The notes under the pieces are model-generated. The model made no database searches and was not told the origin of the DNA. It was given only the letters and a program-made list of their open reading frames with translations. The position numbers were made by a program, and so were the translations under genes. From Bacteroidia bacterium (GTDB lineage: Bacteria; Bacteroidota; Bacteroidia; NS11-12g; UBA955), in assembly GCA_030158725.1 (NCBI GenBank), contig JAOASJ010000127.1, forward strand, positions 1,389 through 65,388: DNA of 64,000 nucleotides, written 5' to 3'. Positions 1-64,000 of this stretch are shown piece by piece (position 1 is the stretch's first letter; each line of letters starts with the position of its first letter).

Positions 1-14
1 TGACGTATAATTTC

Positions 15-722
15 TTATTCGTGCACTTCTAAATTGCCTTCGTAGGCTGGGTCGTTGTGTACTTTGTTGTTTTCAACTTTAATCACACGTGCGGGGAATT
101 TTTCAAGTAAGCGGTGTTCGTGGGTAGCCATTAAAACTGCCGTTCCTTCATCTTTTGCAATTTGTTGTAAAAGCTTGGTGATGTCGTTTGAAATATCTGG
201 ATCGAGATTTCCAGTTGGTTCATCTGCCAAAATGATTTCCGGTTTGTTTAACAAAGCACGGGCAATAACCAAACGTTGTTGTTCTCCGCCACTTAATTGG
301 TGAGGCATTTTATAGTCCTTGGTTTCAAGGCCAACGATTTGCAAAACTTCACTCACGCGTTTGAACATTTCCATTTTATTTTTCCAACCTGTAGCGCGCA
401 ATACAAATAAAAGATTGTCTTTGGCATTGCGGTCGGTAAGCAATTGAAAGTCTTGGAAGATAATACCCAAGCGTCGTCTCAGTTTGGCCACTTGTCTGCG
501 CTTTAACTTAATTAAATCGAAACCTGCAACACTGCCACTTCCAAGTTCCAGCTTAAGTTCGCCATGCAAGGTTTTTAACAAGGAACTTTTTCCACTACCT
601 GTTTTACCAATTAGGTAGGCGAATTCACCTTTGCGGATATCCAAATTGACTTGGTGTAGAACCAAATTCTTTTCTTGAAATATATCTGCTTGTTGCAAAT
701 GAATAACGGCTTGTTCTTGCAT
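15..722 (-). CDS. ftsE: FtsE-like ABC transporter ATP-binding protein
   Basis: This is a 235-residue ABC ATPase of the FtsE/LolD type. In the family, FtsE pairs with the membrane protein FtsX and drives septal peptidoglycan hydrolase activation. Visible motifs are Walker A GKTGSGKS (39-46), Q-loop Q90, signature LSGGE (143-147), Walker B ending in D167-E168, and H-loop H201. There is no membrane segment, so a permease partner is needed. None is seen upstream, and the downstream side lies outside the window. The length fits a stand-alone FtsE. A TAnnTTTG promoter element sits 20 bp upstream of the ATG. LolD or another small exporter ATPase is the alternative, but the N-terminal half looks most like Bacteroidota FtsE. 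Confidence 0.85.
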   Translation of the reverse strand: MQEQAVIHLQQADIFQEKNLVLHQVNLDIRKGEFAYLIGKTGSGKSSLLKTLHGELKLELGSGSVAGFDLIKLKRRQVAKLRRRLGIIFQDFQLLTDRNAKDNLLFVLRATGWKNKMEMFKRVSEVLQIVGLETKDYKMPHQLSGGEQQRLVIARALLNKPEIILADEPTGNLDPDISNDITKLLQQIAKDEGTAVLMATHEHRLLEKFPARVIKVENNKVHNDPAYEGNLEVHE

Positions 723-742
723 AATGTCTGCTTTGGGTTGGG

Positions 743-750
743 CAAAATTA
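743..750 (-). promoter_or_regulatory. -7 promoter element of ftsE
   Basis: The top strand reads CAAAATTA, which is TAATTTTG on the gene strand and matches the Bacteroidota -7 consensus TAnnTTTG. It lies 20 bp before the ftsE start codon. Confidence 0.55.
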
Positions 751-837
751 ACTTTTTTACTTCACACTACTTTAAGTTAAAGCACAGAGATTCTGCACAA
801 AAGACAATAAAATTGCACTTTATCGGACACTAGAAGA

Positions 838-1494
838 TTAACGTATTTGCCAATCTATTTTTTGAAGGCCGTGCTTGGCTAAAAATTCATTGGTTTTTGA
901 AAAGTGTTTGCAGTTGAAAAAACCTTTGTAAGCTGAGAGCGGAGAAGGATGAGCAGCTTCAAGAACAAGGTGCTTGTTTCCGATTAATGGCCTTTTGCTT
1001 TTGGCATAATTTCCCCAAAGTAAAAAGACCAAATTCTCTTTATTTTCATTTAAAGATTTAATCATTTGATCGGTAAATATTTCCCAACCTCTGTTGCGGT
1101 GACTACCTGCTTTGTGGGCTTCAACACTTAAGCATGCATTCAAGAGTAAAACACCTTGTTGTGCCCATTGTTCTAAATTTCCATGGCTTGGTATTTGGCA
1201 ATCTAAATCTGCTTTCAGTTCTGTAAAAATATTTCGTAAAGAAGGCGGTATGTCAACACCTTTTGGCACACTGAAACTCAGTCCATGTGCCTGTGAATAA
1301 TCGTGGTAAGGGTCTTGACCAATGACAACAACTTTAACCTGATCAAAAGGGCATAAATCAAAAGCAGAATAGCGCTTGTCTTCAGGAGGAAATATGGTTT
1401 TGCCAGCAGCAATTTCAGAAGCTAGAAAAGTATTTAATTTAATAAAATAGTCTTTTGCTTCTTCTTCAATAAATAGGCTTTTCCAACTTGGCAT
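838..1494 (-). CDS. ung: Uracil-DNA glycosylase
   Basis: Family 1 uracil-DNA glycosylase, which removes uracil from DNA as the first step of base excision repair. With the start at the ATG at 1494 it has 218 residues, the usual size. The water-activating motif GQDPYH has its Asp at residue 61, and the DNA-intercalation motif HPSPLSAYKGFF starts at H182. The reading frame stays open for 25 more codons upstream, but that stretch is AT-rich, runs into the divergent ligA promoter and encodes nothing conserved, so the inner ATG is preferred. It is divergent from ligA, another repair and replication gene, with about 80 bp between the starts. Confidence 0.95.
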   Translation of the reverse strand: MPSWKSLFIEEEAKDYFIKLNTFLASEIAAGKTIFPPEDKRYSAFDLCPFDQVKVVVIGQDPYHDYSQAHGLSFSVPKGVDIPPSLRNIFTELKADLDCQIPSHGNLEQWAQQGVLLLNACLSVEAHKAGSHRNRGWEIFTDQMIKSLNENKENLVFLLWGNYAKSKRPLIGNKHLVLEAAHPSPLSAYKGFFNCKHFSKTNEFLAKHGLQKIDWQIR

Positions 1495-1554
1495 TCTTGC
1501 TAATATTAGGTGTTCGAAATTAAGTGTTTTGTTTAAATAATATAATAATAATCT

Positions 1555-1562
1555 TATTTTTG
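1555..1562 (+). promoter_or_regulatory. -7 promoter element of ligA
   Basis: TATTTTTG matches TAnnTTTG exactly and ends 10 bp before the ligA ATG, which implies a very short 5' leader. Confidence 0.55.
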
Positions 1563-1563
1563 A

Positions 1564-3582
<2,019 letters not shown>

Positions 3583-3589
3583 AATCAAA

Positions 3590-3623
3590 AAGCCCAATGC
3601 TGTAATTAGACAACATTGGGCTT
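3590..3623. terminator. Hairpin terminator between convergent ligA and a hypothetical gene
   Basis: A perfect 10-bp stem (AAGCCCAATG/CATTGGGCTT), with a further TGT/ACA pairing inside, lies between the two convergent stop codons. On the minus strand it is followed by TTTTTGATTTT, so it should best stop the leftward gene. The plus-strand U-tract is weaker. Confidence 0.75.
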
Positions 3624-3628
3624 AAATA

Positions 3629-4288
3629 TTAGATAACAGCTACGACAAAAAAAGCCAAGTTTAGAAAGGTTAATAACAGCAAAAGTGAGCAGGCGATGAG
3701 TACACTCCACATTAAGCCATAGCCTCTAAATTGATTTGGATTTTTCTTCATGAATTTTTTTCCGACAAAGGTCAAAACAATGCCGGCCATAAAGGTAAGC
3801 ACCAACAAATTAAGCAAAATAAGAACGGGTAAATAGCTTAATACAATAAGCCCAAGTAAAGAAGCATAAAACAAGATACCTCCAATTTTTACATGGGGTT
3901 CGACTTTCTTTTTAGTTTTGCTTGGCTCTTTGGTTTTATAGTCTTTGTAAATTTTAATTTCTTTCAACAAAGGAATACTTGAAATGGGATGTTTAATGGC
4001 AGCATTGGTTTTAAAAGATTTGCTTTTGGTTTTAGTGAAATGTTGAATCGAAGAGATTGGATTTATGTTTTCTAAGGGGATGGAATTATGCTTGAAATTT
4101 GAAAGTTTTAGTTGAGGTTTAAATTTGGATTTTGAAGAACTGTAATTGTTTTGATGTTTTTCATTTTCTAAACGGTTACCCAAGTTAATTTTAAGTCCAT
4201 TTCCATAACGTGTTTTAGTAACAATACCGCAGGATTGGAGGCCGATGAGTGCAAAGATGCAGACGTAAATTTTAAATGTTTTTTTCAT
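3629..4288 (-). CDS. Putative lipoprotein with C-terminal membrane segments
   Basis: I do not recognise this 219-residue protein beyond its layout. It begins with a signal peptide ending in a lipobox (LQSC, Cys20). Residues about 25-130 are basic, Lys/Ser/Asn-rich and low in complexity. The C-terminal third has three hydrophobic stretches (about 135-160, 160-178 and 195-219) that look like membrane helices. A lipidated N-terminus with C-terminal membrane helices is an unusual combination. Small proteins of this layout do occur in Bacteroidota. It stands alone between ligA and ftsK on the opposite strand. Function unknown. Confidence 0.7.
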   Translation of the reverse strand: MKKTFKIYVCIFALIGLQSCGIVTKTRYGNGLKINLGNRLENEKHQNNYSSSKSKFKPQLKLSNFKHNSIPLENINPISSIQHFTKTKSKSFKTNAAIKHPISSIPLLKEIKIYKDYKTKEPSKTKKKVEPHVKIGGILFYASLLGLIVLSYLPVLILLNLLVLTFMAGIVLTFVGKKFMKKNPNQFRGYGLMWSVLIACSLLLLLTFLNLAFFVVAVI

Positions 4289-4436
4289 GTTATTTGTGTT
4301 TTATGTAAAATCGTATTGTAAAATTAGAATGGTATTTTTGGAATTACACCATGGTATTTTTAGTTTGTTTTTTGTATATTAAATTAAGTATTCCATTTAT
4401 CTGCACACATTCAAATAGATGTGGATTTTATTCAGC

Positions 4437-4456
4437 CCATATAAGAAAGTATATGG
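4437..4456. promoter_or_regulatory. Inverted repeat upstream of ftsK promoter
   Basis: CCATATA-N6-TATATGG is a perfect 7-bp inverted repeat that ends 11 bp before the -7 element of ftsK, so it covers the -33 region. The position suits an operator. The binding protein is unknown. Confidence 0.35.
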
Positions 4457-4467
4457 ACAATGCGTTT

Positions 4468-4475
4468 TACATTTG
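4468..4475 (+). promoter_or_regulatory. -7 promoter element of ftsK
   Basis: TACATTTG matches TAnnTTTG and lies 14 bp before the ATG at 4490. An upstream in-frame ATG at 4460 lies before this element, so the element argues for the inner start. Confidence 0.5.
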
Positions 4476-4489
4476 CGAGAAGCAAACCC

Positions 4490-7036
4490 ATGGCCGGAAA
4501 AAAGAGCAATAGTTTTAGAAATTCAGCAGACGATTTTCAAGCTGAAGAGAAGGAAAGTAAAAAACCTTTGAAAGGCGGTCGTTTGGCTTGGATTAAAGAT
4601 GAACGAACCCTTAGAATAATTGGGGCATTTTTTATCTTGTTCTCCTTGTTTTTATTGTTGTCATTTACTTCTCATATCATAAACTTATGGAGTTTTGAAA
4701 CCGATCAAGATTTGCTTCAAAGCAGCAATTGGCAATGGTATAAAACAAATAATCCAAAAGGCTCAGCCAATTTAATGGGATATTTGGGTGCGTGGTTTGG
4801 ACATTTGTTTATTCACAAATGGTTTGGCGTTGCATCATTTATCATTTTATTCAGTGTATTTACTTTTGGAACCAAATTGCTTTTCAATTGGCAGATGTAT
4901 CCAATAGGAAAGATACTTCGCTATACATTTTTTATTGTGGTTTGGGTATCCTTGTTGATGGGATTTATTTTTCATAGCCACAATTTATTTATGGGCGGAG
5001 GCTTTGGATATTTTGGGTTCTTGTGGTTCAAGAGTTTGTTTGGCAGCATAGGCATGGTCTTATTTTTAATGTTGTATGCTGCAATTTTCATGATAGCGGT
5101 TTACAATGTTGATTTCAGATTTAAAATGTCTGATTTGGTTCAGGATATACCCGCTGAAGGTTCTACAGCAGCTGCAGTTCCGTTTAGTGAACATGAGTTG
5201 GAAGCAGAGGCCATTAAAACACATTTTGTTGATCAGGCTGAGGATATGGATGTCAATTTGGATGACATTTCTGTTGCTGAGATAGAAGATGAAGCGGAGG
5301 GAATAGACCTGATTACTTTAAATAATTCAGATGAGGTAGAAGCAGAGATAGCAGAAACAACTATTGATACCCCAACAGCTCCAATTTCGTTTGCAGTTGA
5401 CAATGTAAGGCCGAAGAAAGTTGAAGCACCAAAAGATTTTGAATTAAAAATTGAAGCCCCTCAAGTAGAAGAAATAGTAGAGACTACAGTGGTAGAAACA
5501 AGACCTTCAAGTGGCTTAGACGATTTATACGACCCAACCTTGGATTTGGCAGGTTATCAAATGCCAACCTTGGATTTGTTGCAAGATTATGAATTTGCAA
5601 AAATTGAAGTTGACCGCACAGAACTTGAAACCAGTAAGAATCTAATTGTTGAAACGCTGAAGAATTACAATATTGGAATTTCAGAAATTAAGGCCAACAT
5701 TGGACCAACAGTAACGCTATATGAAATTGTTCCTGCTCCAGGGGTTAAGATATCACGTATCAAAAACTTGGAAGATGATATTGCCTTAAGTTTGGCTGCC
5801 TTGGGCATACGTATTATTGCGCCAATTCCAGGAAGAGGTACCATTGGTATAGAGGTTCCAAACAAGAAACCAGAAATGGTTCCAATGCGACAAATGGTTG
5901 CCAGCAAGAAGTTTCAAGAGTGTAATTTTGAATTGCCGGTTATTTTGGGTAAAACCATTTCAAACGAATTGTACATTGCCGATTTGAGTAAGATGCCTCA
6001 CTTGTTGTGCGCGGGTGCGACAGGTCAAGGTAAATCAGTTGGTTTGAATACCTTGATCGTTTCCTTGTTGTACAAGAAGCATCCATCTGAATTGAAGTTT
6101 GTATTGGTTGACCCAAAGAAAGTTGAGTTAACTTTATACAACAAGATAGAGCGCCATTATTTGGCCAAATTGCCAGGCGATGGTGACGCCATCATAACCG
6201 ACACCAAATTGGTGACCAACACGCTTAATTCATTGTGTATGGAAATGGATGAGCGTTATGAATTGTTAAAGGCAGCAGGAAAGAGAAACATTATTGAGTA
6301 CAACACCAAGTTTAGAGAACGCAAGTTGTTGCCAACAGAAGGGCATAGATTCTTGCCTTACATCGTTGTAGTGATAGATGAGGTTGCCGATTTGATGATG
6401 ACAGCGGGAAGAGAAGTGGAAACACCAATTGCCCGTTTGGCACAATTGGCCAGAGCAGTTGGTATACATGTTATATTGGCTACCCAAAGGCCATCGGTAA
6501 ATATTATTACAGGTACCATTAAAGCCAACTTCCCAGCGCGTTTGGCATTTAGGGTAACATCAAAAATTGACTCACGTACCATATTAGACAGCAATGGAGC
6601 AGACCAGTTAATAGGAAAAGGAGACATGTTGTACAGCACGGGCAATGATTTGATCCGTTTGCAATGTCCATTTGTTGACACCCCTGAAGTAGAAAGAATT
6701 ACAGAATTCATTGGCAATCAACGAGGCTATTCAAGTGCAATGATATTGCCGGAGTTTAAAGGTGCAGACGACGATGGTTCAAGGGAAGATTTTGACCCTA
6801 ACGAGCGCGACGCTTTGTTTGAAGATGCCGCAAGATTGGTGGTTATGACGCAACAAGGCAGCACATCTTTGATACAAAGAAAATTAAAGTTGGGCTATAA
6901 TAGAGCAGGAAGATTGGTCGACCAGATGGAACAAGCTGGTATTGTTGGGCCATTTGAAGGTGCAAAGGCACGAAAAGTCTTGATTCCAGATGAAATTTCT
7001 TTGGAACACTTTTTGGATAATCTTTATAACAAATAA
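4490..7036 (+). CDS. ftsK: DNA translocase FtsK
   Basis: FtsK is a septum-anchored motor that pumps chromosomal DNA during division and aids dimer resolution. The 848-residue protein has four membrane helices within about residues 45-215 and an acidic linker rich in Glu, Asp and Ala (about 220-360). The RecA-like motor domain has Walker A GATGQGKS (509-516) and Walker B ending in D630-E631. The C-terminal winged-helix gamma domain covers roughly the last 70 residues, the part that reads orienting sequences in the family. The start was set at 4490 because the TAnnTTTG element sits just before it. The next gene is lolA-like, a familiar neighbour in Bacteroidota. Confidence 0.95.
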   Translation: MAGKKSNSFRNSADDFQAEEKESKKPLKGGRLAWIKDERTLRIIGAFFILFSLFLLLSFTSHIINLWSFETDQDLLQSSNWQWYKTNNPKGSANLMGYLGAWFGHLFIHKWFGVASFIILFSVFTFGTKLLFNWQMYPIGKILRYTFFIVVWVSLLMGFIFHSHNLFMGGGFGYFGFLWFKSLFGSIGMVLFLMLYAAIFMIAVYNVDFRFKMSDLVQDIPAEGSTAAAVPFSEHELEAEAIKTHFVDQAEDMDVNLDDISVAEIEDEAEGIDLITLNNSDEVEAEIAETTIDTPTAPISFAVDNVRPKKVEAPKDFELKIEAPQVEEIVETTVVETRPSSGLDDLYDPTLDLAGYQMPTLDLLQDYEFAKIEVDRTELETSKNLIVETLKNYNIGISEIKANIGPTVTLYEIVPAPGVKISRIKNLEDDIALSLAALGIRIIAPIPGRGTIGIEVPNKKPEMVPMRQMVASKKFQECNFELPVILGKTISNELYIADLSKMPHLLCAGATGQGKSVGLNTLIVSLLYKKHPSELKFVLVDPKKVELTLYNKIERHYLAKLPGDGDAIITDTKLVTNTLNSLCMEMDERYELLKAAGKRNIIEYNTKFRERKLLPTEGHRFLPYIVVVIDEVADLMMTAGREVETPIARLAQLARAVGIHVILATQRPSVNIITGTIKANFPARLAFRVTSKIDSRTILDSNGADQLIGKGDMLYSTGNDLIRLQCPFVDTPEVERITEFIGNQRGYSSAMILPEFKGADDDGSREDFDPNERDALFEDAARLVVMTQQGSTSLIQRKLKLGYNRAGRLVDQMEQAGIVGPFEGAKARKVLIPDEISLEHFLDNLYNK

Positions 7037-7041
7037 ATGAT

Positions 7042-7049
7042 TATTTTTG
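7042..7049 (+). promoter_or_regulatory. -7 promoter element of lolA-like gene
   Basis: TATTTTTG starts 5 bp after the ftsK stop codon and ends 30 bp before the lolA-like ATG. The gene may therefore have its own promoter besides any read-through from ftsK. Confidence 0.5.
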
Positions 7050-7079
7050 CACCCTTTAAATTTAACCTACAAGTCACTA

Positions 7080-7751
7080 ATGAGTAAATCAGGGATTTTA
7101 TCTGTCTTTTTAATTGCTTTGGCTACTTTAGCCTTCGTACCAGCAAATGTTGAGAAAGACAAAGCAGTCAATAAATTATTAAAAGAAGTTTCCAAAAAGT
7201 ACAAAGGATACAAGACTCTTAAAGCAGAATTCAGCATGTTGAATGAGCCTGCGGATGCTAAGGCTAAAAGCAAAACTGAGAAAGGTACTTTATATTCAAA
7301 AGGCAATAGTTTCAAATTGATTTTTGGTGGACAGGAAATATTCTGCGATGGAAAAACCATTTGGACTTACACCAAAGAAACCAATGAATGTATTAAGGAC
7401 AATTACAATCCAAATTCTGGATCTGGATTAAATCCTTCAAAAATATTTACGGTTTGGGAAAAAGGATTTTTATACGCCAGCGATGGAACAGTTAAAAAAG
7501 GAACTGCAGATATTGAAAAAATCAAGTTAACGCCAACAGATAAAAACAAGCCATATTTCTTAATGAACTTAGAAGTTGACAAAGCCGCTAAAACGGTTCA
7601 AAATCTTAAAGTATCATTTAAAGCTGGAAATAAGCAAACCTATACTGTTACTTCGCAAACGCCGAATGCAGCAATGGATGACAAGATTTTTGTATTCAAT
7701 GCAGCAGAGCATGCTGGTGTTGAGATGATTGATTTAAGCAAAAAGAAATAG
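7080..7751 (+). CDS. LolA-like outer membrane lipoprotein carrier protein
   Basis: This 223-residue protein resembles periplasmic LolA, which carries lipoproteins from the inner to the outer membrane. It has a hydrophobic signal sequence (about residues 4-20). The rest is the LolA pattern: a motif near residue 40 for a YKTLKAEF-type strand, then alternating strands including GTLYSKGNSFKL, GKTIWTYT and a late NLKVSF strand. The ATG at 7080 follows the promoter element, whereas an upstream in-frame TTG at 7047 overlaps that element. The position right after ftsK matches other Bacteroidota genomes. LolA proteins diverge widely, so a different lipophilic cargo is possible. Confidence 0.82.
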   Translation: MSKSGILSVFLIALATLAFVPANVEKDKAVNKLLKEVSKKYKGYKTLKAEFSMLNEPADAKAKSKTEKGTLYSKGNSFKLIFGGQEIFCDGKTIWTYTKETNECIKDNYNPNSGSGLNPSKIFTVWEKGFLYASDGTVKKGTADIEKIKLTPTDKNKPYFLMNLEVDKAAKTVQNLKVSFKAGNKQTYTVTSQTPNAAMDDKIFVFNAAEHAGVEMIDLSKKK

Positions 7752-7806
7752 TTTAAGAATTTAGAAGACTGACGTAAGTCATATTTATCAAGTGCCTACT
7801 GAATAT

Positions 7807-7814
7807 TAGTTTTG
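7807..7814 (+). promoter_or_regulatory. -7 promoter element of trhO, suggesting a leaderless transcript
   Basis: TAGTTTTG matches TAnnTTTG. Only 4 bp separate its last base from the GTG start codon, so transcription should begin at or next to the start codon. Confidence 0.5.
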
Positions 7815-7818
7815 CAAG

Positions 7819-8838
7819 GTGGTATTACACAATAAGATAAACGCAGAAGTATTAAAGCAAAAGATCAAAGAAAGTGATCTTTTAAGAACAACTATTTCAT
7901 TTTATAAGTACCATCATATAAAAGATCCTAAAGCTTTTAGAGATGCTTTGTATTTGAGATGGTCAGAGTTGGGTGTTCTTGGTAGAATTTATGTTGCAGA
8001 TGAAGGCATTAATGCCCAATTGTCTGTGCCTACTGAAAATCTTGAAGCATTTAAAGCCCATTTAGAAAGCATAGACTTTTTAGCTGGCAACCGTTTGAAT
8101 ATTGCGGTTGATGATGATGGAAAATCATTTTTCAAACTAGCCATTAAAGTGCGTCGCAAGATTGTTGCTGATGGTATTGAAGATCCAAATTTTGATGTTA
8201 CAAAAATTGGAAAGCATTTAAAAGCAGAGGAGTTTAATGAGGTTACCGATAGAGACGATGTAATTATTGTTGATATGCGCAACCACTATGAAAGTGAAGT
8301 GGGTCATTTTGAAAATGCCATACTTCCTGATGTGGTTAATTTCAGAGAACAATTGCCTCAGGTAGCAGAAATGCTTAAGGACCAAAAAGACAAACCGGTT
8401 GTAATGTATTGCACTGGAGGTATTCGTTGTGAAAAGGCGAGTGCTTATATGTTGTATAGAGGATTTAAGGAAGTTTATCAATTAGAAGGCGGCATCATTC
8501 ATTATGCCAACCAGGTTAAGGATAAAGGACTTAAAAACAAGTTTCACGGAAAGAACTTTGTGTTCGACGAAAGATTGGGTGAAAGCATTTCGAATGAAAT
8601 TATTTCAAAATGCCACCAATGCGGAGAGCCTTGTGATACCCATACCAATTGTGCCAATGTCGCTTGTAATTTATTGTTCATCCAATGCGATAAATGCAAA
8701 GAGAAGACACATAATTGCTGCAGTGAAGAGTGCACCCATATTGCTTTATTGCCGGAAGATGAACAAAGAGAATTGAGAAAAGGCAAGAACTTCGGTCGCT
8801 TGGTTTTCGACAAAGGCCGCAAGCGCAAGACAAGCTAG
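7819..8838 (+). CDS. trhO: tRNA uridine(34) hydroxylase TrhO (rhodanese family)
   Basis: TrhO (YceA family) hydroxylates wobble uridine 34 in tRNA using oxygen. The 339-residue protein has the N-terminal acylphosphatase-like domain (about 20-125) and a rhodanese domain with the active-site loop CTGGIRC (198-204). The C-terminus is rich in Cys and His (about 265-305), with CxxC pairs typical of the family and likely to bind zinc. The only usable start near the 5' end is GTG at 7819, since no ATG follows before the conserved core. The promoter element 4 bp upstream suggests a leaderless message. It appears monocistronic. Confidence 0.92.
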   Translation: MVLHNKINAEVLKQKIKESDLLRTTISFYKYHHIKDPKAFRDALYLRWSELGVLGRIYVADEGINAQLSVPTENLEAFKAHLESIDFLAGNRLNIAVDDDGKSFFKLAIKVRRKIVADGIEDPNFDVTKIGKHLKAEEFNEVTDRDDVIIVDMRNHYESEVGHFENAILPDVVNFREQLPQVAEMLKDQKDKPVVMYCTGGIRCEKASAYMLYRGFKEVYQLEGGIIHYANQVKDKGLKNKFHGKNFVFDERLGESISNEIISKCHQCGEPCDTHTNCANVACNLLFIQCDKCKEKTHNCCSEECTHIALLPEDEQRELRKGKNFGRLVFDKGRKRKTS

Positions 8839-8909
8839 ATTGAATTACTGACTTCGTCATAATTTTGTCACAAAACACCAATAGCCTTTTATTTTAGCTA
8901 AATTTTTTC

Positions 8910-8917
8910 TACATTTG
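8910..8917 (+). promoter_or_regulatory. -7 promoter element of secreted protein gene
   Basis: TACATTTG matches TAnnTTTG and ends 18 bp before the ATG at 8936. Just upstream is a perfect palindrome TTTTGT-C-ACAAAA at 8863-8875. Confidence 0.5.
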
Positions 8918-8935
8918 ATTAAAATTCAACTAAGT

Positions 8936-10969
8936 ATGAAAAAAATCTTTACTGTAATCATCTTATTATTTGTATTTAATTTTAAAGTTAAAGCCCAAGC
9001 AACAGCCAATGCGGGACTAGATATAGAATTATGCTATCTAGACACTTTAAACGCAATAGGTTCAGGGTTAAATACTGGCGATACAGGAACCTACCAATGG
9101 AAAGATTTGAGTAGTGGATTGGTTCATTCCAATACCAGTCTTTTGAAATTGAAAATTGTTTACCAAACAAATAGAAGTTTTGAATTAAGGGTTCAAAGGG
9201 TAAAAAATAAAATAACGTATACGGCCTATGACACCATGAATGTTGTGGTGAATGCCTTGCCAACGTTTACATACATTGGTTTAACGATATTATGTTTTGA
9301 TGATGGAGCAATCAATTTGACCCAAAAACCTTTTGTTAAAGCATTTTCAGGTGACAAAAAAGATACAATTTCAGATATACATTACTATCAAAAAAAGAGT
9401 CCTTCATGGATAAGTGGCGGTCCAGTTGGATCGAATCCATATATTTACAATTATAAAAGTTTTATTCAAAATGGCCAAGTGCCTAAGACAGGTTTGCGCG
9501 ATACCATTTGCTATGATTTCAGAGACTATAAGTCTTGCTACAACCGCGAGTGTAAATCAATTCGTATTAATCCAAATCCTGAAGTCCAGGTGGTAGATGG
9601 CCTTTATTGTATTAAGCAAAATTCAGTAACTTTAAACAATTTGGTTGTTAAACCATTTAGTAAAGTTGGAGGAATTGAATCGTTCCGTTGTTTGTCTGTT
9701 CCTAGTGGAAGTAATGCCAATGCAAGCACTGTCATAAGCAGTGTACCGACTGTTCCTGTTACTTTTACTTTGGATATTAGTGCGCCTTTTACTTCAAGTT
9801 CCGATGGAATTTATCTTGTAGAATATACCTTCAAAGATGCAATTACAGGTTGTCAGCGCTCAGATACTGCAACCATTAAAGTGGTGTTAGAGGCGAAGTT
9901 TAAATTCAATAATTCTATTAGATTGTGTTTAAATCAAGGCCTTGTGGCATTAGATAGTTTTGTTAAAGACAGCAACAACCAAGCAGTGTTAAATGGCACA
10001 TGGGAAACCATAGAATATGCAGGATCTAGAAACAGAAGTATTCCAAGTATTGCCGAAAAATTAGACAGTTCAATTATAGGCGGAAAATATTTCAAGCCAG
10101 CAATAGGATCAGGTATGTATTTGTTGCGTTACACAAATAAAGGAATTTGCGATTACAAAGACAGCATTTATGTTATTGTTAACGGATTGCCAATTGTGCA
10201 AATTGATGCTGAGGATACTGTTTGTTACAACAGAGGTTTAACCCCTTTGATGAATATAATTCCAGCGGGAATGGTTGGTACTTGGTCAGGTCAAGGACTT
10301 GTTAATGGAAGGTTTTTCGATCCACAAACCAGTCCGCATACCAATACCTTCCACGGACCGTATAAAATGATTTACACGTATACCAATCCATTAACTACGT
10401 GCACGTCGAGTGATTCTTTGAATGTAATTGTTCAAACAACTCCGGAGTATACAGCCTTTGCAAAACCAGTTTCTGGCACTCAATATATGGTAGACTTCGG
10501 CATGAAGTTTATTAAACATGTAGACAGCAATGCTTTGTTGTGCATGTGGAAATTTGGCCGCACAGATTCTACTTTTTATGACTCTAGTTATATAAAAAAT
10601 ATTGGATTAAAACAATTTACTGATAGTGGAGATTACACCGTGGTTTTGTATAGCGGAATAGGGCGTTGTGGTCGAATTGATACTTTCAGATTTACTTTAG
10701 ATTATAGAACCAGCACATTGCAATCTTCATTGTTGTCTACTAGGGTAAAATTGTATCCAAATCCTGTTAAAGAAATACTACAAATTGAGGTTCCTGAGAA
10801 TGCTATTCTGACTGTGTTTGATTTAAATGGCCGTATGATGTTTGATGAGAAGATTTATGCATCAGATAGAAATTCTATCAATATGCATGGCATTCAAAAT
10901 GGGATGTATTTGATACGGATTGAAATGGGTACAGATACAGTTTGGAAACGACTGGTGATAGAGCGTTAA
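8936..10969 (+). CDS. T9SS-secreted protein with type A sorting domain
   Basis: This 677-residue protein is probably exported by the type IX secretion system and held at the surface or released. A signal peptide covers residues 1-20 (basic start, hydrophobic core, cleavage after KVKA). The body consists of Ig-like beta-sandwich stretches with paired cysteines and repeated phrases of the type found in Bacteroidota surface proteins. The last 80 or so residues form a type A sorting domain: a KLYPNP motif, a VFDLNGRMM strand, then GMYLIRIE and a basic end. No catalytic domain is visible. The stop codon abuts the stop of the convergent gene with no gap and no hairpin. Confidence 0.85.
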   Translation: MKKIFTVIILLFVFNFKVKAQATANAGLDIELCYLDTLNAIGSGLNTGDTGTYQWKDLSSGLVHSNTSLLKLKIVYQTNRSFELRVQRVKNKITYTAYDTMNVVVNALPTFTYIGLTILCFDDGAINLTQKPFVKAFSGDKKDTISDIHYYQKKSPSWISGGPVGSNPYIYNYKSFIQNGQVPKTGLRDTICYDFRDYKSCYNRECKSIRINPNPEVQVVDGLYCIKQNSVTLNNLVVKPFSKVGGIESFRCLSVPSGSNANASTVISSVPTVPVTFTLDISAPFTSSSDGIYLVEYTFKDAITGCQRSDTATIKVVLEAKFKFNNSIRLCLNQGLVALDSFVKDSNNQAVLNGTWETIEYAGSRNRSIPSIAEKLDSSIIGGKYFKPAIGSGMYLLRYTNKGICDYKDSIYVIVNGLPIVQIDAEDTVCYNRGLTPLMNIIPAGMVGTWSGQGLVNGRFFDPQTSPHTNTFHGPYKMIYTYTNPLTTCTSSDSLNVIVQTTPEYTAFAKPVSGTQYMVDFGMKFIKHVDSNALLCMWKFGRTDSTFYDSSYIKNIGLKQFTDSGDYTVVLYSGIGRCGRIDTFRFTLDYRTSTLQSSLLSTRVKLYPNPVKEILQIEVPENAILTVFDLNGRMMFDEKIYASDRNSINMHGIQNGMYLIRIEMGTDTVWKRLVIER

Positions 10970-12376
10970 TTATTTCTTTTTATAAATTCTACAGTAAGCA
11001 TATCCTTTGCGAAGTTCTTTGTAAAAGCTGTAGGAATCTTTAAATTTAGCAGTGTCGGCCATGTTGCCTGGGTGACTTAAGAGTATAAAGTCTTTTGGGC
11101 AAGCAGAGTCATATAAAGGGCACATTTTATGGTTGTCTTTTATTTGAAATCCGTTGTTTGAATTCCAATATACTGCAGAAACCGGGAAGTCCATACCAAT
11201 GGTTTTGTTGTTGAATGAATCAGTGTTTAGTTCATCGATTGCCAATTGAACAGACTTAATATGTTGGCTGTAAGAGAAGTCAATATCTGTATAATCTTTA
11301 TCACGGTTCCAATTCATAATCCCTAGTACTGCAAGTGCAAAAGCCAATACGTAGGCAAGATTTTGTTTGTCTTTAAGCAGGTTAAATACAAGCAGAAAAA
11401 ATGCAATGTAAATGAATATGAAAAAATAGAGCGTGTATCTACTTAGGAAATAATTCAAAACCAAAAAAGCAATACTTCCTATAACTACAATAGGATAAAT
11501 GCTCATTTTGTTTTTGATAAGATTTGGTATGCTTTTAAACTTAATAACTAGGTTGAGTAATAGCATCGATGCTAAAGCTACTACAAAGTATATATGACCT
11601 TGTTGGTAAAGAAAAAATTCTTTAAAATTTTGCCAGCGTTCGTTGATGTAATAGGGGTCAGATGAAGCAAGGGAAGTATGAAGCGGGTAAAAGAAATAGC
11701 CTCTTTGAAACTTTTGAATGGCTATAAAAATAAGAAAACTAAGTACAGGGAAGGCAAAAAGGTAAAGGTTGTTTTTAGTGAATACTTTCTTTTGTTTTAG
11801 AGATTCTGAGATTAAAAATGCAAATGGCAGGACGAGAGCTGATTCCTTGATTTGCAATGCAAGTACAATAAACAGTGAAGAGAGGAGAATCTTTTCATTT
11901 AAATAAAAGTAAACAGCTGCTAGGGTGAACACCATAAGCGGCATTTCAGGCAGTATGAGAACTGACTGAGATAAAAATAATGCTTGAACAAAAATGGCCA
12001 AAGTAGCGGCAACAGCTACAAAAGGCTTTGTGTTTTTCTGAAAGATTGCGAATACAAAAATAAACCCGATTGAATTTAAGACAGCTGCGGCAAGATGGGC
12101 AGTTAAAGGATTACAACCGAAAAGCTTAAAGGCTATTGCGAAATATAAGGGACACAACAAAGGGTGACCGCGGGATAATTCATCAGGAACAGAATTTGGA
12201 AATAGGCTCAGTCCGTATTCACTGAGATGCATAGAAGAACGGCTGTAAACACCTAATTCATCCCAAAAATATGGCTGGGTGAAAACGCCATACAAATATT
12301 GTATAACGGCATAGGTTACAGCCATGCCTATTATTAGACTAATGGAAGCGTATACATTGATTGCTTTAATGCGCAT
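10970..12376 (-). CDS. Multispanning membrane protein, GT-C/GT39-type glycosyltransferase-like
   Basis: The 468-residue protein has about ten hydrophobic helices. Its first periplasmic loop carries acidic residues (WDE near residue 39 and DE near 68) followed by a GHPLL-type segment. That layout fits GT-C glycosyltransferases related to PMT/ArnT, which move a sugar from a lipid carrier to an acceptor on the outer face of the inner membrane. The C-terminal 100 residues form a soluble domain. Donor and acceptor cannot be read from the sequence. The neighbours are large secreted proteins, so surface protein or lipid glycosylation is possible but unproven. A promoter element lies 8 bp before its ATG. 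Confidence 0.68.
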   Translation of the reverse strand: MRIKAINVYASISLIIGMAVTYAVIQYLYGVFTQPYFWDELGVYSRSSMHLSEYGLSLFPNSVPDELSRGHPLLCPLYFAIAFKLFGCNPLTAHLAAAVLNSIGFIFVFAIFQKNTKPFVAVAATLAIFVQALFLSQSVLILPEMPLMVFTLAAVYFYLNEKILLSSLFIVLALQIKESALVLPFAFLISESLKQKKVFTKNNLYLFAFPVLSFLIFIAIQKFQRGYFFYPLHTSLASSDPYYINERWQNFKEFFLYQQGHIYFVVALASMLLLNLVIKFKSIPNLIKNKMSIYPIVVIGSIAFLVLNYFLSRYTLYFFIFIYIAFFLLVFNLLKDKQNLAYVLAFALAVLGIMNWNRDKDYTDIDFSYSQHIKSVQLAIDELNTDSFNNKTIGMDFPVSAVYWNSNNGFQIKDNHKMCPLYDSACPKDFILLSHPGNMADTAKFKDSYSFYKELRKGYAYCRIYKKK

Positions 12377-12384
12377 GAACGATT

Positions 12385-12392
12385 CAAATATA
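12385..12392 (-). promoter_or_regulatory. -7 promoter element of GT-C-like gene
   Basis: CAAATATA on the top strand is TATATTTG on the gene strand. It lies 8 bp from the start codon, so the 5' leader would be only a few bases. Confidence 0.5.
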
Positions 12393-12919
12393 TAGAAAAC
12401 TAAATTGATTGAATTGTATTTTTAAGTGTTAAGTAGAATTTAAAATCTATCACAAATCTTAAATTAAGTTCAAAGAAGTTTTAAGATTCGCCTTTTGTTT
12501 ATTTATTTTCACTCAATGCTTAAACAAAAGTTTGAATCCATTTTTTTGAATAAACTAAGTAAAAATACTTATTGGGATAACTGATTTTCTTTTAATTCTA
12601 AAATGCTAATACATTTAAAAATAAGTAATTACGAGAATATATATTGATTATTTTATATCAAAATAGGTATTAAATATCGCTTAAAAATAGCAAAAAAACC
12701 ATGGTTTTGATATCAATTTTAGGTTAAAATGCTTATAAAAATATACAAATGTTGAAAATGTAATACTTGATAATTAGCTTAATAAACAATATTATTCTTG
12801 ATTTGTACAATCAAAAGCATGGTTTTGTATCATGTTTTTTGACATTATAAATAAAACTATAAACAAAACAATGAAATTGAATGAAAGCAAAAAAGAATAA
12901 ATTTTAGATTACCATATAT
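12393..12919. other. AT-rich intergenic region with two CATGGTTTTG palindromic sites
   Basis: No gene is seen in this long, very AT-rich stretch. It holds a perfect 14-bp palindrome AAAACCATGGTTTT at 12696-12709 and a related imperfect one, CAAAAGCATGGTTTTG, at 12812-12827. Both share CATGGTTTTG followed by a TATCA sequence. The region must contain the control signals for the downstream adhesin, for which no exact TAnnTTTG element was found. Confidence 0.4.
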
Positions 12920-15900
12920 ATGTATTTACTAAAACGTCGGGAATCACATTTCGGCTTTGGGTTATTTTTAGATAACTCATTTTTCAAGTTCAATCTTTCA
13001 TTTCCATTCATTAAGCGAAAGCGAAGTTTACTTTTATTTTTCTTAGCATTTAGCTTCATTAAAATTTCAGCTCAAACTTGCCCTGTAGGCACTGCAACGG
13101 CATCAACTGGTTATGGCGTTTTAGCGGCAGGAGGAAACGTCAGTCCCGCCAACGCTACTGGAACTATTTTAGCTGCAACAACGGTTCTATCAGCAGCGAA
13201 TTCTGCAACATTAAGTTCAGCGGTTCCTTTGGTTATTGATTTGCAAAAATGGGTAGCTCAAGGTTCTACTTTAACAGTTTCATGGGCTAGAAGCGCTGGA
13301 ACGCCTACAGCAACTGTTGAGTATTCTAATGACAGTGTAACATTCACAAGTTTAGGAAATTTATCAGGTTCTACAACGACAGCAGCTGTTTATGCCAATT
13401 TTACTGTCCCGGCAGGTGGATTGCGATATGTTAGAATAACTAGAACTGCTGGCACTTTGTTTATAGATGGAGTTATGAGAACCCATACATGTTACAATCC
13501 TGTAAATGCAATTGCTGATACTAGGGTGTTTATGAATCCGGGCACTGGGCGAGGTTTTGTTGGTTTAAATGATATAAATATAGACCGTGATTTAAGAAAA
13601 TATACACCAGGTTATTTAACTGTTGCTAATGGAACTTTAACCTTTGATACCTTTGGATATTATAGATATACGCCCAATACTGGTTTTGATGGTGTAGATT
13701 ATTTTTCTTACAGAGTTTGTGATGCCGGTTTAGATGGTAATATTAACACAACTCTAGACAACACTTGTGATACCGCAGTGGTGCTGTTAAGGTCTTTGTT
13801 TAATTGTGATTCTACTCAATTTTTTATGCCTATTCCTGAGAATGAGGCAATGGATTTTTTAGAGGATATTAAATCATCTAATGCAGATCCTGTTCAATTT
13901 TATGCAGGGCTTTCTGTATCCAGTGATGCTATTGTGGTGTATGACCAATGGGAAGATGGATTTGAGGCAAATATTAAAGCACCTACACAATCGAGTACTA
14001 AAATATGGGGAGATGGTGATATAAGTAATGGTGTAGCTCCAGGATTTCCAACTGACATTTTAGATGCTGGTAAAGCTATAATACTTTCTAACTCTATAAA
14101 AACTGGGCATACAGGCTTAACAAGCTACGATCCTAATGCAGCAGGAAAAGATGACACCTTGCGTGCCTATGTAGATTATGATGGCGGAGATAAAATTTTC
14201 ATTGGAGGTGTGGGCGCATTGGCTAAGTTTGCATGGGGAACTGGAGGTACTGTTAGTATGAGTGGAACTTCAGTACCTCCAGTAAATAAATGGGATACAG
14301 CTTATACTTTGCCTATTGGTCAGAATACAACCAATGGTGGCATATCAGTTGAAATTTCAAGTATTTCAATTATGGCCAAAGAAAATAATACCATTATTAG
14401 AATTGATAGAGATGCCAATGGAACTGTAGATATTAGAGACACCTTGGCAATGGGAGAAACCAGGTATGTAGACAGTCGATTCAATGGTGCTGTTGTTACT
14501 GTCAATCAAGGTGCAACAGTTAAATCGAACAAACCAATAATGGTAACATTAATGACAGGTGATTTTCAAACTGCAGGTGCAGGTTATGAGGGCAGAACCT
14601 ACTCTTTAATTCCTAACTCTCAATTATCAACTTGTCATTATATGCCAGGAGTACCAGGTTTAGGTATGAGGGTATTTTTATACAACAATACTTCGTCAGC
14701 TATTACAGTAACAAGAACAACAACAGCAGGAGGTGGTGGCACTACCACTATTTCTGTTCCAGCAAATTCTAGTACATCTGAAACTGTAAACAATTCAGGT
14801 TTTGGTTACAGGTACTGTTCAACTGTGGGTTTTGCAATGATTACTTCAGCAGACCATAATAGTCCTATTTCAGATTGGGGATTTACGCCGATTCCAACAG
14901 CCAATCTGACGCCAAAAGTTCTAATGAGCATAGGGCCAGGTTGTGATCCAACACATGCAAGTTATGGTACTTTAAATTACGAACAAGCCTTGGTAACGGC
15001 AACTGCAAATACTTTTTTATACGTAGATGTTACAGGAGATGGTCTACCTGATAGGGTATCTTTTAATTCTGATATTGATGCTACTGATGCGGCGGTAACT
15101 ATTGGGGGCGTAAGTTATAATGAAACTACTTCTAATAATGGGATAGCTCTATCTGCTTATCAAACCATTGCAATAGGTTCAACCACTGGAAATTTAAATG
15201 GTGCAAATTTTTGGACCAAAACTGCAGCTAACAATGCGGGTACAGATGGTGCAAATATTGCTCTGGTATGGGGACAAAATGATGCAACTGCACAAGCCGC
15301 TCCAAACATTGATGCGGGATATACAGTTCCGAATATAAAGCCTTTTATTGGTGGAACCAGTATTATTAAAACAACAGATAGTATATGTGCCGGAAGCAAT
15401 CTAGACAGTATAACTGTAAAGTTTTCTGGAGTAGCTCCATATAGAATATTTTGGTTCAATGAAGCAACAAATGCATTTAGCACTGCTACGATTAATAAGG
15501 ATTCATTTGTTATTAAAAATTTACAAGCTGGATCGTACTTAATAAAAGTAAAAGATGCCAATTGCAATACGTACCAGCAAAGAACGGTGTTGTATTCTAG
15601 AACATCAGGATGTAATTTTACTGTTACAGGCAGGCTATTTAATGACACCAATGGATTGGTCAATAGTTTAATCGATGGTAGAGGATTTGGTAACCCATCT
15701 TCTACGAGTATGTATGTCTATCTAGTTGATAATTTAGGATTGGTAGTTGATAGTTCATTGGTTAATCCTTTGAACGGTACTTACTCTCTAACAGGTGTTA
15801 GACTTTCAAGTTATACCTTAAGGTTATCTACCTCAGTTGTTGGTATTGGTGCAACTGCTCCATCAGCTTCTTTGCCTTCAGGATGGGTAAATACAGGTGA

Positions 15901-16948
15901 ACAATACGGAACAGGAAATACAGCTGGAACCGGCATAGAATCAGGTACACCTAATGGAAATATTAACTTAACTATTACTAGCAACAATATTACCAATGTT
16001 AATTTGGGTATAGAGCGCCCACCAGTTAACACGGTTCAGACTTATAATATCAATACGCCATCTTTTAATTTGAATGACACTATGCGTCTCAATAGAGGTG
16101 GTTTAGCTCCAGGAGCATTGTCTGCATCAGATCCAGAAGATGGGAATTTGGGAACAGGTGGAAAGGTGATAGTGTATGCACCAAATCAAAACGAATTGTA
16201 TTATGATGCAAATGGGGATGGTGTTTTAGGTGTAGGAGAGAAAATTACAGATTCATTGGTAATTACTAATTTTAATCCGAATAGATTAATTGCAAAATAC
16301 AGCCAAATAAATACCACCAACATCATTTTCCAATACCGATATATGGATGCGGCGAATAGAGTAGGACCAAGAGCAAATTACACTATTTCGTGGCTGATAC
16401 CATTGCCGGTAGTGTTTTCAAGCTTGAAATCAGATTGTATAGAGGGAGGTAGATTAGTAACTTGTGTAGCCAATTCAGTAGATGGTGGAACAATAAGCTT
16501 TGAAAGCAGTATTGATGGAATTAATTGGATGGTTTGCAAAGAATTTAAATTGGTAAATTCAAGTAGTGAAAAGATTCCATATACATTTAAAGACATTCAA
16601 AGTGCAGCAGTAGTTTATTACCGTATTAAGTTGCTTGACCTACAAAATCAGGTTAAATACTCTGGTATATTGAGATCGTCATGTGATGGAAGTGGCAGTA
16701 ATTTACTAGCAATTTATCCTGTGCCTAGCAGCAATAAAGTATATGTTCAAGGCTTTTCTTTAGAGGCAGGAGCAGAGATAAAAATCATTAATTCTGTTGG
16801 ACTACAGGTTTATCCAAAGACAACGGAAATGATAAATGGAACTATTGAATATAGTTTCGAAACCTTAGCAGATGGTATGTACACCTTTATGCTCACTAAT
16901 GAGTTAAATGTGACAGAAACCTTTAAGGTATTAATTTTAAAACAGTAG
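12920..16948 (+). CDS. Large T9SS-secreted adhesin-like protein
   Basis: The 1342-residue surface protein has an unusually long leader. About 35 residues precede a KRKR cluster, the hydrophobic core (36-48) and a likely cleavage after ISA (residue 51). The body contains a cadherin-like or VCBS-like segment (around 200-290, with TPNTGFDGVDYFSYRVCDAG), a large middle section resembling IgGFc-binding-like surface proteins (300-720), a SprB-type repeat (about 815-890, ending in YLIKVKDANCNTYQQ) and an SD-repeat-like fold (about 900-1030). A type A sorting domain follows (about 1260-1342, with YPVPSSNKV and GMYTFMLTN). No enzyme motif is seen. A role in adhesion or gliding is inferred from the SprB-like repeat only. 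A strong hairpin follows the gene. Confidence 0.82.
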   Translation: MYLLKRRESHFGFGLFLDNSFFKFNLSFPFIKRKRSLLLFFLAFSFIKISAQTCPVGTATASTGYGVLAAGGNVSPANATGTILAATTVLSAANSATLSSAVPLVIDLQKWVAQGSTLTVSWARSAGTPTATVEYSNDSVTFTSLGNLSGSTTTAAVYANFTVPAGGLRYVRITRTAGTLFIDGVMRTHTCYNPVNAIADTRVFMNPGTGRGFVGLNDINIDRDLRKYTPGYLTVANGTLTFDTFGYYRYTPNTGFDGVDYFSYRVCDAGLDGNINTTLDNTCDTAVVLLRSLFNCDSTQFFMPIPENEAMDFLEDIKSSNADPVQFYAGLSVSSDAIVVYDQWEDGFEANIKAPTQSSTKIWGDGDISNGVAPGFPTDILDAGKAIILSNSIKTGHTGLTSYDPNAAGKDDTLRAYVDYDGGDKIFIGGVGALAKFAWGTGGTVSMSGTSVPPVNKWDTAYTLPIGQNTTNGGISVEISSISIMAKENNTIIRIDRDANGTVDIRDTLAMGETRYVDSRFNGAVVTVNQGATVKSNKPIMVTLMTGDFQTAGAGYEGRTYSLIPNSQLSTCHYMPGVPGLGMRVFLYNNTSSAITVTRTTTAGGGGTTTISVPANSSTSETVNNSGFGYRYCSTVGFAMITSADHNSPISDWGFTPIPTANLTPKVLMSIGPGCDPTHASYGTLNYEQALVTATANTFLYVDVTGDGLPDRVSFNSDIDATDAAVTIGGVSYNETTSNNGIALSAYQTIAIGSTTGNLNGANFWTKTAANNAGTDGANIALVWGQNDATAQAAPNIDAGYTVPNIKPFIGGTSIIKTTDSICAGSNLDSITVKFSGVAPYRIFWFNEATNAFSTATINKDSFVIKNLQAGSYLIKVKDANCNTYQQRTVLYSRTSGCNFTVTGRLFNDTNGLVNSLIDGRGFGNPSSTSMYVYLVDNLGLVVDSSLVNPLNGTYSLTGVRLSSYTLRLSTSVVGIGATAPSASLPSGWVNTGEQYGTGNTAGTGIESGTPNGNINLTITSNNITNVNLGIERPPVNTVQTYNINTPSFNLNDTMRLNRGGLAPGALSASDPEDGNLGTGGKVIVYAPNQNELYYDANGDGVLGVGEKITDSLVITNFNPNRLIAKYSQINTTNIIFQYRYMDAANRVGPRANYTISWLIPLPVVFSSLKSDCIEGGRLVTCVANSVDGGTISFESSIDGINWMVCKEFKLVNSSSEKIPYTFKDIQSAAVVYYRIKLLDLQNQVKYSGILRSSCDGSGSNLLAIYPVPSSNKVYVQGFSLEAGAEIKIINSVGLQVYPKTTEMINGTIEYSFETLADGMYTFMLTNELNVTETFKVLILKQ

Positions 16949-16966
16949 GGTTTCGATAGAATAAGA

Positions 16967-17005
16967 AAAGTCCCACCTGGAAACAGATGGGACTTTCTTT
17001 TTTTT
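16967..17005. terminator. Intrinsic terminator between adhesin gene and glnA
   Basis: A stem AAAGTCCCA/TGGGACTTT is extended by CTG/CAG across one mismatch and closed by a GAAA loop. A run of eight T follows on the plus strand. The reverse reading also has a short T-run, so it may serve both convergent genes. Confidence 0.88.
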
Positions 17006-17022
17006 AGTCGTTTTTATATTCC

Positions 17023-19194
17023 TTATTTCAAGAATAATAGATCGCGGTACTTAGGCAATTTCCAAGCATCGTTGTCGATTAGCTCTTCTAATTTGTCAGC
17101 GCTTTCGCGGATGCTGTCAAAATAAGGTTTTACTTTATCGCAATATGCTTTTGCTTTTTTATCTGCGTGGGTCAATTTGTTTGCTTTGATTCTTTCGTCA
17201 ACCATTTTGTTGTTGTTGTCCCAGATAGCATTCACATTGGCAGAGATTTCTTTTGCTAAAGTATATAAGCCTTTGTTTTCTGCTTTGGTTTGACCAATTC
17301 TATTAAGACCTTCAATGGTGTCGATTAATTTCTTTTGGTATTCAACAGCTGAAGGGATAACATAATTCTTAACCAATTCGCCTAAAATTCTACCTTCAAT
17401 TTGAATTTTCAACAAGTAGTTTTCAAATTTAATTTCGGTACGGGCTTCAAGTTCTTTAATGGTGAAGATGTTATTTTTAACAAACAAATCTTTGCTTGCT
17501 TTGGTGCTGTATGCATCTAAAGCATAAGGTGTGGTTTTGATGTTACTCAAACCTCTTTTGGTTGCTTCTTTTACCCATTCGTCACCGTAACCATTGCCTT
17601 CAAAAATGATTTTTTTGGTTGCTTTAACGTAAGATTTTAATACTTGTTCAATTGCTAGAAGTTTGTTGGTTTTCTTTTTAATTAAAGCATCTACTTCTTT
17701 TTTGAATTCTGCCAATTGATTACCTACAATAGTATTTAATACAATGATAGCGTTTGCGCAATGGTCGCTTGACCCAACTGCTCTGAACTCAAATTTATTT
17801 CCAGTGAAAGCAAAAGGAGATGTGCGGTTACGGTCTGTATTGTCTAATAGAATCTCAGGGATACGGTAAACACTAATTGTTTTTTCACTTACTTTACCTG
17901 TTTTAGCTGGCGTTTTAGCTGCTTGGAATTGGTTTAACACCTCACTCAAGGTACTTCCAATAAATACAGACATGATAGCTGGAGGAGCTTCGTTGGCGCC
18001 TAATCTATGGTCGTTGGCTGCTGTTGCAATACTTGCTCTTAATAAGTCAGCATGGTCGTGAACCGCTTTAATTGTATTGATAAAGAAAGTTAAGAACTGT
18101 AAGTTATCAATTGGGCTGTGACCAGGAGATAGTAAGTTAACACCAGTGTCGGTAATTAAAGACCAGTTGTTGTGCTTTCCAGAACCATTCACACCTTTGA
18201 ATGGTTTCTCATGCCAAATAACTTTTAATTTGTGTCTGCTTGCAACTGATTGCATAACATCCATTAATAGAGAATTGTGGTCGATTGCAATGTCAGCTTC
18301 TTCAAACATTGGTGCACATTCGTATTGACCTGGAGCAACTTCATTGTGTCTTGTTTTAAGAGGTATACCTAATTTAAGCGCTTCTTTTTCAAAGTCTGTC
18401 ATATAGTTGTATACTCTTTCAGGGATACTGCCAAAATAGTGGTCTTCTAATTGTTGACCTTTCGCTGGCATATTGCCAACCAAGGTTCTACCTGCAAATA
18501 CCAAGTCAGGTCTTTGGTGGTATAGTTCCTCATCAACTAAGAAATATTCTTGCTCAATACCTAGAGATACTTTAGTATTCTTAACGTTTGCATCGAAATA
18601 TTGACAAACCGCTGCAGTGTTTTGGGTTAAGAAATTGGTTGATTTAATTAAAGGTGCTTTGTAGTCAAGAGCCTCACCAGTATAGGCAACAAAAATGGTA
18701 GGAATGCATAAGGTTTTACCACTTGCTTTTTCCATAATAAACGCCGGAGAAGAAGGATCCCAAACGCTATAACCTCTTGCTTCAAATGTATTTCTAATTC
18801 CACCATTAGGGAAACTAGATGCATCTGGTTCTTGTTGAACCAATGCTTTACCGGTGAAAACTTCAATACCTGTATCAATTCCTGTTGGGTCAAAGAAAGC
18901 ATCATGCTTTTCTGCAGTAGAACCACGCAAAGGTTGGAACCAGTGGGTGTAGTGGGTAGCACCTTTTTCGATGGCCCAATTTTTCATACCTTCTGCAATT
19001 TGGTCCGCCATTTTGCGGTCCATTTGTTTGCCGGTATTTCTTGATTCATTTACAGCCTTGATGGCTTCTTTACTAACGAATTCGGCCATTGCTTTTGGTC
19101 CGAAAACACTTTTTCCGAAGTACTCTGATATCTGTTTCATTTGTTTGTGGGATGGTTTCTCTTGAATTAAATTCTTACTTGATGTTGAAGACAT
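17023..19194 (-). CDS. glnA: Glutamine synthetase type III
   Basis: This GSIII enzyme joins ammonia to glutamate using ATP. At 723 residues it has the size of the GSIII class, much longer than GSI or GSII. Recognisable blocks are the N-terminal GSIII domain with FGPKAMAEF, the TLVGNMPAKGQQ region, the metal-binding EVAPGQYECAP block, the ATP-binding KGVNGSGKHNNWS block and the ARFR-equivalent NRTSPFAFTGNKFEFRAVGS block. The start at 19194 was chosen because a TAnnTTTG element lies 18 bp before it. An in-frame ATG at 19251 lies upstream of that element. It is divergent from a Fic-fold gene with an inverted repeat between them. Confidence 0.96.
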   Translation of the reverse strand: MSSTSSKNLIQEKPSHKQMKQISEYFGKSVFGPKAMAEFVSKEAIKAVNESRNTGKQMDRKMADQIAEGMKNWAIEKGATHYTHWFQPLRGSTAEKHDAFFDPTGIDTGIEVFTGKALVQQEPDASSFPNGGIRNTFEARGYSVWDPSSPAFIMEKASGKTLCIPTIFVAYTGEALDYKAPLIKSTNFLTQNTAAVCQYFDANVKNTKVSLGIEQEYFLVDEELYHQRPDLVFAGRTLVGNMPAKGQQLEDHYFGSIPERVYNYMTDFEKEALKLGIPLKTRHNEVAPGQYECAPMFEEADIAIDHNSLLMDVMQSVASRHKLKVIWHEKPFKGVNGSGKHNNWSLITDTGVNLLSPGHSPIDNLQFLTFFINTIKAVHDHADLLRASIATAANDHRLGANEAPPAIMSVFIGSTLSEVLNQFQAAKTPAKTGKVSEKTISVYRIPEILLDNTDRNRTSPFAFTGNKFEFRAVGSSDHCANAIIVLNTIVGNQLAEFKKEVDALIKKKTNKLLAIEQVLKSYVKATKKIIFEGNGYGDEWVKEATKRGLSNIKTTPYALDAYSTKASKDLFVKNNIFTIKELEARTEIKFENYLLKIQIEGRILGELVKNYVIPSAVEYQKKLIDTIEGLNRIGQTKAENKGLYTLAKEISANVNAIWDNNNKMVDERIKANKLTHADKKAKAYCDKVKPYFDSIRESADKLEELIDNDAWKLPKYRDLLFLK

Positions 19195-19212
19195 TCTCGA
19201 TTTATTTGCGTG

Positions 19213-19220
19213 CAAAATTA
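19213..19220 (-). promoter_or_regulatory. -7 promoter element of glnA
   Basis: CAAAATTA on the top strand reads TAATTTTG on the gene strand and lies 18 bp from the glnA start at 19194. Confidence 0.55.
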
Positions 19221-19291
19221 GGTGATTCGAATTAAAATCAAATGATGCCAATCACTGAAAAACAGAAAAAAGTTTAATTATTTCAGTTAAA

Positions 19292-19320
19292 ATGTCGAAA
19301 ATTGTGAAATAATTCGACAT
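19292..19320. promoter_or_regulatory. Perfect 8-bp inverted repeat, candidate operator
   Basis: ATGTCGAA (19292-19299) and TTCGACAT (19313-19320) form a perfect inverted repeat with a 13-bp spacer. The half-sites are 21 bp apart centre to centre, two helical turns. The right half touches the -7 element of the Fic-like gene, so a bound dimer would block that promoter. It lies about 70-100 bp upstream of the glnA promoter. Confidence 0.55.
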
Positions 19321-19327
19321 AAATTTG
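19320..19327 (+). promoter_or_regulatory. -7 promoter element of Fic-like gene
   Basis: TAAATTTG matches TAnnTTTG exactly. It overlaps the last base of the inverted repeat and also the TTG that opens the downstream frame, so the true start codon of that gene is uncertain. Confidence 0.45.
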
Positions 19328-20392
19328 ATAAATAGTCAATTACCACATAATCAGTTAAAACCACTCAACGAGTTAAAAATAGCAAATCAAATTGATCTGA
19401 ATTTCGCTTCAGAATCTTGTTGGAAAGCAATCTATCATTTGAATGGATATGTGGATGCACAGATTAGTAATGGCATACAAAATTTCTTTAATTTAATTGA
19501 ATTGATAGATGGCAAATATTCTTTTGATTTGGAGGGTATATCTATATCCGTACAACGTTTGTTAGAGGCCTATTCTTCAGAGAATAATCTAAATGAAATC
19601 AATGCCAAATTGATATTAAAGTCTATTGAATGGAAAGATGAAATTGATTCACTTACAGTTCAGAATTTAGCGCCAACATTTATGTTTCAAAACAAAAGGC
19701 AATCGGAGCTATTTAGAGAAAAGAAAGAGCTGAGAGTTCAAAGCTATTTTACCAATCTCTGTTTGTATACAACCCCTAATAATCCAAGTTTGATTCAGTA
19801 TTTAAAGGAAGATTTGGATAAGGGGCTGAAGCAAATGAACAAAACCAGTAGCCTACAGAATTTGGCTTTATTGCATTATCAATTCCGTGCATTGTCGCCA
19901 TATACTGTAATGAATGGTCACAGTGCACGAACCTTATCAAAGCTATTTTTAAGAGAAAATGGCTTGTTGTATAACTGTCTCCCAATTTCTTCAGTTTTAT
20001 TTAAGGATAAAGAAAGCTATAATTCACTCTTAAGGGAGGTTTTGATTCATCGCAGTTTTGAAAAATGGATACTATTTATGATTCAGAGTATTGAGGACTC
20101 AGCTATTCTTTTATTAGAAAAAACCAGATCATTTATACAACTTCGGAAGAAATTTAAAGACCAATTGGAAAAATATACCGATTATTTTTTACCTGCCGAT
20201 GAGCTATTGGAGGTGTTGTTTTTGAAACCATATATCAAACCCAAAATGATTTGTTCAGCATTGGGTTGCCACAGACAAACCGCTTATACGTATTTAGACC
20301 ATATGGTAAAAATGGGATTGTTACTGGAGAAATCTTCAGGTAGAGAAAAATTATACCTCAACAAAGAGTACTCAGATTTATTGAATTTGTAG
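19325..20392 (+). CDS. Fic-fold protein with degenerate active site and winged helix
   Basis: Numbering is from TTG at 19325 (355 residues). The Fic_N-like region carries an S66xxxE70-G71 segment that matches the inhibitory motif of class II Fic proteins. The core helix aligns with HPFxxGNGRxxR but reads SPYTVMNGHSAR (191-202). The catalytic His is Ser, the first Arg is His and one Gly is Met, while Pro, Asn, Gly and the last Arg remain. The preceding HYQF (184-187) is typical Fic. The C-terminus (about 297-355) is a winged helix with CHRQTAYTYLDHMVKMGLL. Fic enzymes usually transfer AMP to proteins. This one probably cannot, or uses other chemistry. DNA binding is plausible. The start codon is unclear: no ATG lies near the 5' end. 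Confidence 0.8.
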   Translation: MINSQLPHNQLKPLNELKIANQIDLNFASESCWKAIYHLNGYVDAQISNGIQNFFNLIELIDGKYSFDLEGISISVQRLLEAYSSENNLNEINAKLILKSIEWKDEIDSLTVQNLAPTFMFQNKRQSELFREKKELRVQSYFTNLCLYTTPNNPSLIQYLKEDLDKGLKQMNKTSSLQNLALLHYQFRALSPYTVMNGHSARTLSKLFLRENGLLYNCLPISSVLFKDKESYNSLLREVLIHRSFEKWILFMIQSIEDSAILLLEKTRSFIQLRKKFKDQLEKYTDYFLPADELLEVLFLKPYIKPKMICSALGCHRQTAYTYLDHMVKMGLLLEKSSGREKLYLNKEYSDLLNL

Positions 20393-20483
20393 CATGATTG
20401 TTTCTTTATTAACATTCAACTTAGCTCATTTCAAGTTAGAATTTGTATTTGACATCCGTTAAAAATAGCTTTACTTTGCCCTA

Positions 20484-22292
20484 ATGAAAGCTATGGTTCG
20501 CATGATAAGACTGATAATCCCTTTTAAAGGGTTGGCAGCGCTTAATATGCTCTTTAATTTGATACAAATTATTGCCGGACTATTTTCTCTTGCCTTGCTG
20601 ATGCCTTTGTTAGATTTTATGTTTAACAACAACAAAGATGCATTCAGACAGAAGTCAAGTGGGGGTAGCGACTTTAATTCATTGTACAGCGATTTTATAC
20701 AATGGATGACCGAGTTTGTGCAAGACAATAAACGTGAAGCGTTGTTTTTAATTTGTATCAGTTTGGTTGTCGCCACAGTTATAAAAAACATCGCCAGATA
20801 TATGGCTTTGTATTATTTGGTTATACTCAGAAACCGTGTTATTCAAGATATTCGCAAAAGGGTATATGATAAAATTTTAGATTTACCCATTTCATATTTT
20901 AGTGACGAACGCAAGGGTGATATCATATCGCGCATGAGCAATGATGTGAAAGAAGTTGAATGGAGTTTGATGGCATCTTTGGAAGCAATTTTTAAAGAAC
21001 CTGTCAGTATAATTTTCTATATAGGAACTTTGGTCTACATGAGTCCAACCCTAACCTTGTATGTAATTATATTACTTCCTTTGGCGGCGGGTTCTATTGC
21101 TTTATTGGGCAAATCTTTGAGACGCAAATCAAAACGCAATCAAGAAGAGCAAAGCACTGTTTTATCCTTTTTAGAAGAATCTTTAGGAGGCATTAGAATC
21201 ATTAAGGCCTTTGTTGTGGAGCAAGTTTTTCGTTTGAAATTTAAAAATTTAAATGATAGATCAACCACTGCAAATATCAAAGTGAACCATAGAGGAGATA
21301 TGGCTTCTCCTATTTCTGAAACCTTGGCCATTTTTGTAGCGGGCGTATTGCTTTGGTTTGGTGGCAACATGGTGTTTAATGGAGAAATTGCTGGTTCTGC
21401 GTTCTTGGCCTATTTTGCAATTTTTAGTCAAGTTATTCCACCATTCAAACAATTGTCTCAAGCCTTTCCAATGGTGCAAAGAGGAGCAGCTGGAATGGAC
21501 CGCTATGAAGAAATATTGAACACGGATATTAAAATTATTGAAAAGGCAAATCCAGTATCTATTTCTGAATTAAGAAGCGGAATATCCTACAAGAATATCT
21601 CATTTGCTTACAAAACTGAGAAGGTATTGGATGGAGTAAGTTTTGAACTACCGAAGAATAAAAAAGTAGCATTGGTTGGATCGAGCGGAAGTGGAAAGAG
21701 TACTTTGGCTGATTTATTACCTCGTTTTTATGATGTCGCTGAAGGTGCAATAGAAATTGATGGTAGAGATATACGCGAATATAAAATTGACGATTTGCGT
21801 TCGCTAATGGGAATCGTAACCCAAGAAGCGATTTTGTTTAACGACAGCATTAGCAATAATATTTTGTTTGGACAAACTGGACATACCATGCAAGAAGTTG
21901 AAGAAGCTGCAAAATTGGCCAATGCGTATGAATTCATAATGGCTACGGAAAATGGTTTTGACACAGTAATTGGCGAACGTGGAAGCAAGTTAAGTGGAGG
22001 ACAAAGACAGAGATTGGCTATAGCTAGGGCTTTGTTAAGAAATCCACCCATATTAATTTTGGATGAAGCCACTTCAGCTTTGGACAATGAAAGTGAAAAA
22101 TTGGTTCAACAGGCCCTCGACCGTTTGCGTCAGGGAAGAACCACATTGGTAATTGCACATAGACTTAGCACCATTCAAGATGCAGATGAAATTATTGTAA
22201 TGGATAAAGGCCGTATTGTTGAGAGAGGACATCACCAAGAGCTTCTTTCAAAACAAGGGTATTATTACAAATTGCACAATACCCACGCTTAA
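20484..22292 (+). CDS. MsbA-type ABC exporter (fused permease and ATPase)
   Basis: The 602-residue half-transporter would work as a homodimer in the inner membrane. Six membrane helices fall within about residues 1-330. The nucleotide-binding domain has Walker A GSSGSGKS (399-406), signature LSGGQ (503-507) and Walker B ending in D527-E528, followed by the SALD loop and a switch His. The family includes lipid A flippase MsbA and lipid or drug exporters. The Kdo transferase gene three genes downstream makes lipopolysaccharide core transport plausible, but the substrate is not readable from sequence. It follows the Fic-like gene by 91 bp and carries a near-consensus TACTTTG element shortly before its ATG. 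Confidence 0.9.
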   Translation: MKAMVRMIRLIIPFKGLAALNMLFNLIQIIAGLFSLALLMPLLDFMFNNNKDAFRQKSSGGSDFNSLYSDFIQWMTEFVQDNKREALFLICISLVVATVIKNIARYMALYYLVILRNRVIQDIRKRVYDKILDLPISYFSDERKGDIISRMSNDVKEVEWSLMASLEAIFKEPVSIIFYIGTLVYMSPTLTLYVIILLPLAAGSIALLGKSLRRKSKRNQEEQSTVLSFLEESLGGIRIIKAFVVEQVFRLKFKNLNDRSTTANIKVNHRGDMASPISETLAIFVAGVLLWFGGNMVFNGEIAGSAFLAYFAIFSQVIPPFKQLSQAFPMVQRGAAGMDRYEEILNTDIKIIEKANPVSISELRSGISYKNISFAYKTEKVLDGVSFELPKNKKVALVGSSGSGKSTLADLLPRFYDVAEGAIEIDGRDIREYKIDDLRSLMGIVTQEAILFNDSISNNILFGQTGHTMQEVEEAAKLANAYEFIMATENGFDTVIGERGSKLSGGQRQRLAIARALLRNPPILILDEATSALDNESEKLVQQALDRLRQGRTTLVIAHRLSTIQDADEIIVMDKGRIVERGHHQELLSKQGYYYKLHNTHA

Positions 22293-22446
22293 AACATAAT
22301 TTTAGTTCATGTGGTGTTTTCCACCCCATGAATCGTTACCCAAATAATTCTTTGTAAGGCGAATAAAAGCCTACAGTTTTTGTTTGTGATGTTTGTCACT
22401 TGTAAAGAGAATTCTAAGACCTTATTTTGCATCATTATATTACGTT

Positions 22447-22872
22447 ATGAAAATAAATATTAAACGCATTGACGACGACTTTTTAATGGAGGCTACAAAC
22501 GATACCAACAATACTTTATTAATGGATGGTTCTGAAAGCATAGGTGGCCATCACAAGGGTATGCGCCCTATGCAATTGTTATTGGTTTCAATTGGTGGTT
22601 GCAGTGCCATTGATATAATTTCTATTTTAAAGAAGCAAAGACAAGACATTCAAGATTTTCAAGTTGAGGTGGAAAGTGATAGCATTAAGGTTGAAGACCA
22701 TTCAGTTTACAAAGACATAGAAGTTAAGTTTTTAATAAAAGGAGCAGTTGATTTGGACAAGGCAAAACGCGCTGCTGAGCTGTCATTTACCAAATATTGT
22801 TCTGTTTCTAAAGCTTTGGAATACGGTTCAAACGTAAGTTATTCAGTCTATGTAAATGGCCAATTGGCATAG
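22447..22872 (+). CDS. OsmC/Ohr family protein
   Basis: This 141-residue protein of the OsmC fold belongs to a family of thiol peroxidases that detoxify organic hydroperoxides. The pattern GGHHKGMRPMQLLLVSIGGCSA holds the first family cysteine on the central helix. The second lies in TKYCSVSKAL near residue 118. This arrangement is typical of the OsmC subfamily lacking the Ohr-specific residues. The frame is open upstream to 22393 through weaker starts, but the ATG at 22447 matches the usual N-terminus. It stands between the ABC exporter and the next operon and may be transcribed alone. Confidence 0.88.
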   Translation: MKINIKRIDDDFLMEATNDTNNTLLMDGSESIGGHHKGMRPMQLLLVSIGGCSAIDIISILKKQRQDIQDFQVEVESDSIKVEDHSVYKDIEVKFLIKGAVDLDKAKRAAELSFTKYCSVSKALEYGSNVSYSVYVNGQLA

Positions 22873-22909
22873 TTCTGATTAGGATTTATTGTCTGAGATT
22901 GTTTTTTTG

Positions 22910-22917
22910 TATATTTG
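22910..22917 (+). promoter_or_regulatory. -7 promoter element of outer-membrane protein operon, leaderless start suggested
   Basis: TATATTTG matches TAnnTTTG and ends 4 bp before a GTG that opens a good signal peptide. This is the same geometry as at trhO. Confidence 0.5.
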
Positions 22918-22921
22918 CAAT

Positions 22922-23713
22922 GTGTACAATTTTAGAGCGATAATTATTTGTTTATTTTTTTGCCCGATTTGGGCATTCTCTGCTGATACAACAGCAGTTT
23001 CCAAACCAAAGAACAGCGTATACCGAAACACTGTTTTGTTGTGTATGAATTACGGCAGGCAAGCGCCTATTGGTATTTTAAGCAAGCGTTTTGGTGGAAG
23101 TAATTCAGTTGGTTTTACCCTAGCCTATAAATTTGGCAAAAACTTCCAAGTGCAGGGTGGTGTAAATACCATTTTTTCTGGACGGGTTAAAGAAAGTGGA
23201 ATATTAGATTCTATGATTGGCAATGGTGGTTTGTTAATTGATAATACAGGCACTTATGCAGATGTTAGAATGTATGAAAGGGGTTATAATTGGCATGTTG
23301 ATTTTGGCAAAATAATTCCATTGGGAAGTTTTGAACGCAATTCAGGCCTATTAATAACAGGAGGATTAGGGTTTATGCAACACAAACTTAAATTCACTTT
23401 TCAAAGAACGGTATTGCCACAATTAGAAAACAATTACTACAAGGGTTATGACCGTTTAACGAATGGTCTAATGCTACGTGGATTCGTTGGTTATCAGCGC
23501 ATAGATCCAAAAGGTAGATTGAATTTTTATGTTGGAATGGAATTGTTAAATGGATTTACTAAGAACAGACGTTCTTATAATTATGACACTAGAAAAGCAG
23601 ATACTGAATTGCGCAACGATATGCTTTTGGGACTAAAGATTGGAATTATGATTTCACTTTCAGGAAGACAAGCAGGCAATAAAAAAGGTGACGAGGAGAG
23701 ATTCTTCGAATAG
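22922..23713 (+). CDS. Predicted outer-membrane beta-barrel protein
   Basis: The 263-residue protein has a signal peptide (about residues 1-20, cleavage after AFSA) and then alternating amphipathic strands with many Gly and aromatic residues, ending in a strand-like segment. Bacteroidota carry many such proteins of unknown function. GTG at 22922 was chosen because it gives a clean signal peptide and lies just after the promoter element. A TTG further upstream at 22889 would lie before it. It is the first gene of an operon with Kdo transferase (2-bp gap), apt and the nucleosidase-like gene. Confidence 0.65.
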   Translation: MYNFRAIIICLFFCPIWAFSADTTAVSKPKNSVYRNTVLLCMNYGRQAPIGILSKRFGGSNSVGFTLAYKFGKNFQVQGGVNTIFSGRVKESGILDSMIGNGGLLIDNTGTYADVRMYERGYNWHVDFGKIIPLGSFERNSGLLITGGLGFMQHKLKFTFQRTVLPQLENNYYKGYDRLTNGLMLRGFVGYQRIDPKGRLNFYVGMELLNGFTKNRRSYNYDTRKADTELRNDMLLGLKIGIMISLSGRQAGNKKGDEERFFE

Positions 23714-23715
23714 AT

Positions 23716-24960
23716 ATGTCTGTAGTTTACCGTTGCATAATTGGTATCATAAAGGGGTTAATTCCAATGGTAAATCCTTTGATTAAAAAAGGAAAAACCA
23801 AGCAATTTTTAGAAGCACAACTGCGAAACATTCCAAGTAAACCCTTAGAAAAGAAAGGTCCAAGGTATTGGTTTCACTGTGCCAGTTTGGGGGAGTTTGA
23901 ACAGGCAAGACCTTTAATGGAAGCCTTAAAAAACAAGAATTCTAATAACAGTATTGTTGTTACTTTTTTTTCGCCATCGGGATACCAACAAAGGCACAAT
24001 TATCCTTTAGCAGATATTGTAATGTATTTACCATTGGATAGTCCTAAGGCTGCCAAAGAAACACTTAAGTATTTACAAGCTGATGTTGCAATTTTTGTGA
24101 AGTATGAAATCTGGTATTTTTATTTGAAAGCATTGTTTAAACAGAATATTCCTGTGTTTTTAATTTCGGCAGTATTCAGGGAGAAGCAATTTCTATTCTC
24201 TAAGCTAGGTAAATTTTTATTCAAACTTCTTCCTCAATATACAGGCATTTTTGTTCAAGATAAAAACACCTTAGACTTGTTGAAGACAAAAGGTCTTACA
24301 AATGTATTTTTATCGGGAGATACCAGATATGACAGGGTAAAACAGTTGTCTTTGTTGGCTCAAGAAAACGAAAAAATTGCTCAGTTTAAAGGAAACAAAC
24401 AACTTGTTATTTTGGGCAGTAGTTGGCCAGAAGAAGAACGCATACTTCATGCGTTTTACCTAAAGAATCCTGATCATGGATACAAATTTTTAATTGTTCC
24501 TCATGATGTATCAGAGGGACATATAGCCGATATTGTAAATAGATTTTCTGATTACCATCCACAGTTGTACACGGAAAATGAAATGGCAGAATCCAATGTA
24601 ATGGTGTTGAATACCATTGGTCATTTGGCTTCAGCTTATTTGTATGCAGATATGGCATTTATCGGTGGTGCTTTTGGTAAAGGCTTGCACAATATTTTAG
24701 AAGCATTGGCTTATGGTGTGCCTGTTGTATTTGGTCCGAATACAGAGAAATATCCAGAAGCTGCAATGGCATTAGAAGCTGGGGTTGCCAAACAAGTACG
24801 CGAATTGGCTGATTTTGAGAATGCACTTTCATACTTTTTGAAAGGCAGTGAAGTTCAGTCACACAAAATGGCTTGTAAAAGCTTTATAGAAGGCAACTCA
24901 GGCGCTACAGACATGGTTTTGAAAGCAATTGAAAGCAAAGTAATTTTAGCAAATAAATAA
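23716..24960 (+). CDS. waaA: 3-deoxy-D-manno-octulosonic acid transferase
   Basis: Kdo transferase (GT30) adds Kdo from CMP-Kdo to lipid A precursor at the cytoplasmic face of the inner membrane. The 414-residue protein has a short N-terminal hydrophobic anchor and the GT30 acceptor-domain motif ASLGEFEQARP with the catalytic Glu. The C-terminal GT-B domain contains GSSWPEEE and the donor-binding GGAFGKGLHNILEALAYGVP and GPNTEKYPEA blocks. The length is normal. It starts 2 bp after the previous stop, and the apt ATG follows its own stop codon directly. The linkage to purine salvage genes probably reflects shared transcription rather than shared function. Confidence 0.93.
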   Translation: MSVVYRCIIGIIKGLIPMVNPLIKKGKTKQFLEAQLRNIPSKPLEKKGPRYWFHCASLGEFEQARPLMEALKNKNSNNSIVVTFFSPSGYQQRHNYPLADIVMYLPLDSPKAAKETLKYLQADVAIFVKYEIWYFYLKALFKQNIPVFLISAVFREKQFLFSKLGKFLFKLLPQYTGIFVQDKNTLDLLKTKGLTNVFLSGDTRYDRVKQLSLLAQENEKIAQFKGNKQLVILGSSWPEEERILHAFYLKNPDHGYKFLIVPHDVSEGHIADIVNRFSDYHPQLYTENEMAESNVMVLNTIGHLASAYLYADMAFIGGAFGKGLHNILEALAYGVPVVFGPNTEKYPEAAMALEAGVAKQVRELADFENALSYFLKGSEVQSHKMACKSFIEGNSGATDMVLKAIESKVILANK

Positions 24961-25446
24961 ATGTTGGAGCAAATAAAAAATGAGATTCTAGAAGTCGCAG
25001 ACTTTCCAATTCCGGGTGTAAATTTTAAAGACATCAGTCAATTATTAAAATCAAAGTATTTTAAAGAAGCAATAATTTTGATGGGTGAGAAGGTTGAATT
25101 ACCTGATTATTGGATAGGGATTGAATCAAGGGGATTTATTTTTGCATCTGCTTTATCAATACACTTTGGTGGTGGCTTGGTCTTGTGCCGTAAAAAGGGA
25201 AAATTACCACCACCCAAAATAGCTTTAGAATATCAATTAGAATACGGAACGGATATATTAGAAATTAAACAAGGAGAAGGAACTGCAATCATAGTTGACG
25301 ATGTTTTGGCCACAGGTGGAACTATGAATGCTGCAGAGGAATTGGCTAAGAATGCAGGATATACCGTAAAGGATAAATTGGTTCTTATTAATTTGAAGTT
25401 TTTAAATTCTGATCTGTCGGTTAAAAGCATTATCGATTATGAGTAA
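24961..25446 (+). CDS. apt: Adenine phosphoribosyltransferase
   Basis: Apt converts adenine and PRPP to AMP. The 161-residue protein has the PRPP-binding motif around residues 110-121 (IIVDDVLATGGT), the substrate-side ESRGF motif (55-59) and the KKGKLPPP loop (78-85). It is slightly shorter than E. coli Apt (183), with the difference at the N-terminus. The ATG follows the waaA stop codon with no gap, and the 3' end overlaps the nucleosidase-like gene by 8 bp, so translation is likely coupled. Confidence 0.95.
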   Translation: MLEQIKNEILEVADFPIPGVNFKDISQLLKSKYFKEAIILMGEKVELPDYWIGIESRGFIFASALSIHFGGGLVLCRKKGKLPPPKIALEYQLEYGTDILEIKQGEGTAIIVDDVLATGGTMNAAEELAKNAGYTVKDKLVLINLKFLNSDLSVKSIIDYE

Positions 25447-25990
25447 GGTATTTTTAGTTGCTGTAGGTGAAGAATTAAACCATGCTCAAGAAGTGAATGG
25501 CATTCCGGTATTGGTTTGTGGGGTAGGAAAACTAAACGCCGCCATGGGTGTTTTTGAGTGCATACAAAAAGGATATACAGAGATTGTAAATATTGGTTCA
25601 TGTGGATCGTTAAACCACCATTATGGAGAAATACTAAGAATAGGAAAAGTATACCAAGACATTGATGCCAGACCGATATGCGACTATGGCTTATCGCCTT
25701 TTGAACCTGTAGAACCATTTATTCAGATAGATCAAGATTCAGATTTTTCTTGTTTTTCGACCGACTATTTTTACGATCAAAACCAAGAAGATAAATATTC
25801 TATTGAATATTTAGAGTCAATAAAAAACGCATCCGTATTTGATATGGAATGCTATGCCATGGCAAAAGCCTGTAGAAAATTCGGCGTAAAGTTTTCTGCG
25901 TACAAATGGGTATCAGATGATGGTGACCATTCGCATTGGGTTGAAAATTGTAGAATTTCGTTTGAGAAATTTAAGTCCCAATACTTTTAG
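25439..25990 (+). CDS. MTA/SAH nucleosidase-like protein (PNP/UDP family)
   Basis: The 183-residue protein belongs to the purine nucleoside phosphorylase/MTAN fold. The N-terminal GEE (11-13) matches the catalytic Glu region. GVGKLNAA and VNIGSCGSL are the phosphate or ribose loop segments. [12 protein letters not shown] carries the ribose-binding Met-Glu pair, and WVSDDGD holds the catalytic Asp of the VSDxAD type. It is about 45 residues shorter than E. coli Pfs, so substrate range is uncertain. Overlap with apt supports a role in releasing adenine from methylthioadenosine or S-adenosylhomocysteine. Its stop codon overlaps the stop codon of convergent ruvB. Confidence 0.8.
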
Positions 25991-27012
25991 AACAATTCGT
26001 GTCCTTTGTTGTAATGAATTCTACCAAGGTGTTTGAATGCCAATTCTGTGGCCTCTCTACCTCTTGCTGTTCTCATTAAATATCCTTCTTGAATTAAGAA
26101 AGGTTCGTATACTTCTTCAATGGTTCCCGCTTCTTCACCAACAGCAGTTGCTATGGTGTTAATACCAACAGGACCACCTTTAAATTTATCAATGATGGTG
26201 CTTAAAATGCGGTTGTCCATTTCGTCGAGACCATTGGCATCCACGTTCAAGGCTTCAAGGGCATATTTTGCAATTTCTAAAGTAATTTCACCATTGCCTT
26301 TAATTTGAGCAAAGTCGCGGGTTCTTCTAAGCAAAGCATTGGCAATCCTCGGGGTTCCTCTACTTCTTCTTGCAATTTCATAAGCAGCTTCATTTACAAT
26401 AGGAACCTTAACAATACCTGCAGAACGGGTAACAATTTTAGCCAATAGGTCGGTGTTGTAATATTCTAATCTGTTTGTAATACCAAAACGGGCGCGCAAT
26501 GGAGAGGTTAATAAACCAGACCTTGTTGTTGCACCAACTAGAGTGAATGGAGCCAAAGTAATTTGCACCGAACGGGCACTTGGACCACTGTCAAGAACTA
26601 TATCTATCTTATAGTCTTCCATTGCGGAATACAAATATTCTTCAACGACAGGACTTAAGCGGTGAATTTCATCAATAAAGAGAACATCGCCTTCTTCAAG
26701 GTTGGTAAGCAATCCAGCCAAATCACCTGGTTTTTCAAGTACGGGTCCACTGGTTATTTTGATATTGCTCTGTAGTTCATTGGCAATAATGTTGGCCAAG
26801 GTGGTTTTCCCTAAACCGGGAGGGCCATGTAAAAGAACATGGTCGAGTGCTTCTCCACGTTGCACAGCTGCTTTCACAAATACTTTTAAATTGTCCAAGA
26901 TTTTGTCTTGGCCTGCAAAGTCATCAAATTGGGCTGGGCGCAGCACTTTTTCAATGTCTCTGTCAGTTTGACTTAGTTTGTCAGCATCTGCATCTAGGTT
27001 CTTATTAAGCAT
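25987..27012 (-). CDS. ruvB: Holliday junction branch migration ATPase RuvB
   Basis: RuvB is the hexameric AAA+ motor that, with RuvA, drives branch migration at Holliday junctions. The 341-residue protein has Walker A GPPGLGKT (63-70), Walker B with DEIH (114-117), the sensor and arginine-finger region [18 protein letters not shown] and a C-terminal winged helix ending in GREAT. The frame is open another 110 codons upstream, but that stretch is hydrophobic and non-homologous and overlaps the divergent gene. ATG at 27012 gives the standard length and sits 8 bp from a promoter element. Confidence 0.97.
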
Positions 27013-27020
27013 TGTTTTTG

Positions 27021-27028
27021 CAAAGATA
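27021..27028 (-). promoter_or_regulatory. -7 promoter element of ruvB
   Basis: CAAAGATA on the top strand reads TATCTTTG on the gene strand and lies 8 bp from the ruvB ATG. Confidence 0.5.
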
Positions 27029-27106
27029 TTCAGGAATAAGCAACCTTTTAAAAAAATTATTGCTCTTAGGGATAAAATTTGTATGAAATTTGAAGGAATG
27101 ATTAAT

Positions 27107-28198
27107 ATGAAAAAATTAGGCTTTGTTTTGCTTTTTATGGGGTTACAAAATTTGCTCAATGCGCAAATAAACACCACCGTAAAATTCAAAAAACTCTTAC
27201 ATGAATTTGGAAATATAAAAGAGGAAAGTGAAAATGCAATAGCAGTTTTTAGTTTTAAGAACATCAGCAACAAGCCTATTTGGATTTCAAAAGTTGAAAC
27301 CAGTTGCGGTTGTACAACCCCTGAATATATTAAAGATACCATTCAGCCTGGAGATACTGGTTATGTAAAAGCCATTTACGGAACACGTGGTCGCGGTGGT
27401 GAATTTCATAAAAATGTGTTTGTGTATTTTAACAACAACACCGATTTATTTCAAAGTCTTATGATTACAGGTTATGTAATTCCAGAGGCTAATTTGGCCA
27501 ATAGACCAAGTGATTATTCTACAACGTATTCCAATTTGGCATTTACAACCACCATGGCTGAATTGAATACATTGCTAAATACAGAAAAGCGTGTTTTTAA
27601 ATACAAAGCCTTTAATTATATGGGTTATCCAATTAGAATTTATGAAGTTGAGACCCCTGATTACATTGATGTAAATATTGGAGATAGTTTAATTGATGTG
27701 AATGATTCTATAACCATTACCATTACGGTTGATGCAAGTAAATTGGGGCCTTATGGTGAAATTAGGAGACGAATTGGTTTGATAACTGACGATCCAAATG
27801 GTTCAACAAAAATCTTACATATCCATGCCAATTTGAAAGAAGATTTTTCAAAAATGAGTAAAAAGGATTTAAAGAATGCACCAATAATTAAAATGGATCC
27901 TAAGGGAGTAATTGATTTGGGAAAACATTCTGCCGGCGAAAAATTTTCATATACCATTAACATTACCAACAATGGTAAATCGCCGTTAAAGTTGCATTCT
28001 ATTTTACCCAATTGCTCATGCATAAGTTATAAAATTGGAAAGCAAGTATTGGAAGCTGGAGAAAGTATACAATTGGTTTTAACTATAGATACTGTTAACC
28101 AATCTATTGCATCCCATACGAAATATATAATCATGTATACCAACGACCCTAACAATCCTGAAATCAGAATAAAAATAGTAATAGATATCACCACATAG
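27107..28198 (+). CDS. Secreted protein with two DUF1573 domains
   Basis: The 363-residue protein has a signal peptide (MKKLGF start, cleavage near LNAQ at 20). A DUF1573 domain lies near residues 28-125 with the hallmark SCGCTTPE cysteines, and a second lies near 265-360 with a NCSCI variant. DUF1573 domains are Ig-like folds common in Bacteroidota envelopes, with no assigned activity. ATGs at 27083 and 27098 are also in frame. 27107 is preferred because an AGGA motif lies about 10 bp before it. The htrA-like gene starts 4 bp downstream, so the two are co-transcribed, and a link to envelope protein quality control is inferred from that. Confidence 0.82.
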
Positions 28199-28202
28199 AT
28201 TC

Positions 28203-29624
28203 ATGAAAAAAACAGTTTTAAACGCCGTATTAGCTCTTGTTTGTGGAACTTTAGGCGCGTATGTATTTACAAATTATATGCATCAAGAATCCAAAGAGAT
28301 CTTGGTGCAGAATGAATTAAAGGGACTGCTGACATCATACAATGGAAATGTAGCAGATGCAAATTTAAGTTTTGTTTTGGCCTCTAAGGTCAGTACGCCT
28401 AGTGTGGTTTTCATAAAGACCACGGCTATGATGCAACAGCGCAATCCATTTGGGATGTTTTTTGATGGTTGGGACCCTTTCGGTAGTATAGGTCAAGTAA
28501 GCAGCACTGGCAGTGGTGTAATCGTTCGTAAAGATGGATACATCGTTACCAATTTGCATGTAGTTAAAGATGCTCAAAACATTGAAGTGGTTTTAAACAA
28601 TAAAAAGAAAACCTATACGGCAAAATTAATTGGCACAGATCCTTCAACAGATTTGGCTTTGTTAAAAATAGAAGCAGGCAATTTACCTGCTATAGTGATG
28701 ACCAATTCAGACGACTTACAAATTGGCGAATGGGTTATAGCTGTAGGGAATCCATTTAATTTAACCTCAACCGTTACCGCAGGAATTGTTAGTGCAAAAG
28801 GCAGAAACATCAATGTGGTAAACAACCAATTTCCTATCGAATCATTTATACAAACAGATGCTGCAATTAATCCAGGAAACAGTGGTGGCGCTTTGGTAAA
28901 TTTAAATGGCGAATTGGTAGGAATAAATACCGCTATTTTTAGTCAAACAGGAAGTTATTCGGGGTACGGATTTGCTATACCTGCAAACATTGTAGCGAAG
29001 GCAGTGAAAGACTTAATTGATTTCGGCCAAATTCAAAGAGGTTATTCTGGAATTGAAGCAGAAGAAATAGATGAGATGAGTGAAAAGGTGAATAAGACCA
29101 CCGATGGTGCTTTAATAAAGATGTCTTACGATGAGAGTCCAGCAAGTAAAGCAGGTTTAATGAAAGGTGATGTTGTTGTGAAAATTCAAGACAAAGCCAT
29201 TACAAGTAAATCAGGCTTTGACGAACACATGTCATATTATAGGCCGGGAGATAAAATTAAAATCACTTATATGCGCAATGGAGTGCAAAAGGAAACCACT
29301 ATGGTGTTAACCAATCAAGATGGTGAAACAAGTTTAGAAACCAACAAGTTTATTAGTTCTGATAAGCTGGGTGCTGATTTTGCGCCAGTTTCGAAGGTTG
29401 AACAACAGAAATATAAAATTACCAATGGTGTTAAAGTTAAAAACATTAGAGGCGGTTTGCTTAACACGATGAATATTGAGGATGGATTTATTTTCTTAAA
29501 GTTCAATGGGAAGATTTGTGAAGACCCAAACACCTTAATATCTGCTTTAGAAAACGCCAATGGGCGCATGCAGATAGAAGGATTGGGAACCGATGGAACC
29601 AAACGGATTTATAATTTTTGGTAG
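28203..29624 (+). CDS. HtrA/DegP-type periplasmic serine protease
   Basis: This S1C serine protease of the periplasm would degrade or refold damaged envelope proteins. The 473-residue protein has an N-terminal signal or anchor (about 5-25), a trypsin-like domain with catalytic triad H119, D150 and S227 (in NPGNSGGA), a PDZ domain at about 285-375 and a second shorter PDZ-like domain to the end. The loop after residue 78 is rich in Phe, Gly, Met and Asp, like the LA loop of DegP. It ends before a strong terminator and is paired with a DUF1573 gene upstream. Confidence 0.93.
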   Translation: MKKTVLNAVLALVCGTLGAYVFTNYMHQESKEILVQNELKGLLTSYNGNVADANLSFVLASKVSTPSVVFIKTTAMMQQRNPFGMFFDGWDPFGSIGQVSSTGSGVIVRKDGYIVTNLHVVKDAQNIEVVLNNKKKTYTAKLIGTDPSTDLALLKIEAGNLPAIVMTNSDDLQIGEWVIAVGNPFNLTSTVTAGIVSAKGRNINVVNNQFPIESFIQTDAAINPGNSGGALVNLNGELVGINTAIFSQTGSYSGYGFAIPANIVAKAVKDLIDFGQIQRGYSGIEAEEIDEMSEKVNKTTDGALIKMSYDESPASKAGLMKGDVVVKIQDKAITSKSGFDEHMSYYRPGDKIKITYMRNGVQKETTMVLTNQDGETSLETNKFISSDKLGADFAPVSKVEQQKYKITNGVKVKNIRGGLLNTMNIEDGFIFLKFNGKICEDPNTLISALENANGRMQIEGLGTDGTKRIYNFW

Positions 29625-29642
29625 GTATAAATAAAATATTTG

Positions 29643-29675
29643 AAATGCTCAGATTCTGTCTGGGCATTTTTTTTT
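29643..29675 (+). terminator. Intrinsic terminator after htrA-like gene
   Basis: An 11-bp stem AAATGCTCAGA/TCTGGGCATTT (one G-U pair) with a 5-base loop runs into an uninterrupted T-tract. Confidence 0.88.
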
Positions 29676-29695
29676 GTTGGGTAAAATGAAAGTCT

Positions 29696-29703
29696 TATTT
29701 TTG
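29696..29703 (+). promoter_or_regulatory. -7 promoter element of four-gene envelope operon
   Basis: TATTTTTG lies 14 bp before the ATG at 29718 and just after the htrA terminator, so the next four genes form a separate unit. Confidence 0.55.
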
Positions 29704-29717
29704 ACAAGAACTCTATT

Positions 29718-31970
29718 ATGAAAATAAAGCTCTTATTTTATGTTCTATTTGTTTGTGTTTTCTTCATGACAAACAAGGTAGCAAAGGCTCAACCCAATTT
29801 CTATTTTAATGCCCAGGGGTCTATAAATTTAAGTTTTAGAATGCTTCCAGCTTCTAGTCTAATTGAATATCAATACGACAGTGTTTCAACTTATAATTCA
29901 CCTCAGTTTCGAAGTAAAATAGTAAATACTGGTTATGATTCAATTTCTGGTTTATCCTTTGAAAAGCAGTATTTCTTTCGTTGTCGTTATGTGAATGCCA
30001 ATGGAAATCCAACTAGTAATTGGTCGCAAACAGTTTATAGTACAGCGACATATCCATTAGAAGAGTTATTTAAGCAAAATACGCCTATAGTAAGTTTACG
30101 CACACCAACATATAAATTTTTACATCGGTATACCACTTATTTTGAACTTTGGTATGATACAGTCCCGGGCTTTAACAGCAGTCAATTAAAAAAGTACAGC
30201 AGCAATACATTGTATTCATACCACAAACTCGGATTAATTAAAAACAAGAAAGAGTATTATTTACGCGCAAGAGTATTTGATGGAAGCGAATCGTTGCCAT
30301 GGAAGACCATTCATGTAAGAAATGATTTTAAGACAACAGTAAGTCTTACCAGTAATGGAGGTTGCACAGATACCTCAATCGCTTATTATTTATATTTTTA
30401 TAATTATGTGAGTGATGCTGTATCATTTTCGAATAAGACGTATGTAAAATATGGTTCTTTCAAAGACTCTTTTACTGGAAATTCTTATGGTGTTAACATT
30501 CAAATTAAAGACACCAATGCGGTATATTTCTATTGCAAGACCAATGTACAATATGACTCGTTGGTTTTGAATTACAATGACACACAGGTTTATAGAAATC
30601 TTTTAGGTTCTAGTGGTCAGATAAGTTATCTCTTTAGGTCAATGCCCCAAAATTCAATCTATTTTATGGGTGCAAGTTGTAATACCAATATTGATTTAGA
30701 ACTTTATTCTGATAGTACTTTAATTACTCTGTTAAAGACCCAGACCAAATCGAATGGTAATACACCCGCAGCAATAACTTTCGATACAGATTGGGACTTT
30801 TTCAAGAAGAATGTTTTACGTTATAGAAGCATACGGTTTGGTGTTAAAAGTCCTTGGAGCTATATTTATCCTAAAGACTATATTCCCAACATAGAACATC
30901 CAATTCAAGCGGCACAGGATACCACCATGTCGAAATGGACTATTTATAGGAATTATATTTTTAAGGGAAAAAAACTTGAAGTTTTATTGGATGTCAATGG
31001 CAATTTTAATAGCCCTAAATTAAAGTCTTATACAATTAACGATTCCAGCGAATTCTATTTAGAAAGCTTGTTTGATTATTACAATTATGTGAAGTGTAGA
31101 ATTACTGATGGGGTAAGTAAAACCAATTGGTCAAAGATTGCAGCTAAGCCATTTACCGCATCTCCGTTGAATAATATTACTCTGAACATCACACACCCAA
31201 CAGGAAATTTATATATTTATCCGTTTTCACGATTGAATGGGGTGCAAGTTAAGATGGGGACAGACTCAAATAATTTACGTTATAATGTGATTGATGTACC
31301 CAATATGTTTATGGATACTTTTGATTTCGTAAGCAATGATAAAGTGTATTTTAAATTGCGACGTTATACAGGAATTGATACTTCTATTTGGAGTAAAATG
31401 AGCTCATTTATTTACAAAACCAATTCGAGCATTTGTATGAGTCCAGTTATTGTATACAATGGCAATAGGTTTGGCAAGGATACATTTGACTTGCGTTGGA
31501 AAGATAGGGACCCAAGTAGTTCTACTGGGAATTATTTATACTTTGCCAAAGGTCCATCACCTGCAGACATTCAAGGAATCATAGAAATTCCTAAAGGTGT
31601 AAGTTTTATCAATTTAAGGCGAAAAGATTATCCTCTAGATTGGTATTATGCTGTTTACCCTAAATGTGCCTACAACAGAGCCTATTCTCAAGTTGAAACA
31701 AAATGGTATCCATTAAATCCTTTAGTATCATTGGAATCATTAGACGATGAATACAATCCAGTATTTTACAATTACGATCATAAGACCTTGGTTTCAAATA
31801 GCGATACAGAGCAAGAATTTGAGGTTTATGATTTAAATGGTAAAATTATTTTTCAAGGCATAATTAATGATACTGCACCAGTTGATTTATCTATGTTGGG
31901 CAATGGAATATATGTTGTAAAATTAATGACTCAGAATGTTTGTCGTACCTTTAAAATTGTTGTTTTATGA
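29718..31970 (+). CDS. T9SS-secreted protein of unknown function
   Basis: The 750-residue protein has a signal peptide (about 1-24, cleavage after AKA). The body is built of repeated beta-rich modules with aromatic residues (phrases such as SLPWKTIHVRN, KTNWSKIA, TSIWSKMS) that look like fibronectin-like or Ig-like repeats. It ends in a C-terminal sorting-like domain (about 675-750) with EVYDLNGKIIFQG and GIYVVKLMT. The usual YPNP motif is not evident, so the sorting domain is a divergent type A. Its stop codon overlaps the next start by 4 bp (ATGA), indicating translational coupling with the M48 protease. Confidence 0.75.
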   Translation: MKIKLLFYVLFVCVFFMTNKVAKAQPNFYFNAQGSINLSFRMLPASSLIEYQYDSVSTYNSPQFRSKIVNTGYDSISGLSFEKQYFFRCRYVNANGNPTSNWSQTVYSTATYPLEELFKQNTPIVSLRTPTYKFLHRYTTYFELWYDTVPGFNSSQLKKYSSNTLYSYHKLGLIKNKKEYYLRARVFDGSESLPWKTIHVRNDFKTTVSLTSNGGCTDTSIAYYLYFYNYVSDAVSFSNKTYVKYGSFKDSFTGNSYGVNIQIKDTNAVYFYCKTNVQYDSLVLNYNDTQVYRNLLGSSGQISYLFRSMPQNSIYFMGASCNTNIDLELYSDSTLITLLKTQTKSNGNTPAAITFDTDWDFFKKNVLRYRSIRFGVKSPWSYIYPKDYIPNIEHPIQAAQDTTMSKWTIYRNYIFKGKKLEVLLDVNGNFNSPKLKSYTINDSSEFYLESLFDYYNYVKCRITDGVSKTNWSKIAAKPFTASPLNNITLNITHPTGNLYIYPFSRLNGVQVKMGTDSNNLRYNVIDVPNMFMDTFDFVSNDKVYFKLRRYTGIDTSIWSKMSSFIYKTNSSICMSPVIVYNGNRFGKDTFDLRWKDRDPSSSTGNYLYFAKGPSPADIQGIIEIPKGVSFINLRRKDYPLDWYYAVYPKCAYNRAYSQVETKWYPLNPLVSLESLDDEYNPVFYNYDHKTLVSNSDTEQEFEVYDLNGKIIFQGIINDTAPVDLSMLGNGIYVVKLMTQNVCRTFKIVVL

Positions 31971-34156
31971 AATTGAATAGAGTCATATTTACCTTAATTT
32001 TTTCTATAAGCACTTCCTTATTTTCCCAAGCAAAAATAGAACCTATGCTTTGCGAAGGTGAATTGCCTGCTGATTTGAAAAAGTCACTTTCAGACATCAT
32101 CAACAACGAGTCTTCTAACGATTTTACCAAGCAAAACTTATTGGGTATTTATGAGATTTTTGGAAGTGGGAACGTTGTGTATGGAAATAAAGCTTGGCAA
32201 ATGGTTGACCGCATAGGAAGACAAATACTTGCGAAAAATAAATTAGATACAAACGTCCATTTTTATTTGCTGAGAAGTGGTTTTTACAACGCATTTGCTA
32301 CAGACCAAGGATATATTTTTGCCACCACCAGCATGTTAAGTCAGGCTTCTAATGAGGACGAAATTGCTTTTATTTTATGCCATGAATTGTCGCACTTTTT
32401 ATTGAAGCACAATTTACAACAGCATGAATTGGCCAAAGAAGGATTGAAAGCCCTTAAAAAGAAATTAAAGAAACAAAAATCAGATGAAAACAAATTCAAG
32501 ACTTTGGATATGTTTCTTAAAGAATACTATGAATTTAGTAGAGCCCATGAATTACAAGCAGACAGTTTGGGCTTGATTTTGTTCCGAAAAGCTGGATACA
32601 ACGAAAAAAATGCTTTAAAATCGATTGAAAAATTGCAGTATTCAAATCCAATTTTTTATAATTACTCATACCGATACTCACAATTAGAACCTCAGGCAGA
32701 CAGTGGATTTTATAGAAGATTAAATCAATCGTGTAATTTTAAGAATAACTTCAAAAAGATATCAGGTTTAAATATTGATATTGAGGAAGAGAATGATGAT
32801 GAAGACTCGACAGGAAATTCTATGTCTAGAGATTCACTGTATTTAACGCATCCAGATTGGAATATTAGGTATGATAGATTAAAAGGAATGATGCAGGGAA
32901 TGCCAGATATTCCAACAAATCAAATATCGAAAGAGCTTTTACATCAATGCATGTCAGAATCTTTCCTTTATGAATTTAGGAACCGAAATTTCTTTAAGGC
33001 CACTGCATATTTGTTGCTTATGGAGCAGAAATTAGGCAGCTCAAATGCCATACAGAAGTGGAAAGGCATTTGTTTGTCTTCTATCTATTTCGCCTATTTT
33101 AACCATGGAAAAAATGTGAGTTTTGCAGATGGAATGATAAATGATAGCAATTCCTTTATGAGTGGAATGGTTAAGCATTTAATTACTTGGAAACCGAATG
33201 AAATGAAACAGGTTTCAAAGTATTATAATTTAATGTACCAAGATACTTCAGACTTTAATCAAATTAGCAATTTCTACTTAAAGAAATTGGGCAAAAAAGA
33301 CAGTGTTGCATTAAGTGAAGTTAGAGATTCAATTTTGCTAAACAGCTGCAACGATAAAAAGTATTTCACTCAAATTAGACGACCATTTTTTGCAGAAGTT
33401 AACAATTATCTGAGCAGTCATAAGACAGGAAGTTTGGAATCGGTATGGGAGAAAAAGGGATCTGCATTGTATTACAACAACAATGGCAATGTTTATGGAG
33501 AGGTAAATAGGGAATTACCCAAGCGTTATGTTAGTGAAAAAACAGACTCTATTGTAATGGTTGCGCCAGATTTGTACATTTATCCAAGTAGGCAAAATAA
33601 GAAATACAAGAACCCATTGGTACACAATGACAAAAAAGAATTCTTTTCAAAGGAACTCATTACTTGGGGTGGATTCAATGATGTGTTTTACGAACAGATT
33701 AACTTTGATGATAAGGTCAATTTAAGTACCCAAGCATACAATCAATTTTATTTGTCTAAGTTTATCATTGCTGACTTAGCAATGGCTGAAAGTAATGATG
33801 ACCATTGTCCACTGAGTATATTGTATGCGGATAAAATTATCAAAGAAACAAAATGTAGCAAGCTACAATTGGTTCAGGTAATACACCGCAACAGCAAATC
33901 ATTCTTAAATATTGGGACTGCTTTATTTGAATTATTTGCATTTCCATTTAACACAATGATATTTACAGATGTGGGAGGAATTGTAGGAGGTATTAATAGA
34001 AATACCGTTATCTTAAATGTGATGATCGATTTAAAGACAGTTAATCTAGATTTTATAGCAGTATATGAAAACAGTTTAATTTTATCTTATGACAGCATTT
34101 CCGCTTCAGCGTTGCGTATTCAGTCGGACACTAAAAAATATTTAATCAATGAATAA
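31967..34156 (+). CDS. M48 family metalloprotease
   Basis: The 729-residue protein has a signal peptide (about 1-21, FSQ). A peptidase M48 domain spans about residues 55-245 with zinc motif H139-ELS-H143 and a later RAHELQADSLGL segment that supplies the third ligand and its Asp. The long C-terminal region (about 270-729) is unassigned and has no membrane segments of note. Periplasmic M48 proteases such as BepA handle outer-membrane assembly, which fits the neighbours: a T9SS protein, a beta-barrel and a lipoprotein. It is translationally coupled on both sides (4-bp and 8-bp overlaps). Confidence 0.82.
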   Translation: MKLNRVIFTLIFSISTSLFSQAKIEPMLCEGELPADLKKSLSDIINNESSNDFTKQNLLGIYEIFGSGNVVYGNKAWQMVDRIGRQILAKNKLDTNVHFYLLRSGFYNAFATDQGYIFATTSMLSQASNEDEIAFILCHELSHFLLKHNLQQHELAKEGLKALKKKLKKQKSDENKFKTLDMFLKEYYEFSRAHELQADSLGLILFRKAGYNEKNALKSIEKLQYSNPIFYNYSYRYSQLEPQADSGFYRRLNQSCNFKNNFKKISGLNIDIEEENDDEDSTGNSMSRDSLYLTHPDWNIRYDRLKGMMQGMPDIPTNQISKELLHQCMSESFLYEFRNRNFFKATAYLLLMEQKLGSSNAIQKWKGICLSSIYFAYFNHGKNVSFADGMINDSNSFMSGMVKHLITWKPNEMKQVSKYYNLMYQDTSDFNQISNFYLKKLGKKDSVALSEVRDSILLNSCNDKKYFTQIRRPFFAEVNNYLSSHKTGSLESVWEKKGSALYYNNNGNVYGEVNRELPKRYVSEKTDSIVMVAPDLYIYPSRQNKKYKNPLVHNDKKEFFSKELITWGGFNDVFYEQINFDDKVNLSTQAYNQFYLSKFIIADLAMAESNDDHCPLSILYADKIIKETKCSKLQLVQVIHRNSKSFLNIGTALFELFAFPFNTMIFTDVGGIVGGINRNTVILNVMIDLKTVNLDFIAVYENSLILSYDSISASALRIQSDTKKYLINE

Positions 34157-34931
34157 GCAATATACATTTATACTTTTTCTATTGGTTTCTGTTCTTCAAT
34201 TAAATGCTCAGAAAGTACGCTATAACACCAGTTTTAGAAATTACAGAGTATCAGTTGGCGCAGGATTAGGATACAGTCCAATCATGTTACTTAATGCAGC
34301 CCCTTTTAATTACAAACCTTGGGAAGCGGCCAAGCCGAGTTTAAAATTGGAATTGACACCTTCGCCTAAATTTAGCTTTAATTTTGGCATACAAAGAGAA
34401 CATTACAATTATGGAATTTCCCCATTGATAGAATACACAAGTTTGGGTAGAGGTTATACCGATTATAAGGAAGTAAACTTAGGTGTTAAATTTACTCAGA
34501 TAGCGTATACATTCGATTTGAGAAATTACACCACTTATTCGGGTTATTTAGCACCCTTTGGACGTTATGTTATGTGGGGTTTTTCAATTAATAAGGGTCG
34601 TTACAAAACGGATAATTTTTCTTTCAGTTATGAAGATGAATTAAATGGACTAGTGACTGTCAATGTTCCTAATGACAAATTCAAGACGAGTTCAGATGTT
34701 GGTATCCGTTTCGGTATGGGTAAGAAACGATATAATGGTAAAAAATTAAAGACCTTTTTCGAATACCAATTAATTTTAGATGCTAAGGTTGGAGACTTTG
34801 GCAGTGGGCTTGAAGAAAGTTATTTAAGCTCTTATGGTGGTTCAAAACGGGTGGCTTATGAAACCGGAATGCGCATCAGTCAATCAAACTCAATTTTTCA
34901 ATTTAATGTAATTTATGGCTTCTCATTTTAA
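34149..34931 (+). CDS. Predicted outer-membrane beta-barrel protein
   Basis: The 260-residue protein has a signal peptide (about 1-20, LNAQ) and then alternating strands (for example KFSFNFGIQREHYNYGI and IFQFNVIYGFSF). It ends in Phe after an amphipathic strand, as outer-membrane barrels do. It overlaps the M48 gene by 8 bp and the following lipoprotein gene by 17 bp. It may be a substrate or partner of the protease, but this is inference from position only. Confidence 0.68.
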   Translation: MNKQYTFILFLLVSVLQLNAQKVRYNTSFRNYRVSVGAGLGYSPIMLLNAAPFNYKPWEAAKPSLKLELTPSPKFSFNFGIQREHYNYGISPLIEYTSLGRGYTDYKEVNLGVKFTQIAYTFDLRNYTTYSGYLAPFGRYVMWGFSINKGRYKTDNFSFSYEDELNGLVTVNVPNDKFKTSSDVGIRFGMGKKRYNGKKLKTFFEYQLILDAKVGDFGSGLEESYLSSYGGSKRVAYETGMRISQSNSIFQFNVIYGFSF

Positions 34932-35442
34932 ACTTATAGCTTTCGGTTTGTTGTTGTTTTTGACTGCTTGTAGTGAGCATATTTTTGAAGACGACATTAG
35001 CAAAGCTGACATTCAAATATCGGCAGGAACAGCGATTTCAAATTCCAAAGTAAATAGCTTGTATTCTGAGTTTTTAAATTGGGATTCACTTGATTTTGAA
35101 TTTGCCTACAAAGAGCCAAATACGGAATATTCGAAAGGCCCGTATGTTTTTATTTGCAAACAAAACACGCCAAATGACACCATTAAAATTGGTATCAATC
35201 CGGTGAATTATAATGTGAAAGATGGTTATTACTTATTGGCTTCAGTTTCTGGATCAGCTAACCGATACAATGGCTCTAACTTAAGTTTTGATGCACAAAA
35301 CACAAATAAAATGTTTTACAGACAATTAAATTCAACAGAAGGTGAACTGTATGTAGATTGTTATGTTTTTTCTCAAATCAGAACTCCAAATCCCAACCAG
35401 TTTAGAAGATGGATACGTGGCAGATTTGTAATACCGCGTTAA
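34915..35442 (+). CDS. Lipoprotein of unknown function
   Basis: The 175-residue protein has a lipoprotein signal: a short basic start, a hydrophobic core and lipobox LTAC with Cys19, followed by acidic residues. The mature part has no recognised domain. It is the fourth and last gene of the envelope operon and ends 3 bp before the convergent dapA stop, without a visible hairpin. Confidence 0.72.
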   Translation: MASHFKLIAFGLLLFLTACSEHIFEDDISKADIQISAGTAISNSKVNSLYSEFLNWDSLDFEFAYKEPNTEYSKGPYVFICKQNTPNDTIKIGINPVNYNVKDGYYLLASVSGSANRYNGSNLSFDAQNTNKMFYRQLNSTEGELYVDCYVFSQIRTPNPNQFRRWIRGRFVIPR

Positions 35443-35445
35443 GGT

Positions 35446-36330
35446 TTATTTAAGCATTGCATTCAGCAATTGCTGACGCACGTTGTCACTTACATCATGC
35501 AAAGGCATACGCACGGTTGTATCGCAAATATTTAATGCTTTAAGAATAACTTTAATTCCACCTGGGCTACCATCTGCAAAAATAACATTCATTGAATCTA
35601 GTAACTTGTAATGCAATTCACGAGCAGCTTCAAATTTACTTTCCAAAGCCAACTGAATTAAAGTGCTAAATTCTTTAGGATAAGCATTTGCAATTACACT
35701 GATAACACCATCCATACCCATGGAAATGAAAGGAAGGGTAAAAGCATCATCACCACTAATAACAGAAAAATTAGCAGGTTTGTGTTTGATGATTTCCATG
35801 CATTGTGAAAAATTTCCACTCGCTTCTTTGGTACCTAAAATATTTTGGTGTTCTGCCAATTCTAAAGTTGCTTCAACACCAACATTGCTTCCGGTTCTAC
35901 CTGGTACATTGTAAAGTATGATAGGCAAAGGAGAAGCATCTGCAAGGTATTTGTAATGTTGTACTATGCCTTTTTGATTTGGTTTGTTGTAATATGGACT
36001 CACACTTAATACTGCAGAAATGCCATCGAAATCTTGGTTTTTAAGTGTTTCAGCAACTTCTAAAGTATTGTTTCCACCAACACCAAGAACTAAAGGTAAT
36101 TTACCATTGTTTTCAGTTCTAATACAATCGAGAATAGCCTGTTTTTCAGCCTTGCTAACAGTGGTGCTTTCACCTGTTGTACCAAGTATAACTAGGTAGT
36201 TGGTGCCACCATCTATTTGATGTCTTACCAATTTTTTTAGAGCATCAAAATTAATGCTGTAGTCGTTATTGAAAGGAGTTACTAATGCAACGCCGGTGCC
36301 TCTGAATTGTTGTGAAATTGAATGTGCCAT
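35446..36330 (-). CDS. dapA: 4-hydroxy-tetrahydrodipicolinate synthase
   Basis: DapA condenses pyruvate with aspartate semialdehyde in lysine and diaminopimelate synthesis. The 294-residue TIM-barrel protein has the GTTGES motif (50-55), the catalytic Tyr140 in ILYNVPGRTG, the Schiff-base Lys168 in GTKEASGN and the late GDD segment. All key residues are present. It follows a small hypothetical gene with a 6-bp gap, so the two are co-transcribed from the promoter at 36873-36880. Confidence 0.96.
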   Translation of the reverse strand: MAHSISQQFRGTGVALVTPFNNDYSINFDALKKLVRHQIDGGTNYLVILGTTGESTTVSKAEKQAILDCIRTENNGKLPLVLGVGGNNTLEVAETLKNQDFDGISAVLSVSPYYNKPNQKGIVQHYKYLADASPLPIILYNVPGRTGSNVGVEATLELAEHQNILGTKEASGNFSQCMEIIKHKPANFSVISGDDAFTLPFISMGMDGVISVIANAYPKEFSTLIQLALESKFEAARELHYKLLDSMNVIFADGSPGGIKVILKALNICDTTVRMPLHDVSDNVRQQLLNAMLK

Positions 36331-36336
36331 GTTTTT

Positions 36337-36855
36337 TTATATAATTTTACGCAAATAACGACCTGTTTCTATTAGGTAGTTTTCGCAAGGGTTTGCCCCA
36401 TTAGGTTTAATTGATATTTCGTAAAAATTAGTGTCATTTTGGTCTAGAAAAGGACCAATTCTAAATTTTGATTTTGTAAAGGTTGCAATGGTTTTTAAAA
36501 AGTCATTTTCTGTTAAACAACCATTGATAAATAAATCGAAGGGTTGGTTTAAAAGGTCTTTTAAATTTTTGCTTTTAGGAACACCAAAGAAATTAAAATC
36601 TGCTTTGCAGCATAGTTTGTGAAGTTCATTTGGCTGCATGTCAGGACTCAGTTTCTTAATGGGATGAAAACTCAAGAAGGTTATGTTTTTACCACTTTTG
36701 CGAAGTTCATGTCCAAATACTTTTAATTCTTCGATGTCTGTTCTGCTTTGACTGGCATCCCAAATTAAGAGAACGCTTTGTACCTGATCATAAGGCATAA
36801 CGCTTCTAGCAATTTTTAACTGCTTAGATTTTTTGATGAGTGCTGCAGGTTTCAA
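36337..36855 (-). CDS. Conserved hypothetical protein upstream of dapA
   Basis: The 172-residue soluble protein has a basic N-terminus, an alternating alpha/beta pattern (SVLLIWDASQS, NITFLSFHP, FDLFINGCL) and no catalytic motif I know. There is no signal peptide or membrane helix, so it is cytoplasmic. Small proteins of this kind next to dapA occur in other Bacteroidota as far as I recall. The function is not known to me. Confidence 0.75.
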   Translation of the reverse strand: MKPAALIKKSKQLKIARSVMPYDQVQSVLLIWDASQSRTDIEELKVFGHELRKSGKNITFLSFHPIKKLSPDMQPNELHKLCCKADFNFFGVPKSKNLKDLLNQPFDLFINGCLTENDFLKTIATFTKSKFRIGPFLDQNDTNFYEISIKPNGANPCENYLIETGRYLRKII

Positions 36856-36872
36856 TGTTTTAAATGAAAATT

Positions 36873-36880
36873 CAAAATTA
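36873..36880 (-). promoter_or_regulatory. -7 promoter element of hypothetical-dapA operon
   Basis: CAAAATTA on the top strand reads TAATTTTG on the gene strand and lies 17 bp from the start codon at 36855. Confidence 0.5.
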
Positions 36881-36921
36881 CTACTATTTTAGCCAAGTGC
36901 CAAAGAGTCTGTTATTTGAAT

Positions 36922-37848
36922 TTAATCGTTGTAAATTTTAACGAGATGTTTTTCGCCTTCGATGGCTAATGAAGTTTTAGGAAAAACAGATTTGGCTTCT
37001 TCAAGTAAGGGTCCAAGATGGTCGTAACGCGAGGAGAAATGACCTATTATCAAATGTCCAGCATTGGCTAGCTTCGCAACCTTGGCAGCTTGTTCAGCGG
37101 TACTATGAAAGTACATTTCAGCACGGTCTTCCAAGTTTCTCATATAGGTAGCTTCATGGTAAAGCAAATTGCAATTTTTAACGTATTCAGAAATACTTGG
37201 ATCAAAAATGGTATCAGAACAATATCCGTATGATTTTGGTGCAGGAGGGTCAAAGGTTAAAGCTTCATTCAGAATAATTTCCCCTTTATCGTTGGTGAAG
37301 TTTTCTCCTAATTTAATTTTCTTGTAGTCGTTAACTGGAATATTGAGTTCTTTAGCGCGTTCAATATTTAAATTGCGTTCTTTCTTTTTTTCTGAAATAA
37401 GAAATCCCGTACAATGAATTCTATGTTTTAAAGGAAAAGTCTTTATTTCAAATGCATCCGTCTCGTATACTTTTTCAAATTTTTCCATACTAGTGGATAT
37501 GAAAATTAATTCAAATTTGAGAGACATTCCACCGTGTTCTATTTGTAGTTCTATTATTTCTTTTAGTCCAGGAGGGCCAATTAAACTAAGGCTTTGGGTT
37601 CTGCCCATAAGGCTCATGGTAGAGATTAAACCGATTAATCCAAAATAGTGGTCACCATGTAAATGGCTAATGCAAATGGTGTTGATACCAGTATGTCTTA
37701 TGCCGTATTTTATCATTTGAGATTGTGTGCCTTCCCCACAATCTATTAGGATTTTCTCACTTTCGAGTTTTAAAATTTGTGCACTTGGGTGGCGCTCTCT
37801 TGTCGGAGTAGCGCTGCTAGATCCAAGGATATACAATTCCGGATTCAT
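36922..37848 (-). CDS. rnz: Ribonuclease Z
   Basis: RNase Z cuts 3' trailers from tRNA precursors. The 308-residue metallo-beta-lactamase-fold protein has the zinc motif HLHGDH (62-67), the GTQSQM helix after DCGEG and later histidines in LLYHEATY, FHSTAEQAA and IGHFSSRY. The start at 37848 (MNPELYILGSS) matches the family and has a GGAGAG ribosome-binding site upstream. The open frame extends 15 codons further without support. It is divergent from the SDR gene. Confidence 0.94.
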   Translation of the reverse strand: MNPELYILGSSSATPTRERHPSAQILKLESEKILIDCGEGTQSQMIKYGIRHTGINTICISHLHGDHYFGLIGLISTMSLMGRTQSLSLIGPPGLKEIIELQIEHGGMSLKFELIFISTSMEKFEKVYETDAFEIKTFPLKHRIHCTGFLISEKKKERNLNIERAKELNIPVNDYKKIKLGENFTNDKGEIILNEALTFDPPAPKSYGYCSDTIFDPSISEYVKNCNLLYHEATYMRNLEDRAEMYFHSTAEQAAKVAKLANAGHLIIGHFSSRYDHLGPLLEEAKSVFPKTSLAIEGEKHLVKIYND

Positions 37849-37904
37849 GTTTTCTCTCCACGATAATACAATAAATTTGCCTCTAGCCCCCAAAAAGATT
37901 TACC

Positions 37905-37912
37905 TATTTTTG
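37905..37912 (+). promoter_or_regulatory. -7 promoter element of SDR gene
   Basis: TATTTTTG lies 10 bp before the ATG at 37923. It probably drives the run SDR, EamA, YicC, S41 protease and metallophosphoesterase. Confidence 0.55.
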
Positions 37913-37922
37913 CAATTAATTT

Positions 37923-38687
37923 ATGAATACCAGATATGCGTTAATAACCGGAGCAAGTTCAGGCATTGGAAAAGCTTGTGCAGTGATTTTGGCTCAAAAT
38001 GGATATGGTCTGATTTTAACCGGTCGCAGAGAAGACCGTTTAGAAGAAGTAAAAAGCGAAATTGAATCAAAGTATCAAGTACCATGTAAAGTGGCTGTTT
38101 TTGATGTTAGAAATAGAACAGAAGTTGAAGAATTTGTACAGTCATTAGAAAGTCCTTGGAATCAAATAAGTGTTTTGATTAACAATGCTGGTTTAGCAAT
38201 GGGTTTGTCATCTATCGAAGATGGCGATTTTAGACATTGGGACACTATGATTGATACCAATATTAAAGGGTTGTTATATGTCACTAAAAATGTTGTTCCA
38301 TTGCTTATTAAAAATGGGAATGGTCACATTATAAATGTTGGCAGCATTGCGGGAAAAGAAGTTTATGCCAATGGCAATGTATACTGTGCAACCAAACATG
38401 CCGTAGACGCTTTGAATAGAAGCATGCGCTTAGATTTAAGCAAATACCCAATCAAGGTATCAGCGATTCATCCGGGTGCCGTAGAAACTGAATTTTCTTT
38501 GGTGCGGTTTGAAGGTGATGCAGAGAGGGCTGCAACAGTTTACAAAGGGTTTGAAAATTTGGTTGCAGAAGATGTTGCCGAAGCTGTTTGGTTTATGTTG
38601 AATAGACCTGAACACGTAAACATCAATGAAATGACGATTATGCCTACTGCTCAGCCGATGGCAGGTGTTATACATAGAAAAGCTTAA
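37923..38687 (+). CDS. Short-chain dehydrogenase/reductase, YdfG-like
   Basis: The 254-residue classical SDR has the cofactor motif TGASSGIG (9-16), NNAG (87-90) and the catalytic set S141, Y154, K158. An Arg-Arg pair after the second strand (TGRREDR) suggests NADP(H). The closest relatives I recognise are YdfG-type 3-hydroxy acid or serine dehydrogenases, but the substrate cannot be read from sequence. The next gene begins within about 10 bp of its stop. Confidence 0.9.
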   Translation: MNTRYALITGASSGIGKACAVILAQNGYGLILTGRREDRLEEVKSEIESKYQVPCKVAVFDVRNRTEVEEFVQSLESPWNQISVLINNAGLAMGLSSIEDGDFRHWDTMIDTNIKGLLYVTKNVVPLLIKNGNGHIINVGSIAGKEVYANGNVYCATKHAVDALNRSMRLDLSKYPIKVSAIHPGAVETEFSLVRFEGDAERAATVYKGFENLVAEDVAEAVWFMLNRPEHVNINEMTIMPTAQPMAGVIHRKA

Positions 38688-38697
38688 GCACAAAATA

Positions 38698-39597
38698 TTG
38701 AATAAGAATTTAAGCGTTCACTTTGCACTTTTCACCGTATCATTTATCTATGCTATAACGTTTAGTTTGGTAAAGGATATTATGCCTTTTTACCTGCAAG
38801 GATTTGGATTTATTGTACTCAGGGTATCTGGTGCTGCATTTTTATTTTTGATTGCCTCGCTGGCCATTAAAAGTGAAAAGATAGATTGGAAAGCACACGG
38901 GCTAAGAATATTTGCTTGCAGTGTTTTTGGCGTAGCAGCCAATATGTTAATGTTTTTTAAAGGACTTGAGATTACTACACCAATCAATGGTGCCGTCTTA
39001 ATGTTGGCAACACCCATTTTCGTATTGATATTAAATGTTGTGATTAATAAACAGAAATTGTTGTTAGCACAGTTGCTTGGGGTTTTATTGGCAAGTGTTG
39101 GTTGTCTGGTTTTAATGGCTGGACGAACATTCAGCTTTTCAGGTGAGACTTTGCCAGGAGATGTTTTAATTATTTTAAATGCAATTTCTTATGCAGCTTA
39201 CTTGGTTTCAGCCAAGAAATTATTGGCACATTACCACACCTTAACGGTATCGAAATACACCTTTTTAATTGGAGCCATTTTGGTATTCCCATTTGGAATA
39301 GGCGAATTAAGTGAAGCAAAATTTGCACTGATGGATGCAAAAATCATTATCGAGATATTATTTATTATTGTCTTTACAACCTTTGTCACGTATTTGTTAA
39401 ATGCCTGGGCAATTGTAAAAGCAGGGCCAACCTTGGTAGGGGCTTATATTTACTTACAACCAATATTAGCGGCGATTATAGCAGTGCTTCTTAAAAAAGA
39501 TGAACTCAGCATGCACAAAATATTAGCAATTATGTTGATTTTTGCAGGCGTATTCATCACATCAACAAAAATACAATGGTACAAATCAAAAGCATGA
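38698..39597 (+). CDS. EamA/DMT-family transporter
   Basis: The protein is about 299 residues long with ten hydrophobic helices in two EamA repeats. Typical marks are AANMLMFFKGLEIT and NGAVLMLATPIFV in the first half and VGAYIYLQPILAAIIA in the second. The family exports or imports small metabolites. The substrate is unknown. No ATG is present at the 5' end: TTG at 38698 is preferred, but a GTG at 38665 that overlaps the SDR gene is also possible. The 3' end overlaps the YicC gene by 22 bp. Confidence 0.85.
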   Translation: MNKNLSVHFALFTVSFIYAITFSLVKDIMPFYLQGFGFIVLRVSGAAFLFLIASLAIKSEKIDWKAHGLRIFACSVFGVAANMLMFFKGLEITTPINGAVLMLATPIFVLILNVVINKQKLLLAQLLGVLLASVGCLVLMAGRTFSFSGETLPGDVLIILNAISYAAYLVSAKKLLAHYHTLTVSKYTFLIGAILVFPFGIGELSEAKFALMDAKIIIEILFIIVFTTFVTYLLNAWAIVKAGPTLVGAYIYLQPILAAIIAVLLKKDELSMHKILAIMLIFAGVFITSTKIQWYKSKA

Positions 39598-40460
39598 CAG
39601 GTTTCGGTTCATACGAAATCGAAAACGAACAATGGAAACTTAAGACTGAAATCAAATCATTAAACAATAAATTTTTTGATTTAAATCTTCGTTTGCCAAA
39701 ATCTTTTAAAGATAAAGATATAGAGCTTCGACAAGTGCTTAGCAATAAAATTAACAGAGGCTCGGTTTCTGTTCAAATCATTGCAGAAAAAAAGAACGGC
39801 ACTTCGCTTAACGACAACTTAAGTTTGAATTTGCCTTTGGCAAAATCGTTTTACGAAAAGATTCAAACCTTAGCGTCTGAACTTAATATTCAAAGCAATG
39901 ATTTAATGAATACCATTATTGCATTTCCAGATGTAATTAAATACGAAGAGAATGTGTCAACAGAAGAAGATTGGATGATGGTGAAATCGAGTGTTGATGA
40001 AGCTTTTGAACGTTTTGATGCTTTTAGATTACAAGAAGGAAAGACCATTGGTTTGTATTTGATTGCTTGCGTAGACAAAATTCGCAATTATGTAAAAACG
40101 GTTGAGTTGGAAGAAATTCCAAGAAGAGAGAGTATTAAAGGAAAACTATTGCAGTCGCTTAACGACAATAAAGAAGATGTGAGTGTTGACCAAAACCGCT
40201 TTGAACAAGAAATTATATACTATTTGGAGAAATACGATATTGCAGAAGAGAAAAGCAGATTGTACCACCATTTAGATTTTTTTATTGAGTGTTTAGAAAA
40301 AGATGCCAATGGTAAAAAGCTCAACTTTATTGCCCAAGAAATGGGTAGAGAAATCAATACCATGGGAAGCAAAGCGTATTATTTCCCAATTCAACAAGCT
40401 GTTGTTTTGATGAAAGAAGAGCTTGAAAAAATCAAAGAGCAATTGCTCAACGTTTTATAA
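39576..40460 (+). CDS. YicC family endoribonuclease
   Basis: The 294-residue protein has the hallmark N-terminus KSMTGFGSYE, the central EIKSLNNKFFDLNLRLP stretch and a C-terminal block with LDFFIECLEKDANGKKLNFI and QEMGREINTMGSKA. YicC-type proteins act as endoribonucleases in RNA turnover. In many Bacteroidota this gene is followed by gmk, but here an S41 protease gene follows 7 bp later. Confidence 0.93.
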   Translation: MVQIKSMTGFGSYEIENEQWKLKTEIKSLNNKFFDLNLRLPKSFKDKDIELRQVLSNKINRGSVSVQIIAEKKNGTSLNDNLSLNLPLAKSFYEKIQTLASELNIQSNDLMNTIIAFPDVIKYEENVSTEEDWMMVKSSVDEAFERFDAFRLQEGKTIGLYLIACVDKIRNYVKTVELEEIPRRESIKGKLLQSLNDNKEDVSVDQNRFEQEIIYYLEKYDIAEEKSRLYHHLDFFIECLEKDANGKKLNFIAQEMGREINTMGSKAYYFPIQQAVVLMKEELEKIKEQLLNVL

Positions 40461-40467
40461 TTGATTG

Positions 40468-42114
40468 ATGACAACAGAAAAGCCTGAAATTCAAAATTCA
40501 AAAAGCATTGCCTTAAGGCCTTTGATTTTTGCATTGGTCTTATCTGTTGGATTGTTTTCAGGAATGAATATCAATAAGGAGAAAAAGGATAAATTTTCTC
40601 AAATATTTGATATCATAAACAACGATTACGTTGACAGCACACGTATTGACTTATTGGAAGAAAATGCAATTGATTATTTGCTTTCGCAACTTGATCCTCA
40701 CAGTGCCTATATACCCGCTCAACTTAGTGAAATAAATGACCGTCAAATTCGCGGTAATTATTTGGGATTGGGCATAGAATACATTCAATTTAGCGACACT
40801 TTATTTGTGTTTAATACCAGCGAAGGTGGACCTGCTGAAAAAGCCGGTATTAAGGCGGGTGACCGTTTGTTGTTTGCCGGAAATGTGAAGCTAACCGATT
40901 CAATGAGCAGTACTGAATTACAAGAAGCAATTCAAGGGGACGGAAGAAGCAAATTAAAACTTAAAATATACAGGCGCAGCAACAACAAGTATTTAGACTT
41001 TGTTGTAGCAAGAGAGAATATTGTAATGAATAGTTCCGAAGTGTTTTATATGGTCAATAAAACTTTAGGATATATAAGACTTGAGCGTTTTAGCAGCAAT
41101 ACACATTCAGAATTTTTGAAAGCTATGAATGCCTTGAAAGAGGCAGGAATGAAAGATTTGCTTTTGGATTTGCGCAACAACGGAGGAGGCCTATTAAGTG
41201 AAGCTTCTGCTATTGCAAATGAGTTTCTGCAAAAAGATGAAGTTATTTCATATACTTTCGGATACCATAGGAATAAGAATTACTATCGTGCTGATGGTAA
41301 TGGAGGATTTAAAGATGGTAAATTGGTTTTGTTAATCAACCACAATACAGCATCTGCTAGTGAGATTTTAGCAGGCGCCTTGCAAGACAACGATAGAGCT
41401 GTAATTATTGGAAATAGGTCTTTTGGTAAAGGTTTGGTTCAAGAGCCATTTCGCTTATCAGATGGAGCCATGTTGCGCTTAACGATCGCAAGGTATTACA
41501 CGCCGAGTGGCAGAAGCATTCAAAAAGCGTATACAAAAGACATAGAAAAATACAGAAATGAAATCTATGCCCGCGATCAAAATAAGGATACTTTAAATCC
41601 CAATTTAGATTCAACAATTAAGAAAGAATTTTTTAGTAAAAACGGGAGGTTGTTAACTTCAGGTGGAGGCATAAGACCAGACGTCATTTTGCGAGATACT
41701 ATAGCCGATAGCACGGAGATTGAGATGTTGATGCCAGGATTATTTTACAGCCGAATATTTGATATTTATGTTTTGGATTACATGTCAGAAATATTAAAAA
41801 AGGAAAGTAAATTAGTGCTCAATGAGATTCGTTTTCAGAATGAATTTAATATATCACAATCTGATGTCATAAGATTTATAGCAGTGGCTCAAAAGATTCC
41901 ATATTTACGCGATTTAAAGTATTCTGCAAAAACAGCAGACATTATTCGCAAGCATTTAAAAGCTGCTTTGGCGTATAGATTATTTGGAGAAAAAGGAAAA
42001 TCTAGAATTATAAACCGCGAGGAAGGTGTTTTCTCGAAAAGTATTGAGGTTTTAAAGAAATATACCCAAATCTTAAATATTAGCAATCAGAAAATGCGTA
42101 GGTTTGACTATTAA
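40468..42114 (+). CDS. S41 family C-terminal processing protease
   Basis: The 548-residue protein has an N-terminal hydrophobic anchor or signal (about 16-33), a PDZ domain (about 90-170) and an S41 catalytic domain. The Ser/Lys dyad is S296 (in TASASE) and K321 (in FGKG), 25 residues apart as in E. coli Prc. The DLRNNGGG loop (234-241) is also typical. It should cleave unfolded or C-terminally tagged proteins in the periplasm. The TTG three bases upstream is also in frame, but ATG is preferred. Confidence 0.93.
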   Translation: MTTEKPEIQNSKSIALRPLIFALVLSVGLFSGMNINKEKKDKFSQIFDIINNDYVDSTRIDLLEENAIDYLLSQLDPHSAYIPAQLSEINDRQIRGNYLGLGIEYIQFSDTLFVFNTSEGGPAEKAGIKAGDRLLFAGNVKLTDSMSSTELQEAIQGDGRSKLKLKIYRRSNNKYLDFVVARENIVMNSSEVFYMVNKTLGYIRLERFSSNTHSEFLKAMNALKEAGMKDLLLDLRNNGGGLLSEASAIANEFLQKDEVISYTFGYHRNKNYYRADGNGGFKDGKLVLLINHNTASASEILAGALQDNDRAVIIGNRSFGKGLVQEPFRLSDGAMLRLTIARYYTPSGRSIQKAYTKDIEKYRNEIYARDQNKDTLNPNLDSTIKKEFFSKNGRLLTSGGGIRPDVILRDTIADSTEIEMLMPGLFYSRIFDIYVLDYMSEILKKESKLVLNEIRFQNEFNISQSDVIRFIAVAQKIPYLRDLKYSAKTADIIRKHLKAALAYRLFGEKGKSRIINREEGVFSKSIEVLKKYTQILNISNQKMRRFDY

Positions 42115-42117
42115 TTT

Positions 42118-43449
42118 ATGTTTCAATCAGTAACTTCACTTATTCCCATCATGATGCGTATTGCTTTCATGGTGGCATTTATTTTAATTTTTGATTTTTA
42201 CGCCTACCAAGCAGTTAAAACTTTGACAACAGATTCAAGTCAGGGTTTAAAAAGAGGAATTCGCATTGCTTATTGGGTGGTGAATATTTCTTTTTATATC
42301 ATGGCGCTTTTGGCTATGGGAGGATTCTTAGTGCATGCTCCGCGATTTATTTACGTTTTTGTAACAGGATTTTTTGCCGCTTTGTTTTTTGCAAAAATCT
42401 TAATGATTATTCCTTTGTTAATGGAAGATTTGTATAGAATTTTTCATAAGATTACTTCTCTTTTTGCACCACAAATTGCAAAGCCAGAGGAAAAAGGTGG
42501 GGCTAATCTGGTTTCAAGAAAAACCTTTATTTCTCAAGTTAGCGCAGGTATTGGCTTGTTAACTTTTTCTGGTTTGGGATACGGAATCGTTAAAGGTGCC
42601 CACGACTATAAAATCCATAGAAAAGATGTTTCATTAAAGAATTTACCTTCAGGATTTAAAGGTTTAAAAATTGGTCATTTAAGCGATATACATTCAGGCA
42701 GTTTTTGGGATAAAAAAGCGGTTGAAAGAGGGGTTGAAATGTTGATGAAAGAAAAGCCAGATATTATTTTCTTTACAGGTGATTTGGTAAATAGTTTGTC
42801 TGATGAGATGAACGAAAGCTATATCGAAATATTTAGTAGAGTAAAGGCACCAATGGGTGTGTTTAGTATCTTGGGAAACCATGATTATGGCGATTACCAT
42901 CAATGGCCTGACCGCGATACTATGGGTGTAGGCAACCATGCGCAATCAGACAAATCGCATATGTCGCCAATGCAGTTGGCCAACTTAGAACAATTAATTC
43001 AAATTCATAAAAGAATGGGTTGGGATTTGTTGATGAATGAAAATAGAATATTAGAACGTGGCACTGATAAAATTGCTTTAATTGGTGTTGAGAATTATGG
43101 AGCAAAGGGCCGTTTTGCCCGCTATGGCGTTTTATCAAAAGCCTATGCAGGAACTGAAGAAATGCCGGTTAAATTGTTGTTGTCTCACGACCCTAGTCAC
43201 TGGGAGGCTCAAGTGCTTAAGAAATATTCAGACATCAATTTAACATTCTCTGGTCATACCCACGGTGCTCAATTCGGTATAGAAACTGCAGGATTCAAAT
43301 GGAGTCCGATTAAGTATATGTATAAACAATGGGCTGGTTTATACCAAGACGGAGAACAATATATTTATGTAAACAGAGGCTTCGGTTATTTGGGTTATCC
43401 AGGTAGATTGGGTATCAGACCTGAAATTGGCATTGTGACCTTGGTTTAA
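42118..43449 (+). CDS. Membrane-anchored metallophosphoesterase
   Basis: The 443-residue protein has four hydrophobic helices in the first 130 residues, then a TAT-like stretch near residue 140 and a calcineurin-like phosphoesterase domain. All five metal motifs are visible: HLSDIHSG, FTGDLVN, LGNHDYG, LLSHDP and FSGHTHGAQFG. It resembles YkuE-type enzymes. Known relatives act on lipid or nucleotide phosphoesters, and the substrate here is unknown. It starts 3 bp after the S41 protease gene. Confidence 0.9.
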   Translation: MFQSVTSLIPIMMRIAFMVAFILIFDFYAYQAVKTLTTDSSQGLKRGIRIAYWVVNISFYIMALLAMGGFLVHAPRFIYVFVTGFFAALFFAKILMIIPLLMEDLYRIFHKITSLFAPQIAKPEEKGGANLVSRKTFISQVSAGIGLLTFSGLGYGIVKGAHDYKIHRKDVSLKNLPSGFKGLKIGHLSDIHSGSFWDKKAVERGVEMLMKEKPDIIFFTGDLVNSLSDEMNESYIEIFSRVKAPMGVFSILGNHDYGDYHQWPDRDTMGVGNHAQSDKSHMSPMQLANLEQLIQIHKRMGWDLLMNENRILERGTDKIALIGVENYGAKGRFARYGVLSKAYAGTEEMPVKLLLSHDPSHWEAQVLKKYSDINLTFSGHTHGAQFGIETAGFKWSPIKYMYKQWAGLYQDGEQYIYVNRGFGYLGYPGRLGIRPEIGIVTLV

Positions 43450-43514
43450 TTGACACCAAACTCGATTTTTTTATTATACCATAAGTTGTATTATTGTAAT
43501 ACAAGTTTATTTTG

Positions 43515-45137
43515 ATGCGCAGGCTAAACCAATATTTTTCTAGCATTATTCTTTTCATATTGATTCTGAATATGCAGTTGTTGCATGCGCAAGCAAAAAG
43601 AAAAGATATTGGCAAATTGGTATTTGAGCGCACTTGTTTTGATGTTGTTCATTATGACATTCAGGTAAAGTTAAGTCCGAATGAAAAATTTATTTCAGGG
43701 AGTAACCGTATTGAATTTAAGATGTTGGAAAACGCATCAAAAATTCAATTGGATTATACAAAGAACATGAACCTTGATAGTGCGAGGTTTATGGGCAAAC
43801 CAATTGCATTTAAAAGAAAAGGCAATATACTCTTGTTTGATTTTCCCGCTGGCTTGCTTAAGAATTCAAGTTATACCTTGTTGCTTTATTTTTCAGGAAA
43901 ACCATTGGAAGCGAAACTTGCCCCTTGGGATGGAGGCTTTGTTTGGCGTAAAGATAGAAATGGATACGATTGGGTTGGTTTGGCTTGCGAAGGACTAGGA
44001 GCCTCTGCTTGGCTGCCTTGTAAGGACCATTGGAGCGATGAGGCCGAAGGCGCTGATATAACTTTAATTGTACCAAAAGACCTTACTGGTGTTTCTAATG
44101 GAAAATTAATCGATGAAAAGATTGTTGACAGTGCTTATAAAGCTTTTCATTGGAGAGTCGTTAACCCAATTAACAATTACAATATTAGCATCAATGTTGG
44201 ACGCTATGTCAATTTTAAAGATACTTTCTCTGGCATCAATTTGCTCCCACTTTCATATTATGTCTTAGATTATAATTTAGCTTCTGCGGAAAAGCATTTT
44301 TTGCAGGTTCACGGTATGTTGGAAGCATTTGAACATTACTTTGGTCAATATCCTTTTAAAGACGATTCTTATAAATTGGTTGAGACACCTTATTGGGGCA
44401 TGGAACACCAAAGTTGTATTGCTTATGGCAACAACTATAAGAACAACAGTTTTGGCTTTGATTTTATCATTATACATGAAAGCGGACATGAATGGTATGC
44501 AAACAGCATAACGGCATCTGATGCTGCTGACATGTGGATACACGAGAGTTTTACAACTTATGCTGAAGCTTTATATTTAGAGTACAAGTCAAATAGAACC
44601 ACCAGCACAGAATATCTATTAGGTCAGAAGAAGAAAATTGTTTCCAAACATCCTATGCAAGGTCCAAGAGGTGTTTTTTACCACGGTAGAACCGATAGTG
44701 ATATTTATTATAAAGGTACCTGGATGCTAAATACCATGCGCAGTGTTTTAAACAACGATTCCTTATGGTTTGCTTGTTTAAAGGAAATGAATCTTAAATA
44801 TTTTCATAAGATTGTTGGTACAGAAGAGATTATTCAATATTTCAATTCCAAAACAGCGTATAATTGGAATCTATTTTTCAAGCAATACTTATATGGCAAG
44901 AATATACCAGAGTTAGAAATAAAACAGCTTTTATTAGACAATGGGAATATTCGCTACACGCTAACATTAGAGTCTGATGTTAAGGATTTGAAACTTCCAT
45001 TAAATATTAAGTTGCCCAATGGTCAAACAATTACTGTTGTTGTATCAGACAAATCTGTCGTGCTAGAATTGGATAAGCGCTTTGACCTCTATGCGTTTAT
45101 TGAGGCCAATTATTTATTGCGAATAGAACGCGAATAA
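43515..45137 (+). CDS. M1 family metallopeptidase
   Basis: The 540-residue secreted aminopeptidase-like protein has a signal peptide (about 1-25, cleavage near LHAQ) and an N-terminal beta-saddle domain. The catalytic domain holds the zinc site H321-ESG-H325 and E344. The substrate motif reads GMEHQS in place of the usual GxMEN, a variant seen in other Bacteroidota M1 enzymes. Only a short C-terminal tail follows, so the large helical domain of ERAP-type enzymes is missing. It probably trims peptides in the periplasm. Length and motifs give good confidence in the family. Confidence 0.92.
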   Translation: MRRLNQYFSSIILFILILNMQLLHAQAKRKDIGKLVFERTCFDVVHYDIQVKLSPNEKFISGSNRIEFKMLENASKIQLDYTKNMNLDSARFMGKPIAFKRKGNILLFDFPAGLLKNSSYTLLLYFSGKPLEAKLAPWDGGFVWRKDRNGYDWVGLACEGLGASAWLPCKDHWSDEAEGADITLIVPKDLTGVSNGKLIDEKIVDSAYKAFHWRVVNPINNYNISINVGRYVNFKDTFSGINLLPLSYYVLDYNLASAEKHFLQVHGMLEAFEHYFGQYPFKDDSYKLVETPYWGMEHQSCIAYGNNYKNNSFGFDFIIIHESGHEWYANSITASDAADMWIHESFTTYAEALYLEYKSNRTTSTEYLLGQKKKIVSKHPMQGPRGVFYHGRTDSDIYYKGTWMLNTMRSVLNNDSLWFACLKEMNLKYFHKIVGTEEIIQYFNSKTAYNWNLFFKQYLYGKNIPELEIKQLLLDNGNIRYTLTLESDVKDLKLPLNIKLPNGQTITVVVSDKSVVLELDKRFDLYAFIEANYLLRIERE

Positions 45138-45190
45138 TTTTTTTATTTCGGCATAGGGGTAAAACCAAATTCGATTGTCTTAAGGGTGTA

Positions 45191-47533
45191 ATGATGAAAT
45201 ACACACTTATTTTGGTTTTAGTTTTGAGCAGTTTTGACGCATGGTCACAAAACTTCACACAAAACATAAAAGGAACAGTTAGCGATAAAAATTTAATCAG
45301 TCCTATATCTGGCGTTAAGCTCATTTTAAATGGGGATAGCAGCAATTTTGTATTAAGCGATTCAAATGGTTATTATGAATTTAAAAATGTGGCTGTTGGT
45401 CGCATTAAAATTTCAGCAACACATAAATATTACATAGAACAAAGCTTAAATAATTTATTGTTAAGCAGTGGAAAGGAATTGGTAGTAAACTTTCAATTAG
45501 AGGAACAAATTAAAGAGAAATCTTCTTTTGTTGTTCGCGGTAAAGCCAGTAAAATAAAGCCACTAAATGAAATGGCTACCGTAAGTACACGTACATTTTC
45601 AGTTGAAGAAACACAAAAATTTGCAGCGGCTATTAATGATCCTGCACGTATGGCAACATCCTTTGCAGGCGTTGTTGGTGCTGATGATGGCAATAATACC
45701 ATTGTCATAAGAGGAAATTCCCCAACCGGTATGTTGTGGAGAATGGAGGGTATTGATATTCCGGGCCCCAATCACTTTTCTAGTTTTAATGGCAGTGGAG
45801 GCGGTATTTCCATTTTGAGTGCACAGTTATTGGGTAACTCAGATTTTATGAGCAGTGCTTTTGCTGCAGAATATGGCAATGCTTTGAGTGGAGTGTTTGA
45901 TTTAAGATTGAGAAAAGGCAACAGCAAAAAGAGAGAATATACTTTACAAGCAGGATTTTTGGGACTCGATTTGGCAACTGAAGGACCCTTAAGTAAGAAG
46001 GGCGGAAGTTATTTGGTGAATTACAGATATTCTACCCTAGGAATCATCAAACAACTCGGTATAAAAATAGGTGAAAGTTCTACCTTGTTTCAAGACATTG
46101 CCTACAACATTGCTTTACCTAAATCTAAAATTGGCAGTATTAGTTTTTTCGGTTTTGCCGGAATTAGCACGCAATTGCAAAGCGCGAAAAAGGACTCTGC
46201 ACTTTGGAAATTTCAATCAGACCGTTACGATATTTATTATGGAAGCAATACCATAGCATCGGGCATGACCCATTTATTGAACATCAACAAAAGAAATACA
46301 TTGAGGACAGTTGTTTTGTATTCGTCTAACATCATAACCGACAAAGGCGAATATTTAGAAAAGGATTACACCCATTTTTACACCCATTGGAAAAACAATA
46401 TTGGCAATAGCAAATTGGCCTTGAGCAGTACCCTCAACCATAAGATAAACAACAAACTTCATTTAAGAACAGGGTTTATCGCCAATTATTGGGCTTTTAA
46501 AACCGAGCAAAGAGATTTAGACAGCAATGGCCATTTAAGAACATTTTTAGACAGCAAAGACCAAACATATTATGCGCAAGGATTTGCCCAAGTTAAATGG
46601 AGATATAACAACAAATTGAATCTTTTTGCAGGCGTCCACAGCATGTATTTGGGATTAAATAAATCGAGCACTTTAGAACCAAGGCTTTCTGCCCGCTATG
46701 AACTTAATACAAAGCAAACAATTACATTGGGCTATGGATTACACAGTCAATTGCAATTACCTGGTGTATATTTTACACAATTACAAACTGAAGCAGGGCA
46801 GAAGTATTTTCCAAATAAGAATTTAGGATTTAGCAAAGCCCATCATTTTGTAGCAGGCTATGAATGGGTAATTAAAAACCATACCCGAATTAAACTAGAA
46901 ACCTATTATCAGTATTTATTTAATATACCCGTAGGCGTAGCAAACACAAGCACTTTTTCAACTTTAAATTTGAATTTTGGTCTTGTAAGTGAAGCATTAG
47001 TTAATAAAGGAAAGGGTAGGAATTATGGTGTTGAATTAACTGCTGAGCGTTTTTTAAATAAAGGATTCTATTATATACTTTCGGCCTCTTTGTACAACAG
47101 TTCATACCAAACTTTGAGCAACACATGGTATAATACAAGATTTAATGGAAAGCATGCCTTGACATTCACAGGTGGTAAAGAAATAAAAATTAAAGGAGAC
47201 AAGAAACTGTTTGGCATTAATATAAAAACCACATGGTATGGTGGATTTAGACAAACACCTGTTGATGCAGCAATGTCACGCTTATATCAAACCACAATGT
47301 ATGATGAGACCAAACCATTTAGCATACAATTGGCAAATTATTTCAGAACGGATTTGAAATTTTCCTACCGAATCAACCATTCAAAATACAACAGCATTTG
47401 GAGTTTAGACATTCAAAATGCGAGCAATAGACAAAACATTGGGGGCACTTATTACGATGTCAATAACGATGCCGTTAAAACTTGGTATCAAACCCCTTTA
47501 ATCCCCGTTTTTAGTTACAAACTTGAATTTTAA
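45191..47533 (+). CDS. TonB-dependent receptor with carboxypeptidase regulatory-like domain
   Basis: The 780-residue outer-membrane receptor has a signal peptide (about 2-20), a carboxypeptidase regulatory-like beta-sandwich (about 28-105, with LSDSNGYYEFKNV), a plug domain (about 130-235, with IVIRGNSPTGMLWRMEGIDIP) and a 22-strand-type barrel to the end. There is no STN signalling domain. The substrate is unknown. ATGs at 45191 and 45194 are both possible after an AAGGG motif. It is followed 23 bp later by a repeat lipoprotein gene and then by the sigma/FecR genes. Confidence 0.9.
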   Translation: MMKYTLILVLVLSSFDAWSQNFTQNIKGTVSDKNLISPISGVKLILNGDSSNFVLSDSNGYYEFKNVAVGRIKISATHKYYIEQSLNNLLLSSGKELVVNFQLEEQIKEKSSFVVRGKASKIKPLNEMATVSTRTFSVEETQKFAAAINDPARMATSFAGVVGADDGNNTIVIRGNSPTGMLWRMEGIDIPGPNHFSSFNGSGGGISILSAQLLGNSDFMSSAFAAEYGNALSGVFDLRLRKGNSKKREYTLQAGFLGLDLATEGPLSKKGGSYLVNYRYSTLGIIKQLGIKIGESSTLFQDIAYNIALPKSKIGSISFFGFAGISTQLQSAKKDSALWKFQSDRYDIYYGSNTIASGMTHLLNINKRNTLRTVVLYSSNIITDKGEYLEKDYTHFYTHWKNNIGNSKLALSSTLNHKINNKLHLRTGFIANYWAFKTEQRDLDSNGHLRTFLDSKDQTYYAQGFAQVKWRYNNKLNLFAGVHSMYLGLNKSSTLEPRLSARYELNTKQTITLGYGLHSQLQLPGVYFTQLQTEAGQKYFPNKNLGFSKAHHFVAGYEWVIKNHTRIKLETYYQYLFNIPVGVANTSTFSTLNLNFGLVSEALVNKGKGRNYGVELTAERFLNKGFYYILSASLYNSSYQTLSNTWYNTRFNGKHALTFTGGKEIKIKGDKKLFGINIKTTWYGGFRQTPVDAAMSRLYQTTMYDETKPFSIQLANYFRTDLKFSYRINHSKYNSIWSLDIQNASNRQNIGGTYYDVNNDAVKTWYQTPLIPVFSYKLEF

Positions 47534-47556
47534 TACAACAAAAAAATAATCATCAT

Positions 47557-48291
47557 ATGAAACAAGTAATTTTTTATTTCAGCATTCTATTCATCATCAT
47601 GTTAAGTGCAATATCATGCAGCAAAGACAGACACTGGATAAAAGGAGAAGGCGATAACGTTACAAACACAAGGTCAAGCAACAGCTTTACAGGTATTTCA
47701 CTCTCAATTTCAGCAGATGTTGAATTGTATGAAGACAGTGTTTTTCGCATTGAACTCAATGGTCAACAAAACATTTTGGATGTTATAGAAACCAAAATTA
47801 AGGGCAATGATTTATGCATAGGTTTAGAGCGTTTTACCACCATTAGAAAGCACAATCCAATATTGATCCGTATTTACATGCCTAAGGTTGAGAATGTAGA
47901 CGTTAGTGGCAGCGGAAACGTTAAGTGCAAGTCTTTCTTTAAGAGCCAAGTATTGACTTGCAATGTCAGTGGTTCAGGTAGCATTAATATTTCAGGTGAT
48001 ATTTCAGAATCTTTTATTGCCAATATCAGTGGCTCAGGTGATATCAATATGGGCAGCACTGGGAATTGTAAGACAGGAAAATACACGGTTAGTGGATCTG
48101 GAAGTATCAATGCCGATTGGTTTAAAATCGATAATTTAGAATCTAATATCAGCGGCTCAGGCGATCAAAGGGTTTATGCGGTAAAAACTTTAGACGTGAA
48201 AATTTCAGGAAGTGGCGCGGTTTATTACAGAGGCAATCCTGTAATCAACAGCAATATTTCAGGAAGTGGAAAAATTAAATCATTGCAATAG
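47557..48291 (+). CDS. SGSG-repeat lipoprotein (DUF2807/GIN-type head domain)
   Basis: The 244-residue protein has a signal peptide with probable lipidation at Cys21 (ISC). A DUF2807-like domain has seven SGSG repeats starting at residues 117, 138, 158, 179, 199, 217 and 234, spaced 17-21 residues. This spacing fits rungs of a right-handed beta-helix, the fold known for this family. Its role is unknown; proposals for the family include adhesion. It lies between a TonB receptor and a sigma factor gene. Confidence 0.85.
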   Translation: MKQVIFYFSILFIIMLSAISCSKDRHWIKGEGDNVTNTRSSNSFTGISLSISADVELYEDSVFRIELNGQQNILDVIETKIKGNDLCIGLERFTTIRKHNPILIRIYMPKVENVDVSGSGNVKCKSFFKSQVLTCNVSGSGSINISGDISESFIANISGSGDINMGSTGNCKTGKYTVSGSGSINADWFKIDNLESNISGSGDQRVYAVKTLDVKISGSGAVYYRGNPVINSNISGSGKIKSLQ

Positions 48292-48320
48292 TCCTCATTT
48301 TTAGTCGAACAGAATAGTAA

Positions 48321-48328
48321 TATCTTTG
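48321..48328 (+). promoter_or_regulatory. -7 promoter element of ECF sigma operon
   Basis: TATCTTTG matches TAnnTTTG and ends 18 bp before the ATG of the sigma factor. The operon may therefore be read by the housekeeping sigma factor. Confidence 0.5.
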
Positions 48329-48346
48329 TGTGAGAAAACAGAAGCA

Positions 48347-48889
48347 ATGAATCATTTTAACACCCATTCTGATTTTGAAACCGTATTTAAGCAGTATTAC
48401 GAAGGACTATGTCGTTATGCTTCTATGTGGCTAAAAGATTCAGATGAATCAGAGGAAATAGTTCAATTGGTATTTGTGCAACTTTGGGAGAAAAGAGAAA
48501 GAATTCAAATCAGTACTTCTTTAAAATCGTATTTGTATAAATCGGTTTACCATTCAGCCATAAATACCATTAAACATCAAAAAATAAGAGAGGAATATTT
48601 ACACATGAAACAGTCAGAGATTCAGGAAAGCGAACTACAATCTGAACAAAGTTTAAAAGAGCTAGAGACTCGAATTGAGAAAGCAATTAACACTTTGCCA
48701 GAGCAATGTAAATTGATATTTAGTATGAGCAGATTTGAAGATTTAAAGTATAGGGAAATTGCCGATATTTTGAATATTTCTATAAAGACAGTAGAGAATC
48801 AAATGGGAAAAGCATTGAAGTTAATGCGACACAATCTGTCAGACTTTTTAACCATACTCTTGGTGGTAATTTATTTTATTAAAAAGTAA
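48347..48889 (+). CDS. ECF-type RNA polymerase sigma-70 factor
   Basis: The 180-residue sigma factor contains region 2 (about 10-75) and region 4 (about 125-172, with the helix-turn-helix YREIADILNISIKTVENQM). The C-terminal 13 or so residues are strongly hydrophobic (LTILLVVIYF), which may tie it to the membrane or to FecR. It is followed 4 bp later by a FecR gene, the usual arrangement for surface-controlled sigma factors of Bacteroidota. The ATG at 48347 is preferred over a TTG inside the promoter element. Confidence 0.95.
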   Translation: MNHFNTHSDFETVFKQYYEGLCRYASMWLKDSDESEEIVQLVFVQLWEKRERIQISTSLKSYLYKSVYHSAINTIKHQKIREEYLHMKQSEIQESELQSEQSLKELETRIEKAINTLPEQCKLIFSMSRFEDLKYREIADILNISIKTVENQMGKALKLMRHNLSDFLTILLVVIYFIKK

Positions 48890-48893
48890 AAAC

Positions 48894-49862
48894 ATGAACG
48901 AAGAATTAATTGTAAAGCACCTAGCCGGTGAAACAGAGGCACACGAAAATGCCCTGATACAGAATTGGATAAATTCATCCAAGGATAATGAAAAAATATT
49001 TAAAGAATACGAACGTATTTGGACCAATTCAAAAGCCATCAAACAAGTTGGAAAAATTGATGTCGACAAAGCTTGGAGCAAAGTAAATACGCAAATCAGT
49101 CAAGAGAAAAAAGGGAAGGTATTCCTACTCAATAAAACATGGCTTGCCGCAGCATCTTTGATACTGTTGCTTGGTGTTTCTTTTGCTTTGTACAATGTGT
49201 TTAAACAAGACCCAATGCTGCATTTAAGCGCCAATGTTCAAGAAAACATTCAATACAAATTGGAGGATGGCACTGAAGTCATTTTGAGAGAAGGAAATTT
49301 CTCTTATCCTGAAAAATTTAAGAAGTCAGAACGCACTGTGGTTTTGGAAAATGGAACAGCCTTTTTTAAAGTAGCAAAAGATGCCTCTAAACCTTTTGTA
49401 ATTGAGCTTGGACAAGCTAAAGTTACCGTATTGGGAACCCAGTTTGAATTGAGAAAATCTGCTTCAAGTATACAAGTTAGAGTGAAAGAAGGGAAAGTTA
49501 AATTTACTAGCCCAGATGGAGAACGCATTTTGGTGGCCAATCAAGCGGTGAATTATATGCTTCAATCGCATGAAATTAAAGACGAAAAAATTAATGATGA
49601 AAACACTTTTTCATATGTAAGCAAACAATTGCATTTCAATGATCAGCCAATGCGTGAGGTTGTGGCAAGTTTGAACCAATATTACAAAGACAGACGCATT
49701 GTTTTAGGGTCGGAAATTGAAGCGTGTAAACTGAGTGCAAACTTTGAAGATGAGAAATTAGAGAATGTTTTGGCGGTGATAAAAGCCACTATGAATGTTG
49801 AGGTGTTTTGGGATCAAAAAAACAATTGTTATAAAATAGAAGGAAAGGGGTGTACACCATGA
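48894..49862 (+). CDS. FecR-type anti-sigma factor
   Basis: The 322-residue inner-membrane protein has a cytoplasmic N-terminal region (1-80), one membrane helix (about 82-102), a periplasmic FecR domain (about 110-210) and a C-terminal DUF4974-like domain (about 240-320). In the family the N-terminus holds the sigma factor and the periplasmic part receives a signal from an STN domain. Its 3' end overlaps the next gene by 4 bp (ATGA). Confidence 0.94.
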   Translation: MNEELIVKHLAGETEAHENALIQNWINSSKDNEKIFKEYERIWTNSKAIKQVGKIDVDKAWSKVNTQISQEKKGKVFLLNKTWLAAASLILLLGVSFALYNVFKQDPMLHLSANVQENIQYKLEDGTEVILREGNFSYPEKFKKSERTVVLENGTAFFKVAKDASKPFVIELGQAKVTVLGTQFELRKSASSIQVRVKEGKVKFTSPDGERILVANQAVNYMLQSHEIKDEKINDENTFSYVSKQLHFNDQPMREVVASLNQYYKDRRIVLGSEIEACKLSANFEDEKLENVLAVIKATMNVEVFWDQKNNCYKIEGKGCTP

Positions 49863-51808
49863 GAAAATTAATTATATGCTTGACCCTGCTTAGCTGTATA
49901 AATGGTCTTTTTGCACAATCTAATATTGCCATATTGGAACGCAAAATATCAATTAAGGTTATTAAGCAAACCATGTCAAGGACTTTAGGCATAATAGAGG
50001 AAACCGCAAATTTTCATTTCTCTTACAACAGCAATGTTGTAAAAGGCAATAAGGTTGTAAGTATAATGGCTGAAAACCGCAGTGTACGCGAAATATTGGA
50101 TCAGCTATTTAACCATGAACTTGTATACCAGCAAATCGGAGCACATTTAATTTTGCAAAAGAAACCCATTGCAAAAACCACCCAGATTGATGCAAGTACA
50201 GGTCAACCGAGCAAATACAATTATTTAATTACTGGGTATATCAGAAATGCGCAAAGCGGCGATGGAATTGTAGGCAGCAGTATTTATGAAAAGCAAACGC
50301 TTTCTGGAACTGTTTCATCTGATTATGGTTACTACCGTTTGGCAGTAGTTAGTAAGTCGCCTAGCATATATGTTAAGTATACCAAAAAAGACTATAGAGA
50401 TACTTTGGTTAATGTGAAATTTCAAAACAATGGTTTAATAGAAATGCATATGAGTTTGCAGTCTATTTTTCCTTCAGAATTGCAAACAGAAACCGACAGC
50501 CCATTTGTGGCTTCTCCAATTATTACTGATACTTTAAATACAGACAGCAACACGCAATCTGTTATTGCATGGAGTGATACAAATAGTGTAATTAAGAAAA
50601 TCAAAATTGAAGATACCCGTGTTGGTAAATGGTTTGTTGGGACAGTACAAAAGTTAAATGAAAAAAACATACGCGATTCATTTCAGCGTGATTGGCAAAT
50701 AAGTTTATTACCGGGCATTGGAACCAATGGTGTTTTAAGTGGTTTGGTACAAAATAGATTGTCAATTAACTTGATTGGAGGGTATAATGGCAGTTTGGAT
50801 GGTGCAGAGTTTGGAGGATTCCTGAATGTGCTAAAATCGACCATGCATGGGGCACAGTTTTCAGGATTTGGAAATGTGGTTGGAGGAGATGTGAATGGGG
50901 CTCAATTTGCAGGGTTTTTTAACCACAATTTAAGCAGCATGAACGGCATTCAATGTGCAGGATTTTACAATATGAACCACGGCTATGTCAATGGCATTCA
51001 AATGGCAGGATTTATGAATTTAAATACCATGGGAATGGAAGGAATTCAAGGCGCAGGATTTATGAATGTAAGCAGAAGTATAAAGGGCATACAGGCGGCT
51101 GGGTTTATGAATTTAAGTGGCCTTACAACAGGTGTTCAAGTGGCGGGATTTATGAATGCCAGTGGAGGAAAATCAGAGTTATTTCAAGCGGCAGGATTTA
51201 TGAATGTAGCCAATGAAATAAAGGGAATGCAAGTAGCAGGATTTTTAAATGTAGCTAGAAAAGTTCAAGGCATGCAATTGGGTATCATCAACATTGCCGA
51301 TACGGTTAATGGATTTATGTTTGGTATTTTTAATTTTGTTAGAAATGGTCTGCATCAAATTGAATTTAGTGTTAACGAATCAAAGCAATACGGATTGGCT
51401 TATCGTTCTGGTATGGAGAAATTACACAGCATAGCATTAATTAATACCCAAAGTTTAGATACTGATTCTGGAACCATAATAAGCTATGGTTATGGCTTGG
51501 GTTCAAACATAAAACTGAACAAACACTTTTATATTAATGCAGCCTTAAGTTCAAGGCATATGACTATAGATTTTCGCTCAGACCATTTAAATTTGCATAA
51601 CAGACTAGACCTTGGATTAGAATATAGAATCTTCAAAGGCTTATCAATATTTGCTTCAGGGTCTTTAAATCATTTGATCAATGATAAAAATGATGGCAAT
51701 TACCTTAAACATTTTAAAAACTTCGGAGCTGATGCAATTTGGTCGCACGAAGCAAGGTTTGCACAGAAAATATATACAGGATTTCAGTTTGGTATAAGGC
51801 TATTATAA
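49859..51808 (+). CDS. STN-domain protein with AGFMN surface repeats
   Basis: The 649-residue envelope protein has a signal peptide (about 1-20, LFAQ), an STN/secretin-type signalling domain (about 28-100), a carboxypeptidase regulatory-like domain (about 118-200) and a linker. Twelve 15- to 16-residue repeats of the G-x-Q-x-AGFMN kind follow (311-492, LA_2272-like), and then a C-terminal part that looks like beta strands ending in a barrel-like segment. STN domains usually sit on TonB receptors and pass a signal to FecR. Here the TonB barrel is absent. The gene is translationally coupled to fecR, so it is the likely signal input of this sigma relay. Confidence 0.85.
   Translation: MRKLIICLTLLSCINGLFAQSNIAILERKISIKVIKQTMSRTLGIIEETANFHFSYNSNVVKGNKVVSIMAENRSVREILDQLFNHELVYQQIGAHLILQKKPIAKTTQIDASTGQPSKYNYLITGYIRNAQSGDGIVGSSIYEKQTLSGTVSSDYGYYRLAVVSKSPSIYVKYTKKDYRDTLVNVKFQNNGLIEMHMSLQSIFPSELQTETDSPFVASPIITDTLNTDSNTQSVIAWSDTNSVIKKIKIEDTRVGKWFVGTVQKLNEKNIRDSFQRDWQISLLPGIGTNGVLSGLVQNRLSINLIGGYNGSLDGAEFGGFLNVLKSTMHGAQFSGFGNVVGGDVNGAQFAGFFNHNLSSMNGIQCAGFYNMNHGYVNGIQMAGFMNLNTMGMEGIQGAGFMNVSRSIKGIQAAGFMNLSGLTTGVQVAGFMNASGGKSELFQAAGFMNVANEIKGMQVAGFLNVARKVQGMQLGIINIADTVNGFMFGIFNFVRNGLHQIEFSVNESKQYGLAYRSGMEKLHSIALINTQSLDTDSGTIISYGYGLGSNIKLNKHFYINAALSSRHMTIDFRSDHLNLHNRLDLGLEYRIFKGLSIFASGSLNHLINDKNDGNYLKHFKNFGADAIWSHEARFAQKIYTGFQFGIRLL
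50789..51334 (+). repeat. Twelve tandem repeats of 15-16 codons (AGFMN type)
   Basis: The protein repeats follow a pattern of small residue, Gly, hydrophobic, Gln, x, Ala-Gly-Phe-Met-Asn. The first copy reads GAEFGGFLN and the last two drift to LGIIN and FGIFN. The regular period suggests a solenoid or a stacked membrane-facing sheet. Copies differ at many codons, so the array is old rather than freshly duplicated. Confidence 0.85.
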
Positions 51809-51811
51809 CAC

Positions 51812-54800
51812 TTACCTCAACAAGGTAACAGTACCTCTAAATGAGAATAAATCGCCATTGAAATATTCACCATTTACAGTCCATACATAGACATCTTGCT
51901 CACAGAAATTGCCTTTGTAATAGCCATCCCAAATACCGTTGATGTCGGTGGTTTCGTAGACCATTTCGCCCCAGCGGTTGTAAACCCTAAAAATATAATT
52001 ACGATCTTTTACATTGAATAAAGATGGCGCAAACCCATCGTTTCTTCCATTTTTATTTGGAGAGAAAGCATTGGGAACATAAACATAACCTGGTCCAGTG
52101 GTGCTGATGTAATTTGGTTTGAATAAGGTATCGACACAACCGTATGAATTGGTGCCAATCAATTGTACCCCAAAGCGTGCGGTTTGGTTAACAACGAAAG
52201 AAGGATCTCTGAGTTTTGACTGCTGTTGAACTTGACCTAGACTGTCTATCAATGACCAATCGTTTTTAACGGTATTGCTGTTGTTGGTGAAATTAAATAC
52301 GGCATTCGGCAAACTCATAAACCGTTTGCTGGTATAGAAATCGAGTATCGGTTTTGGGTAAGTGGTTATGAGGTATTTTTGAGTTAGGGTGGTTGTTCCA
52401 CCTGTACCTGTAGCAACCAAAGTAACATCCCAATTTCCAGGCAATACGAAAATATGTGTAGGTTCGGCTACATAGGAATCGGGACTGCCATCGCCAAAAA
52501 TCCATCGGTATGATGTAACGTTAATGGTGTTGTTTTTGAAATGAACTTTAAATGGTATACAGCCTTCCAAAGTATCTGGGGTAAAACTTACAACAGGCTT
52601 GGGATCTTCAATAAAGAAACTCTTTTTAATTTCGTTCATGCACTGCTGATTGGCCACCCTAAGCGTAACTGTAATAATACCTGATTTGGTATAGGTGTGC
52701 CCAGGATTCATTTGGTTTTTATTGTTGGTAGGAAAGGTGCTGTCACCAAAATCCCATTCGTAACTTAAATCTGATTGGTTAACCGTTAGAATAGTCGGAT
52801 TGGCTGTGAAATTCACCAATGCATTTGGCAACTTAGGATAGGCAGGCAAGAAAGAAAAATCGGCTATTGGTCTCTCTAATACTTTTTGGAAGGTTAATCC
52901 ATCGCTGCTGTCAATACAGCCATCTTTATCGTATCCATATAGCATCACTTTAAAGTTGCCATAGGTGTTGTACACGTGGGTAGGATTTACATCGTTGCTG
53001 ATACCTCCGTCGCCAAAGGACCAAAAGTATCTAACAGCATTTGTCGATTGGTTTACAAAACTTACAGGCAAATCCTCACAAATGACACTTGGATTGTTTA
53101 AGAATTTGATTTCAAGTTTGCGTTTTGCTTTTATAATTTGTTCAATGGTATCTGCACAAAACGTATTGTTATTGGTAATTAATTTAATGGTATACGTTGT
53201 GTCTTTATTGACCAATCCAGGCAAAGTAAGAAGTAAATTGTTACTTGAAGAGAAAAGTTTATTGTCTACATACCAATCGTTAATGGTATTGAAGCGCGAA
53301 CGGTTTACGATTTGATACACACCTGCATCACAAGGGTTGTTTCTGGTGTAAATAAAATCAGCAAGTGGTTGTGGGTAAACTAGAACAGAGCTTGAACTAG
53401 AATCTTTACAGTTATAGCGCTGTCTATACAATTTGATTTTATAAATCATATTGGTATTGCCCGCGCCATTTAAATAAGTATGGTAAACGGTATCAGTGCT
53501 TTGTAGGGCAGAGTTGTCGCCAAGGTCCCAATAGCTTGTTTTAAATGCCGTTGATTGGTTGTAAAGTTTTACATTTAAATCGGTACAACCACTGGTTTTG
53601 TCAATACTAATTGGGTCGTTTGGTTTGTGTACCAAATATATCGGTTTAACTACTGTGTCTTTACACGATTTACTAGAACTAACTATGAGTCTGATCTTAA
53701 ATGCACTGTCTTTGTTTGACAGCAAGTTTGGAAATTTATGAATTGGATTAACAAGGGTTGATTGTGTGTTATCACCAAAGTCCCAATTAAATTTAAATGC
53801 CGTTAGAGACGTGTTAGACAATTGAATTTTTTCGCTGCTACAAGTGGAGTCTGCACTTACTTTGAAATCAGCCAAAGGTCTACCGTAAATTACCACTTGC
53901 TTATAAACAGTATCACTAGGACATCCGTAAATTGAAGTCACTTGGTGGGCAACTACATAAGTGGTATCGAAGAATCTAAGACCAGGTAAAACAATTGATT
54001 CGTTTTTGTTGCCGATAAATTGATTTGCGCCTTGCCCCCAATAGTAAGAATATGCATTAATGGAAGAATCTAATAGTTGAATTTTAGAAGGGGCACAGAA
54101 TGAGCTTCCCGGTATATTGAAATTAGCCCTTGGTTTAGGGTAAATAATGACAGACTGGGTCGTGGTATCTTTACAGTTATAAGCTGATATGGCTATAAGT
54201 TTTATGGTAAATGAGCTGTTGTTGTCGCTGTTGTTAATGTATAAACTGGAATCATTAATTAGGCTCGATTTAAAGGTGTTTCCAAAGTCCCAATCATAAG
54301 TTAGGGCCTGATTATCTCTTGAAACAGAATTGTTAATTGTGCTTAAGTTTAATGGCGTACAAGCCGACGTTTTGCTCACATTAAAACTTGCAATTGGGTT
54401 GGGGTGGACAGTTATAGTGCTTGTCGCAGAATCTACACAAGCATGTTCAGATTCTCCAATAAGCTTAACGGTATAAATGGTATCACCATAATTGGAACTT
54501 GTGTAATTGGCGCTAAAATGTGTAGCAGTGCTGCTTTGTCCGTTGCCGGAATTCCAGGCAAATTTCATTATCTGAATATTTCCAGTGTCATTGGGACTTG
54601 AAAGGTTGTTAAATGAAACAGGTAGTATAGAGCATCCATCTGTTTTGTCAGGTTGAAATACAATGCTTGGTAGGGGGTAAACTTGAATGGTTTTGGCAAT
54701 GGTATCAACACAGGCATTGATGCTGCTAACTTTTAAACTGATGGTGTAGAAACTATCTGAACTTTTAGCCGGATTAAAAACATATGAAGGATTAGTAGCT

Positions 54801-57376
54801 GTATCGGTGTTGCTTGACCCAAAGTTCCAAGTGTATTTTAGTGTATTGTTACTTTGGCTGTTGTTGGTGCTAGAAGCGTTGCTGAAATTAATTAAAAGAG
54901 GACCACAGCCTTTTGTTTTATCGAGTGAAAAATTAGCAGTTGGGCCGGCGAATAATTTAATTACTGTTTGCGTTGAATCAACACATGATGCCCAGTTGTT
55001 AACCTTTAAATGTACGGTATAAGAGGTGTCTCTGCTACCGGCAGAAGGGAAGCTAGCCTTAGGATTTGTTAGTGTTGAAGTGTCGCCATTGCCAAAGTTC
55101 CAATAACTTTTAGAATAGTTTGTCGATTGGTTATTGAAAGTAATGGTGAGCAAACCACAGGCAGAATCTTTATTGCCAATAATTGCCTTTGGGTTTTTAG
55201 GGGTAAAAAATGTTTTAACTATTGAATCGTCTTGACAAGAAGATGAACTACTGGCTATTAGTTTTATAGAAATAATTGTAGAATCAGTATTTACCAAACT
55301 ATCATTTAAGGTAGGATTTGAAGAAACCAAATTGCCATTGGCATACCATTTATAGTCTTTGCCATAAATGGATTTATTGGTAAATTTAAACAAGGCAGGT
55401 TGACAGGCATACGACTGGTTGATGTCGAACAAAGCTTTAGCACCAGGCTTTATAAATATAGATTTACTTGCAGTGTCTTTACAGCCACTCGAGGTACCTG
55501 AAATTAAAGTAATGGTATAGTTTCCAGAGCTTTGATAAACATGTTTAACACTGCCTAAAGTATTGTTTACTAAAGTTTGATTGTCGCCAAAATCCCAAGT
55601 ATAAGAATTCGAATTTAAAGAGTTGTTAATGAATTGAGCCGAGTCAAAGGTACATGCGCTGCTGTCAGCGGTAAAAATAGCTTTTGGAAGCCCATAGGCA
55701 GTAAATGTTTGACTGAAGCTATCGACCCCACAGCTGTCGCGGACAATTAATTTTACAGTATATGAACCTGGTTTGTTGTATTGTTTTGCGCTAGGATTTT
55801 TGAGGGTGCTAAACGTGCTATCTCCAAAACTCCATGAATAAGTTGGGTTGTTAAAATATGAAAAACTTGTGTTGTTAAAACTGACATTAACTGGTATGCA
55901 GGTGCTGTTAATGTTTGCAAATAAAGCTTTGGGTTTATCGGTTAAAACGAAAGTTTTAGATTTTACCGAGGTACCACAAATGTTGCTAACGCTAAGTTGA
56001 ATGGTATGGGTTCCAGGAGTTGTAAATGTATAGGTCAGAATTGAATCTGTAAAAGTTCTTACCGTACTTCCTTCGGTAACTTTCCATTGGCGAACAACAC
56101 CTCTACCTTTTGATGTATCGGTAACAGTAACCGACAATGGTTTGCATGAACGGTCACTGGTATATTTAAAACCTGCAACTGGATTGTAGTAAACTTTAAC
56201 TTTGTTTCTAAAGGTATCGTTACCACAGGTCGTTTTTGCAATGAGCATAACGGTGTAATCGCCTTCTCGTTTGTATTTATGAGATTGAGAAGCTTTGCTA
56301 AACGTCCAGCCAAAGGTGCTGCTATCACCGAAGTCCCAAAAGTATTCTTTCACATCGGGGAACAAACAATATTGATCCGTGCTTAAGTTGGTAAACACAA
56401 AATTTGAATTAGGGCTACAGGTAGTTGCAACTGCCCATAATGCTTTGTCTTTGTCGCTAATGTCTATTGGATTCCAAGTAGAGAAAGAGCTTCCACAAAC
56501 ATTGGTTGCTGTTATTTTTATTATACCAGCACAAACACCTTTGCGGTAGGTATGAAAAAATGTATCGTTAAAGGCGGTATAAGGTTTGGTTTCAGAATCT
56601 CCATTCCCCCAATCGATTAAAAATTTGGTGTTATTAGAAATATTATAGGAGTTATTAATAATGCGTAGGGTATGTGGAACACAGCCCCTGTTGCTACCCG
56701 AGGTAGGCCCAATGATACCAGCTGTAGGCTGTCTTTGGTTGTAAACCAGTCCATAAACGGTATCTATACAAGAACCATTGGTGGTTACAATTTTGATATT
56801 AAATATACCTAATTGGGTATATAAATGCGTTTTGATTGTATTGGGAAGTACATCGTTTCTGCTAGTATCTAGTGCACCATCACCCCAAAATATTCTTGCT
56901 TGTTTGAGGGTGTCTGCAGATTGTAAGTTAACTCTAAAACTATCCGGATCATAAATGAATTGAAGGCAATTCATAAACAAAGGGGTAAAGGTGTAGTTTT
57001 GATTTTGGTCTAGTATCGATTTTGCGTTGGAGGTAACTGTAATATTGCTGTTTGTGGAGTCAATGCAACCAGCGGAATCTTTAACAAACAAGCGGACTGT
57101 GTTTACGCCAATCGTTTTAAGAAACAAGGTAGCACTTGCTTTTCCAATGATGGTGTCATTGTATTTAACACCATTGACTTTCCACCAATATTTAGCGCTT
57201 GAATTTTTATTGCCCGTAGAGGTATTTGTGGCACTTACAATTGTTGGAAGGCCGCAGGTATGAGAAGTAGTAAATGTAAAAGAAGGGGTAATTTGACACG
57301 CATAGGTTTTTATAGATAGGAGTAAACCTATTAAAATTAGATAATACTTTATATGTCGTAAATTAACCTTTATCAT
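51812..57376 (-). CDS. Giant PKD-repeat surface protein with CHU_C sorting domain
   Basis: The 1854-residue protein has a signal peptide (about 1-26, cleavage near TYAC). Nearly 20 PKD-like modules of about 85-100 residues follow, each with a WDFGD-type motif or a decayed copy (YTWDFGDNQT, FNWDFGDNTQ, YFWSFGDGGI, YEWDFGDSTF, YRWIFGDGSP). The end is a gliding-type CHU_C domain (NAFSPNKNGRNDGF, VYNRWGEMVYET), that is, a type B T9SS signal. Such proteins are exposed on the surface and serve adhesion or motility in gliding relatives. ATG at 57376 is preferred over GTG at 57382. It ends 3 bp from the convergent STN gene. Confidence 0.93.
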   Translation of the reverse strand: MIKVNLRHIKYYLILIGLLLSIKTYACQITPSFTFTTSHTCGLPTIVSATNTSTGNKNSSAKYWWKVNGVKYNDTIIGKASATLFLKTIGVNTVRLFVKDSAGCIDSTNSNITVTSNAKSILDQNQNYTFTPLFMNCLQFIYDPDSFRVNLQSADTLKQARIFWGDGALDTSRNDVLPNTIKTHLYTQLGIFNIKIVTTNGSCIDTVYGLVYNQRQPTAGIIGPTSGSNRGCVPHTLRIINNSYNISNNTKFLIDWGNGDSETKPYTAFNDTFFHTYRKGVCAGIIKITATNVCGSSFSTWNPIDISDKDKALWAVATTCSPNSNFVFTNLSTDQYCLFPDVKEYFWDFGDSSTFGWTFSKASQSHKYKREGDYTVMLIAKTTCGNDTFRNKVKVYYNPVAGFKYTSDRSCKPLSVTVTDTSKGRGVVRQWKVTEGSTVRTFTDSILTYTFTTPGTHTIQLSVSNICGTSVKSKTFVLTDKPKALFANINSTCIPVNVSFNNTSFSYFNNPTYSWSFGDSTFSTLKNPSAKQYNKPGSYTVKLIVRDSCGVDSFSQTFTAYGLPKAIFTADSSACTFDSAQFINNSLNSNSYTWDFGDNQTLVNNTLGSVKHVYQSSGNYTITLISGTSSGCKDTASKSIFIKPGAKALFDINQSYACQPALFKFTNKSIYGKDYKWYANGNLVSSNPTLNDSLVNTDSTIISIKLIASSSSSCQDDSIVKTFFTPKNPKAIIGNKDSACGLLTITFNNQSTNYSKSYWNFGNGDTSTLTNPKASFPSAGSRDTSYTVHLKVNNWASCVDSTQTVIKLFAGPTANFSLDKTKGCGPLLINFSNASSTNNSQSNNTLKYTWNFGSSNTDTATNPSYVFNPAKSSDSFYTISLKVSSINACVDTIAKTIQVYPLPSIVFQPDKTDGCSILPVSFNNLSSPNDTGNIQIMKFAWNSGNGQSSTATHFSANYTSSNYGDTIYTVKLIGESEHACVDSATSTITVHPNPIASFNVSKTSACTPLNLSTINNSVSRDNQALTYDWDFGNTFKSSLINDSSLYINNSDNNSSFTIKLIAISAYNCKDTTTQSVIIYPKPRANFNIPGSSFCAPSKIQLLDSSINAYSYYWGQGANQFIGNKNESIVLPGLRFFDTTYVVAHQVTSIYGCPSDTVYKQVVIYGRPLADFKVSADSTCSSEKIQLSNTSLTAFKFNWDFGDNTQSTLVNPIHKFPNLLSNKDSAFKIRLIVSSSKSCKDTVVKPIYLVHKPNDPISIDKTSGCTDLNVKLYNQSTAFKTSYWDLGDNSALQSTDTVYHTYLNGAGNTNMIYKIKLYRQRYNCKDSSSSSVLVYPQPLADFIYTRNNPCDAGVYQIVNRSRFNTINDWYVDNKLFSSSNNLLLTLPGLVNKDTTYTIKLITNNNTFCADTIEQIIKAKRKLEIKFLNNPSVICEDLPVSFVNQSTNAVRYFWSFGDGGISNDVNPTHVYNTYGNFKVMLYGYDKDGCIDSSDGLTFQKVLERPIADFSFLPAYPKLPNALVNFTANPTILTVNQSDLSYEWDFGDSTFPTNNKNQMNPGHTYTKSGIITVTLRVANQQCMNEIKKSFFIEDPKPVVSFTPDTLEGCIPFKVHFKNNTINVTSYRWIFGDGSPDSYVAEPTHIFVLPGNWDVTLVATGTGGTTTLTQKYLITTYPKPILDFYTSKRFMSLPNAVFNFTNNSNTVKNDWSLIDSLGQVQQQSKLRDPSFVVNQTARFGVQLIGTNSYGCVDTLFKPNYISTTGPGYVYVPNAFSPNKNGRNDGFAPSLFNVKDRNYIFRVYNRWGEMVYETTDINGIWDGYYKGNFCEQDVYVWTVNGEYFNGDLFSFRGTVTLLR

Positions 57377-57380
57377 GCGC

Positions 57381-57444
57381 ACTAAACTTTCGTTTAGTTA
57401 AAATTTAAATTTGTGTTTTAAAGTTTAGTATATTAGTGTTTAGT
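57381..57444. repeat. Cluster of GTTTAGT heptamers upstream of PKD gene
   Basis: GTTTAGT occurs directly at 57392-57398, 57423-57429 and 57438-57444, and inverted as ACTAAAC at 57381-57387. The first pair forms a hairpin with a TTTC loop. The cluster sits immediately upstream of the giant gene's start, where a leader or operator would lie. Confidence 0.4.
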
Positions 57445-57765
57445 TATGCAAAACTGTTTCTTATTAACACTGTTTATTTACTTTATTAACAGCCTTATTA
57501 GAATAAACTTTTACATTATTTTATATTACAATAGTTTATTAATTCGTATTTCAACACATTGATTTTTTTATATTTAGCTTATTAAAAGAGATTTACAATT
57601 AAACATTATTAACAAATGAATTGTAGAAAAACTGAATATAACTTGTTTATATGTTGTGGAAAGCAAAGATAGACTTCGTAAATTTCAAAAACAACTAAAA
57701 TATTAAAGTTTTTTTTAAACTTTAGTAAGTACTTGTCTTACTTATAATTAAACTTTGGAAATAAA
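57445..57765. other. AT-rich intergenic region without visible gene
   Basis: No open frame, RNA gene or repeat was recognised. The stretch lies between the divergent-facing upstream side of the PKD gene and the terminator of pntB, and must include the PKD gene's promoter. No exact TAnnTTTG match was found on that strand. Confidence 0.4.
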
Positions 57766-57792
57766 AAAGGCTGCTACTAAGTAACAGCCTTT
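57766..57792 (-). terminator. Intrinsic terminator of transhydrogenase operon
   Basis: Stem AAAGGCTG/CAGCCTTT with an inner TACT/AGTA pairing. On the minus strand it is followed by TTTTTTATTT, so it ends the leftward pnt operon 20 bp after the pntB stop. Confidence 0.85.
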
Positions 57793-57811
57793 ATATAAAA
57801 TAATTTGAGAA

Positions 57812-59218
57812 TTATAAACTCTTAAGTTCAGTAACCAAGTCGGTTAATGTTTTCTTTGCATCACCAAACAACATGCTGTTTTTACTGCTGTAAAACAATT
57901 CGTTTTCAATTCCAGCATAACCAGCTTTCATACTACGTTTCATAACAATAGTATGAGCAGCATCTTCTACTTCTAAAATTGGCATTCCATATATAGGAGA
58001 ACTAGGGTCGTTTTTAGCAGCTGGGTTAACAACGTCATTTGCACCAACAATAAGCACAACATCAGTGGTTTTAAATTCTGGGTTGATGTCGTCCATTTCA
58101 ATTAATTTGTCATAGCTAACATTACTTTCAGCAAGCAATACGTTCATGTGACCTGGCATACGACCAGCAACTGGGTGAATGGCATATTTAACTTCAACAC
58201 CTTCGTCTTCTAAAACTTGTTCTAGTTCATGACAAACGTGCTGAGCTTGAGCAACAGCTAAACCATAGCCTGGAACAATAACAACTTTCTTGCTGTATTT
58301 CATTAGAACAGCAGCGTCGGTTTTGTTAATTTCTTTAATGCTTCCTGTAATAGCTTTGCCTTCACCTGCAGCGGCAGATCCACCACCAAAATTCCCAATC
58401 AATACATTGGTTAGTGATCTGTTCATAGCTTTACACATTACAACCGTTAATAATGTACCAGCGCTACCAACTAAGATACCACCGAACAACATTACCTTGT
58501 TGTCGTATAAGAAACCACCCATAGCGGCAGCAACTCCAGTAAACGAGTTTAGTAATGAAATTACAACTGGCATATCTGCACCACCAATAGGCATTACGAA
58601 TAATACACCGTATATCAATGACAATACCAACAACAGATATAAAACCATCGGATTGGTAATCAAACCAAATGAAGCCGCGAATGCTATACCTAATAGCACA
58701 ACCATTAAACCAATATTTATTACTTGTTGAAGTGGAAGTGTTTTGTCTTTTATCTTTTCATCCAATTTTCCGAAGGCTATCATACTACCTGCAAATGAGA
58801 TAGAACCAATAATAAGACCTAAGAAAATGATGATTAATTTTAATACTGGAGCTTGGGTGAAGTCACCTTCATGAGATAAGTGGTCAAATTCTACCAAGGA
58901 TATTAATGCTGCGCAAGCACCACCCATTCCATTGAAGAAAGACACCATTTGAGGCATGCCGGTCATTTTTACTTTTTTGGCCATCATGGTTCCAATGACT
59001 GAACCAACTATCAAACCACCGAATATCCAAGCGTAATTGTTTAAAGGTTTGCCATTGTTTTCATATAAAAATATGGTACCGAAAATGGCGATTCCCATAC
59101 CAAAAGCAGCAACTAGATTTCCCTTTTTTGCTTTTTCAGGATTACCCAACATTTTTATGCCGAAAATGAAACTTACGGCACCGATCATGTATATAATATC
59201 TAAAATTGACTGTTTCAT
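57812..59218 (-). CDS. pntB: NAD(P) transhydrogenase subunit beta
   Basis: PntB forms the proton channel and NADP(H)-binding part of the membrane enzyme that couples proton flow to hydride transfer between NADH and NADP+. The 468-residue protein has about nine membrane helices (residues 1-270), then the NADP domain (about 290-468) with the VVIVPGYGLAVAQAQH and PVAGRMPGHMNVLLAE motifs and GANDVVNPAA. Its start overlaps the pntA2 stop by 4 bp. Confidence 0.96.
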   Translation of the reverse strand: MKQSILDIIYMIGAVSFIFGIKMLGNPEKAKKGNLVAAFGMGIAIFGTIFLYENNGKPLNNYAWIFGGLIVGSVIGTMMAKKVKMTGMPQMVSFFNGMGGACAALISLVEFDHLSHEGDFTQAPVLKLIIIFLGLIIGSISFAGSMIAFGKLDEKIKDKTLPLQQVINIGLMVVLLGIAFAASFGLITNPMVLYLLLVLSLIYGVLFVMPIGGADMPVVISLLNSFTGVAAAMGGFLYDNKVMLFGGILVGSAGTLLTVVMCKAMNRSLTNVLIGNFGGGSAAAGEGKAITGSIKEINKTDAAVLMKYSKKVVIVPGYGLAVAQAQHVCHELEQVLEDEGVEVKYAIHPVAGRMPGHMNVLLAESNVSYDKLIEMDDINPEFKTTDVVLIVGANDVVNPAAKNDPSSPIYGMPILEVEDAAHTIVMKRSMKAGYAGIENELFYSSKNSMLFGDAKKTLTDLVTELKSL

Positions 59219-59520
59219 TTCTTTTTCTTTTTAAACATATCCAACATTCTGTCGGTTACAACAAAACCACCAACTACATTCAGTGTACCTAATACAACGG
59301 CGATAAATCCAAGAACGATAGCGAAAATACTTTCAGCTTGTCCCATTATAATAATAGCACCTATAATTACAACCCCGTGGATGGCGTTGGCACCACTCAT
59401 TAATGGGGTGTGAAGTACAGATGGTACTTTTTCAATCAATTCAATTCCAACAAAAATCATAAGAATGACCATATAGATCATTAATTGGTTGTTGGAGATA
59501 AAGGTTAATATGGCTTCCAT
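59215..59520 (-). CDS. NAD(P) transhydrogenase subunit alpha, membrane part
   Basis: The 101-residue protein has three hydrophobic helices, which match the C-terminal membrane part of E. coli PntA. In three-subunit transhydrogenases this part is a separate gene (pntA2/pntAB), as here. It lies between the soluble alpha subunit (19-bp gap) and pntB (4-bp overlap). The C-terminus is basic (FKKKKK), fitting a cytoplasmic end. Confidence 0.93.
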   Translation of the reverse strand: MEAILTFISNNQLMIYMVILMIFVGIELIEKVPSVLHTPLMSGANAIHGVVIIGAIIIMGQAESIFAIVLGFIAVVLGTLNVVGGFVVTDRMLDMFKKKKK

Positions 59521-59539
59521 TTTAAATTATTCGTATTGT

Positions 59540-60640
59540 TTATTTTAGTAAATTTCCTTCTTTGCAGATTAAAGTACCTTTGGTTATTTCTTCTTCCATT
59601 TCCCATTTGAAACCATCTTTAGTCGCTAAGTGGGTAAGGAAAGCGTAAATATTTTTAGAGTAACTCTCACTGGCATTTTGAGACAATTGTGAAGGCAAAT
59701 TAACTTCACCCACAATTTTAACCCCATGCTTAACAACTACTTTTCCTGCTTCACTAATTTCACAGTTTCCGCCTTGTTCAACAGCCATATCAACTATAAC
59801 ACTGCCTAGTTTCATGGTTTTAACCATGTCTTCAGTAATTAATATTGGCGCTTTTTTGCCCGGGATTAGGGCAGTAGTGATAGCGATATCGGCAGCAGCT
59901 AAGTGTTTGCCTAAGATTTCTCTTTGTTTTTTAAGGGTATCTTCGCTGGTTTCTTTTACATATCCACCTTCGATTTTAACTTCACCAGTATCAAAACTGA
60001 TAAACTTGCCACCTAAAGATTCAACTTGTTCTTTTGTTTCTGGTCTGATATCTGTTACCTCAACAACAGCACCCAGACGTTTTGCAGTTCCAATGGCTTG
60101 TAGGCCTGCAACACCAGCACCAAAAATCAATACTTTAGAAGGTGTAATAGTACCAGCTGCAGTCATTAACATTGGGAAAATTCTTGCCGAATGGTTAGCA
60201 CCTAAAATAACTGCTTTGTAACCAGCAAGGTTCGCCTGAGAGCTTAATGCATCCATGCTTTGTGCTCTAGAAATACGTGGAATAGCATCCATAGAGAACA
60301 CGGTTATTTTCTTGGCATTTAATGCGCTAATTAAGTCAGCGTTGTTTAAATGGTAAATAAAAGAAATTAATGCTGAACCTTCTTTAAGGTTTGGGATTTC
60401 ATCGTTAGATGGAGCATTTACTTTTACTAAAACATCAGATTGACTGCAAACATCTTTAGCGTTTTGTGCAATTTTAGCACCTGCTGTTTCGTAGGCAGCA
60501 TCAGAGAAATTTGAGGCAACTCCTGCACCAGTTTCGATGCAACATTCAAATCCTTGTTTTATTAGGTTTTTTACTACTTCGGGACTCAAAGCGACGCGAT
60601 TTTCAGAGGCTTTGGTCTCTTTTACAGTTCCTATGATCAT
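59540..60640 (-). CDS. NAD(P) transhydrogenase subunit alpha, soluble NAD-binding part
   Basis: The 366-residue soluble protein matches domain I of transhydrogenase: the N-terminal ENRVALSPE motif, the Rossmann motif GAGVAGLQAIGTA (about 174-186) and the mobile-loop region after DIRPETKEQVESLGGKF. It binds NAD(H). It belongs to the same superfamily as alanine dehydrogenase, whose gene is directly divergent. It is the first gene of the pnt operon. Confidence 0.94.
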   Translation of the reverse strand: MIIGTVKETKASENRVALSPEVVKNLIKQGFECCIETGAGVASNFSDAAYETAGAKIAQNAKDVCSQSDVLVKVNAPSNDEIPNLKEGSALISFIYHLNNADLISALNAKKITVFSMDAIPRISRAQSMDALSSQANLAGYKAVILGANHSARIFPMLMTAAGTITPSKVLIFGAGVAGLQAIGTAKRLGAVVEVTDIRPETKEQVESLGGKFISFDTGEVKIEGGYVKETSEDTLKKQREILGKHLAAADIAITTALIPGKKAPILITEDMVKTMKLGSVIVDMAVEQGGNCEISEAGKVVVKHGVKIVGEVNLPSQLSQNASESYSKNIYAFLTHLATKDGFKWEMEEEITKGTLICKEGNLLK

Positions 60641-60647
60641 TTACGGG

Positions 60648-60655
60648 CAAATGTA
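60648..60655 (-). promoter_or_regulatory. -7 promoter element of pnt operon
   Basis: CAAATGTA on the top strand reads TACATTTG on the gene strand. Only 7 bp separate it from the start codon, so the leader is near zero. Confidence 0.5.
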
Positions 60656-60771
60656 GGATTTTTTTTGAATATGCACATCTTATTCTTATGTTAGGGAATG
60701 ATTCTGATCATTTAAAGGGCTAAGATTTGCCTTAAATTCAAACATTTTTTTTCTATACTAATGGAATTAAC

Positions 60772-60779
60772 TATTTTTG
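60772..60779 (+). promoter_or_regulatory. -7 promoter element of ald
   Basis: TATTTTTG lies 27 bp before the ald ATG. It also covers the TTG at 60777 that opens the longer frame, so the ATG is preferred as start. Confidence 0.55.
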
Positions 60780-60806
60780 CACCACTTTTTTAAAATAAAT
60801 AAAAAT

Positions 60807-61919
60807 ATGATCATAGGAGTTCCAAAAGAAATTAAAAATAACGAAAACCGTGTTGCGGTTACCCCAGCAGGTGTTAGTGAATTTGTAAGACATGGACATA
60901 CAGTGTATGTACAAGATACAGCAGGAGAAGGAAGCGGATTTTCTAATGAGGAATACGTTGAAGCAGGTGCTCAATTATTACCAACAATTGAAGAGGTATA
61001 CGCAATTGCTGATATGATTGTTAAAGTAAAAGAGCCAATTGAAAGCGAATACAAATTGATTAAGAAGGATCAATTGTTATTTACATATTTCCACTTTGCA
61101 TCTCACCAACCTTTAACCAATGCTATGATCGAAAGCGGAGCAGTTTGCTTGGCTTATGAAACAGTTGAGAAAGCTGACCGTTCATTGCCTTTATTGGTTC
61201 CAATGAGTGAAGTTGCTGGTAGAATGAGTATCCAAGAAGGTGCTAAATATTTAGAAAAACCATTGGGTGGTCGCGGTATTCTATTGGGTGGCGTACCAGG
61301 TGTTAAACCTGCTGATGTGGTAGTATTAGGTGGTGGAATCGTTGGAACTCAAGCGGCTAAAATGGCTGCTGGTTTAGGTTCTCAAGTTACCATCATGGAT
61401 ATTTCTATTCCAAGATTAAGACAGTTAGATGACATCATGCCTGCAAACGTGCAAACTTTGTATAGCAATGGTTACAATATCAGACAAGCAATTAAAACTG
61501 CAGATTTAGTTATCGGTGGTGTATTGATCCCAGGTGCTAAAGCGCCTCATTTGATCACCAAAGATATGTTGAAGTTAATGAAAAAAGGTGCAGTATTGGT
61601 AGACGTAGCAGTTGACCAAGGTGGATGTTTTGAAACAACCAAAGCAACTACACACGCTGATCCTACTTATGTTATTGATGGCATCATTCACTATTGCGTG
61701 GCTAACATGCCAGGTGCAGTTCCTTATACTTCAACTTTGGCTTTAACCAACGCAACACTTCCTTATGCTGTGCAATTGGCAAACAAAGGCTGGAAAGATG
61801 CTTGCAAACAAAATGCTGAGTTATTACTTGGATTAAACGTAGTTGCTGGTAAAGTGGTATACAAAGGTGTATCTGAAGCTTTCAACCTACCTTACACTCC
61901 AGTAGAGCAAGTATTGTAA
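60807..61919 (+). CDS. ald: Alanine dehydrogenase
   Basis: Ald catalyses reversible NAD-dependent deamination of L-alanine to pyruvate and ammonia. The 370-residue protein has R15 in ENRVAVTP, K74 in VKVKEP, catalytic H96 in YFHFASH, the NAD motif GGGIVGTQAAKMA and the late AVDQGG-type segment with D and Q. All active-site residues are present. It is monocistronic, with its own promoter and a perfect terminator. Confidence 0.96.
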   Translation: MIIGVPKEIKNNENRVAVTPAGVSEFVRHGHTVYVQDTAGEGSGFSNEEYVEAGAQLLPTIEEVYAIADMIVKVKEPIESEYKLIKKDQLLFTYFHFASHQPLTNAMIESGAVCLAYETVEKADRSLPLLVPMSEVAGRMSIQEGAKYLEKPLGGRGILLGGVPGVKPADVVVLGGGIVGTQAAKMAAGLGSQVTIMDISIPRLRQLDDIMPANVQTLYSNGYNIRQAIKTADLVIGGVLIPGAKAPHLITKDMLKLMKKGAVLVDVAVDQGGCFETTKATTHADPTYVIDGIIHYCVANMPGAVPYTSTLALTNATLPYAVQLANKGWKDACKQNAELLLGLNVVAGKVVYKGVSEAFNLPYTPVEQVL

Positions 61920-61962
61920 TTGACAATTTCCTACATGCATTTCTAATAAGAAATGACAATAA

Positions 61963-61997
61963 AAAACGGGTTCCATTTGGAACCCGTTTTCTTTTTA
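61963..61997 (+). terminator. Intrinsic terminator of ald
   Basis: A perfect 12-bp stem AAAACGGGTTCC/GGAACCCGTTTT with an ATTT loop is followed by CTTTTT. On the other strand it also faces the end of the cytochrome b5-like gene and reads into an A/T-rich run, so it may serve both. Confidence 0.9.
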
Positions 61998-62017
61998 ATG
62001 TAAAAATACTGTCATAA

Positions 62018-62248
62018 TTAGACCAAAACACCAACCTGTTTAAATTTCTGAAACACGCTTTCAGTATGCGGTGCATCTTTGAGTTCTTCACTTAGGTCTT
62101 GTCCCGCCCAATGCTCGTAATGCTTGCCATTGCGCCATAATCGACTTTCTGATACATCGTATATTTTTCCAAGATATGCCACCCAAATTTCCGGTTTGTC
62201 TTGCCCATTTCTGAGTGCCAATTGCTGTAAAGTGTATTTTGCTTCCAT
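62018..62248 (-). CDS. Cytochrome b5-like heme-binding mini-protein
   Basis: The 76-residue protein matches small stand-alone heme/steroid-binding domains of the cytochrome b5 fold: a YTLQQLALRNGQ opening, WVAYLGKIYDVSES and then HYEHWAGQDLSEEL. His residues at the HYEHW site and in the later APH segment could bind heme. There is no signal peptide, so it is cytoplasmic. The start at 62248 was chosen by its position 35 bp after the promoter element; an in-frame upstream start at 62284 overlaps that element. Partner and function are unknown. Confidence 0.78.
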   Translation of the reverse strand: MEAKYTLQQLALRNGQDKPEIWVAYLGKIYDVSESRLWRNGKHYEHWAGQDLSEELKDAPHTESVFQKFKQVGVLV

Positions 62249-62268
62249 TTGTGAAGTTTGAAATGCCT

Positions 62269-62276
62269 TAATTTTG
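62269..62276 (+). promoter_or_regulatory. -7 promoter element of histidine kinase gene
   Basis: TAATTTTG matches TAnnTTTG and ends 23 bp before the TTG start at 62300. Confidence 0.45.
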
Positions 62277-62283
62277 TAGTTCA

Positions 62284-62291
62284 CAAATATA
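62284..62291 (-). promoter_or_regulatory. -7 promoter element of cytochrome b5-like gene
   Basis: CAAATATA on the top strand reads TATATTTG on the gene strand. It lies only 7 bp from the opposite-strand element of the kinase gene, so the two divergent promoters overlap. Confidence 0.45.
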
Positions 62292-62299
62292 ATCTGATT

Positions 62300-63439
62300 T
62301 TGAAGTTAAGACTATTCCTTGTTTTTGTTATTGTATACATCATTGCTGTTTTCGGATGGTGGTTATATTCATTTATAAGCTATACAGAAAAGGAATATAA
62401 ATTGGAGTCAAACAATTTGAAGTTAAATTCATTTGTAATCCATAATCAAATTAATGAGTACATAGATAAGCTGCAGGGTAGTGAAACAGAATCGCCTTAT
62501 GCCATCTATAAAAAGCATGAAAAGGAAATTCAATCCTTGCATGAAAGTTTGAATAAAGGCTACAACATTAAGACCAGTTTATCGATAGTTGATAGCAATG
62601 GCAATTTATACAATTTATTAAAAATTGATATAGCACCAGAAGAGTTTAAAGCCATTAATAAGACCTTTATTAAAAAACAAAGAGCGTTTTATTCTGAAGT
62701 TATTTTCTTTACAATTCTTGTAATATCAGGGGTTGTGTGGGTATTTGGGAAATTGGAATCTTTGTTAAATCTGAACAAAATGCAGAACAATTTTTTATTG
62801 TCTGTTACCCATGAGTTAAAAACGCCTTTAACGGCAATTAAATTAAGTTCTCAAACCCTGCAACATCGAAAAATTGATGCAGAAATTCAGAACAATTTAA
62901 TCCAGCAAATCGTCAATAACTCAGACCGATTAAATGAATTGTTGGACAATGTTTTGCTTGCTACAAGGATAGATGGCAAAAGTTATAACTACAATATGTC
63001 AATGATCGATTTGACAGAGTTAATTCACAAAACAGCAGATTTGGTGTTAACAGAACCAAATTTCACGGGACAATTTATTTTCCATGAGCAAGAAAGACGA
63101 ATATTAGGGGATGAAGTATCTCTTAAATTGGTATTTAGCAATTTGTTTCAAAATGCAATTAAGTATGCCGGAAGTAATTCTTTAATAACTGTAAGCTATA
63201 TATATGAAGACGGTCAATTAAATGTTGCTGTTTCAGATAATGGAAAAGGAATAGATCCAAAAGAATACAAATCTATTTTCATGAAGTTCTACAGGGTTGG
63301 TGACGAGAATACTAGAGAGAATAAAGGCACCGGTCTAGGACTTTTCCTTGTGAAGCAAATTTTAAAATCACACAGAGCAAACATACGTGCAGAGGCTAAT
63401 ATGCCAAAAGGCACTACTTTTTATATCACTTTCAAATAA
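62300..63439 (+). CDS. Sensor histidine kinase
   Basis: The 379-residue two-pass membrane kinase has helices at about 4-26 and 133-150, which flank a periplasmic sensor of about 105 residues with no recognised fold. The HisKA domain has phospho-acceptor H171 in TTHELKTP-type sequence (VTHELKTPLTAIK). The ATPase domain has the N box (FQNAIKYAG), DNGKGI and GTGLGL. No ATG is available at the 5' end, and TTG at 62300 gives a clean first helix. The response regulator gene starts 8 bp after the stop. Confidence 0.92.
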   Translation: MKLRLFLVFVIVYIIAVFGWWLYSFISYTEKEYKLESNNLKLNSFVIHNQINEYIDKLQGSETESPYAIYKKHEKEIQSLHESLNKGYNIKTSLSIVDSNGNLYNLLKIDIAPEEFKAINKTFIKKQRAFYSEVIFFTILVISGVVWVFGKLESLLNLNKMQNNFLLSVTHELKTPLTAIKLSSQTLQHRKIDAEIQNNLIQQIVNNSDRLNELLDNVLLATRIDGKSYNYNMSMIDLTELIHKTADLVLTEPNFTGQFIFHEQERRILGDEVSLKLVFSNLFQNAIKYAGSNSLITVSYIYEDGQLNVAVSDNGKGIDPKEYKSIFMKFYRVGDENTRENKGTGLGLFLVKQILKSHRANIRAEANMPKGTTFYITFK

Positions 63440-63447
63440 ACACCATT

Positions 63448-64000
63448 ATGAGCAAAAGAATTTTACTAGTAGAAGATGAATCCAGTTTACACGATTTACT
63501 TAAATTAAATCTAGAAATGGATGGGAACAAAGTTATCGGTGTAAAAGATGGAACCATGGCTGTTCAAAAATTTAAAGATGAACAGTTCGATTTGGTTATT
63601 TTAGACATTATGATTCCCGGAATTGATGGTTTAAATGTTTGTGAAAATATCCGTTTGAAGAATCAAGAAGTACCTATTTTATTTTTAAGCGCGAAAAACC
63701 GTGTAGAAGATAGAATTGCGGGACTTAAAAAAGGTGCAGACGATTATTTAACTAAGCCTTTTAATCTGGAAGAACTGCAGTTGAGAATTAATAATTTAAT
63801 GAACCGCAAAGGTGCTAATGCAGTTGCGTCAAATATTGGCTTAAGAGAGTTTGATTTCGGAGGGAATCACATCAACTTTGAAAAACATGAAGCCAAGGGT
63901 ATTAATGGTGAATTTAACTTGACAAAGAAAGAAGTATTGTTGTTAAAACTATTAATTGATCACAAAAATGAAGTAGTAAGCAGAGAGAAGATTTTGCAAA
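63448..64000 (+). CDS. OmpR-family response regulator, cut by window end
   Basis: 184 complete codons are visible. The receiver domain (about 1-120) has the phospho-acceptor D53 in LVILDIMIPG, the acidic pair E9-D10 and the conserved Lys in YLTKPF. The winged-helix output domain starts near residue 135 (FDFGGNHINF, LTKKEVLLLKLL) and is truncated at the window edge after VVSREKILQ. It should act with the kinase just upstream. Target genes are unknown. Confidence 0.95.
   Translation, partial: MSKRILLVEDESSLHDLLKLNLEMDGNKVIGVKDGTMAVQKFKDEQFDLVILDIMIPGIDGLNVCENIRLKNQEVPILFLSAKNRVEDRIAGLKKGADDYLTKPFNLEELQLRINNLMNRKGANAVASNIGLREFDFGGNHINFEKHEAKGINGEFNLTKKEVLLLKLLIDHKNEVVSREKILQ

Follow-up and report, generated by a model that had tools for sequence, protein, structure and literature searches.

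A gene lying divergent from a type III glutamine synthetase gene (glnA), in a 64,000-nucleotide stretch of Bacteroidota DNA (the window), descends from SoFic, a class II Fic AMP-transferase of anti-phage defence (SO_4266/EcSofic; PDB 3eqx, 3zcn and 9tb0), and has lost the catalytic residues of that family. Comparison with its relatives makes it likely that the product, here called pseudo-Fic, is a catalytically dead, SoFic-derived, autoregulating transcription factor that probably also acts on glnA. Pseudo-Fic has the same architecture as SoFic over nearly the full length, with the inhibitory S-E motif and a SoFic-like C-terminal winged helix; unlike SoFic, it lacks the catalytic His, the phosphate loop and the Tyr, its conservation falls on the winged helix, and it stands beside glnA in 16/16 cases. 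The home genome is a 2.67-Mb draft from an uncultured member of the Bacteroidota, and all alignments and conservation figures were likewise built on draft genomes.

A SoFic homolog with a degenerate active site

Pseudo-Fic (Table 1) matches SoFic across nearly its full length (PADLOC SoFic, 2.9e-38; NCBIfam NF046030, 2.2e-36), the solved SoFic structures match it at about 1e-22, and its C-terminus scores above the cut-off of Pfam SoFic-like_C (PF21248; 52.9 bits, cut-off 27). Judged by these profile and structure-sequence matches, which give a Fic domain followed by a C-terminal HTH, the full-length homology is far beyond chance, and the Fic descent and C-terminal winged helix proposed in an earlier sequence-only reading of this DNA both hold. 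The NF046030 score (125.6 bits) falls short of the curated cut-off of 550 bits, which is non-discriminating here because none of the SoFics in 395 genomes of the class reaches it. The TTG start occupies the alignment column of ATG in several orthologues. Structure prediction of the whole protein from two sequences gave a pLDDT of 38 and the model was discarded; the winged helix predicted alone gave a weak model (pLDDT 63) whose best Foldseek matches are SoFic chains (E 0.006-0.02). A scan of the genome contigs returned one relative only, and a search for plasmid-borne copies yielded just Fic proteins at <60% identity.

The hallmark of SoFic as a class II AMP-transferase, HPFx[D/E]GNGRxxR with its His, is not present in pseudo-Fic. 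Compared with HPFxDGNGRTGR, the corresponding SPYTVMNGHSAR has His replaced by Ser, Phe by Tyr, Asp by Val, the first Gly by Met, the first Arg by His, Thr by Ser and the third Gly by Ala, keeping Pro, Asn, the second Gly and the last Arg; the earlier claim that the catalytic His, one Gly and the first Arg are replaced is thus borne out. The residues that coordinate ATP in SoFic, E73, R206, H198 and Y241 (PMC12249575), align with E70, R202, S191 and N233, which leaves the inhibitory Glu in place with its Arg partner but removes the His and Tyr; overall, most nucleotide-binding residues are gone. The kept Glu belongs to S66xxxE70G71, which conforms to the N-terminal (S/T)xxxE(G/N) inhibitory motif, as the sequence-only reading had recognized. 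Measured against CccR-like repressors, pseudo-Fic has an inverted repeat of 27 bp at its own promoter and lacks the catalytic residues of an active Fic toxin. Because the defining catalytic motif is absent, and despite its SoFic descent, pseudo-Fic does not belong under the SoFic AMP-transferases or the defence genes, though PADLOC would name it SoFic.

Table 1. Features of the pseudo-Fic locus, in window coordinates
Feature	Position	Strand	Basis and remarks
Type III glutamine synthetase glnA, divergent neighbour	17023..19251	-	First ATG 19194; Pfam GSIII_N 7.6e-73; beside pseudo-Fic in 16/16
Conserved TAATTTTGCA, -7-like element (TAnnTTTG) of putative glnA promoter	19211..19220	-	Island in intergenic alignment
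Candidate operator TGTCGAA-N13-TTCGACA, 27 bp	19293..19319		Conserved in genus; intergenic alignment
Pseudo-Fic CDS	19325..20392	+	355 aa, TTG start; ORF, SoFic homology, 16 intact orthologues
Class II inhibitory motif S66-F-D-L-E70-G71	19520..19537	+	Aligned with SoFic S/E73
Beta-hairpin flap, residues 136-152 (...NLCLYTTP)	19730..19780	+	Mean identity 66% among full-length members; short clade has it deleted
Degenerate Fic motif SPYTVMNGHSAR, residues 191-202	19895..19930	+	No catalytic His in 16/16 orthologues; His in 70/70 distinct SoFics outside the clade
C-terminal winged helix, residues 290-350	20192..20374	+	Pfam SoFic-like_C 4.3e-14; orthologue identity 58% vs 41% in active SoFics; weak model
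Recognition helix, residues 312-327 (around CHRQTAYTYL)	20258..20305	+	70-72% identity

Pseudo-Fic orthologues accompany glnA throughout the genus

Type III glnA was found in 16 of the 17 genomes of the genus, and every one of these 16 holds an intact pseudo-Fic gene divergent from it, so the window gene is not a single decayed copy; in the seventeenth genome, an incomplete draft, neither gene was seen. A profile of the orthologues run over 246 genomes scored at least 339 bits inside the genus and at most 167 bits outside it, where the matches inspected were ordinary SoFics with HPF, and a maximum-likelihood tree placed the 16 orthologues in one clan (100/100). The alignment and linkage surveys that the sequence-only reading had called for came out in its favour: the catalytic His is lost from all 16 orthologues, homologs that keep HPFxxGNGRxxR occur outside the genus only, and linkage to type III glnA is 16/16. 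Residue 191 is S, A, G or K across the orthologues, the GNGR loop and the Tyr corresponding to Y241 are gone from every member, and no alternative conserved catalytic set takes the place of the motif in any of the 16.

The orthologues comprise 11 full-length proteins and a short clade of five (323-328 aa) without the flap and the Fic motif. S66, E70 or D70, N197 and R202 are retained together in all 11 full-length members; the residues at these four positions in the short clade are A, D/E, Q/N and N/M. As far as the alignment goes, this joint retention speaks for a structural link more than for a conserved nucleotide sensor, and the S-E-R triad that persists could equally well be a structural remnant. 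In four short-clade orthologues (L042-L045, in genomes G014, G004, G007 and G006) no ATG, GTG or TTG fits the N-terminus; the frame appears to begin at ATT, at a place where the G016 orthologue has TTG.

A related genome bears on the origin of the locus. In a genome of another genus of the same family (G022; L100:1-2565), glnA stands divergent from an ABC transporter gene with nothing between them, and this transporter gene is the same one that lies downstream of the Fic gene in the window. Because of this apparently empty site, the pseudo-Fic gene was probably inserted between glnA and its divergent neighbour, loss of the gene in G022 being a possible alternative. In most of the other genera of the family that we looked at, a potassium transporter or other genes occupy the position.

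Conservation falls at the active site and rises in the winged helix

Most full-length orthologues are only 36-42% identical to the window protein, while the adjacent glnA products are 85-91% identical. The dN/dS of pseudo-Fic is 0.04-0.08 where computable, with dS saturated, which indicates that the gene is under purifying selection; intact frames together with these values led us to reject pseudogene decay. We compared where conservation falls in active SoFics, full-length members and all members, using mean pairwise identity. It drops from 95% to 49% and 34%, respectively, in the 12-residue Fic motif, and rises from 41% to 72% and 70% in the recognition helix and from 39% to 71% and 74% in the wing. 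C315, H316, R317, T319, A320, Y323 and L324 are invariant in the recognition helix (alignment A1). On these alignments, selection in the pseudo-Fic lineage has left the active site and now bears on the winged helix.

A conserved candidate operator and its probable pairing with the recognition helix

The intergenic alignment contains two conserved islands. One is TAATTTTGCA, which we take to be a TAnnTTTG-type -7 element of the glnA promoter from the general Bacteroidota promoter consensus; the other is the candidate operator dyad, which sits at pseudo-Fic's own promoter, about 75-100 bp from the glnA promoter. All 11 full-length members have the dyad 4-6 bp upstream of the start codon. In the five short-clade members the distance is 14-25 bp and the dyad is weaker (8-13 of 14 positions matched). 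Its half-site centres are 21 bp apart, corresponding to two helical turns. In pattern searches, on which all operator counts rest, the exact 12-base dyad turned up once in the home genome and in none of 22 genomes from outside the genus. A search for a wider regulon found 84 two-mismatch sites in the genus against 65 for the reversed-pattern control, a small excess, and the extra sites inspected were mostly within coding sequence. An RNA hairpin at the dyad was also considered; it could form but would be weak (-10.1 kcal/mol, z -2.1), and the covariation described below favours a dyad that is read as DNA.

To relate winged helices to operators more broadly, we grouped the upstream regions (140 bp) of 70 SoFics outside the clade by recognition-helix type. 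With p values that overstate independence, since proteins of the same helix group share kinship, at least two TGTCCA/TGTTCA half-sites were found upstream of 20/20 genes with SRTT helices versus 1/50 others (p 1.3e-16), and TCATGTA upstream of 8/9 with SRITA helices versus 0/61 (p 1e-9). GAGGGC accompanied KT[VAS]G helices in 6/15 cases and no other type. TGTCGA occurred solely upstream of genes with RQTA-type helices (2/5 versus 0/65), which is the type found in pseudo-Fic (HRQTA). Between proteins this far apart, however, most of the upstream DNA should have been randomised. Among active SoFic genes (L017-L030, L127-L140 and L177-L236), upstream dyad half-sites track helix type, with xNTAKK helices additionally paired with TTTGACA. 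The pattern suggests that self-repression may be general among SoFic genes, and the pairing of the SoFic winged helix with a dyad upstream of its own gene bears on how this anti-phage toxin stays quiet, a question left open by the 2025 EcSofic paper. For pseudo-Fic, the helix/half-site covariation across SoFics lends indirect support to binding of the dyad as a dimer and to repression there, and together with the conserved candidate operator it favours the transcription factor role that the sequence-only reading had put forward.

Proposed mechanism and competing readings

We propose that, in the ancestor of the genus, a SoFic-type gene encoding a Fic domain and a winged HTH came to separate glnA from the gene divergent to it, as the empty site in the related genus would imply, that AMP-transfer activity was then lost, and that the protein would now serve as a dedicated DNA-binding regulator. 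By analogy with SoFic and CccR, a homodimer would set its two C-terminal winged helices on TGTCGAA-N13-TTCGACA by its own start codon and repress its own promoter, and it would probably modulate the divergent glnA promoter as well. The Fic domain would provide dimerisation and a scaffold body and may relay a signal, contact with GlnA being one possible route.

The position of the dyad, which overlaps the start region of the Fic gene and leaves about 75 bp to the -7 element of glnA, would also suit a pure autoregulator that binds its own operator only and works through protein-protein contact, for example with glutamine synthetase or another partner, leaving glnA transcription uncontrolled. SoFic-type genes generally bear such dyads without glnA beside them, and the two-mismatch site search in the genus revealed no regulon beyond the locus. 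A self- or partner-only protein, however, needs no particular neighbour, and the divergent glnA linkage is fixed in 16/16 genomes, including five in which the other neighbours differ; we consider this reading unlikely. It is on this fixed linkage that we judge control of glnA by pseudo-Fic to be probable, the 75-100 bp spacing being compatible with activation, repression or no effect. Greater doubt attaches to a sensor in which ATP/ADP or glutamine would occupy the former Fic pocket and shift the winged helix, so tuning glnA to the state of the cell, even though the position of the SoFic C-terminal domain differs between apo and ATP-bound states (PMC12249575) and S66, E/D70, N197 and R202 persist in the full-length members. 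No member keeps the catalytic His or an equivalent of Y241, and the phosphate loop has lost its first Gly and its first Arg in every case; ATP sensing is disfavoured because this loop and the Tyr are lost throughout. Moreover, the five members without the flap, the inhibitory Ser66 and the last Arg, R202, still keep the winged helix and their place by glnA, so the ATP or glutamine sensing suggested by the sequence-only reading found no support.

The fast evolution of the Fic part alongside a slowly evolving glnA could also be expected of a decaying SoFic defence remnant, or of an enzyme with new, His-independent chemistry. Sixteen intact frames, the low dN/dS and the conservation of both winged helix and operator argue against either, and a new enzyme would be hard to reconcile with the variable position 191 and the want of a substitute conserved catalytic set among the orthologues; we give these ideas very little credence. 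The autoregulating, probably glnA-directed transcription factor thus remains our preferred reading.

Relation to known systems

A literature search for a Fic-derived dedicated regulator without catalysis found none, and we know of no such protein; a search for accounts of how type III glnA is controlled in Bacteroidota likewise found none. Pseudo-Fic is a candidate regulator for this gene. A direct precedent is CccR of Yersinia pseudotuberculosis, which acts as a dimer on inverted repeats to repress its own promoter (PMC9755527); it shares with pseudo-Fic the Fic-HTH architecture, the own-promoter inverted repeat and the class II inhibitory motif. CccR differs in having AMP-transferase activity, in being a secreted toxin and in the longer operator, with 10-bp arms and a 26-bp spacer (PMC9755527), whereas pseudo-Fic has no catalytic His and a 13-bp spacer; by analogy, pseudo-Fic may correspond to the regulatory half of CccR with the toxin half missing. 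SoFic too is a dimer, and EcSofic dimerises through its N-terminal helix alpha1 (PMC12249575). In the part of the work on CbFic2 of Coxiella burnetii cited here (PMC10628234), a C-terminal winged HTH binds DNA and promotes dimerisation, by which the Fic activity is regulated; pseudo-Fic has a C-terminal winged helix for which DNA binding is predicted, but CbFic2 is catalytically active and that part reports no specific operator, whereas pseudo-Fic is predicted to be catalytically dead and has a specific, conserved candidate dyad. According to the cited portions of the NrtR and BtAraR studies (PMC4666351, PMC6800001), these Nudix-related proteins, the latter from Bacteroides, join an enzyme-type domain to a winged helix as dedicated regulators; their fold is unrelated to that of pseudo-Fic, and effectors are known for some NrtR members.

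The lineage forms a graded series in which the active site is lost while DNA recognition tightens. Among its members, proteins without the His that keep the flap and the S-E-R triad, followed by proteins from which flap and motif are gone, may represent living intermediates. The wider proposal, that a Fic enzyme was domesticated genus-wide into a regulator of type III glnA with such intermediates surviving, and that SoFic winged helices follow a readable recognition-helix-to-operator code, strikes us as evenly poised between right and wrong.

Further dyads in one genome of the genus

Genome G008 contains dyads away from the glnA locus. On contig C8 (L161:1952-1978), a predicted lipoprotein-like gene has a one-mismatch dyad about 22 bp upstream of it and is a possible extra target in this genome only. 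On contig C63 (L160:1958-2203), the contig end carries the N-terminal fragment of an ordinary SoFic, and the stretch just upstream, which separates it from an XRE-type gene, holds copies of the pseudo-Fic-type dyad. This case speaks for the preferred reading, but it was reached through the dyad motif itself and so is not an unbiased test. Another G008 contig starts with a C-terminal SoFic fragment whose helix reads AHRQTASSWL, and the two fragments appear to be parts of one gene.
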